A stretch of 33,275 bases of DNA from Prevotella sp. (GTDB taxonomy: Bacteria > Bacteroidota > Bacteroidia > Bacteroidales > Bacteroidaceae), in assembly GCA_017940545.1 (NCBI GenBank), contig JAGAYI010000052.1, positions 1 to 33,275 of the forward strand. The letters run 5' to 3'. The translations under genes were made by a program, and so were the position numbers. The notes beneath the pieces are model-generated. The model saw only the letters and a program-made list of their open reading frames with translations, had not been told where the DNA came from and ran no database searches. Shown one piece after another: positions 1 through 33,275 of this stretch; position 1 is the stretch's first letter; the number at the start of each line of letters is the position of its first letter.

Positions 1-740
1 AGCCACGCCCCCTTCCGCATCTTGCTGACAAAGCGGGGCAGGTCGTTCAGCAGAATGTTGCGGTTAATGTTTGCCATCACCAAGTCGAAGTCCTGCCCGA
101 CGCTGTCCAAAACCGCAGCATCGCCCAAGAGCGGGGTGAAACGGTCGTCCACCTGATTGATGACGGCGTTGTGGCGGGCATTGTCAGCACTCCATTCGTC
201 AATGTCGTAGCCCGTGGCCTGCTGCGCCCCGGCCTTCAGGGCCGCAATGGCCAGTATGCCCGTGCCCGTTCCGCAGTCGAGCACCCTGTCGGGGCGTTCT
301 TCCAGGTCGAGCAGTGCGGTGAGCATCAGCCGTGTCGTCTCGTGGTTCCCCGTCCCGAAGGCCAGTTTCGCGTCAATCTCTATGCTGATGCCGGCAGCGT
401 GCTGCGGCAGGTGGCGCCCGTCGTGCACCACTAACCGTCGGCCAATCTCAATAGGCTCAAAGCCCGCAGCCTCCCATTCGGCATTCCAGTCGCGGTTGTC
501 GGCCTCGCTCACCTCGTACGCTATCTGCACGTCGGCCATGGGGAAGTCCTGCAGCACCTCGTCGAGCACCTGCCGTTCGAAAACACTCTGCTGCACGTAG
601 CCCGTCACTCCGTTGTCAGTCTCCTCGAAACTCTCGAAACCCGCTTCGCCTGCCAGGGCAGCCAGCAGGTCGCGTGCGTCCTGCAAATTCTCCCCGTTGG
701 GGCATGCGACGGTGAATTTTACCTCAAAATACTTCATCAT
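1..740 (-). CDS. prmA: Ribosomal protein L11 methyltransferase, 3'-truncated by window edge
   Basis: PrmA transfers methyl groups from S-adenosylmethionine to ribosomal protein L11 in the cytoplasm. Reading the minus strand from the ATG at 740 gives an unbroken frame to base 1, about 246 codons. The N-terminal L11-recognition part contains 'NRDWNAEWE', followed by the family signature 'FGTGNHETTRLML' and the SAM-binding motif I 'VLDCGTGTGILAIAA'. The 'MANINRNILLNDLP' stretch matches the catalytic NPPY-like region of the family (here NIN). Bacteroidota PrmA proteins are somewhat longer, so the C-terminus lies beyond the window. Two ATGs are adjacent (740 and 737); either could start the protein. 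It is divergent from the 867 gene and has its own TACTTTTG -7 box at 757-764. The identification is firm. Confidence 0.95.
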   Translation of the reverse strand, partial: MMKYFEVKFTVACPNGENLQDARDLLAALAGEAGFESFEETDNGVTGYVQQSVFERQVLDEVLQDFPMADVQIAYEVSEADNRDWNAEWEAAGFEPIEIGRRLVVHDGRHLPQHAAGISIEIDAKLAFGTGNHETTRLMLTALLDLEERPDRVLDCGTGTGILAIAALKAGAQQATGYDIDEWSADNARHNAVINQVDDRFTPLLGDAAVLDSVGQDFDLVMANINRNILLNDLPRFVSKMRKGAW

Positions 741-756
741 TATGTTAATTTGCGCA

Positions 757-764
757 CAAAAGTA
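757..764 (-). promoter_or_regulatory. Putative -7 promoter box of prmA
   Basis: The minus strand reads TACTTTTG, which fits the Bacteroidota primary-sigma -7 consensus TAnnTTTG. It lies 17 bases upstream of the prmA ATG at 740. I do not see a convincing TTTG -33 element behind it. Confidence 0.5.
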
Positions 765-811
765 TAAAAAAATAGGGAAAAACCTACCTCGTTTTAGGGT
801 TTTTCCTTAAA

Positions 812-838
812 TTTGCATGAAAATTATCCATACTTTTG
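812..838 (+). promoter_or_regulatory. Putative promoter of the 867 secreted-protein gene
   Basis: TTTG at 812-815 and TACTTTTG at 831-838 resemble the Bacteroidota -33/-7 elements, with a 15-nt spacer that is shorter than usual. The -7 box is 28 nt upstream of the ATG at 867. It faces away from the prmA promoter, so the 741-866 gap is a divergent promoter region. Confidence 0.55.
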
Positions 839-866
839 TATCGTCAAACTATAAAAACGAGCAAAC

Positions 867-1724
867 ATGAAGAGATTAATTGTTTTGTCAGTCATTGCAG
901 CAGGCATGCCCCTGGGTCTTCTTGCCCAGGACGACATGTACTTTGTTCCCACCAAGGAACTGGCTGAGCAGACCGCACGTGAATACGGTATGCCGCGCGA
1001 CACCTATTATATAGGCTCCTCGCGCAGCGTCGATGAGTACAACCGTCGCGGCAGTTATGTGCAACATATAGACTCGCTGGGCAACGACTCGATTCATTTC
1101 GATGCCGTCGTGGGGGTCTATCCTGACTCTGCCACCGTCGAACCGTCCGACTACCGCTACACGCGCCGCATGAGCCGCTTCGACGGCTACGAGCCCAGCT
1201 CCGAATACTGGGCCGGCTATTACGACGGTCGCAACTCGTGGCACTCCCCTTGGTATTACGACACGTGGTACTACTCCCCCTGGCGTTACCGTTACGGCTG
1301 GTACGACCCCTGGTACGACCCCTGGTATTACGGCTACACCGGCTGGTACTCGCCCTGGCGTTACACGTGGTATGGCGGCTGGTACGGTGGCTGGTATGCA
1401 CCCCGCGTCAGCGTCATCACCTACTCGCGTCCCTACAGCCGAACCTATAGCCACTACGGCAGCCGCAGCGTGGCTCCCCGTGGCATCCGCAACGGCCACA
1501 GCACGCGCTACAGCCGCGGCACCTTCGGCGGCACAAGCGTACGCAACGGCACCTTCGGCGGTTCGCGCACCTATAGCAACACCCGCAGCACCTACACCCC
1601 GCGTTCCTCCAGCGGTGGCGGCTCGTTCGGTGGCGGCGGCTCGTTCGGTGGCGGCGGCGGTCACTTCGGCGGCGGAAGCCGTGGCGGTGGCGGCGGTGGC
1701 GGTCACTTCGGCGGACGGCGCTGA
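867..1724 (+). CDS. Secreted Tyr/Trp-rich, Gly-rich C-terminus protein of unknown function
   Basis: I do not recognise a family. The 285-aa product begins with a signal peptide (residues 1-20, ending GLLA before QDD). Residues 22-110 are ordinary and acidic. Residues 112-180 are extremely Tyr/Trp-rich, built from SPWYY, YDPWYDPW and WYGGWYGGW units; 'YSPWRY' occurs at about 136-141 and again at 161-166, suggesting internal duplication. Residues 180-245 are Arg/Ser/Tyr-rich with 'NGTFGGS'-type repeats. Residues 249-285 are almost pure Gly with Phe/His and end in RR. Such composition fits an extracellular or envelope-associated low-complexity or adhesive protein, but this is inference only. The ATG has its own promoter upstream and the gene lies 43 nt ahead of the OmpP1-like gene, probably co-transcribed with it. 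High GC in the Gly tract makes long antisense frames that I consider shadows. Confidence 0.85.
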   Translation: MKRLIVLSVIAAGMPLGLLAQDDMYFVPTKELAEQTAREYGMPRDTYYIGSSRSVDEYNRRGSYVQHIDSLGNDSIHFDAVVGVYPDSATVEPSDYRYTRRMSRFDGYEPSSEYWAGYYDGRNSWHSPWYYDTWYYSPWRYRYGWYDPWYDPWYYGYTGWYSPWRYTWYGGWYGGWYAPRVSVITYSRPYSRTYSHYGSRSVAPRGIRNGHSTRYSRGTFGGTSVRNGTFGGSRTYSNTRSTYTPRSSSGGGSFGGGGSFGGGGGHFGGGSRGGGGGGGHFGGRR

Positions 1725-1767
1725 GAGTTACGGTCACGGCTATTATGAATTATAAACTATTATTATT

Positions 1768-3345
1768 ATGAAAAAAATATTTTTAGCCACCCTGCTTGCA
1801 GCATCAGTCGTGCCTGCAACGTCACAGGAAACCTACGAGAACGCGAAGGTCATTGCAGAAGACCTTAACGGCACAGCACGCTACGTCGGCATGGGCGGAG
1901 CCATGGAGGCACTCGGAGCCGACATCTCTACCATCGCCTCCAACCCCGCAGGCATCGGACTCTTCCGTCGCTCCACTGCCAGCGTGTCCTTCGGCTTCGT
2001 GTCGCAGGGCGATGCCGCCAGCATGTCGGGTGCAAAGGCCACCTACGGCTCGTTCGACCAGGCAGGCTTCGTCTGGAGCACCAACACCAGCGGTAAGAAA
2101 CAGTCGTTCTTCAACTTCGCCTTCAACTACCACAAGAGCCGTAACTTCGACTACATTCTGGCCGCTGCGTCGCCGCTCTACTATGCCTCGCAGAACAAGC
2201 TCACCTTTGCCAAGGCAACCAACTACCTGCTCTACGAGTACAAGGCTGACGGAGTGCCCGACTTCGACCACCCATACCTCTCGTGCAGCCAGATTGACGG
2301 CATCTACGCCAAGGCATACAACAAAGAGCTCAACCAGTGGACCTACGTCGATGCCTCCGGCTACGACATGCGCCGTGCCCACAAGGGCTACGTCGGCGAG
2401 TACGACTTCAACCTGAGCGGCAACATCAACAACCAGGTCTATCTCGGACTCAGCGTCGGCATACACGACGTGCACTACCGTCATCACGGGGAATATACCG
2501 AGAACATGGACCCTGTCACCGTAGAGCCCTACGACCTCACCGTCAGCGAAGACCGCCGCATCACCGGAACAGGCTACGACGTCAAGTTCGGAGCCATCTT
2601 CCGCCCCATCGACTACTCGCCCTTCCGCTTTGGACTCTACGTGCACACACCCACGTTCTACACCCTCACCACCAGCAACGAAACCGTCGTCCTCGACGGA
2701 GCCGCCACCGTGTCGTCAGGCGAGTCCTACAAGTTCAAGCTCCACACCCCCTGGAAGTTCGGAGCCAGCATTGGCCACACCATCGGCACACAGCTTGCAC
2801 TGGGCGCTACCTACGAGTACGCCAGCTATGGCAGCACCGACACACGCTACATCACCGGCTCCTACTACAACTACTGGAACAACTACAGCTACGACCGCTC
2901 CGAGAGCGACGAGCTGATGAACGAGCACACCGAGAACACCCTGAAGGGCGTGCACACCCTGAAGCTTGGCGCAGAGCTTAAGCCAACCGACGACCTCGCC
3001 GTGCGCGTGGGTTACAACTACGTATCGCCCATGTACGAAAGCGAGGGCTTCAAGGACGTCACCATCGACTCTGACGGAACGTTCACCGCCTCTGCCACCG
3101 ACTACACCAACTGGCGGGCCACCCACCGCGTAACGGCAGGCGTGGGCTACACACTCGGGCAGTTCAACCTCTCGGCAGCCTACCAGCTCAGCACCACACG
3201 CGGCGACTTCTCACCCTTCTGCAACTACGTCGGCTCATACGATGCCGGTGACGCCGGTACCGTTCCCCTCGAGAACGTTGCCGACCCCGTGAAGGTCAAG
3301 AACACCCGCCACCAGCTGCTCTTCACTCTGGGCTACACCTTCTGA
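1768..3345 (+). CDS. OmpP1/FadL/TodX-family outer-membrane protein
   Basis: The 525-aa product has a signal peptide (about residues 1-19, 'LLAASVVPATSQ') and then the family hallmark near the mature N-terminus: 'ARYVGMGGAMEALGADISTIASNPAGIGLF', with the NPAG motif. The rest is a run of alternating, aromatic-rich beta strands ending in '...LLFTLGYTF', a C-terminal Phe typical of outer-membrane barrels recognised by the BAM complex. FadL/TodX relatives import hydrophobic compounds, but many Bacteroidota members have no known substrate, so only the fold and location are claimed. Residues 365-385 hold an Asn/Tyr/Ser-rich loop, probably surface-exposed. The gene follows the Gly-rich secreted protein by 43 nt and ends just before a strong hairpin, so these two form a likely two-gene unit. 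Confidence 0.85.
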   Translation: MKKIFLATLLAASVVPATSQETYENAKVIAEDLNGTARYVGMGGAMEALGADISTIASNPAGIGLFRRSTASVSFGFVSQGDAASMSGAKATYGSFDQAGFVWSTNTSGKKQSFFNFAFNYHKSRNFDYILAAASPLYYASQNKLTFAKATNYLLYEYKADGVPDFDHPYLSCSQIDGIYAKAYNKELNQWTYVDASGYDMRRAHKGYVGEYDFNLSGNINNQVYLGLSVGIHDVHYRHHGEYTENMDPVTVEPYDLTVSEDRRITGTGYDVKFGAIFRPIDYSPFRFGLYVHTPTFYTLTTSNETVVLDGAATVSSGESYKFKLHTPWKFGASIGHTIGTQLALGATYEYASYGSTDTRYITGSYYNYWNNYSYDRSESDELMNEHTENTLKGVHTLKLGAELKPTDDLAVRVGYNYVSPMYESEGFKDVTIDSDGTFTASATDYTNWRATHRVTAGVGYTLGQFNLSAAYQLSTTRGDFSPFCNYVGSYDAGDAGTVPLENVADPVKVKNTRHQLLFTLGYTF

Positions 3346-3379
3346 CGCAATACCTATTTATATATATATATATATAGCG

Positions 3380-3420
3380 ACGGCAGCCATATACTCCATC
3401 GGTGAGTATATGGCTGCCGT
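3380..3420 (+). terminator. Perfect 17-bp stem hairpin after the OmpP1-like gene
   Basis: Arms 3380-3396 and 3404-3420 are perfectly complementary with a 7-nt loop. It lies 34 nt after the stop codon at 3345 and just after a (TA)n tract at 3359-3375. The following bases (TGTATT) are only a weak T-tract, so it may act as a terminator or as an RNA 3'-end stabiliser. Confidence 0.65.
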
Positions 3421-3900
3421 TGTATTCCCCTGTTCCTTTACCTTTGGGAAACCGGAAGGGGGGGTGGGGGAAACTGGGAGAAACCCCGGGGGAAGCGGGG
3501 ACTTAGGGTAGGGGAAGCAGGGAGAAACTGCCGGGGAAGCAGGAACACAGCGGCCGCTGTTCATTCTAACAGCGGGCGGTGTGACCTTTTTTTTCGGTCG
3601 GCTCTGATTTCTGACGGTTATGTAACCGTTTGGCTTGCACCGACATTGCTGAAAAACAATGTCAATGCAAAGGTAAAAAAAATTCCGTAACTTTGCAAGC
3701 GTATGAAACAGTTTATTTGTCGCAAGTCATATATTTCTTCGCTGTTAACATTTTTTTTTTTTTTGCGTGCGTTTGCAAAAATTGTTATACCTTTGCGAAC
3801 GGAAATACATGATAAAGACTTAACAATGGGTATTTACTATACCTATATAAATATAGATTAAAATTACATTTATAGTCCTTTTTAGGAGAATTAATTGCCA
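3421..3900. other. Gene-free stretch with G-tract cluster, NotI-type palindrome and T14 run
   Basis: No convincing gene is seen here. 3445-3545 is a purine-rich strand with at least eight runs of three or more G, in two imperfect copies of a GGGAGAAAC...CCGGGGGAAGC unit (starting near 3476 and 3520). 3548-3559 is the palindrome CAGCGGCCGCTG. 3751-3764 is a run of 14 T. TAnnTTTG boxes occur at 3688-3695 and 3788-3795. Confidence 0.6.
3762..3795 (+). promoter_or_regulatory. Putative promoter of the DUF4105 gene
   Basis: TACCTTTG at 3788-3795 matches the -7 consensus. A TTTG at the very end of the T14 run (3762-3765) gives a 22-nt spacer, and another TTTG at 3772-3775 gives 12 nt. The box is about 105 nt upstream of the ATG at 3901. 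A second box, TAACTTTG at 3688-3695, is an alternative. Confidence 0.5.
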
Positions 3901-5184
3901 ATGAACCGAGTACGAATTATGGCTATTGCTCATGGTATCTTGTCACGGACGCTGATGTTGCTGGTTGCAATATTGACGGCCTGCTTGGGGATGAAAGCCC
4001 AGGCAGCGGCCGGCGAACCTGCAGACAGCACGCGGTCGGCCGACGAGGCACAGCTGGACTCGCTGCGCTTGCGCGACGATTTTGTGACGGCCAGTATGCT
4101 CGTCACTACGCCAGGCCCCAGCCTTTATTCTGCATTGGGCCATGCCGCGATACGCATGGAGTGTCCACACTTCGGGCTTGACATCTGCTTCTCTTATCAG
4201 TCCATGGGCGAGCCGACGCTTACTGACTACATCCGGTTCTTCAGCGGCCAGTTGTCGGCCGGCTTCATTGCCATGAAAACCGCCGACTATCTGTCTGTCA
4301 GCCGTGAGGAGGGTCGTGGCATAAAGCAATACACCCTCAACCTGACTCCCCGCCAGAAACAAGAGCTGTGGCGGCGGTTGGACAACAACATGATGGAGGG
4401 CTTGTCAACGCAGTTCGATTTCCTCCTGCACAACTGCACCAGCATGAGCCTGGCAGCAGCGGGCAGTCAGCTGAATGGCGAACACTTTGAAGTGCGCCAG
4501 TGGCCTGAGTCAATGCGGCGCGACTGTCCAATCCCTATTTTCTGTTCTGCTACACCCCATACGCCGTGGATGCAGTTTGTGCTGGTCACCATTTCTGGCT
4601 CCTCCGGCGACGATCCTGACATTCCCCGCGAGTTGTTAGTCTCTCCCGAAACGGTGGGTGAGGTGCTGGAGCATACTGTCATTGTAGGTTCCGACGGCAC
4701 TGAGCGCCCGGCACTGACGGGCAAACCCCAGACGCTGATGGCGCAGACCTACTATGAGTACCCCACGCCGTTCACCCCCCTGTGGCTGTCGGCAATGTTG
4801 CTGGTGCTGGTGCTACTGCTCACCGTGGGCGAGTGGCGCGGCCACTGGCAGCGGGCAGCGCGGGTGGCCGATGTGCTGTTGCTGGTTGGGCAGGCGGTGC
4901 TGGGTTTACTGTTGGCGTATATCGTGTTCTTCGGCAACCTCTACGAGCAGCACTGGAACTGGTGCCTGCTCCTGTTCAGCCCCCTGCCACTGCTGGTGTG
5001 GCTCTGCTGCCGGCGGCGGGCGGCATTTGGCCGGGTGTGCCTGGCCTATGGCTGCGTGCTGCTGTTGCTTGCAGTGGTCGTGCCGCTCGTCTCCTACCAG
5101 CTGCTGGCAGCCCACAGGCTGTTGGCCATCGCCGGCTTTGTCAGATGTCTGGCCAACGGCACAGGCATTGCTAAGAAAAGATGA
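3901..5184 (+). CDS. DUF4105 / Lnb N-terminal periplasmic domain membrane protein
   Basis: The 427-aa product carries the DUF4105 (Lnb-type) domain, related in fold to NlpC/P60 and CHAP cysteine enzymes. Lnb proteins of some Gram-positives move an acyl chain within lipoproteins; the Bacteroidota homologues are not characterised to my knowledge. An N-terminal hydrophobic segment (about residues 15-34) is a signal peptide or anchor. The domain shows the expected pair of candidate catalytic residues: His81 in 'SALGHAAIR' and Cys179 in 'LLHNCTS'. Between them are 'FFSGQLSAGFIAMKTADYL' and 'YTLNLTPRQKQELWRRL', both typical of the family. After about residue 285 there are four hydrophobic helices ('LWLSAMLLVLVLLL', 'VADVLLLVGQAVLGLLLAYIV', 'WCLLLFSPLPLLVWL', 'CVLLLLAVVVPLVSY'). 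ATG 3901 follows AGGAG at 3884-3888; a TTG at 3895 is in frame but less likely. Confidence 0.8.
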   Translation: MNRVRIMAIAHGILSRTLMLLVAILTACLGMKAQAAAGEPADSTRSADEAQLDSLRLRDDFVTASMLVTTPGPSLYSALGHAAIRMECPHFGLDICFSYQSMGEPTLTDYIRFFSGQLSAGFIAMKTADYLSVSREEGRGIKQYTLNLTPRQKQELWRRLDNNMMEGLSTQFDFLLHNCTSMSLAAAGSQLNGEHFEVRQWPESMRRDCPIPIFCSATPHTPWMQFVLVTISGSSGDDPDIPRELLVSPETVGEVLEHTVIVGSDGTERPALTGKPQTLMAQTYYEYPTPFTPLWLSAMLLVLVLLLTVGEWRGHWQRAARVADVLLLVGQAVLGLLLAYIVFFGNLYEQHWNWCLLLFSPLPLLVWLCCRRRAAFGRVCLAYGCVLLLLAVVVPLVSYQLLAAHRLLAIAGFVRCLANGTGIAKKR

Positions 5185-5228
5185 TTTTTTTTTCTAACAT
5201 TCATATTAATTTTTTAAACGTAAAAACA

Positions 5229-6692
5229 ATGAAAAAGTCAATTACACAAAAGTTTTTCAGGCTCGCACTGCTATGCGCCGTGTGGGCTGGAGTGTCGGTG
5301 GAGTCATTCGCTAATACAGGAACAGATTATTATGTTAAAGTAGATGTTTTCTCAAGTCCTACAGCAGCTGCAAAGGTTTACCGCGCTACAAGTAATAACG
5401 GAGCTAATAAAAGTAGTGAACGTTATGAAATTTCTGATAGGGCCACGAGTACACCAAACGCCCAACGCCTCTACTTCTCCTTCGAGAATAAATCAGCCGT
5501 TTACAAATTCGAAGGGTGGAGCCTTAACAATCCTGCTACATCAGGCTTTAGTTCGTCAAGTCAAACATGGAATACTACGTTTAATTATACTACAAATTCT
5601 AACACAGTAAATAAAGTCTATGCCAATTTCTCCTTCTACATTTGGGTTGCTGATGCCAGTGACATCACCGGAGGAACGGCAACAATAGAAAATGCCACCA
5701 CCGCTGGTAAAACCACCTTCTTCGCTGGCAACAAAGCCAAATTAACGGCTACTCCCGCTTTGGGTTATGAGTTTGCAGGCTGGCAGAGGAAAGCCTACGG
5801 CGCATCTGCCTATGGTAGCGATGTTGTCAGCACCAGCGCAACGTATGAATTGACTGTAGCCGAGGGCGATGCAGGCTATACCTATAAGCCAATCTTTAAT
5901 GCAATACCTGTCGAAGGAATAACGTTTGGTGATGATGAGATCGTAATCGACGGTACCGCAGAGGAGGTATCGGGTGCTATTGAAGGACTGAAGGCATCCA
6001 CAGTCATACTCTCTCGTCCGTTTGTTTCCAGCACGGCCTCTACCGTTATGCTGCCCTTCGATTTCGATCTTGCTACATTCAGCACCGGCAAATTCTATAC
6101 GTTCGGCGGCGTTAGCTACGAAGAAAGCGAGAGCAAGTGGGTGGCAGACATGAATGAGGTGAACAGCATCTCGGCCAACACGCCGTATCTGTTCATGCCT
6201 GATGGAAATTTGACCGAGCTGGAATTCACCTCTGACAGTGGCATCGCCTTGAAGAATGTTGCCCAAGGCTCAACTGGGAAAGACGACTGGACCTTCAGTG
6301 GCACTTTCGATAAACTGACCTACGGCGATAATCTGACCGCTGAATACGTCTATGGCTTTGCCGGTGCCGCTCAGAGCGGAGCAGGCCTGGATGATGTCAA
6401 AGTCGGCGATTTCGTTAGAGCAGGCAGTGGTGCCACCATTTTGCCCACCCGCTGCTATCTGACCCGTGCAGACGAGCTGGTAGCCGCCCCCATGCACCGT
6501 GCTGCTGCGGCTCCCACCTCCATCGAGGTGCGCCTGCACAACAGTGACGGACAGGTCACCAAGCTCGACGAGCAGCTGAAGGTGGTCGATGACGCAGACC
6601 AGTGGTACACCATCGACGGACGCAAGCTCAGCGGACAGCCCACCACAAAGGGTATCTTCATCAAGAATGGAAAGAAATACATCAATAAATAA
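5229..6692 (+). CDS. Secreted InlB-like repeat protein with Prevotella-type C-terminal tail
   Basis: The frame is open upstream, but ATG 5229 begins a clean signal peptide (MKKSITQKFFRLALLCAVWAG...) and is preferred. The 487-aa product contains two segments of the InlB/Listeria-Bacteroides repeat type, each with an aromatic-Gly-Trp core: 'YKFEGWSLN' (about residue 92) and 'YEFAGWQRKAYG' (about residue 182), the second closing with 'YTYKPIFNAIP'. A longer domain of unknown family follows, with 'MLPFDFDLATFSTGKFYTFGG' and 'NSISANTPYLFMPDG', often seen in large Prevotella surface proteins. It ends 'WYTIDGRKLSGQPTTKGIFIKNGKKYINK', a tail common on Prevotella secreted proteins and reminiscent of T9SS-type sorting tails, although I cannot show that such secretion operates. 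A peptide gene follows 15 nt later. Role unknown; surface or extracellular location is inferred. Confidence 0.8.
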   Translation: MKKSITQKFFRLALLCAVWAGVSVESFANTGTDYYVKVDVFSSPTAAAKVYRATSNNGANKSSERYEISDRATSTPNAQRLYFSFENKSAVYKFEGWSLNNPATSGFSSSSQTWNTTFNYTTNSNTVNKVYANFSFYIWVADASDITGGTATIENATTAGKTTFFAGNKAKLTATPALGYEFAGWQRKAYGASAYGSDVVSTSATYELTVAEGDAGYTYKPIFNAIPVEGITFGDDEIVIDGTAEEVSGAIEGLKASTVILSRPFVSSTASTVMLPFDFDLATFSTGKFYTFGGVSYEESESKWVADMNEVNSISANTPYLFMPDGNLTELEFTSDSGIALKNVAQGSTGKDDWTFSGTFDKLTYGDNLTAEYVYGFAGAAQSGAGLDDVKVGDFVRAGSGATILPTRCYLTRADELVAAPMHRAAAAPTSIEVRLHNSDGQVTKLDEQLKVVDDADQWYTIDGRKLSGQPTTKGIFIKNGKKYINK

Positions 6693-6707
6693 ACATTTAA
6701 GACAATT

Positions 6708-6851
6708 ATGAAAAAGAAAGATTATCAGATGTTGAGCCTGAGAGTCATCCGCTTACAGGGGAAGGCTTCTCTCTTGGCAAGCAGTGGCGACGGCACAGGT
6801 CCTATAGCTGGAACAACAACCCCGTCCGTGTATCACGGCACGTTCCAGTGA
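6708..6851 (+). CDS. Small 47-aa peptide following the secreted repeat protein
   Basis: ATG 6708 to TGA 6851 encodes MKKKDYQMLSLRVIRLQG followed by 'KASLLASSGDGTGPIAG...YHGTFQ'. It resembles short Prevotella/Bacteroides peptides that start MKKK-Y, have a 'VV.LQ' core and then 'LLAGSG', and whose function is unknown. It starts 15 nt after the upstream gene with an AATT-rich gap and is followed by a strong terminator, so both are probably one transcript. It is too short for domain assignment; the similarity is by eye. Confidence 0.6.
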   Translation: MKKKDYQMLSLRVIRLQGKASLLASSGDGTGPIAGTTTPSVYHGTFQ

Positions 6852-6874
6852 TGCTGCCGCACAAAACCTAACTG

Positions 6875-6913
6875 AAAGAGGGCGTGTCAAAATATTTGAC
6901 ACATCCTCTTTTT
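6875..6913 (+). terminator. Rho-independent terminator
   Basis: AAAGAGG (6875-6881) pairs with CCTCTTT (6905-6911), and GTGTCAAA (6884-6891) pairs with TTTGACAC (6895-6902). They are separated by a 2x2 internal mismatch and a 3-nt loop, and a TTTTT run overlaps the 3' end. It closes the 5229-6851 unit. Confidence 0.85.
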
Positions 6914-6994
6914 ATGTAAAACCCCGACTTGAATAAGCTACAATAACTCAATGCTTAGGCTTATTCAGTTAAAATATAACAACAACAAAGATTT

Positions 6995-7573
6995 ATGAGT
7001 CAGATATTCCGCTTTTCAATGCCTTTGTTGCAAATAGCATTCGCTTCAGCAGTATTGTCAACGCTACTTTTCGTAGTAGCCAGTCCCTTTATTGGCGTTA
7101 TTACTTATAACTCATTCCCCATCCAATGGGTCTATATGTCAGCTCACCTGCTTGGTGGCTTCGGCGTGGGCACACTATTGTGGGCCGTTATTTCAGGACC
7201 TGCCAGGAACAGTAAACACTACTGGTTGCAATGCGGAGCCGTTGTGTCGTTGGTACTGTACCATTTGGTAGCTGCTGTCGCCTATAGTCTCATGTTCGGC
7301 TATGGGTCCTATAGAATGACGATGCTGTTCTGGTGGGTTAGAATGCTGCTGATTCTGACAATTGTGATCAAATTTATCACGATTTACGACGAATTACTGC
7401 GGATAACTGGAATTCTGCTGCTGTTGGCGATGGTTGCCAGTTGTCCCTTTTCGCTGTCCGAAGGCTGGGGCTTAGTACAGTGGATAGTGGCTAAAGTGGC
7501 AGCGTTATTACTGGCAATAATGCTCTATATTAACGCTAAATTTGCGACCGCTTATTCGAAAAGCAGAAGATAA
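6995..7573 (+). CDS. Polytopic membrane protein of unknown function
   Basis: I do not recognise a family. The 192-aa product has about six hydrophobic helices: residues 9-36, 43-66, 78-102, 108-128, 134-150 and 156-178. It has a short basic C-terminus (SKSRR). There are no obvious catalytic motifs. It lies alone, after a terminator and convergent with tamB (29-nt gap at 7574-7602). I see no TAnnTTTG box upstream. The leader at 6940-6977 contains a loose inverted repeat (AATAAGC ... GCTTATT). Base use is lower in GC than in the neighbouring tamB gene, which could mean separate ancestry. Confidence 0.7.
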   Translation: MSQIFRFSMPLLQIAFASAVLSTLLFVVASPFIGVITYNSFPIQWVYMSAHLLGGFGVGTLLWAVISGPARNSKHYWLQCGAVVSLVLYHLVAAVAYSLMFGYGSYRMTMLFWWVRMLLILTIVIKFITIYDELLRITGILLLLAMVASCPFSLSEGWGLVQWIVAKVAALLLAIMLYINAKFATAYSKSRR

Positions 7574-7602
7574 CGATAAAAGAAATGGACGGAAACAGCT
7601 TT

Positions 7603-10600
7603 TCATGGCTCTTTGTCCTGCTCCTGCTTCTTGCGCTTGATGCCGAAGAGGTCTGTGAAGTTGGTAAAGTCTTTCTTCAGAATGAAGCCGAGGCCCTGGG
7701 TGTTCAGGCTCGAGCGCGTGAAGTAACGGTCGTTGGTCTGGTTATAGACCTTGATGGAGATGCTGCCCGTGGGGGTGAGCAGGTACTGCACGTCGAAGTC
7801 GCCGATGAACGACGGCGTGGCGGTGGTGGTAGTGGCGCGGTCGCGATAGCCGAACTGTCCGTTGATGAGCAGGCGGTTATTGAGCAGTCGTCCGCTGACG
7901 AGCCCCTCGTATTCGGCATTGTTCCACCCCTCGTTGCCGGTGGAGATGTTGGCACCGAAGTTCCAGTTGCTGCTGTTGACGACGTTTTTCAGTATGGAGT
8001 TAATTTGGCTGCTGATGGTACCGCTGAGCAGGCTCTGCATGGCGAGTGACGTCTGGCTCTGCACGGTCTGGCCGTCGGTGGTGGCGTTATTGCCCGTCTG
8101 CGGATAGAAGCGTCCGATGCCGAGCAGGTAGAGCACCTGCTGGTTCATTTCCTGCTGTCCGTTGATGACGGAGCGTATCATCTGCTGTTCGTCAGCGCTG
8201 ACGGTGGGCATGGCCAGGTCGAAATCGACCTGCGGGGCATGGGCCGCGCCGCTGATGTTCATGAGGCAGTTGACGCGGACGGTGTTGGTGGAGAAGGAGC
8301 GTGAGACGTCGAGGTCGGAGAGCGACACGCCGTTGACGGTGTGCTGTGCCTGCAGGTTCAGCTGTGCGTCGAACGGTGCTCCGCCGAAGACGATGGTGCC
8401 GCCCTGACGGAAGGTGAAGTTCTTCTTGATGAGCTCCTGGATGGTCATGTTGTACGTTCCGTTGTCAACGACGTAGGTGCCGAACATCTGCAGTCCGCCT
8501 TTATTATAATAGGTAGCACGCAGGGTGCCCTCGCCGTTCAGGGTGATGTAGTCGGCGGTCTTGGCGTCCATGAGCAGCCTGATGGTGGCGTCGGGGGTGC
8601 AGCGTATGGTGAGGTTGAGAATGATGTCGGCCACGGCCCCCCTCATTCCCGAAGCCACGGCCACGGCTGCGGGAATGAGGGGGGCCGTGGCTTCCCACAC
8701 AATAAACTCGCGGTTGGTGATGGCGTCGGGCGAGCTGACGTTATAGACGAAGGTGGTGTTGGCTTCGGGGGTGACGTCGATGTCGAACTCTACGCGGCCG
8801 GGGCGGCCCTGTATGGTTACGCTGCCCGTTCCATAGACCGTGCCGTAGAACGTGTCGGTGCCGAAGTCCTTGAAGTCGTAGGCTAACAGGTGGTCGGCCG
8901 CAATGTCGAGGTCGAAGGTCATGCGCGTGAGGTGCTGGTGGCGCAGGTGGCCGTCAACGGTGGCGTGGTGGCCGTCGCGGTCGTAGAGGCGGCAGTGGCT
9001 GATGACGATGTCGTCGGGGATGAAGTGGATGGTGTCCTGGCGCAGGGTGTAGGTGGTGTTGAGCTGGCGGACGTCGATTTCGCCGTCGATGACGATGGAG
9101 CCGGTCATGTTGACGCGGTTGAGGGGGCCGAAGAGGCGCACGGCGCCCTGCGCCTGTCCTTCGACGCGGTTGGCGAACGAGTCGGTGAACGACTTGGCAA
9201 AGTCGATGTGGGTACCTATGGCCTTGATGTCGAGGTCGATGTAGCCGGTGGCGTTGGGGTCAACATATCCGCTGATGAGGGTCATGGCCGCGGGGCCGTC
9301 GTTGGCGATGGCGTTGAGGTCGATGATTTTCTTCTGGTGGTCCCAGCGGGCATCGACGTCGAGTGTGCCCATGCGTCCGTGTTCGAACTTGAAGTCGCTG
9401 ACGGTGAGGTGGGTTTCAGCCGCGGGGTGGTCGAAGAGTGACGAGGCGTAGGCTCTGCCGGTGGCCCGTCCGCTGAAGTCAACGGAATGGAAGTTGACGA
9501 GGTCGAGGATATATTCGACATCGACATCGACGATGTCGAGGCTGAGCGTGTCGGCGGGGTTGTGTGACGCCCTGCCGTTGATGATGACGTGCTGCTGGCC
9601 GTGCTTGACGGCAAAGTTGCTGACGGTGACGTTGTCGCTGGCGTAGGTGATTTCGGCGGGGGCTATCTGCCACTCGGAGTTGCGGACGACTAACTGTGAC
9701 GGCAGCAGCGTGATGGTGCCTGTGGGCGTTCCGCCGGGTGTGAGCGTGAAGCGGCTGACGGTGTTGAGCGTGCCGCTCATGCGCTGCTCGGCATGGTTGT
9801 CCCACTGGAGCGACGCCATGAGCTGGTTGTCGGCTGCCTTGGCGTGCAGGTTGAGCGCGAGGGGAACGCTCTCGGCGGAGTGGCGGGTGACGGCGGCGGC
9901 GCAGTGCAGGGTGTCGGACAGGGTGCTGACGTGCAGGGCGGCGTCGTGATAGTTGGTGCCGTCGTAGGACAGGTGCGGGCAGCTGCCGGTGATGCGGAGG
10001 TGCTGCTGTCCGTCGTTGACGAAGCCGCTGAGCAGCAAGGGCTGGCGGGTGTCTAAGGGGACGTTGAAGAGTGTTTGTAGCCAGTCGGTGCGGTTCAGGT
10101 TCAGTTGGAAGGCAAAGTTGTTGTCGCGAGGTGCGAGGTGCGAGGTGCGAGGTGCGGGATTACCTTGCAGCCCGGGCAGGGTGGGCAGGTAGCTGCCTAC
10201 GAGGTTGGCCATGCTTTGCGGCAGGGTGGCATAGTCGAAGTTGCCTTTGATGAGTACGTCGGCAAAGTCGCTGTTTAGCTTGAAGAAATGCTGGTGGGCA
10301 TCGTCGTAGCCGCTCACGATGTGCATTTTGTCAAGGTGGTATTGCCGGTCGGGGGAACGGAAGGCGAAGTCGGATAGGGTGACGGTGCCTTGTGCGTCGT
10401 GTATGTTGGCGGCTGTAAGGTCAGCCTCTACCTTTCCGCTGAACGCAGCATTTTTCCATTGTTGCGTCAGATGGAGTGCGTCGGGGTGGAGCTCCTTGAT
10501 GTCGGCATGCAGCTGTATGTGTGCCGCAGCACCGTTTCGCTCGACCATGCCCTGTGCTGCCAACTGGACGTTGGGGTCGCTGATGCTGATGTTTCCGTCG

Positions 10601-12060
10601 ATGCCGGTGGGCGAGTAGTGGGCATTCAGGTCGATGTTGCTGTACTCGTAGTTCTGATAGACGAAGCGGGTGATGCTGCCGTTGGCGGCAATGTCAGGTG
10701 CCTTCCCGTCGGTGAGCTGTCCGCTGTAGTCTATGTCCATGGCGGTCTGGCCAAACTGTTCGTCGGCCAGCAGCTGTCCCAGCTGTATTCCCTCGGAACG
10801 GGCGTGGCCGCTGAAGTGCTGCTGTTCGGTGAGGTGCAGCGTCATGTCCAGCTGTCCGATGTCGGCATGCAGCTGTGCGTGGGCGTCAAGTGACTTGCCG
10901 ATACCTTCTGCCTGTCCGGTAATGTTGACGTTGCCCAACCGTCCCACCACATCGGGAACAGCTACCTTCCCACTCAGTTGCCGGGTGGCGAAGGCAATGC
11001 TCTGTGCCGAGAGCTTCAGCTGGTTGAGCTCAAACTGCCAGGCGGGGTTCTGGTCCCAGTGGTGCACGAAACCGTTGAGGTTGATGCTGATGTCGTTGTC
11101 GGCAGAGCTCGCGGTAAGGTGCTGAATGTCAATGCTGTTGTCGGTGCCGCTAAAAGAAGATGTCAAAGTAAGCTCGCTGGTGACGGAAGTGATGTCGGGA
11201 ACCAGGGGACGAAGGTCGGAGAGGTTGATGTGAGACTCCTCTATTTGTCCCTGCCAGGCTATGGTGCCTGGCATCGGCTTGCCGTCGTGCCACCGGTAGC
11301 GTATGAGTACGTCGCCCAGGGTCAAGCGTGATTTGGGCAGCTGCAACATGAACCCACTGACGGTAGCCCTTGAGGTGGAGGCCTCTACGTGCATGGTCAG
11401 CTTATCTACGTGCAGGCTTGACTGTTCGTGGAACGAGAGTTTCTTGATGTTCAGGTTCAGCGAGTCTTCTTTAAGGGCTTTCAGAATGATGTGTGCGCTG
11501 ATATCCGTGAGCTTCAGGTGCGCCATGTTCAGTCTTCCCGGTGTCTGTGGCTCGTCGTGCTGGTCATATTGCACGCTGCTGTGCCTCATGATCAGGGAGT
11601 TGATGCGCAGGTCGAGTGGGGTGCGGCTTGTCGTGTCTGCTGATGCAAAGGCATCCAGCACGTACTGAAAGTTGGTGGGGGCTGACAGACTGTCGCGGTA
11701 GAGCCTGATGTGAGCCCCGAAGAGCTGGGCAGCTGAAATGGAGATGCGCCCGTCAAAGAGTGGCAGCACCTCTACTTTTGCCGAAAGGCGTGACGCCCTC
11801 AGCATTTCCTGCCGCTGCCGGTCGAGCATGACGACATCGTCGATAATGATACGGTTGAAAAAGCCCAGGTCAACACGGCCAACCCTGACCTCGGTACCCA
11901 GTTTGTCAGACAGGGCATCGGCCACTTCCGAGCCAATGAACTGCTGCACCTGGGGTACATGGGTAAGCGCTGAAAGTAAGATGAAAAGACCTGATAAAGT
12001 CCAGACAACTCCGCTTATTATTCTTTTAAATTTCTTGATATGCTTGCAATTTTGATACAA
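7603..12060 (-). CDS. tamB: TamB-like translocation/assembly protein (DUF490), 1485 aa
   Basis: TamB-family proteins are anchored in the inner membrane and span the periplasm as a long beta-taco, working in outer-membrane assembly or lipid transport. The N-terminal anchor is about residues 15-33 ('GVVWTLSGLFILLSALT'), followed by the family opener 'VQQFIGSEVADALSDKLGTEVRVGRVDL'. More than 900 residues of repeating beta strands with AsmA-like 'GRVDL...' patterns follow. The C-terminal DUF490 part shows 'FTFRQGGTIVFGGAPFDAQLNLQAQHTVNGVSLSDL', 'RVNCLMNISGAAHAPQVDFDLAMP', 'QQVLYLLGIGRFYP' and a last strand block ending near 'LNTQGLGFILKKDFTNFTDLFG'. The start must be TTG 12060: a TGA lies in frame just upstream and no ATG occurs in the first 90 codons or so. 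No tamA/tamL or tsaD neighbour is present. It is divergent from nqrA. Confidence 0.9.
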   Translation of the reverse strand: MYQNCKHIKKFKRIISGVVWTLSGLFILLSALTHVPQVQQFIGSEVADALSDKLGTEVRVGRVDLGFFNRIIIDDVVMLDRQRQEMLRASRLSAKVEVLPLFDGRISISAAQLFGAHIRLYRDSLSAPTNFQYVLDAFASADTTSRTPLDLRINSLIMRHSSVQYDQHDEPQTPGRLNMAHLKLTDISAHIILKALKEDSLNLNIKKLSFHEQSSLHVDKLTMHVEASTSRATVSGFMLQLPKSRLTLGDVLIRYRWHDGKPMPGTIAWQGQIEESHINLSDLRPLVPDITSVTSELTLTSSFSGTDNSIDIQHLTASSADNDISINLNGFVHHWDQNPAWQFELNQLKLSAQSIAFATRQLSGKVAVPDVVGRLGNVNITGQAEGIGKSLDAHAQLHADIGQLDMTLHLTEQQHFSGHARSEGIQLGQLLADEQFGQTAMDIDYSGQLTDGKAPDIAANGSITRFVYQNYEYSNIDLNAHYSPTGIDGNISISDPNVQLAAQGMVERNGAAAHIQLHADIKELHPDALHLTQQWKNAAFSGKVEADLTAANIHDAQGTVTLSDFAFRSPDRQYHLDKMHIVSGYDDAHQHFFKLNSDFADVLIKGNFDYATLPQSMANLVGSYLPTLPGLQGNPAPRTSHLAPRDNNFAFQLNLNRTDWLQTLFNVPLDTRQPLLLSGFVNDGQQHLRITGSCPHLSYDGTNYHDAALHVSTLSDTLHCAAAVTRHSAESVPLALNLHAKAADNQLMASLQWDNHAEQRMSGTLNTVSRFTLTPGGTPTGTITLLPSQLVVRNSEWQIAPAEITYASDNVTVSNFAVKHGQQHVIINGRASHNPADTLSLDIVDVDVEYILDLVNFHSVDFSGRATGRAYASSLFDHPAAETHLTVSDFKFEHGRMGTLDVDARWDHQKKIIDLNAIANDGPAAMTLISGYVDPNATGYIDLDIKAIGTHIDFAKSFTDSFANRVEGQAQGAVRLFGPLNRVNMTGSIVIDGEIDVRQLNTTYTLRQDTIHFIPDDIVISHCRLYDRDGHHATVDGHLRHQHLTRMTFDLDIAADHLLAYDFKDFGTDTFYGTVYGTGSVTIQGRPGRVEFDIDVTPEANTTFVYNVSSPDAITNREFIVWEATAPLIPAAVAVASGMRGAVADIILNLTIRCTPDATIRLLMDAKTADYITLNGEGTLRATYYNKGGLQMFGTYVVDNGTYNMTIQELIKKNFTFRQGGTIVFGGAPFDAQLNLQAQHTVNGVSLSDLDVSRSFSTNTVRVNCLMNISGAAHAPQVDFDLAMPTVSADEQQMIRSVINGQQEMNQQVLYLLGIGRFYPQTGNNATTDGQTVQSQTSLAMQSLLSGTISSQINSILKNVVNSSNWNFGANISTGNEGWNNAEYEGLVSGRLLNNRLLINGQFGYRDRATTTTATPSFIGDFDVQYLLTPTGSISIKVYNQTNDRYFTRSSLNTQGLGFILKKDFTNFTDLFGIKRKKQEQDKEP
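8631..8690 (-). repeat. Perfect 21-bp inverted repeat inside tamB
   Basis: Arms 8631-8651 and 8670-8690 are exactly complementary, separated by 18 nt that contain CCACGGCCACGG, itself a copy of the arm end. In tamB this encodes an Ala/Val-rich insert, 'ATAPLIPAAVAVASGMRGAV', placed between 'REFIVWE' and 'DIILNLTI', a position where TamB linkers vary in length. It has the look of an in-frame palindromic element inserted in a coding sequence. Confidence 0.75.
10127..10154 (-). repeat. Heptanucleotide tandem repeat (4 copies) inside tamB
   Basis: CGAGGTG is repeated exactly four times on the plus strand (10127, 10134, 10141, 10148). It encodes 'APRTSHLAPR' on the minus strand. Because the unit is not a multiple of three, gain or loss of one copy would shift the tamB frame. 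Confidence 0.85.
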
Positions 12061-12130
12061 AATTAATCAATTTTCTTGGCATGACGGCACATTTTTGGCG
12101 ATTTTTCTTTTTATTGTACATATTTTTATG

Positions 12131-12138
12131 TAATTTTG
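12131..12138 (+). promoter_or_regulatory. Putative -7 box of the nqr operon
   Basis: TAATTTTG fits TAnnTTTG and lies 38 nt before the nqrA ATG at 12177. The -33 position is AT-rich (TTTTTATTG near 12108-12116) but has no exact TTTG at good spacing. Confidence 0.55.
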
Positions 12139-12176
12139 CGCCTGCAACATTCTGAATTTATCAAATATTTACAAAT

Positions 12177-13532
12177 ATGGCAAATGTAATCAAGTTACGT
12201 AAAGGCTTGGACATTAACCTGAAAGGTAAAGCTGAGGAGACAAAGATTCAGTTGAAATCGAATGGAAAGTACGCATTGGTTCCTGATGATTTTGAAGGCG
12301 TTGTCCCCAAAGTTGTTGTCAGAGAAGGTGACAGAGTCCTGGCCGGTGACGCTTTGTTCGTCAACAAGAACTACCCGACTGTCAAGTTTGCCTCGCCCGT
12401 CAGCGGTACAGTAACCGCTGTGGAGCGCGGAGACAGGAGAAAAGTGCTCAGCATACGGGTAGATGCTGATGCAGAACAGAAGTATAAGGACTTCGGCGTG
12501 AAAGACGTGAACAAACTGAGCGGCGACGATGTGAAGGCATTGTTGCTCGAAGCTGGTTTGTTCGGCTACATCAACCAGCTGCCTTATGCCATTTCGACGA
12601 ATCCTGATGCTGCGCCGAAGGCCATCTTCGTCTCTGCCCTGCGCGACATGCCGCTGGCCGGCAGTTTCGAGTACGAAGTGAAGGGGCAGGAAAAGGACTT
12701 TGAGACCGGACTGACCGCCCTGTCGAAAATGGCTAAGACCTACCTGGGTGTCGGCACAGACTCAACACTCGCCGCCCAGTTACCTGCACAAAGCAATGTA
12801 GAGGTGACGGTGTTCGACGGCAAGTGTCCTGCAGGCAACGTCGGCGTACAGGTGAACCACCTGGACCCGGTGAACAAGGGCGAGGTGGTGTGGACCATCG
12901 GCGACCCCACCGTGGTGCTCTTCATCGGGCGTCTGCTCCGTACGGGCCACGTCGAGCTGAAGCGTACCGTTGCACTGGCAGGCAGCGAGGTGAACCACCC
13001 GGCATACGTTGACATGCTGGTGGGGCAGGAGCTTGGCACGCTGGTCAGCAATAGCTACGATGCATCGCACAGCGTACGCATCATCAACGGCAATCCGCTG
13101 ACGGGGCGCAAGACCACGAAAGACGGATTCCTGGGTGCTCACACGTCAGAGATAACCATTATTCCTGAGGGTAACGACAACGACGAGATGTTGGGCTGGA
13201 TTATGCCGCGCATGGGGCAGTTCTCCGTCAACCGCAGCTACTGCTCATGGCTCTTCGGCAAGAAGCAGTATGCGCTTGATGCCCGCATCAAGGGCGGTGA
13301 GCGTCACATGATCATGAGTGGCGAGTACGACCGCGTGCTGCCCATGGACATCTACGGCGAGTACCTTATCAAGGCCATCATTGCCGGCGATATTGACCGC
13401 ATGGAAGCCCTCGGCATCTATGAGGTGTCGCCCGAAGACTTCGCCCTGGCAGAGTTTGTGGATTCCTCGAAGCTGGAACTGCAGCGCATTGTGCGTGAAG
13501 GACTTAACAACCTGCGCAAGGAGAACAGTTAA
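12177..13532 (+). CDS. nqrA: Na+-translocating NADH:quinone reductase subunit A
   Basis: NqrA is the peripheral cytoplasmic subunit of the Na+-NQR respiratory complex. The 451-aa product is near the usual length. The N-terminal part shows the lipoyl-like fold shared with RnfC ('GLDINLKGKAEETKIQ', 'VPKVVVREGDRVLAGDALF', 'KFASPVSGTVTAVERGDRRKVLSI'). The middle has 'IFVSALRDMPLAGSFE', and the C-terminal part 'NRSYCSWLFGKKQYALDARIKGGERHMIMSGEYDRVLPMDIYGEYLIKAI', all standard for the family. ATG 12177 follows an A/T-rich leader without a strong Shine-Dalgarno, as usual in Bacteroidota. It is the first of six nqr genes in the canonical A-F order. A 36-nt A-rich gap with GGTAAAAA repeats separates it from nqrB. 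Confidence 0.97.
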   Translation: MANVIKLRKGLDINLKGKAEETKIQLKSNGKYALVPDDFEGVVPKVVVREGDRVLAGDALFVNKNYPTVKFASPVSGTVTAVERGDRRKVLSIRVDADAEQKYKDFGVKDVNKLSGDDVKALLLEAGLFGYINQLPYAISTNPDAAPKAIFVSALRDMPLAGSFEYEVKGQEKDFETGLTALSKMAKTYLGVGTDSTLAAQLPAQSNVEVTVFDGKCPAGNVGVQVNHLDPVNKGEVVWTIGDPTVVLFIGRLLRTGHVELKRTVALAGSEVNHPAYVDMLVGQELGTLVSNSYDASHSVRIINGNPLTGRKTTKDGFLGAHTSEITIIPEGNDNDEMLGWIMPRMGQFSVNRSYCSWLFGKKQYALDARIKGGERHMIMSGEYDRVLPMDIYGEYLIKAIIAGDIDRMEALGIYEVSPEDFALAEFVDSSKLELQRIVREGLNNLRKENS

Positions 13533-13568
13533 AAGGTAAAAAGGTAAAAAAGTAAAAATAAAAAAGAT
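13531..13568 (+). repeat. A-rich 8-nt repeats between nqrA and nqrB
   Basis: Two GGTAAAAA units (13535, 13543) followed by degenerate copies fill almost the whole nqrA-nqrB gap, which ends AAAAAAGAT before the nqrB ATG at 13569. It is the same sequence class as the array at 17882-17921. Confidence 0.65.
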
Positions 13569-14726
13569 ATGAGCTTTTTAAGAAATTATCTCAACAAGAT
13601 AAAGCCCAACTTCGAGAAGGACGGAAAGCTGCATGCCTTCCGGAGTATCTTCGACGGATTTGAGACCTTCCTCTACGTGCCGAACACCACGGCCAAGACG
13701 GGTGTCTCCATCCACGATGCCATCGACTCGAAACGCATCATGAGCTTTGTGGTGATAGCCCTCATACCTGCCATGCTGTTTGGTATGTACAACGTGGGTT
13801 ATCAGAACTATCTGGCTGCCGGAACGCTCGACAGCGCATCCTTCTGGGAAGTATTCGGCTTCGGCTTCTTAGCCGTACTGCCAAAAATCATCGTCTCTTA
13901 CGTTGTAGGCCTCGGCATTGAGTTTGCCTGGGCACAGTGGAAGGGCGAGGAAATTCAGGAGGGTTACCTCGTCAGCGGCATCCTCATTCCGCTCATTGTC
14001 CCCGTGGGCTGTCCGCTCTGGATGCTGGCCCTGGCCTGCGCCTTCTCGGTTATCTTCTGTAAGGAGATATTCGGCGGAACGGGCATGAACATCTTTAACC
14101 CCGCCATCTGCGCGCGTATGTTCCTCTTCTTCTCCTATCCTTCCGTCATGACCGGCGACAAGGTATGGGTGGCTCAGGAGAGCATCTTCGGACTGGGCAA
14201 CACGCTGCCCGACACCTTCACGGGTGCCACACCGTTAGGCGAGGTGGCCCAGGGAGCTGTCGTTCCCTTTAACATGGACATGGTGACGGGACTCATTCCC
14301 GGTTCCATCGGTGAAACCAGCGTCATAGCCATTGCCATTGGTGCCGTTATCCTGCTCTGGACGGGCATTGCTTCATGGCGTACCATGCTGAGCGTTTTCG
14401 TAGGCGGCGGCCTGCTGGCCTACATCTTTGAGAGCACCGGAATGTCAACCATGACCTGGTGGCACCACTTCGTGCTGGGTGGCTTCGCCTTCGGTGCCGT
14501 GTTTATGGCTACCGACCCCGTCACCTCCTGCCGCACGGAAACGGGCAAGTACATCTACGGCTTCATCATCGGAGCCATGGCCGTCATCATCCGCGTGATG
14601 AATGCCGGTTACCCCGAGGGTATGATGCTCGCCATCTTCTTTGGCAACATGGTAGCACCCATGATTGACCACTTCATCGTGGAGCGTAACATTTCGAAAC
14701 GATTAAAGAGAGGAGGTAACAAATGA
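13569..14726 (+). CDS. nqrB: Na+-translocating NADH:quinone reductase subunit B
   Basis: NqrB is a core membrane subunit that carries one covalent FMN and takes part in Na+ translocation. The 385-aa product is standard in length. The N-terminal cytoplasmic stretch ('HAFRSIFDGFETFLYVPNTTAKTG') precedes about ten helices. 'DTFTGATPLGE' contains the flavinylation motif TGAT, with Thr221 the expected FMN attachment residue. 'GMNIFNPAICARMFLFFSYP' and 'TDPVTSCRTETGKYIYG' are conserved blocks. Flavinylation normally requires ApbE, which is not in this window. The stop codon overlaps the start of nqrC by 4 nt (ATGA), indicating translational coupling. Confidence 0.97.
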   Translation: MSFLRNYLNKIKPNFEKDGKLHAFRSIFDGFETFLYVPNTTAKTGVSIHDAIDSKRIMSFVVIALIPAMLFGMYNVGYQNYLAAGTLDSASFWEVFGFGFLAVLPKIIVSYVVGLGIEFAWAQWKGEEIQEGYLVSGILIPLIVPVGCPLWMLALACAFSVIFCKEIFGGTGMNIFNPAICARMFLFFSYPSVMTGDKVWVAQESIFGLGNTLPDTFTGATPLGEVAQGAVVPFNMDMVTGLIPGSIGETSVIAIAIGAVILLWTGIASWRTMLSVFVGGGLLAYIFESTGMSTMTWWHHFVLGGFAFGAVFMATDPVTSCRTETGKYIYGFIIGAMAVIIRVMNAGYPEGMMLAIFFGNMVAPMIDHFIVERNISKRLKRGGNK

Positions 14727-15337
14727 AACTGAATACAAACTCTAACGCGTACATTATTATATATAGCGCGATTCTCGTAGTCATCGTGGCTTTCCTGCTG
14801 GCCTTCGTCTATCAGGCACTCAAACCCATGCAGGATGCTAACGTGGCCCTCGACGTGAAGAAACAGATACTCTATTCGCTGAACATACGCGGACTGGACG
14901 GACAAGAGGCTGAAGCCAAGTACGCCGAAGTGGTGAAGGAGGAGAAAGATGTTGAAGGGCAAAAGGTCTATGAATGCAACATCAAAGGCGAACAGGTTCT
15001 CGTTGCCTCGCTGAAGGGCATGGGACTCTGGGGTGGCATCAGTGGCTACCTGGCCATCAAGAGCGACGGTACCGTCTATGGCGCATATTTCAACCATGAA
15101 AGTGAGACGGCCGGACTGGGTGCCGAAATCAAAGACTCGCAGGAGTGGCAGGAGAAGTTCATAGGCAAGAAGATTTACGGCGAGGACGGCAAGGTCATCC
15201 TTTCTGTTGTGAAGAAGGTGGATGACCCCAGTTCGCAGGTTGACTGTGTGACAGGTGCCACGCTGACGTCCAACGGTGTGGATGCCATGCTGAAAGACTG
15301 CCTGAAGAATGTGAAACCTAAAGCAGAGGAGGATTAA
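14723..15337 (+). CDS. nqrC: Na+-translocating NADH:quinone reductase subunit C
   Basis: NqrC is a single-span subunit with a periplasmic FMN-binding domain. The 204-aa product has one N-terminal helix (about residues 10-32, 'YIIIYSAILVVIVAFLLAFVY'). The FMN-binding domain has 'GISGYLAIKSDGTVYG', 'ESETAGLGAEI' and the flavinylation motif 'DCVTGATLTSNGV', with Thr180 the expected covalent FMN site. Length is shorter than the Vibrio protein (roughly 260 aa) but usual for Bacteroidota. The start ATG lies within the end of nqrB (4-nt overlap), preceded by AGAGGAGG at 14710-14717, one of the clearest Shine-Dalgarno sites in the window. Confidence 0.96.
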   Translation: MKLNTNSNAYIIIYSAILVVIVAFLLAFVYQALKPMQDANVALDVKKQILYSLNIRGLDGQEAEAKYAEVVKEEKDVEGQKVYECNIKGEQVLVASLKGMGLWGGISGYLAIKSDGTVYGAYFNHESETAGLGAEIKDSQEWQEKFIGKKIYGEDGKVILSVVKKVDDPSSQVDCVTGATLTSNGVDAMLKDCLKNVKPKAEED

Positions 15338-15340
15338 ACT

Positions 15341-15964
15341 ATGGCATTATTTTCAAAACAGAATAGAGAGGTTTTTACCAACCCGCTGAACATTGACCAC
15401 CCCATACTGGGACAGGTGCTGGGCATTTGCTCTGCACTGGCCGTCACCAGCCAGCTGAAGCCCGCCATTGTCATGGGCTTGGCCGTAACGGTCATCACGG
15501 CGTTCTCGAACGTGATTATTTCCATCATCCGCAACACCATTCCCAACCGCATACGTATTGTGGTGCAGCTGGTCGTTGTGGCAGCTCTCGTAACCATTGT
15601 CAGCCAGGTGCTCAAGGCTTTTGCCTACGACGTAAGTGTCCAGCTGTCAGTATATGTGGGACTGATTATTACTAACTGTATCCTGATGGGCCGCCTGGAG
15701 GCCTTCGCCATGATGAACAAGCCCTGGCCGTCGTTCCTCGACGGTGTGGGTAACGGTCTCGGCTACGCCATGATCCTGGTTATTGTCGGTGCCGTGCGTG
15801 AGTTCCTCGGACGTGGCTCGCTGCTGGGCTTCCAGATTCTGCCGCAAGGCTTCTACGATTTCGGCTATCAGAACAACGGTATGATGACCATGCCCGCCAT
15901 GGCACTCATTCTTGTCGGCTGTGTCATTTGGGTTCATCGTGCTTACTTTTATAAGGAGAAATAA
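15341..15964 (+). CDS. nqrD: Na+-translocating NADH:quinone reductase subunit D
   Basis: NqrD is an integral membrane subunit that with NqrE forms an inverted-topology pair binding an iron centre at their interface. The 207-aa product has six helices and the family stretch 'NPLNIDHPILGQVLGICSALAVTSQLKPA'. 'LIITNCILMGRLEAFAMMNKPWPSFLDGVGNGLGYA' includes the conserved TNC Cys ligand. 'REFLGRGSLLG' is also conserved. The start is 3 nt after the nqrC stop, and an AGAGGAGG site (15326-15333) within the nqrC end can serve as ribosome-binding site. Confidence 0.97.
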   Translation: MALFSKQNREVFTNPLNIDHPILGQVLGICSALAVTSQLKPAIVMGLAVTVITAFSNVIISIIRNTIPNRIRIVVQLVVVAALVTIVSQVLKAFAYDVSVQLSVYVGLIITNCILMGRLEAFAMMNKPWPSFLDGVGNGLGYAMILVIVGAVREFLGRGSLLGFQILPQGFYDFGYQNNGMMTMPAMALILVGCVIWVHRAYFYKEK

Positions 15965-15967
15965 GTT

Positions 15968-16594
15968 ATGGAACACGCAATAAGTCTTTTATTCCGGTCG
16001 ATATTTGTCGATAACATGATTTTCGCCTTCTTCCTCGGCATGTGTTCTTACCTTGCCGTGTCGAAGACGGTAAAGACCTCGCTGGGACTCGGTTTGGCCG
16101 TCACCTTCGTGCTGACCGTCACCGTGCCCGTCAACTACTTGCTGCAGACGAAGGTGCTGGGCGAAGGCTGCCTGGTTGAAGGTGTTGACCTGAGCTACCT
16201 GTCGTTCATCCTCTTCATTGCCGTCATTGCCGGTATGGTACAGCTTGTTGAAATGACCGTCGAGAAGTATTCACCCTCGCTCTATGCAGCCTTGGGTATC
16301 TTCCTGCCGCTCATCGCCGTGAACTGTGCCATCATGGGTGCGTCGCTCTTCATGCAGCAGCGCATACTGATGGAGCCCACCAACTCGCAGGCCATCACCT
16401 CTGTCTGGGATGCCGTTATTTATGGCTTAGGTTCTGGTCTTGGCTGGACGTTGGCCATTGTGGCCATGGGTGCCATCCGCGAGAAGATGCAGTACTCCGA
16501 CGTTCCGCGTCCGCTGCAGGGGCTCGGCATCGTGTTTATTACCGTAGGTCTCATGGCCATGGCCATGATGTGTTTCTCAGGACTTAATATATAA
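15968..16594 (+). CDS. nqrE: Na+-translocating NADH:quinone reductase subunit E
   Basis: NqrE is the partner of NqrD in the membrane. The 208-aa product has six helices, with '[30 protein letters not shown]' near the N-terminus. It includes the conserved MC (Cys) position and '[20 protein letters not shown]', where Cys in VNC is the second iron-ligand position of the family. '[22 protein letters not shown]' is a further signature. The start lies 3 nt after the nqrD stop and the stop is 9 nt before nqrF, so the genes are tightly packed. The ribosome-binding site AAGGAGAAATA lies within the end of nqrD. Confidence 0.97.
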
Positions 16595-16603
16595 GAATAA
16601 GGT

Positions 16604-17869
16604 ATGGGACAGTTTATAGCATATAGTATAGGAGTATTCCTCGTCGTAATACTCTTGCTTGTAATCATTCTGCTGGTAGCCAAGAAATATCTTTCGCCCA
16701 GCGGAAACGTGAACATCACAGTAAACGGTGACCGTGTGCTCAACGTGCCACAGGGCAACAACCTCATGGCCACACTCAACGAGAACGGCATCTTCCTGCC
16801 TTCTGCCTGCGGCGGTAAGGCCTCATGCGGACAATGTAAGGTACAGGTCCTGGAGGGTGGGGGAGAAATCCTCGACTCAGAGAAGCCCCATTTTACGCGC
16901 AAGCAGATCAAGGACCACTGGCGCTTAGGTTGCCAGTGCAAGGTGAAGGGTGACCTCAGTATCCACGTCGATGAAAGCATCCTCGGCGTTAAGGAGTACG
17001 AGTGTACCGTCATCTCCAACAAGAACGTCGCAACGTTCATCAAAGAGTTCAAGGTGCAGCTGCCTAAGGGCGCTCACATGGACTTCCTGCCCGGCTCGTA
17101 CGCTCAGATTAAGATTCCTGCATTCGACTGCATTGACTACAACGACTACGACCGCGACCTCATTACGCCGGAATATGTTCCGGCGTGGGAGAAGTTCAAG
17201 ATGTTCGACCTGAAGTGCAAGAACCCGGAGCCAACCATCCGAGCTTACTCCATGGCCAACTATCCGGCCGAGGGCGATGTCTTCATGCTCACCGTGCGTA
17301 TAGCCACGCCGCCGTTCAAGCCCGACCGCTCAGGCTTCATGGAGGTAAATCCCGGTATTGCCTCGTCGTACATCTTCTCGCTGAAGCCCGGCGACAAAGT
17401 TATCATGTCGGGACCGTTCGGTGACTTCCACCCGCACTTCGACACCAAGAAGGAGATGATATGGGTTGGCGGTGGTGCCGGTATGGCTCCGCTGCGTGCA
17501 CAGATTATGCACATGACAAAGACGCTGCACACCACCGACCGTGAGATGCACTACTTCTACGGTGCACGCGCTTTGAACGAGGTGTTCTATCTCGACGACT
17601 TCCTCGGACTGGAGAAGGAGTTCCCCAACTTCCACTTCCACCTGGCACTCGACCGCGAAGACCCTGCTGCCGACAAGGCTGGCGTGAAATATACTCCAGG
17701 CTTCGTACATCAGGTCATGCTGAATACCTACCTGAAGGACCACGAGGCTCCCGAAGACATCGAGTACTACATGTGCGGTCCCGGCCCCATGTCGAAGGCC
17801 GTTGTCTCTATGCTCGACTCGCTCGGCGTAGAGCCCGAAAGCATTATGTACGATAACTTCGGAGGATAA
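16604..17869 (+). CDS. nqrF: Na+-translocating NADH:quinone reductase subunit F
   Basis: NqrF is the electron entry subunit: it oxidises NADH through FAD and passes electrons to a 2Fe-2S centre. The 421-aa product has one N-terminal helix (residues 4-26). The ferredoxin domain has ligands Cys69, Cys75, Cys78 and Cys110 in 'SACGGKASCGQCKV' and 'LGCQC'. The FAD-binding motif is 'RAYSMANYP' and the NAD-binding parts are 'WVGGGAGMAPLRAQIMHM' and 'YYMCGPGPMSKAV'. It ends 'IMYDNFGG', the usual C-terminus. All key residues are present. It is the last nqr gene; an array of 8-nt A-rich repeats follows. Confidence 0.97.
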   Translation: MGQFIAYSIGVFLVVILLLVIILLVAKKYLSPSGNVNITVNGDRVLNVPQGNNLMATLNENGIFLPSACGGKASCGQCKVQVLEGGGEILDSEKPHFTRKQIKDHWRLGCQCKVKGDLSIHVDESILGVKEYECTVISNKNVATFIKEFKVQLPKGAHMDFLPGSYAQIKIPAFDCIDYNDYDRDLITPEYVPAWEKFKMFDLKCKNPEPTIRAYSMANYPAEGDVFMLTVRIATPPFKPDRSGFMEVNPGIASSYIFSLKPGDKVIMSGPFGDFHPHFDTKKEMIWVGGGAGMAPLRAQIMHMTKTLHTTDREMHYFYGARALNEVFYLDDFLGLEKEFPNFHFHLALDREDPAADKAGVKYTPGFVHQVMLNTYLKDHEAPEDIEYYMCGPGPMSKAVVSMLDSLGVEPESIMYDNFGG

Positions 17870-17881
17870 TGTTTGGAAAGT

Positions 17882-17921
17882 GTAAAAAGGTAAAAAGGTA
17901 AAAAAGTAAAATAGTAAAAAG
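17882..17921 (+). repeat. Five 8-nt GTAAAAAG-type repeats abutting a start codon
   Basis: Units at 17882, 17890, 17898, 17906 and 17914 (GTAAAAAG, with one or two changes in the third and fourth) run directly into the ATG at 17922. The reverse complement of the same unit recurs inside the gene at 17970-18009, so RNA across the start region could fold with arms of about 35-40 nt. Confidence 0.85.
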
Positions 17922-18566
17922 ATGAGAAATGAAGAATTTAAGAAAAAGGTTGCAGGTATGGTAAAATGGTTTTTACCCTTTTGCCTTTTTACCTTTTTAC
18001 CTTTAAGCGTTGTTGCTCAGGAACAGCTCGTCGTGGCCGATGCCTTTCAGTTCAGTGTACGTACAGACTATACTGCCGATGGCTCAAATATGTTGTCGCG
18101 ACCCTACCAGTCACGTTTTGGCATTGAAGGGTGGTCAGACCACATGGCCTTGGCTCTGGTGCTGACAACCGACATGGAGCAGGCTTCAGTAACCGGGCAG
18201 TCCTATAAGGCTGCCCCGGAGTCTGCCGCTGCTGCAACCCCAGCACAACCCGTTGTCTATATGGCATCGCAGCAGGGGTACCAGAATGTCACATTCTTCA
18301 GCAGCGACAAGCAGTATGCATACGTGCTCTATTTCGTTCCGGAATCACAGCGCTCGTGGCTGCTCGTCAGTCGAGTGGGAGGGGGGACTATTCAGCCTCT
18401 CTACCAGCTAAGCAACGACACTTCCCTGCTGACCGAAAGCCAGACAACGGCAGAGCTGTACGCACAGTCAGCTCAGAACAAGCACGAGAATGTCGATGCC
18501 TTCGTCAGTCTGACCGGGCGTTTGGCATCAGGCCAGTATCACGGAATCAATTATATTGAAAAGTAA
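17922..18566 (+). CDS. Uncharacterised secreted protein between nqrF and nhaD
   Basis: I do not recognise a family. The 214-aa product begins MRNEEFKKKVAG and continues into a signal peptide, 'MVKWFLPFCLFTFLPLSVVAQ', so the mature part begins near 'EQLVVADAFQF'. A second ATG at 17958 would also give a good signal peptide and may be the true start. The mature region looks like a small beta-rich domain ('SRFGIEGWSDHMALALVLTTD', 'QGYQNVTFFSSDKQYAYVLYFVPESQRSWLLVSRV') with an Ala/Pro-rich insert at about residues 93-108. There are no cysteines in the mature part and no catalytic motif. The hydrophobic core of the signal peptide is encoded by an array of 8-nt repeats. Position suggests cotranscription with nqr and nhaD, but a role in Na+ handling is only a guess. 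Confidence 0.75.
   Translation: MRNEEFKKKVAGMVKWFLPFCLFTFLPLSVVAQEQLVVADAFQFSVRTDYTADGSNMLSRPYQSRFGIEGWSDHMALALVLTTDMEQASVTGQSYKAAPESAAAATPAQPVVYMASQQGYQNVTFFSSDKQYAYVLYFVPESQRSWLLVSRVGGGTIQPLYQLSNDTSLLTESQTTAELYAQSAQNKHENVDAFVSLTGRLASGQYHGINYIEK
17970..18009 (+). repeat. 8-nt TTTTTACC array encoding the signal-peptide core
   Basis: TTTTTACC, CTTTTGCC, TTTTTACC, TTTTTACC and a degenerate fifth unit lie end to end and encode 'FLPFCLFTFLPL'. The unit is the reverse complement of the array just upstream of the start codon. Confidence 0.8.
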
Positions 18567-18586
18567 GTTTAAGCCCTGACAGCTAT

Positions 18587-19978
18587 ATGACACTCATTAT
18601 TGTATTACTGCTTCTGCTGAGCTACCTGCTCATTGCTACGGGCCACCTGACCAATGTAAACAAGGCTGCCATAGCCATGTTTATTGCTGCTGCCGGGTGG
18701 GTTGTGTATATCTGTTATGGAACCGATTTTGTGATGGACCGCCATGCGTCAGATTATGCAGAGTTCCTGAAAGGCAACGAACCTTCGAGCGAACAGGTGA
18801 AGCTGTATATATATAATAATGTTTTTCTTACTTATGTCGGGAAGGCAGCTGCCATCGTCTTGTTCCTGCTGGCTACGATGTCGATTGTCGAACTTCTGAA
18901 TAACAACGGATGCTTCGACTTTATACAGGACTGGATTCGCACACGTAATTCCAAACGCGTGCTGTGGACCTTGTCGTTGGCGACATTCGTCATTTCTGCC
19001 AACCTTGACAACCTGACGACGACGACGATGATGCTGGTCATCATGCATAAAATCGTGCAGAACTCACGACAACGCATGGTGGTTGGTGCATCCATCGTGT
19101 TGGCGGCTAACTGTGGTGGCTGTATGACCGTGATAGGCGACCCGGCAGGTGTCGCCTTGTGGGGCAATGGTGCCGTTACGGCCAGTAACTTCTCGGCTTA
19201 TCTGGCATTACCGTCGCTTCTTGCATGGATTGTTCCGACATGGTGGATGAGCCGTGAGCTGCCTGAAAGACTTGATGTGGCATGGCCTGCAGCGCCCTAC
19301 CGTGGTGACGATACGAACCTGAACCGGTGGCAGCGCGTATTGATGCTCGTGGTTGGCATTGGCGGCCTTTGGTTTATCCCTACGTTTCATAACATTACCA
19401 AGCTGTCACCCTTCTTAGGGGCGCTTTGTGTGTTGTCTGTGCTGTGGGTGGTCAACGAGTTGGTCAACCGCAAGCTGAACAATTCCGGACAGATGGCCCG
19501 CAGGCTGATACCTGTTGCCCTGCAGTACGATACCATTCAGCAAATACTTTTCGTAATGGGAATCATGCTGGGCTTGGGTGTCGTAACCGAGACAGGCGTC
19601 TTTCAGAGTGTGGCAGAGTGGATAGATGTCAATGTGCATGACATCTGGATGGTCGGCCTGTTCTCAGGCTTGCTCAGTTCCTTGGTTGATACCTTTACCA
19701 TAGCCATGTCGAACTTCTCTTTGTATGATGTGCTGGGCACCGCACAAGACGGCTATGCCGCCAACTATGTGCAGAATGGTGCCTTCTGGAAGGTCATCGC
19801 CTTCTCTACTGCTGTCGGTGGTTGCCTGCTTTGTGTAGGCAATGTAAGCGGTGTGGCACTCATGAAGATGGAGCATGTCCGTCTGGGTTGGTATCTGAAA
19901 CATTGCACCCTGAAAGTTGCTGTCGGCTGGCTGTTAGGTATGCTGACATTAGCAGGTGAAATTTATTTGACAAATTAG
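18587..19978 (+). CDS. nhaD: NhaD-type Na+/H+ antiporter
   Basis: NhaD antiporters exchange Na+ (or Li+) for H+ across the inner membrane. The 463-aa product has about twelve helices and no signal peptide. The family signature is 'TFVISANLDNLTTTTMMLVIMHKIV' (Asp141 in the SANLDNLT block, a probable ion-binding position), followed by 'VLAANCGGCMTVIGDPAGVALWGNG' and, in the second half, 'GLFSGLLSSLVDTFTIAMSNF' and 'GGCLLCVGNVSGVALMKMEHV'. These paired hairpin motifs place it in the ion transporter superfamily near ArsB/SLC13. It starts 20 nt after the preceding gene and ends before a strong terminator, so it is the probable last gene of the nqr transcript. Its placement next to the Na+ pump supports an ion-exchange role. 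Confidence 0.9.
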   Translation: MTLIIVLLLLLSYLLIATGHLTNVNKAAIAMFIAAAGWVVYICYGTDFVMDRHASDYAEFLKGNEPSSEQVKLYIYNNVFLTYVGKAAAIVLFLLATMSIVELLNNNGCFDFIQDWIRTRNSKRVLWTLSLATFVISANLDNLTTTTMMLVIMHKIVQNSRQRMVVGASIVLAANCGGCMTVIGDPAGVALWGNGAVTASNFSAYLALPSLLAWIVPTWWMSRELPERLDVAWPAAPYRGDDTNLNRWQRVLMLVVGIGGLWFIPTFHNITKLSPFLGALCVLSVLWVVNELVNRKLNNSGQMARRLIPVALQYDTIQQILFVMGIMLGLGVVTETGVFQSVAEWIDVNVHDIWMVGLFSGLLSSLVDTFTIAMSNFSLYDVLGTAQDGYAANYVQNGAFWKVIAFSTAVGGCLLCVGNVSGVALMKMEHVRLGWYLKHCTLKVAVGWLLGMLTLAGEIYLTN

Positions 19979-20003
19979 AAGAGTAGAGATAATTCTCTTC
20001 CAA

Positions 20004-20057
20004 ATTTCCCGAAAAGTGTTTCTATATGAAAGTTTTTCGGGAAATATTTTTTGTTTT
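20004..20057 (+). terminator. Rho-independent terminator after nhaD
   Basis: Arms 20004-20015 and 20034-20045 are a perfect 12-bp stem (ATTTCCCGAAAA), followed by TATTTTTTGTTTTT. The T-tract also supplies the TTTG of the atpD promoter, so terminator and promoter overlap. Confidence 0.88.
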
Positions 20058-20079
20058 TACTGGAAATTGATTATCTTTG
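20050..20079 (+). promoter_or_regulatory. Putative promoter of the ATP synthase operon
   Basis: TTTG at 20050-20053 and TATCTTTG at 20072-20079 are spaced by 18 nt, close to the Bacteroidota -33/-7 model, and the -7 box is 53 nt before the atpD ATG. Confidence 0.75.
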
Positions 20080-20114
20080 CAGCTACGAACTCTAAAACTA
20101 ATAACTTTATATAA

Positions 20115-21659
<1,545 letters not shown>

Positions 21660-21812
21660 TGGATTTTACAATTTGGCGATTTACAATTTGTAATTGATTT
21701 CTCAATTCCGTTGATTTCTCAATTCCGTATAATATATACGATGTAAATTGTAAAATATCCAAATCGTCAAATAAATCGTAAATTGTAAATATGTAAATCG
21801 TAAATTGTCAAG
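21660..21812 (+). repeat. Repeat-filled spacer between atpD and atpC
   Basis: The 153-nt spacer carries no gene. A 17-nt unit (TTGATTTCTCAATTCCG) is exactly duplicated in tandem at 21694-21727. The rest is made of degenerate TTTACAATTTG and CAAATCGTAAATTG words in both orientations, able to pair over the spacer. A similar composition recurs between atpA and atpG. Confidence 0.7.
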
Positions 21813-22058
21813 ATGTTAAAACTGAAGATAGTTTCCCCTGAACGCATTGAGTTCTCTGGCGAAGTGGAACGCGTCAAGGTGCCTGGAACACAGGGCAACT
21901 TCGAAATTCTTACTGACCATGCACCCATTATTTCCACTTTGCAGAAAGGAGTGGTGGAGTATGGCAATGAGAAGCTCGAAATACTTGGCGGTTTCGTGTC
22001 CGTGCAGAAAAACGAGGTGTCCATCTGCGTAGAAAAAGAAGAACCGGTAGAGTCGTAA
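21813..22058 (+). CDS. atpC: ATP synthase F1 subunit epsilon (short form)
   Basis: Epsilon sits on the central stalk of F1 and contacts the c-ring. The 81-aa product has only the N-terminal beta-sandwich ('MLKLKIVSPERIEFSGEVERVKVPGTQGNFEILTDHAPIISTL...GGFVSVQKNEVSICVE'). The C-terminal helical hairpin that inhibits ATP hydrolysis in longer homologues (about 130-140 aa) is missing. Short epsilons of this kind are usual in Bacteroidota, so I treat it as complete: the frame ends cleanly at TAA 22056-22058 and no remnant of the helices follows. It is the second gene of the operon. Confidence 0.93.
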   Translation: MLKLKIVSPERIEFSGEVERVKVPGTQGNFEILTDHAPIISTLQKGVVEYGNEKLEILGGFVSVQKNEVSICVEKEEPVES

Positions 22059-22079
22059 CGGCACAGAAGACGATGCTCT

Positions 22080-22352
22080 ATGTCGATGCTGTCCGTTTTC
22101 CTGCTTGCTCTTTTCTTTACGCTGTTGGGACTGGCCTACATCAAGGGGTACGACATGGTAAAAGCCCGTTCTGCCCAGAATCTGGCCCGTTTCTATCTCG
22201 TAATGGCAGCCATACGCATGGTGCTTGTGGCAACTGCTGCATTCCTTTGCGTAGTGCTGACTCCAAACAGAGAAGATGCCATCCCGCTGGTTGTGACACT
22301 CATAGTCATGTATGCCATCATGATGGTAGTAACACTTATATTGAGACATTAA
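22080..22352 (+). CDS. Small membrane protein in the atpI/atpR position
   Basis: The 90-aa product has three predicted helices (about residues 3-21, 41-61 and 67-88) with a basic loop 'KGYDMVKARSAQN' after the first. It sits between atpC and atpB, where other operons carry atpI (a c-ring assembly helper) or, in N-type operons, atpR. I see no decisive motif for either, so I leave it unnamed. It starts 21 nt after the atpC stop and ends 8 nt before atpB. A role in assembling Fo is inferred from position only. Confidence 0.75.
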   Translation: MSMLSVFLLALFFTLLGLAYIKGYDMVKARSAQNLARFYLVMAAIRMVLVATAAFLCVVLTPNREDAIPLVVTLIVMYAIMMVVTLILRH

Positions 22353-22360
22353 AATAAAAA

Positions 22361-23440
22361 ATGAATAGAAATCACATCAAACGACTGCTCTGTATGACAC
22401 TGCTGCTCCTGGCTGTATTGCCCGCGATGATGGCACAGGGCTTTTCTGCCAAGGAGGTGGTGCTTGAGCATATCAAGGACTCTCACGAATGGCACATCAC
22501 CGGCGAAGGTGAAAATAGCATCGCCATACCGTTGCCCGTCATCGTGAACAGCTCTACAGGCTGGCATGTGTTCAGTTCGTCCCGTTTTGAGCATCATGCC
22601 GGTGCTGACGGACTGCGTCATGTGAAGGCTGATGCTCCGGCCGATATTCAAAGTCTGGGCATTGCCACCGAGGGTGATTATGCAGGCAAGATTGTCGAGA
22701 ATGGCGAGCCCGTTATCGACCTGTCTATCACAAAGACTGTTGCCGTGATGTTCATCAATGTTGCCCTGCTGTTGTGCTGCATTCTCTTCAGTGCCCGCTG
22801 GTACAAGAAGCGCCAGGCCAGCGATGCTGCTCCAGGCGGCTTCGTGGGTTTTATAGAGATGCTGGTCATGTATGTTGTCGATGATATTATCAAGCCTGGC
22901 GTCGGCAAGGGATACGAGAAATATGTTCCCTACCTGCTGACCTGTTTCTTCTTCATATTTACCTGTAATGTGATGGGCTTGATACCATTCCCGCCAGGTT
23001 CCGGAAACGTAACGGGAAACATTGCCGTAACATTCTTTTTGGCCCTTTGCACATTTATTATTGTGCAGTTCTCCGGCAGCAAGCATTATTGGAAGGACAT
23101 CTTCTGGCCCGATGTTCCCCTGTTGTTGAAGGCTCCCGTTCCCTTGATGCCCGTCATTGAGTTTGTGGGAATCTTTACCAAGCCGTTCGCCCTGATGATC
23201 CGACTCTTTGCCAACATGATGGCCGGACACGCCATTGCCGTCGCTATGCCCTGTATTATATTCCTCGTGGCAACGATGAGCGCCGGTGTGTTCTACAGCA
23301 TGAGTGCCGTGAGCGTCATCATGTCCATCTTCATGATGTGTCTGGAATGTCTGGTATGCTTTATCCAGGCCATGGTGTTCACGCTGCTTTCGTCCGTCTT
23401 CATCGGCATGGCCCGTGCCGTGCCCGAGGGACATGAGTAG
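22361..23440 (+). CDS. atpB: ATP synthase Fo subunit a
   Basis: Subunit a forms the two ion half-channels next to the c-ring. The 359-aa product is longer than the E. coli protein (271 aa) because of an N-terminal extension: a signal-peptide-like segment (residues 8-26, 'RLLCMTLLLLAVLPAMMAQ') and about 100 residues of periplasmic sequence with several His. The core begins near residue 122. The essential arginine is Arg281 in 'KPFALMIRLFANMMAGHAI'. Other conserved parts are 'FFIFTCNVMGLIPFPPGSG' and 'LVCFIQAMVFTLLSSVFIG'. Such extended forms are typical for Bacteroidota. The start is 8 nt after the preceding small gene. Confidence 0.96.
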   Translation: MNRNHIKRLLCMTLLLLAVLPAMMAQGFSAKEVVLEHIKDSHEWHITGEGENSIAIPLPVIVNSSTGWHVFSSSRFEHHAGADGLRHVKADAPADIQSLGIATEGDYAGKIVENGEPVIDLSITKTVAVMFINVALLLCCILFSARWYKKRQASDAAPGGFVGFIEMLVMYVVDDIIKPGVGKGYEKYVPYLLTCFFFIFTCNVMGLIPFPPGSGNVTGNIAVTFFLALCTFIIVQFSGSKHYWKDIFWPDVPLLLKAPVPLMPVIEFVGIFTKPFALMIRLFANMMAGHAIAVAMPCIIFLVATMSAGVFYSMSAVSVIMSIFMMCLECLVCFIQAMVFTLLSSVFIGMARAVPEGHE

Positions 23441-23499
23441 AATGATCAAATGAAAGCGTTAAGAGATTAGGAATTATAAAATTAAATATTAACAATTAA

Positions 23500-23751
<252 letters not shown>

Positions 23752-23841
23752 TCGCAATTGACAATTGGACAAACCGGACAATTGTACGATTCCTGCGTAA
23801 AAAGTGAAATTGTAAAATAGTGAAATTGTAACATTCAGTTT

Positions 23842-24342
23842 ATGGATTTATTGATTCCAAATACTGGCCTGCTATTCTGGATGTCACTGACATTCCTCGT
23901 AGTGCTGTTCATCTTGTGGAAGTGGGGCTTCCCAGTCATTGTCAATATGGTGGCTGAGCGTAAGGCTTTCATTGATGAATCGCTGCGCAATGCCCGTGAA
24001 GCCAATGAGAAGCTGGCCAATATTCAGAAAGAAAGTGAATCCGTCATGCGAGAGGCGCGCGAAAAGCAGGCCCAGATACTCAAGGAGGCTGCCGAGACAC
24101 GTGATGCCATTGTAGAGAAAGCTCAGGAGAAAGCCCGTGCAGAGGGTGCCCGCCTGCTGGAAGATGCCCGTGTGGCCATTGAGCAGGAAAAGAAGGCCGC
24201 CATTGCCGACATCCGCAAGCAAGTAGCTACGCTTAGTGTCGAGATTGCCGAGAAGGTGCTTCGTGAGAACCTGAAGGACGACAAGGCACAGATGGATTTG
24301 ATTGACCGTATGCTGGATGAAGTTTCTTCTAACGATAAGTAA
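23842..24342 (+). CDS. atpF: ATP synthase Fo subunit b
   Basis: Subunit b is the peripheral stalk. The 166-aa product has one N-terminal membrane helix (about residues 9-27, 'LLFWMSLTFLVVLFILWKWG') followed by a long charged coiled coil rich in Ala/Glu/Lys/Arg ('ARAEGARLLEDARVAIEQEKKAAIADIRKQVATLSVEIAEKVL'), the usual layout. Length is normal. The gap from atpE (90 nt) contains GAAATTGTAA-type repeats. The stop is 6 nt before the atpH ATG. Confidence 0.95.
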   Translation: MDLLIPNTGLLFWMSLTFLVVLFILWKWGFPVIVNMVAERKAFIDESLRNAREANEKLANIQKESESVMREAREKQAQILKEAAETRDAIVEKAQEKARAEGARLLEDARVAIEQEKKAAIADIRKQVATLSVEIAEKVLRENLKDDKAQMDLIDRMLDEVSSNDK

Positions 24343-24348
24343 GTGCGT

Positions 24349-24885
24349 ATGGATATAGGAGTAATATCGGTCAGGTATGCGCGGGCACTGCTCAAGAGTG
24401 CCGTCGATGCCCATCTCGAAGATGCGGTATATGCTGAGATGCAGTCTGTTGCCAAGAGCTACATCGAGGTGCCACAGCTGAGACAGACGATAGATAATCC
24501 CATGCTCTCGAAGGAAGACAAGGAGCGCTTGCTGCTGACGGCCGTCGGCACCAAACCTTCTGCGTTAGTCAAGACCTTCATAGCCCTTGTGCTGAAGGAA
24601 GACCGCGAGAACGTGATGCAATTCATCGCCAATTCGTATATCACGCTGTATCGCCAACAGAAGAATATCATCCGTGGAAAACTCACTACCGCCGCCCGTG
24701 TCAGTGCCCAGACAGAGCAGAAGATGCGTCAGATGGTAGAGAGTAAAACTAATGGAACTGTGGAGTTTGAGACCGAGGTGAACCCCGACATCATCGGCGG
24801 TTTTATTTTGGAGTACGACACGTATCGCATGGATGCGAGCGTCAAGACCCAGCTGAATGCCATACTTACACAGCTAAGGAAATAA
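24349..24885 (+). CDS. atpH: ATP synthase F1 subunit delta
   Basis: Delta (OSCP type) joins the peripheral stalk to the top of F1. The 178-aa product has the N-terminal helical domain ('VISVRYARALLKSAVDAHLEDAVYAEM', 'NPMLSKEDKERLLLTAVG') and the C-terminal conserved end 'VNPDIIGGFILEYDTYRMDASVKTQLNAIL'. A GTG at 24343 is in frame, but ATG 24349 is the better start because it leaves a 6-nt gap after atpF. The presence of delta separates this operon from N-type ATPase operons, which lack it. Confidence 0.95.
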   Translation: MDIGVISVRYARALLKSAVDAHLEDAVYAEMQSVAKSYIEVPQLRQTIDNPMLSKEDKERLLLTAVGTKPSALVKTFIALVLKEDRENVMQFIANSYITLYRQQKNIIRGKLTTAARVSAQTEQKMRQMVESKTNGTVEFETEVNPDIIGGFILEYDTYRMDASVKTQLNAILTQLRK

Positions 24886-24922
24886 TTATGCATCAAGCAT
24901 TAAGAATTAAGTATTAAAATTT

Positions 24923-26506
24923 ATGTCAGATAAGATTAAACCAAGCGAAGTATCCCAGGTTCTTTTAGAACAGTTGCAGGGTATTAGCAATGCAGAGAAG
25001 TTCGACGAGGTGGGCACCGTGCTGACCGTCGGCGACGGCGTAGCCCGCATCTACGGACTGCGCAATGCAGAGGCTAACGAACTGCTGGAGTTCGAAAATG
25101 GCACCATGGCCATTGTGATGAACCTTGAGGAAGACAATGTCGGTTGTGTGCTGCTGGGTTCATCGTCAGGAATCAAGGAGGGCATGGTGGTCAAGCGCAC
25201 CAAGCGCATTGCCTCCATCCGCGTCAACGACAACATGCTCGGCCGCGTCATCAACCCCTTAGGTGAGGCCATCGACGGTAAGGGCGACATCGACCTGACC
25301 GACTCGTTCGAGATGCCCCTCGACCGCAAGGCCCCTGGCGTTATCTACCGCCAGCCAGTGAAGGAGCCGTTGCAGACCGGTCTGAAGGCTGTCGATTCAA
25401 TGATTCCCATCGGCCGCGGTCAGCGTGAGCTCATCATTGGCGACCGCCAGACGGGTAAGACCGCCATCGCCGTCGATACCATCATCAACCAGAAAAGTTT
25501 CTACGAGGCAGGGAAACCCGTCTATTGTATCTATGTAGCTATTGGCCAGAAAGCCAGTACCGTTGCCACCCTCGTCTCCACCCTGCAGGAGCACGGAGCC
25601 ATGCCCTATACCATCGTGGTGGCCGCTACGGCTGCTGACCCTGCCGCCATGCAGTACTATGCGCCCTTTGCCGGAGCCGCCATCGGCGAGTATTTCCGCG
25701 ACCGTGGCTTTGCTGCCCTCGTGGTCTATGACGACCTCTCGAAACAGGCTGTTGCCTACCGCGAGGTGTCGCTCATTCTGCGCCGTCCTTCCGGTCGTGA
25801 GGCATACCCCGGCGACGTGTTCTACCTGCACAGCCGTCTCTTGGAGCGTGCTGCCAAGATGAACGAACAGCAGGAAGTGGCTGAGCAGATGAACGACCTG
25901 CCTGCATGCATGAAGGGACACGTCAAGGGTGGTGGTTCGCTGACTGCCCTGCCCATCATTGAGACACAGGCAGGCGACGTGTCGGCCTACATTCCCACGA
26001 ACGTCATATCCATTACCGACGGACAGATATTCCTGGAGAGCGACCTCTTCAACCAAGGTTTCCGTCCTGCCATCAACGTCGGTATCTCCGTGAGCCGTGT
26101 GGGCGGTTCGGCACAAATCAAGTCCATGAAGAAGGTGGCCGGAACGTTGAAGATTGACCAGGCCCAGTATCGTGAGCTCGAAGCCTTCTCCAAGTTCTCC
26201 AGCGACATGGATGCCGTAACGGCCATGACGCTCGACCGCGGACGAAAGAACAACCAGTTGCTCATTCAGCCGCAGTACAGTCCCATGCCCGTCGGCGAGC
26301 AGATAGCCATTCTCTATTGTGGTGTCCACGGACTCATGCGCGACGTGCCCATCAGCGACGTGCGCCAGTGTCAGGACCAGTTCCTCGACAAATTGCGTAC
26401 TGCCGCACCTGAAGTCATTGAGACACTGGCCAGCGGAAAGATTGATGACGAAGTGACGGGCAAGATAGAGTCCATCATGGCCGATATTGCCGGAACCTAC
26501 AAATAA
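24923..26506 (+). CDS. atpA: ATP synthase F1 subunit alpha
   Basis: Alpha is the non-catalytic nucleotide-binding partner of beta. The 527-aa product has the P-loop GDRQTGKT at residues 173-180, the signature '[24 protein letters not shown]' (as [10 protein letters not shown]), '[35 protein letters not shown]' and the arginine-finger region '[17 protein letters not shown]'. The N-terminal segment is slightly divergent but includes '[17 protein letters not shown]'. Length is normal. A 310-aa antisense frame across this gene is a codon-usage shadow. The spacer from atpH is AT-rich with ATTAAG-type repeats. Confidence 0.98.
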
Positions 26507-26657
26507 TAATTTACAATTTGACGATTTACGATTTACAATTGATTCATCAATTTTGTGGATTGTGCAATTCTATTGCTCCTCAAAAGGAAAATCGTCAAAT
26601 TGCTAAATGGCAAAAATAAATTGTAAATTGTAAATTGTTAAATTGTAAATTCCCAAG
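26507..26657 (+). repeat. Repeat-filled spacer between atpA and atpG
   Basis: No gene is present. CAATTTGACGATTT (26514-26527) and AAATCGTCAAATTG (26589-26602) are perfect 14-bp inverted arms with a 61-nt loop. From 26617 the 7-nt unit TAAATTG repeats four to five times up to the atpG start. Composition matches the atpD-atpC spacer. Confidence 0.75.
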
Positions 26658-27635
26658 ATGCCATCACTGAAAGAAATAAAAGGCCGCATTGCCTCGGTCA
26701 ACAGTACACGAAAGATTACCTCTGCCATGAAGATGGTGGCTTCCTCGAAGCTGCACCATGCGCAGGTGGCCATCCAGAACATGCTGCCTTACGAGACCAT
26801 GCTCGAGCATATTCTCAAATCATTCTTGGCAGCCGAAGCAGAGGCACAGACCATCTACGACCAGCAGCGTCCCGTCAGGCGCGTAGCTCTGGTAGTCTTT
26901 TCCAGCAACTCCTCGCTGTGTGGCGGTTTCAACTCCAACGTCATCAAACTCATGCAGCAGACGGTCAACGCCTATGCCGGACAGCTCGGTCAGGAAAACG
27001 TAGAGGTTTATCCCATCGGCCGTAAAGTGGCCGAGAAGGCACAGAAACTGGGATACATCGTGCGTGGCGAACGGTCTGACATCGTTGACAAGCCCAACGT
27101 GCGCCAGTGCATTGACCTGGCCGTTGAGTTAGGAACACGTTTTGCCGACGGTGAGATTGACAAAGTTGAAATACTCTACCACCACTTCAAGAGCGCCGGT
27201 TCACAAATACTCACCCGTAAGGTGTTCCTGCCCATCGACTTGGAAAGCGAACTCGGACGTGACCACGAGCGTGACCTCACCTCTGTGCTGGCCACCAAGG
27301 AAAGCCAGGAGTACCTGAAGCGAAACAGGCGCAACCGCGCTCAAAGTGAAGGCAGTCAGGACGAGACCGCACCCCTGAACGACAACTTCATCGTGGAGCC
27401 CGACATGACCACTGTGCTCTCGCAGCTCATTCCGAAGATGGGGCACCTCATGCTCTACACGGCCCTGCTTGACAATGTCGCCTCCGAGCATGCTGCCCGC
27501 ATGGTAGCCATGCAGACGGCCACCGACAATGCCGACGAGCTGCTGCGACAGCTTAACCTGCAGTACAACAAGTCGCGTCAGCAGGCCATCACCAGCGAAC
27601 TGCTTGACATTGTGGGAGGTTCGGTCAACAACTGA
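26658..27635 (+). CDS. atpG: ATP synthase F1 subunit gamma
   Basis: Gamma is the central rotor shaft. The 325-aa product starts with the family opener 'MPSLKEIKGRIASVNSTRKITSAMKMVASSKLHHAQ' and ends with the matching C-terminal helix 'EHAARMVAMQTATDNADELLRQLNLQYNKSRQQAITSELLDIVGG'. In the middle are 'VVFSSNSSLCGGFNSNVIK' and 'HFKSAGSQILTRKVFLPI'. It is somewhat longer than E. coli gamma (287 aa) because of a charged insert at about residues 210-245 ('EYLKRNRRNRAQSEGSQDETAPLNDN'). It is the last gene of the operon and is followed by a terminator. Confidence 0.97.
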   Translation: MPSLKEIKGRIASVNSTRKITSAMKMVASSKLHHAQVAIQNMLPYETMLEHILKSFLAAEAEAQTIYDQQRPVRRVALVVFSSNSSLCGGFNSNVIKLMQQTVNAYAGQLGQENVEVYPIGRKVAEKAQKLGYIVRGERSDIVDKPNVRQCIDLAVELGTRFADGEIDKVEILYHHFKSAGSQILTRKVFLPIDLESELGRDHERDLTSVLATKESQEYLKRNRRNRAQSEGSQDETAPLNDNFIVEPDMTTVLSQLIPKMGHLMLYTALLDNVASEHAARMVAMQTATDNADELLRQLNLQYNKSRQQAITSELLDIVGGSVNN

Positions 27636-27651
27636 CGACTGCTAAACTGAT

Positions 27652-27693
27652 AAAAGAAAAGTGGGACTCACCTTGGGTTCCACTTTTCTTTTT
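27652..27693. terminator. Bidirectional terminator between atpG and the amidase
   Basis: AAAAGAAAAGTGG (27652-27664) pairs with CCACTTTTCTTTT (27680-27692). The plus strand ends in a T-run and the minus strand likewise, so it can serve both the atp operon and the convergent amidase gene. Confidence 0.85.
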
Positions 27694-27699
27694 ACGATG

Positions 27700-28110
27700 T
27701 TACCAATCCTGATACTCCGTCTTGGCATCGAAACAGGGGCAGTCCTTGTGCACGTTGGGAAGGTCGTGGTGACCGAGGATGCGGGCACCGGGGTGGGCCT
27801 TCTTCAGACGGCGTAGCAGGCGTAGCAGGGCGCGTTTCTGCATGGGTGTGCGGGTGTCGTGGGGGTTGCCCTGTTCGTCCAGTCCTCCCTCGTAGCACAC
27901 GCCGAGGCTGTGCTGGTTGTAGCCCCGGGCGTGTGCTCCCACTAGGTTCTCGTGGCGCGTCTGGTAGGTCGTCCCGTCGCGTGTGATGTAGTAGTGGTAG
28001 CCCGTGAACCCGAACCGCTTGGCATGGTCCTTGATGAGTTGTGTCACCGGATACGGCCGGTTACTCCGCGTTGCACTGCAGTGCACGACAATCATGTTGA
28101 TTCTTCGCAT
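27700..28110 (-). CDS. N-acetylmuramoyl-L-alanine amidase (amidase_2 / T7-lysozyme type)
   Basis: This enzyme cuts the bond between N-acetylmuramic acid and L-alanine in peptidoglycan. The 136-aa product has the zinc site of the amidase_2 family: His10 in 'IVVHCSAT', His114 in 'ILGHHDLP' and Cys124 in 'KDCPCFDA', with Lys122 at the catalytic Lys position of T7 lysozyme. 'GYHYYITRDGTTYQTR' and 'ARGYNQHSLGVCYEGG' are standard. There is no signal peptide, as in phage endolysins and in the many Bacteroidales copies beside smalltalk and HU genes. The start is ATG 28110, after an A-rich leader; a Met at residue 6 is an alternative. A copy of the 60-bp palindrome lies 12 nt upstream. Confidence 0.93.
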   Translation of the reverse strand: MRRINMIVVHCSATRSNRPYPVTQLIKDHAKRFGFTGYHYYITRDGTTYQTRHENLVGAHARGYNQHSLGVCYEGGLDEQGNPHDTRTPMQKRALLRLLRRLKKAHPGARILGHHDLPNVHKDCPCFDAKTEYQDW

Positions 28111-28122
28111 AGTTTTTTTTTA

Positions 28123-28182
28123 GTCCCGCAGAAATGGCGGAAATGGCAGAAATTTCCTTTATTTCCTTTATTTCTGCGGGAC
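28123..28182. repeat. 60-bp palindromic repeat, solitary copy
   Basis: The unit begins GTCCCGCAGAAAT and ends ATTTCTGCGGGAC (13-bp arms). Inside are GGAAAT/ATTTCC arms and a central GAAATTTC, separated by 3x3 internal loops. It is preceded on the plus strand by a T-run (28112-28121). It lies between the amidase and smalltalk genes, 560 bp before the five-copy array of the same unit. Confidence 0.9.
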
Positions 28183-28189
28183 AATAAAT

Positions 28190-28297
28190 TTACTTAGCAC
28201 AGCTCTGGACAAAGAATGAACTGGTGATAGCAGTGAGTACTGTGATGATGAACTGTATGATGGTCTTCCACATCTTCATGTTTTTTAGAATCTTCAT
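28190..28297 (-). CDS. Smalltalk protein (35 aa)
   Basis: Minus-strand ATG 28297 to TAA 28190 encodes MKILKNMKMWKTIIQF followed by 'IITVLTAITSSFFVQSCAK'. The pattern (Lys/Met/Trp start, one hydrophobic helix, 'SC' near the end) matches the small Bacteroidales family annotated as smalltalk protein, which typically lies next to an amidase and an HU-type protein, as here. Function is unknown. A single membrane helix spans about residues 11-30. It may start at the internal Met7 or Met9. Confidence 0.85.
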   Translation of the reverse strand: MKILKNMKMWKTIIQFIITVLTAITSSFFVQSCAK

Positions 28298-28341
28298 AAA
28301 CAATAATATTAGATAGTTGAACGTTATGTATAAAAAATGAA

Positions 28342-28743
28342 ATGACAAAAAATAGTTTCTCAACATCAGACAACGACATCACCTACCAAATTCGAGGGGC
28401 CATTTACGATGTCTATAAGAATCTTGGACCAGGGTTGTTAGAATCCGTTTATGAAGAAGCAATGGTTTACGAGCTCCAGAAACGTGGACTTAAGGTAGAG
28501 AGGCAAAAGAACGTTCCCATATGCTATGATGGCCATGAGCTTCAGACTCAATTACGGATAGACCTTTTGGTAGAAGATCGAGTTGTCGTAGAGTTGAAGA
28601 GTGTCAAGGAGATGCAGGATGTTTTTTGGAAACAAACTAGGACTTATCTCAGGCTTTTAGGTCTGAAGGTCGGAATCCTGGTTAATTTCAACACCGGCGA
28701 TATCTTGCAGAACAGTATCTATAGAGTTGTAAATGGTCTTTAG
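28342..28743 (+). CDS. GxxExxY family protein (PD-(D/E)XK nuclease-like)
   Basis: The 133-aa product has the family-naming motif GLLESVY at residues 31-37, after 'ITYQIRGAIYDVYKNLGPG'. The second half shows a PD-(D/E)XK-like core: Asp74 in 'LRIDLLVEDR', then Glu84-x-Lys86 in 'VVVELKS', and 'YLRLLGLKVGILVNFN'. The biological role of GxxExxY proteins is not known to me; the fold suggests a nuclease. It is on the plus strand while all other genes of this locus are on the minus strand. Its base composition is lower in GC than the neighbouring HU and VapE genes. Its TAG stop (28741-28743) shares its last base with the first base of the 60-bp palindrome array. These signs point to an inserted unit. 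Confidence 0.88.
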   Translation: MTKNSFSTSDNDITYQIRGAIYDVYKNLGPGLLESVYEEAMVYELQKRGLKVERQKNVPICYDGHELQTQLRIDLLVEDRVVVELKSVKEMQDVFWKQTRTYLRLLGLKVGILVNFNTGDILQNSIYRVVNGL

Positions 28744-29145
28744 TCCCGCGGAAATTGCGGAAATGGCAGAAATTTCCCTTATTTCCTTTATTCCTGCGTG
28801 ACAACAGACCATGCCTGCAGTTTTTTTAGTCCCGCAGAAATCGCGGAAATGGCAGAAATTTCCTTTATTTCCTTTATTTCTGCGGGACAACAGATCAGTC
28901 TGCATTTTTTTTAGTCCCGCAGAAATCGCGGAAATGGCAGAAATTTCCTTTATTTCTTTTATTTCTGCGGGACAACAGACCATGCCTGCAGTTTTTTATG
29001 TCCCGCAGAAATCGCGGAAATGGCAGAAATTTCCTTTATTTCCTTTATTTCTGCGGGACAACAGACCATGCCTGTAGTTTTTTAGGTCCCGCGGAAATCG
29101 CGGAAATTGCAGAAATTTCCTTTATTTCCTTTATTTCTGCGGGAC
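28743..29145. repeat. Array of five 60-bp palindromes, period 85-86 bp
   Basis: Copies are at 28743-28802, 28829-28888, 28914-28973, 29000-29059 and 29086-29145, each exactly 60 bp. Each is a long hairpin with 13-bp outer arms (GTCCCGCAGAAAT and its complement) and a 9-nt inner periodicity (GCRGAAATN). Copy 1 is the most degenerate (ends CTGCGTGAC). The spacers are 25-26 bp and nearly identical (AACAGACCATGCCTGCAG then T-run), so the whole unit is repeated. The array fills the gap between the convergent GxxExxY and HU genes. A sixth copy lies at 28123-28182. Confidence 0.93.
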
Positions 29146-29152
29146 AACAGAC

Positions 29153-29596
29153 TTAAGGCTCGGGAGTATTACCGCCTCCTTCTGGAGTTACCGTCGTAGT
29201 CTTTCCCACGCGCTTCAGCGAGGCAGCCACGTCAAGGCTCTTCGAGGTCAGTTCACCCGTGGCACGGGCACGGAACTTGACCGTCTGGATGTTTGAGCTG
29301 ACGCTGAACTCCTCCTCAGAAGCCGCACCGCCCTTGGCGTTCTTGATGCCGATGGAGAAGATGGCCAGGTCGTTGATCTTGACGTTCTTTCCCTCGAGCA
29401 TCAGCTCCTTGATACACGACACCATGTCGGTGAGCAGGCCCCTGATGACACCCTTCGAGAAGGGCGTGTTGTGACTGGCCATGTGTGCCGCCAGCTTGTC
29501 GAGGTCGATGGTCTCGTCGATGACGGGGTAGGCATAGTACTGACCATAGTAGTCAGACTTCCGGTTGTTGTTCTTCTTGAGATTGTACTTGATCAT
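29153..29596 (-). CDS. HU-family (HU-HIG type) DNA-binding protein
   Basis: The 147-aa product resembles the Bacteroidales histone-like group: 'YYAYPVIDETIDLDKLAAHMASHNTPFSKGVIRGLLTDMVSCIKELMLEGKNVKINDLAIFSIGIKNAKGG', then 'VKFRARATGELTSKSLDVAASLKRV' and a Gly/Pro/Thr-rich tail. The helical half followed by 'GKNVKINDLAIF' corresponds to the HU fold. It probably bends or packages DNA. Its stop is 7 bp from palindrome copy 5. The gene has a TACCTTTG -7 box at 29726-29733, giving a leader of about 120 nt that contains GAGGTGAGAGG-type repeats facing CTCTCACTTTTCACT-type repeats (a possible hairpin). Start ATG 29596 is the only good choice. Confidence 0.9.
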   Translation of the reverse strand: MIKYNLKKNNNRKSDYYGQYYAYPVIDETIDLDKLAAHMASHNTPFSKGVIRGLLTDMVSCIKELMLEGKNVKINDLAIFSIGIKNAKGGAASEEEFSVSSNIQTVKFRARATGELTSKSLDVAASLKRVGKTTTVTPEGGGNTPEP

Positions 29597-29725
29597 AACT
29601 GTTTGGTTTTTGTGTTGGTTACTTGATCGAGGTGAGAGGTTTGAGGTGAGAGGACGGTCTTGCTCCGCGGTAGCAAATGGACTTCGTAGATACTGCTCTC
29701 ACTTTTCACTCTTCACTTCCAACAG

Positions 29726-29733
29726 CAAAGGTA
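29726..29733 (-). promoter_or_regulatory. Putative -7 box of the HU gene
   Basis: The minus strand reads TACCTTTG, fitting TAnnTTTG, about 130 nt upstream of the HU start. Confidence 0.5.
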
Positions 29734-29777
29734 CAACATGCCGGGACGTCATTGGTGAGCTCTGGCGGTTTACGGGA

Positions 29778-29807
29778 GATAAGGCGGGATAAGGTGATAT
29801 AAGGTAA
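29778..29807. repeat. Three 10-nt-period GATAAGG repeats
   Basis: GATAAGG at 29778 and 29788 and TATAAGG at 29798 are spaced by exactly 10 nt, about one helical turn, upstream of the HU promoter and just after the DUF4248 gene. They could be a phased protein-binding site. Confidence 0.6.
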
Positions 29808-29824
29808 AGAAAGGTGCCGTCTTG

Positions 29825-30004
29825 CTATAGGTCGATGCAGAGTTTCTCGGCGATGAACTTCACGATGACGGGCGGCAGCATCCTGGTATTGGGCTGCAGG
29901 CCCATCGCCTCCAGTTCCCGCCGGAAGGGCTTGCACCATCTGTTGAGCGTGTTAAGACTGACGCCGGCCCTGTCGGCCAGCTGTTGTTTGGACATGGCTT
30001 TCAT
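29825..30004 (-). CDS. DUF4248-type small protein (59 aa, HTH-like)
   Basis: Minus-strand ATG 30004 to TAG 29825. The product begins MKAMSKQQLADRAGVSLN and continues 'TLNRWCKPFRRELEAMGLQPNTRMLPPVIVKFIAEKLCIDL'. This matches the DUF4248 pattern of gut Bacteroidales: a helix-turn-helix-like start ('SKQQLADRAGVSLNTLNRWCK'), then 'LPP.VVK.I.EK.CIDL' at the C-terminus. It likely binds DNA. It lies between vapE and HU in the same orientation, as in other Bacteroidales loci of this type. Four 22-nt-period repeats lie directly upstream of its start, which suggests an autoregulatory operator or a replication-type site. Confidence 0.85.
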   Translation of the reverse strand: MKAMSKQQLADRAGVSLNTLNRWCKPFRRELEAMGLQPNTRMLPPVIVKFIAEKLCIDL

Positions 30005-30092
30005 AAACTATATGTTTTGGTGTTGTAAACTATATGTTTCCGGGTCGTTAACCATAGGTTAAGCCTTCGTTAATGATATGTTTGTTCATACA
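30005..30092. repeat. Four iteron-like direct repeats with 22-nt period
   Basis: AAACTATATGTTT begins at 30005 and exactly again at 30027. Degenerate copies follow at 30049 (TAACCATAGGTTA) and 30071 (TAATGATATGTTT). The first three units end in GT at the same phase. The unit core is close to palindromic, and 22 nt is two helical turns. The block fills the space between DUF4248 and the end of vapE. Confidence 0.8.
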
Positions 30093-30203
30093 GATGATAC
30101 AGATGATACAGATGAACAGGTAAATTTAGGAAATTACCGCGTACGTACGTGTGCACGTACGCGTGGCTTTTCAGAAAACACCCGTATCATCTGTATCATC
30201 TGT
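30090..30203. repeat. Nested inverted repeats at the vapE 3' end
   Basis: Outer arms 30090-30109 and 30184-30203 are perfectly complementary (20 bp) and made of the 9-nt unit ACAGATGAT. Between them, CGCGTACGT (30138-30146) and ACGTACGCG (30155-30163) form a 9-bp stem with an 8-nt loop. The vapE stop codon (30171-30173) lies inside the outer loop, so the right arm encodes the end of VapE ('TDDTDD'). Confidence 0.85.
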
Positions 30204-31553
30204 TACGTTCCTGTCGTCAACACAGGCTGCCAACTGCCGCATGGAACGCATCTCCTCTAACGAGCGGCGCACGACGATATATCCCCGCGTACGCTGGTAA
30301 GTCTTCTTCTGGAAGCCCTGTTCCATGAAGGCACGCCCCAGCATGACGGTGCTGAGCTTCTGCGTGATGTTCGCCCCCACAATCTGCAGGGCCAGTGCCA
30401 CGCTGATGAACTCTCCGGGCTCTCCCTGGCGGGGAATCCGGAAGTACTGCGCCACCAGCTCCTGCTCCAGTCGCGGTGTCTCGAACTGGCGGTTATGCCG
30501 GGCGAGTCGCATAATCTCCGGCTGCGTGAACCAGTACTGGAAGCCCTCGCGGTAGAGTCGGTACGCCTGGCTGTAGATGCCGTCGTAGTTCAGCGGGTTG
30601 TCGCGCGGCGAGAGGATGGTGTCCACCTCGAAGGGCAGCCATCGCCGGTTGCCCGTCGGGTCCGAGAGGAACTGCATGTTGTTACCCGTTCCGCAGAACG
30701 AGGCGATGTGTCGCCGGTGCTCGTGGTAGCGTGCGTATGCCGCCCGCTCATCGATGGCGGGCATGGTGACCGCTGCCTTCAGCTGGTTGAGCTCCGAGGG
30801 CCGCATGGTGTCCAGCTCCTCGCAGCACACCAGTCCGTACTGCGCCAGCGTCAGCAGGTCGTCGCGTCCCATGCGGTTCGCGTTCGTCTTCGTGTAGAAG
30901 TACTGCCGAAGCGGTGGCGGCAGCAGGTAGTGGAACCAGGTCGTCTTGTAGGAGCCCTGCGGTCCGATGAGCACCAGTATGACGTTGTTCACCACCGTGT
31001 CATCGACCCATGCCGCCACCATGCCCACCAGCCACTTCTTCAGGTAGCTGGCGAAGAGCAGCTGCTCCTCCACGTCGCCCCTGACCAGCACCGATGCCGA
31101 GAGCTCCAGCAGGTAGTCGTCCCTGCCGTTCCAGGGCGGCAGGTTGTCCAGGTAGAAGCGGAAGGGGTCATACTCTGGCACGAAGTCCGACTCGATGACG
31201 CGGAAGAGGTCCTGCACGCGCACGGGCTTCTGTCGCGACATCTTCGTCCACACCGAGTTCACAATGCGGTCGGTCAGCGGCTGCCAGGAGTTTCCATCTC
31301 TAATGGGAGATGGTTTAGGGGAGAGGCTCTTTGCCAGCATCCTCATGGCACTCTCGGTGCTTCCGTCGTACTCCTCCCAGGGGTCGTCGGCCAACACATG
31401 GCACTCCACCCGTCCCGTGATGACGTTGTGCCGCAGTGCCACGTGCTTGTCGAGGAAGTCCTTGATGTCCTCCACCGTGGCGTACGTCTCCTGCCAGTTC
31501 TTCTTCCGTTCCTTCGTTCCGGTTTTCGTCTTCGTTTTCGTATTCTCCTCCAT
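30171..31553 (-). CDS. VapE-like SF3 helicase/ATPase domain protein
   Basis: VapE-family proteins carry an AAA+/SF3-type helicase domain and occur in prophages, islands and Bacteroidales mobile loci. From ATG 31553 the product is 460 aa. The Walker A motif is GPQGSYKT at residues 197-204, Walker B 'LVCCEELD' at 241-248, and 'GTGNNMQFLSDPTGNRRWLPFEV' at about 288-310 is the hallmark VapE block. No primase domain is fused to it. The frame continues upstream to 31688, but the promoter box at 31587-31594 lies between, so 31553 is preferred. A Pro/Ser-rich insert 'SLSPKPSPIRDGNSW' near residues 76-90 is encoded by a small palindrome (31294-31313). It is the first minus-strand gene of the vapE-DUF4248-HU-smalltalk-amidase locus. 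Confidence 0.9.
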   Translation of the reverse strand: MEENTKTKTKTGTKERKKNWQETYATVEDIKDFLDKHVALRHNVITGRVECHVLADDPWEEYDGSTESAMRMLAKSLSPKPSPIRDGNSWQPLTDRIVNSVWTKMSRQKPVRVQDLFRVIESDFVPEYDPFRFYLDNLPPWNGRDDYLLELSASVLVRGDVEEQLLFASYLKKWLVGMVAAWVDDTVVNNVILVLIGPQGSYKTTWFHYLLPPPLRQYFYTKTNANRMGRDDLLTLAQYGLVCCEELDTMRPSELNQLKAAVTMPAIDERAAYARYHEHRRHIASFCGTGNNMQFLSDPTGNRRWLPFEVDTILSPRDNPLNYDGIYSQAYRLYREGFQYWFTQPEIMRLARHNRQFETPRLEQELVAQYFRIPRQGEPGEFISVALALQIVGANITQKLSTVMLGRAFMEQGFQKKTYQRTRGYIVVRRSLEEMRSMRQLAACVDDRNVTDDTDDTGVF

Positions 31554-31586
31554 TCTCGTTTTCGTTATCGTTTTAGATTTTCGCTG

Positions 31587-31594
31587 CAAAGATA
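31587..31594 (-). promoter_or_regulatory. Putative -7 box of vapE
   Basis: The minus strand reads TATCTTTG, 33 nt upstream of ATG 31553. It supports the shorter start because the longer frame would begin upstream of the promoter. Confidence 0.65.
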
Positions 31595-31707
31595 CAACAA
31601 CTTCTCTGCTTTTACTACCCACAGGGGTACTACGCGTGGGTACTTCGGTCTGATGAAAAGGATGTAAGAAAACTATAAAATTGTTCATACATTACAAATA
31701 ATATTTG

Positions 31708-31715
31708 TACCTTTG
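31708..31715 (+). promoter_or_regulatory. Putative -7 box of the 31739 small ORF
   Basis: TACCTTTG fits TAnnTTTG and lies 23 nt before the ATG at 31739. It is divergent from vapE. Confidence 0.55.
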
Positions 31716-31738
31716 TTGCCACATCGTAGCAAAGGCAT

Positions 31739-31894
31739 ATGGGTAAACGCACATTATTTGCTTACTTTAGTAGGGAATTAGGATGTAGGACAATCTTGTG
31801 TATGCGCAGACTCGCTGATGGCGATGTATATAAGCCGTATGCTATTATCAACGACCATACATTTAATGCAACAAAGACCGATTTAAGAAAATAG
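31739..31894 (+). CDS. Orphan 51-aa ORF of unknown function
   Basis: ATG 31739 to TAG 31894 encodes MGKRTLFAYFSRELGCRTI and then 'LCMRRLADGDVYKPYAIINDHTFNATKTDLRK'. I do not recognise it. It is basic, has two Cys and no membrane helix. A matching promoter box precedes it and a pair of exact 30-nt repeats follows 16 nt after its stop. It could be a small protein, a remnant of a larger gene, or a chance frame overlapping a regulatory RNA. Only its promoter spacing favours a real gene. Confidence 0.4.
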   Translation: MGKRTLFAYFSRELGCRTILCMRRLADGDVYKPYAIINDHTFNATKTDLRK

Positions 31895-32027
31895 CAACTC
31901 CGTCTTAACAAGTCGCTTGCCGATACAAACGGGGCTCTTGTCTTAGACGGAGCTTAAAGAGTGTGTACATTAGTAAGTCGCTTGCCGATACAAACGGGGC
32001 TCTTACCCTATGCATTACACTAATTTT
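31885..32027 (-). ncRNA. Possible small RNA carrying the 30-nt repeats
   Basis: A TAACTTTG -7 box on the minus strand (32034-32041) points into the repeat region, where I see no minus-strand gene. The transcript would run through both repeats and then the CTCCGTCT...AGACGGAG stem, followed by TTGCTATTTTCTT, a moderately T-rich tail. This is inference from layout only. Confidence 0.3.
31910..32004. repeat. Exact 30-nt direct repeat pair with 35-nt spacer
   Basis: The 30-nt unit at 31910-31939 recurs without change at 31975-32004; it contains GCTTGCCGATACAAACGGGG. The first copy is flanked by CTCCGTCT (31898-31905) and AGACGGAG (31945-31952), which can pair around it. Confidence 0.9.
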
Positions 32028-32033
32028 CTGCTG

Positions 32034-32041
32034 CAAAGTTA
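32034..32041 (-). promoter_or_regulatory. Putative -7 box facing the 30-nt repeats
   Basis: The minus strand reads TAACTTTG. It lies between the repeat pair and an AT-rich stretch (32042-32100) and has no minus-strand ORF directly downstream. Confidence 0.4.
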
Positions 32042-32100
32042 AGAAGATAATTTGATATTTCCAAATATAATAGTAATATTTTTTTAGAATTTATGTAAGT

Positions 32101-32168
32101 TTATTCTCCCAGCACCTGTTTCAATTCATCCTGAAAGTCAAGCGACTGCAGTTGCGAGAGTGCCAGGA
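32101..32168 (-). pseudogene. C-terminal gene scrap next to a MITE-like element
   Basis: The minus-strand frame reads FLALSQLQSLDFQDELKQVL then GE and TAA at 32101-32103. It starts abruptly at the edge of the inverted-repeat element, with an in-frame TGA just inside it. It looks like the tail of a gene disrupted by the element. The parent family is not recognised. Confidence 0.35.
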
Positions 32169-32285
32169 ATCACGGGGTCGGTTCTCCTGATCATATTCAG
32201 GAGTCTGATATCTCTATGCTTTATTACCTGTCTCATTCGCATTTCATTTAATTTGAAAAAAGATCAGAAGAACCGACCCCATGAT
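32169..32285. mobile_element. MITE/REP-like inverted-repeat element
   Basis: Arms 32174-32192 and 32262-32280 (GGGGTCGGTTCT-n-CTGATC and its complement, one mismatch) extend outward with ATCAC/ATGAT. A subterminal hairpin CTCCTGA...TCAGGAG (32184-32190 / 32197-32203) lies inside the left end. There is no transposase within the 117 bp. Such ends resemble non-autonomous elements mobilised in trans. Confidence 0.6.
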
Positions 32286-32299
32286 CCTTTGATGCAGAG

Positions 32300-32719
32300 C
32301 TAATTCCCAAAATAAGTATTGAGGAACACTTCCGGCGACAACACCGACAAACCGCCGATGGGGAAATGGCGTTTCTTGTCTCTTGTAACGATGACATCGC
32401 ACTTGGCAGCCAGGGCGGCCTCGTACTGCAGCATGTCTTCAAAGTCTGGCATCCCAGAATTGAGTGCATCCGTCACCTGAGCATCGTCCATAACAGCCGT
32501 CTTTACATAGCTCTTCAGGCTCTTAAGTCCTTTTACTGCCTGTTCGTAGCCTACATTCTTGCGTGCCGTGTACACACAGTTGGCGAAAGTCAGCGGCGTG
32601 GCGAACATCTCTATCAGCCCTCTGACGCCTAAGTCAAAGACATTCGACGAAGCCAGAAGGAACTGCTGTCTGCCCTCGATGATGTCCAGCAGGATGTTTG
32701 TATCAAGGAATACTCTCAT
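32300..32719 (-). CDS. PIN-domain toxin ribonuclease (VapC-like)
   Basis: PIN-domain toxins cleave RNA and are held inactive by a cognate antitoxin. The 139-aa product has the acidic active-site pattern: Asp6 in 'RVFLDTNILLDII', an N-terminal Glu in 'RGLIEMFATPLTFAN' (about residue 37), Asp92/Asp95 in 'MPDFEDMLQYEAALAAKCDVIVTRD' and Asp114 at its end. The closing 'LSPEVFLNTYF' is typical of the Bacteroidota/cyanobacterial PIN group. The start ATG overlaps the antitoxin stop (TAATG), so the two genes are translationally coupled. Upstream on the minus strand is the antitoxin, with the promoter at 33020-33051. Confidence 0.9.
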   Translation of the reverse strand: MRVFLDTNILLDIIEGRQQFLLASSNVFDLGVRGLIEMFATPLTFANCVYTARKNVGYEQAVKGLKSLKSYVKTAVMDDAQVTDALNSGMPDFEDMLQYEAALAAKCDVIVTRDKKRHFPIGGLSVLSPEVFLNTYFGN

Positions 32720-32988
32720 TACCGTGCGTATTTAGCAGTCAGATATTCCGTTCTGGCCCTGTCGCCGTTGATGTCGTCATCGCTGGGCACTTCAGGCTTG
32801 GCAAAGCCTATCAGCGACTGAAGCTCCGGCGACAGCTCTTCTATCTGCTTCATCTTATACGTCTTTTTCCTTGCAGGTTTAAAACGGGTGATAAGCATAG
32901 CCACCCATTCTTCCACGCTCATACCGTCGGCCTTGGCATAGTCCTGAGCCTGGCTGTACAATGTAGGATTCAAAATTATTGTTGCCAT
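32719..32988 (-). CDS. Antitoxin of the PIN toxin (DUF6364-like, ribbon-helix-helix type)
   Basis: From ATG 32988 the product is 89 aa and begins MATIILNPTLYSQAQDYAKA, with 'DGMSVEEWVAMLITRF' next. This resembles the short DUF6364/RHH antitoxins found beside PIN toxins: a beta strand followed by two helices for DNA binding. The C-terminal half ('EELSPELQSLIGF...DDDINGDRARTEYLTAKYAR') is the expected toxin-binding, flexible part. AAGGAAGG (32991-32998) precedes the ATG as ribosome-binding site, and an upstream in-frame Met is rejected because it would begin at or before the promoter. Autoregulation by the toxin-antitoxin complex is inferred from the family. Confidence 0.85.
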   Translation of the reverse strand: MATIILNPTLYSQAQDYAKADGMSVEEWVAMLITRFKPARKKTYKMKQIEELSPELQSLIGFAKPEVPSDDDINGDRARTEYLTAKYAR

Positions 32989-33019
32989 ATCCTTCCTTGT
33001 TTTATATGTTTCGACGATG

Positions 33020-33051
33020 CAAAGATAGTGCAAATCGAGCGAAAAACCAAA
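33020..33051 (-). promoter_or_regulatory. Putative promoter of the toxin-antitoxin pair
   Basis: On the minus strand TTTG (33048-33051) and TATCTTTG (33020-33027) are spaced by 20 nt, close to the Bacteroidota promoter model, 31 nt upstream of the antitoxin ATG. Confidence 0.7.
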
Positions 33052-33275
33052 TAAATTTGGGTTTTTCCGAGATGCAGCCTATCTTCGAGCGAAGCTCAGA
33101 GTTACGACTATTTCCCCGAATATCCAAGGATATCCGGGATTTAACATTTGTTGAATCTCTCTCGCGACTCGGCAGACCTCAAACGAGTTTGGGTCTGCTC
33201 TCGCTGCTCGGAGATTTTTATCCGTTTGCGGTAAGTCAAGGGAGTACAGAGTCCCTTGCCCCACCCAATCTATAA
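33052..33275. other. Structured gene-free end of window
   Basis: No gene is supported. Several hairpins are visible: CTTCG/CGAAG near 33083-33094, a CCGAATATCC/GGATATCCGG pair near 33117-33138, and GCAGACC-T-CAAAC-GA-GTTTG-GGTCTGC at 33172-33198 (12 bp stem with one bulged T). Frames of 60-100 aa on both strands look like translations of this repeat-type DNA. Confidence 0.5.

Follow-up and report, generated by a model that had tools for sequence, protein, structure and literature searches.

RAYT, the protein of the REP/RAYT systems, is a Y1 HUH transposase, and Cas4 nucleases carry a four-cysteine Fe-S site. An intervening sequence (IVS) that carries an S23 reading frame within 23S rRNA is described as excised by RNase III and as a selfish element, the term being that of its authors, and the role of the S23 protein is given there as unknown (PMC4990558). 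In Porphyromonas gingivalis, the BrickBuilt MITE is described in its abstract as consisting of intergenic 23-nt tandem repeats with small inverted ends (PMC4596501). Here we compare with these systems a GxxExxY gene and the hairpins around it in a Prevotella sp. contig. The window is the whole stretch of DNA that was analyzed, 33,275 nucleotides in length, and the features of the locus are listed in the table.

Table. Features of the GxxExxY locus, in positions of the window
Feature	Position	Strand	Remarks
Amidase_2 gene	27700..28110	-	PF01510, phrog_822; left of hairpin copy 1
Hairpin copy 1	28123..28182		Amidase on one side, smalltalk on the other
Smalltalk-type 35-aa ORF	28190..28297	-	Between hairpin copy 1 and the GxxExxY gene
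GxxExxY gene	28342..28743	+	133 aa; predicted Cas4/RecB-like PD-(D/E)XK domain
Tandem array, hairpin plus spacer	28739..29152		Period 85-86 bp, 4.8 copies
Hairpin copy 2	28743..28802		First base coincides with the last one of the stop codon of the GxxExxY gene; the most diverged copy
Hairpin copy 3	28829..28888		60-bp unit
Hairpin copy 4	28914..28973		60-bp unit
Hairpin copy 5	29000..29059		Same sequence as copy 3
Hairpin copy 6	29086..29145		HU stop codon 7 bp away
HU-HIG protein gene	29153..29596	-	PF18291; right of the array

Each unit consists of three 9-bp words (GCAGAAATC GCGGAAATG GCAGAAATT in copy 3) followed by their inverted counterpart, and is capped by GTCCC/GGGAC except in copy 2, which ends in GTGAC. 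Single units are predicted to fold with -17 to -32 kcal/mol. The initial annotation had described six exact 60-bp units; their number and positions stand, and "exact" is too strong, since copies 3 and 5 form the sole identical pair, pairwise identity ranging from 54 to 60 of 60 bases. Measurement bore out the spacers of 25-26 bp at an 85-86 bp period (Tandem Repeats Finder score 709, period 86), the start of the array at 28743 on the last base of a TAG stop codon, and one copy about 160 bp ahead of the gene (159 bp). The gene is, as had been claimed, opposite in strand to its minus-strand neighbors and lower in GC (41.3% versus 55.6% for HU, 59.0% for vapE, and 60.8% for the amidase). It had also been said to interrupt the vapE/HU genes, an account that left out the 35-aa ORF, presumably of the smalltalk type, a label taken over from that annotation. 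Since this ORF separates copy 1 from the gene, the GxxExxY gene actually stands between smalltalk and HU. A smalltalk-type ORF is found near HU in relatives, too.

The source genome is a metagenome-assembled genome (MAG) of 65 contigs, 70.5% complete, whose single GxxExxY match is the window gene. It contains eight copies of the 60-bp unit, six in the window and two on other contigs, close to their ends (C41:12000-12059, in a contig of 12293, and C20:13243-13302, in a contig of 13675). Both extra copies have amidase- and HU-like neighbors by eye, the HU match being confirmed for C41. Elsewhere in the window, a second inverted word array (ATACAGATGATACAGATG / CATCTGTATCATCTGT, 9-bp period) lies at 30088-30119 and 30179-30203, at the 3' end of vapE; it is built like the flanks of GxxExxY genes, with no GxxExxY gene adjoining. 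Short tandem word arrays at 17877-17921, 17970-18004, 21772-21816, 23797-23831, and 26617-26651 (AAAGGTAA, TTTTTACC, TAAATTG, and others) stand, by eye, mostly between genes of nqr- and atp-like clusters and are possibly relics of similar elements. At 32303-33033, on the minus strand, a PIN_3-domain protein adjoins a DUF6364 match below the cut-off, which together look like a toxin-antitoxin pair.

The window protein scored 143.2 bits against TIGR04256 (cut-off 35) and 140.3 bits against PF13366 (cut-off 22). GxxExxY and PDDEXK_3 were its only NCBIfam and Pfam matches, with neither a Y1 HUH transposase nor an S23 match among them. It models as a Cas4/RecB-like PD-(D/E)XK domain with predicted nuclease activity, an assignment that draws on the structure model, a fold match, and conserved catalytic residues. 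E34, D74, E84, K86, Q98, and Y102 are invariant in the 86 of 113 GxxExxY proteins that aligned, and the window protein has one cysteine only. The family is present in 188/299 genomes of the genus and in 59/118 genomes sampled across the phylum; among the first 100 genus genomes, a match was obtained in 65 at an E value of 0.001 and in 63 over the family cut-off. One locus (G086:C68:6002-6838) carries a tandem pair of equal-scoring GxxExxY genes.

The flanks were compared in 110 genus loci with 113 genes, taken from the top of a ranked list, 111 of which had usable, distinct flanks. The 300 bp upstream of each gene were locally aligned with the reverse complement of the 300 bp downstream, with a threshold score of at least 22. 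Words of 9-10 bp, specific to the locus, flank these best-scoring GxxExxY genes, in direct orientation upstream and inverted downstream: 79/111 reached the threshold, versus 33/1101 pairings across different loci and 0/39 other genes in the GxxExxY loci. When the control was broadened to ORFs of 100-260 aa, 21/139 were positive, made up of 18/45 in S23 loci and 3/94 elsewhere. The result was similar for held-out best-scoring GxxExxY genes from further genomes of the 299-genome search (53/79 versus 33/937 mixed pairings) and for the 29 new loci returned by the phylum search (15/29 versus 6/333). In one count, 131/189 GxxExxY genes bear such arms. Four plasmid records gave scores, taken without control, of 22.5 (Bernardetia), 24.0 (Bacteroides finegoldii), 23.0 (Gemmatirosa, with a hairpin visible downstream of the gene), and 10.5 (Sphingomonas).

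The words vary from locus to locus (CACGAATT, ACATAGTA, AAAGATTT, GACTATAG, CACGGTT, and others). Self-similarity of the arms is maximal at a lag of 9 (0.356 versus 0.285 in far flanks), and word order is mirrored between arms, 40/63 arm pairs exceeding all 60 block shuffles. At a 97.5% control cut-off, the commonest arrangement among the 111 genes was that of split arms only, with no adjoining complete hairpin (58 genes), followed by split arms accompanied by a one-sided complete hairpin (21 genes) and a one-sided hairpin with no split arms (8 genes). Both features were absent in 24 genes, and a complete scoring hairpin on both sides was found in 0/111 at this cut-off. The flank score of the window gene (34.5) comes from complete hairpins on either side rather than from split arms. 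Among 102 genes with two sizeable neighbors, these neighbors are co-directional in 79, convergent in 18, and divergent in 5. The GxxExxY gene shares the orientation of its co-directional neighbors in 73/79 cases; the window gene, antisense to its neighbors, represents the rarer state (6/79).

Gene junctions were found both near-empty and filled. We scored 30 junctions between genes that we take to be korA and korB, from the best korB matches in 100 genomes. The gap was 4-6 bp in 12/30 and 17-36 bp in 7/30, several of the latter with word remnants by eye. A 77-bp hairpin with no gene filled 1/30, a GxxExxY gene was present in 7/30, an ORF of the S23 type, flanked by words of its own, in 2/30, and 1/30 was unclear. 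The two S23-filled gaps were recognized by TIGR02436 search (L151, the G040 case) and by eye (L156). Between HU and smalltalk, 23/30 loci could be scored, an inverted repeat being defined by a self-score of at least 30, a threshold set without control. The initial annotation had proposed a search for a site free of the insert at this position, and such sites exist, the gap being below 110 bp in 11/23 scored islands. An inverted repeat was present in 9/23, six of these nine with no GxxExxY gene in the stretch examined, and a GxxExxY gene lay inside the gap in 2/23. One HU/smalltalk gap (L183, genome G266) has two tandem hairpin-plus-spacer copies and no GxxExxY gene in the stretch examined, and is thus of the array type of the window minus the gene. 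Genome G138 has two ORFs with 2 differences in 372 bases; by eye, a single hairpin encloses the first, whereas the second has a hairpin on each side. The nearest flanking blocks are 88-93% alike and the others 72-87%. The arrangement of the window resembles that of the ORF set between two hairpins. Neither target-site duplications nor excision products were seen, the korA/korB gaps having been inspected by eye with no close empty/filled pair among them.

In gut bacteria related to Prevotella, GxxExxY genes often lie between inverted word arrays at junctions that are near-empty in related species, so that gene and hairpins look like one selfish element, of a kind that has received little study. 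Most likely, the GxxExxY gene and its hairpins form one evolutionary system, nearest to the IVS in build. We consider, with a probability of roughly 0.57, that the locus belongs to a large class of selfish, IVS-like hairpin elements with a nuclease ORF, their mobility and cleavage being the inferred part. The architecture, the association, the co-variation of words and proteins described below, the near-empty and filled sites, and the conserved active site are observed; word recognition, cutting, copying, and RNA processing are the proposed steps. The basic unit would be a hairpin located at gene junctions, one arm a tandem series of 9-10 bp words and the other their inverted counterpart. Many copies would hold a small PD-(D/E)XK (GxxExxY) ORF between the arms, and some, including that of the window, would have it beside complete hairpins. 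The nuclease may recognize either the words or the hairpin in its extruded or single-stranded form, then cut there, and repair or replication would copy the hairpin, ORF included or not, to another junction. An RNA stem would enclose the ORF, as in the 23S rRNA IVS, thereby enabling the operon to tolerate the insert. In the window, the hairpin-plus-spacer unit would later have been duplicated in tandem.

An alternative is that the hairpins are independent dispersed repeats of the REP or MITE kind, in or beside which GxxExxY ORFs merely settle with no functional recognition. We regard this as unlikely, although it has the strongest claim among the alternatives. It is opposed by the co-variation of words and proteins. 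Among the 79 genes with arms, word similarity increased with protein identity (rho 0.24). For pairs differing in both genome and site (n = 2932), rho was 0.215, against a maximum of 0.111 in 999 permutations, and the correlation was replicated in held-out different-site pairs (n = 1306; rho 0.287, permutation maximum 0.156). Counting against the proposed element, DNA that can be aligned mostly stops near the start and stop codons among the 40 best pairs listed from different sites (protein identity 72-94%), although words are often similar; in one exception (L349/L353), DNA similarity continues through the arms. Same-site pairs (n = 92) share more words than different-site pairs at equal protein identity (0.147 versus 0.086 at identities of 0.35-0.45 and 0.391 versus 0.265 at 0.65-0.75), so that part of the word likeness may be local inheritance. 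Below an identity of 0.35, same-site pairs (n = 10) had a word similarity of 0.072, close to the background of 0.070. The statement that the word tracks the protein and not the site is unsupported in its second half, same-site pairs being higher in every bin above an identity of 0.35.

We also considered a residue code. At first, variation at positions 18, 21, 22, 25, 96, 100, 120, 127, and 129 seemed to follow the word more closely than overall identity would explain (for distant pairs, z was 7.1 at position 22). This candidate was rejected, 50/300 random column sets being equally good for pairs involving 21 phylum genes and 950/2000 random sets for 53 held-out genus genes.

The distribution of words away from the gene bears on the independent-repeat explanation in both directions. 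The 60-bp unit had BLAST matches in 10/100 genus genomes, and the CACAGATTTCACAGATTT word (at most one mismatch) was found in 30/100, versus 0/100 for a reversed control. All 15 genomes with at least four CACAGATTTCACAGATTT copies carry GxxExxY, versus 50/85 others (P = 0.0008; five thresholds were tried, with P values of 0.0008-0.03), which argues against independent repeats. In their favor, gene-less hairpins are widespread, CACAGATTTCACAGATTT occurs in 6/35 genomes with no GxxExxY match, and the near-identical ORFs of L339 and L343 stand in two different hairpin contexts. CACAGATTTCACAGATTT copies elsewhere in the genome were found in 8/17 genomes whose sampled gene bears the word versus 12/38, a word-specific association that is not significant with genes partly sampled (P = 0.21). 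In G045, 4/16 CACAGATTTCACAGATTT copies are at a GxxExxY gene. In 20 stretches around copies elsewhere (twelve genomes), no GxxExxY gene was found, one stretch (L132) stopping 125 bp before such a gene, and an inverted word pair was present in 13/20. The link between protein and palindrome that the initial annotation had drawn extends beyond the window, in the inverted words around GxxExxY genes and in their co-variation with the protein; the word-specific association across genomes is not significant. Its likeness to REP/RAYT pairs is retained for the association of gene and palindrome; hairpins that are often gene-less, as in six of the nine HU/smalltalk inverted repeats, and word copies that are not significantly commoner where the sampled gene bears the word argue against a strict copy of that system.

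S23 four-helix proteins (TIGR02436) were found in 52/60 genomes, and their genes had inverted word flanks in 18/27 cases versus 33/702, 3/30 loci having been dropped. This shared architecture, together with the co-orientation with neighboring genes, the mirrored arms, and the RNase III excision reported for S23 IVS in the corresponding passages (PMC4990558), would fit an explanation at the RNA level only, according to which the element is an IVS in operon mRNA with a stem cut by RNase III and any nuclease role of the protein is separate. The antisense orientation of the window gene and the retention of nuclease residues in the protein speak against this explanation, which we consider improbable. 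A role of the array in transcription termination or attenuation, or as a set of island protein-binding sites, unrelated to the gene is highly improbable: the hairpins are intergenic, the last one 7 bp off the HU stop codon, but a consensus scan of 27600-29700 gave 0 terminator-like sites (shuffles, mean 2.8), and comparable architecture occurs at the junctions of other genes. An assembly artifact, for which the fragmented MAG and the extra copies near contig ends could be invoked, can practically be dismissed, since comparable architecture is present at locus L031 of G045, a genome assembled as one contig, and on two plasmids whose record titles call them complete.

No prior description of GxxExxY hairpin elements was found in the open-access literature searched, a scope that leaves preprints and most subscription papers outside; the passages in the two papers of that literature that mention "GxxExxY" were not about repeats. 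We tentatively propose, as a possibility held less firmly than the reading of the locus itself, that GxxExxY proteins are the nucleases that mobilize selfish hairpins of a widespread class, in Bacteroidota and probably beyond, undescribed in the literature searched. Each would have its own fast-changing word of 9-10 bp and come in gene-bearing and gene-less forms, with a way of life of the S23-type IVS, which may be one branch of the class. The recurring nested architecture gives the GxxExxY family a testable role and a tie to the S23 proteins, and it may account for the repeated words at the junctions of genes. Should the nuclease act on the hairpins of its own word, the genes with arms would provide a compact nucleic acid recognition system with natural variants.

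Comparison with known systems places the GxxExxY elements at different distances from each. Unlike Cas4, the 133-aa GxxExxY protein has a single cysteine and thus lacks the four-cysteine site, and no CRISPR genes were recognized beside it in the window. REP/REPIN sequences with RAYT, in the features generally attributed to them, share palindromes with or without an adjoining gene and gene-less inverted pairs; they differ in that RAYT is a Y1 HUH transposase whereas GxxExxY is a PD-(D/E)XK protein, and in that, in the word-specific test, CACAGATTTCACAGATTT copies were not significantly tied to the gene bearing the word. BrickBuilt, from the same phylum, likewise lies between genes and consists of short repeats in tandem, bounded by small inverted ends, but its repeat is of 23 nt and its abstract mentions no nuclease ORF (PMC4596501). 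The IVS of 23S rRNA appears from its build to be a closer analogue than REP/RAYT. In both, an ORF lies between inverted repeats, a feature that GxxExxY genes show at the family level, and the IVS, in the passages describing it, encodes a protein of ~14 kDa and has short tandem repeats (GACAGAT heptamers) ahead of the start codon (PMC4990558). The window locus has protein-gene neighbors and no Rfam match above the gathering score in 27600-29700, and so is not in a 23S rRNA. The IVS lies within a helix of 23S rRNA and encodes a four-helix protein, as those passages describe (PMC4990558), whereas the GxxExxY elements carry a nuclease-like ORF, occur at protein-gene junctions with words that vary by locus, and exist as gene-less hairpins, too.
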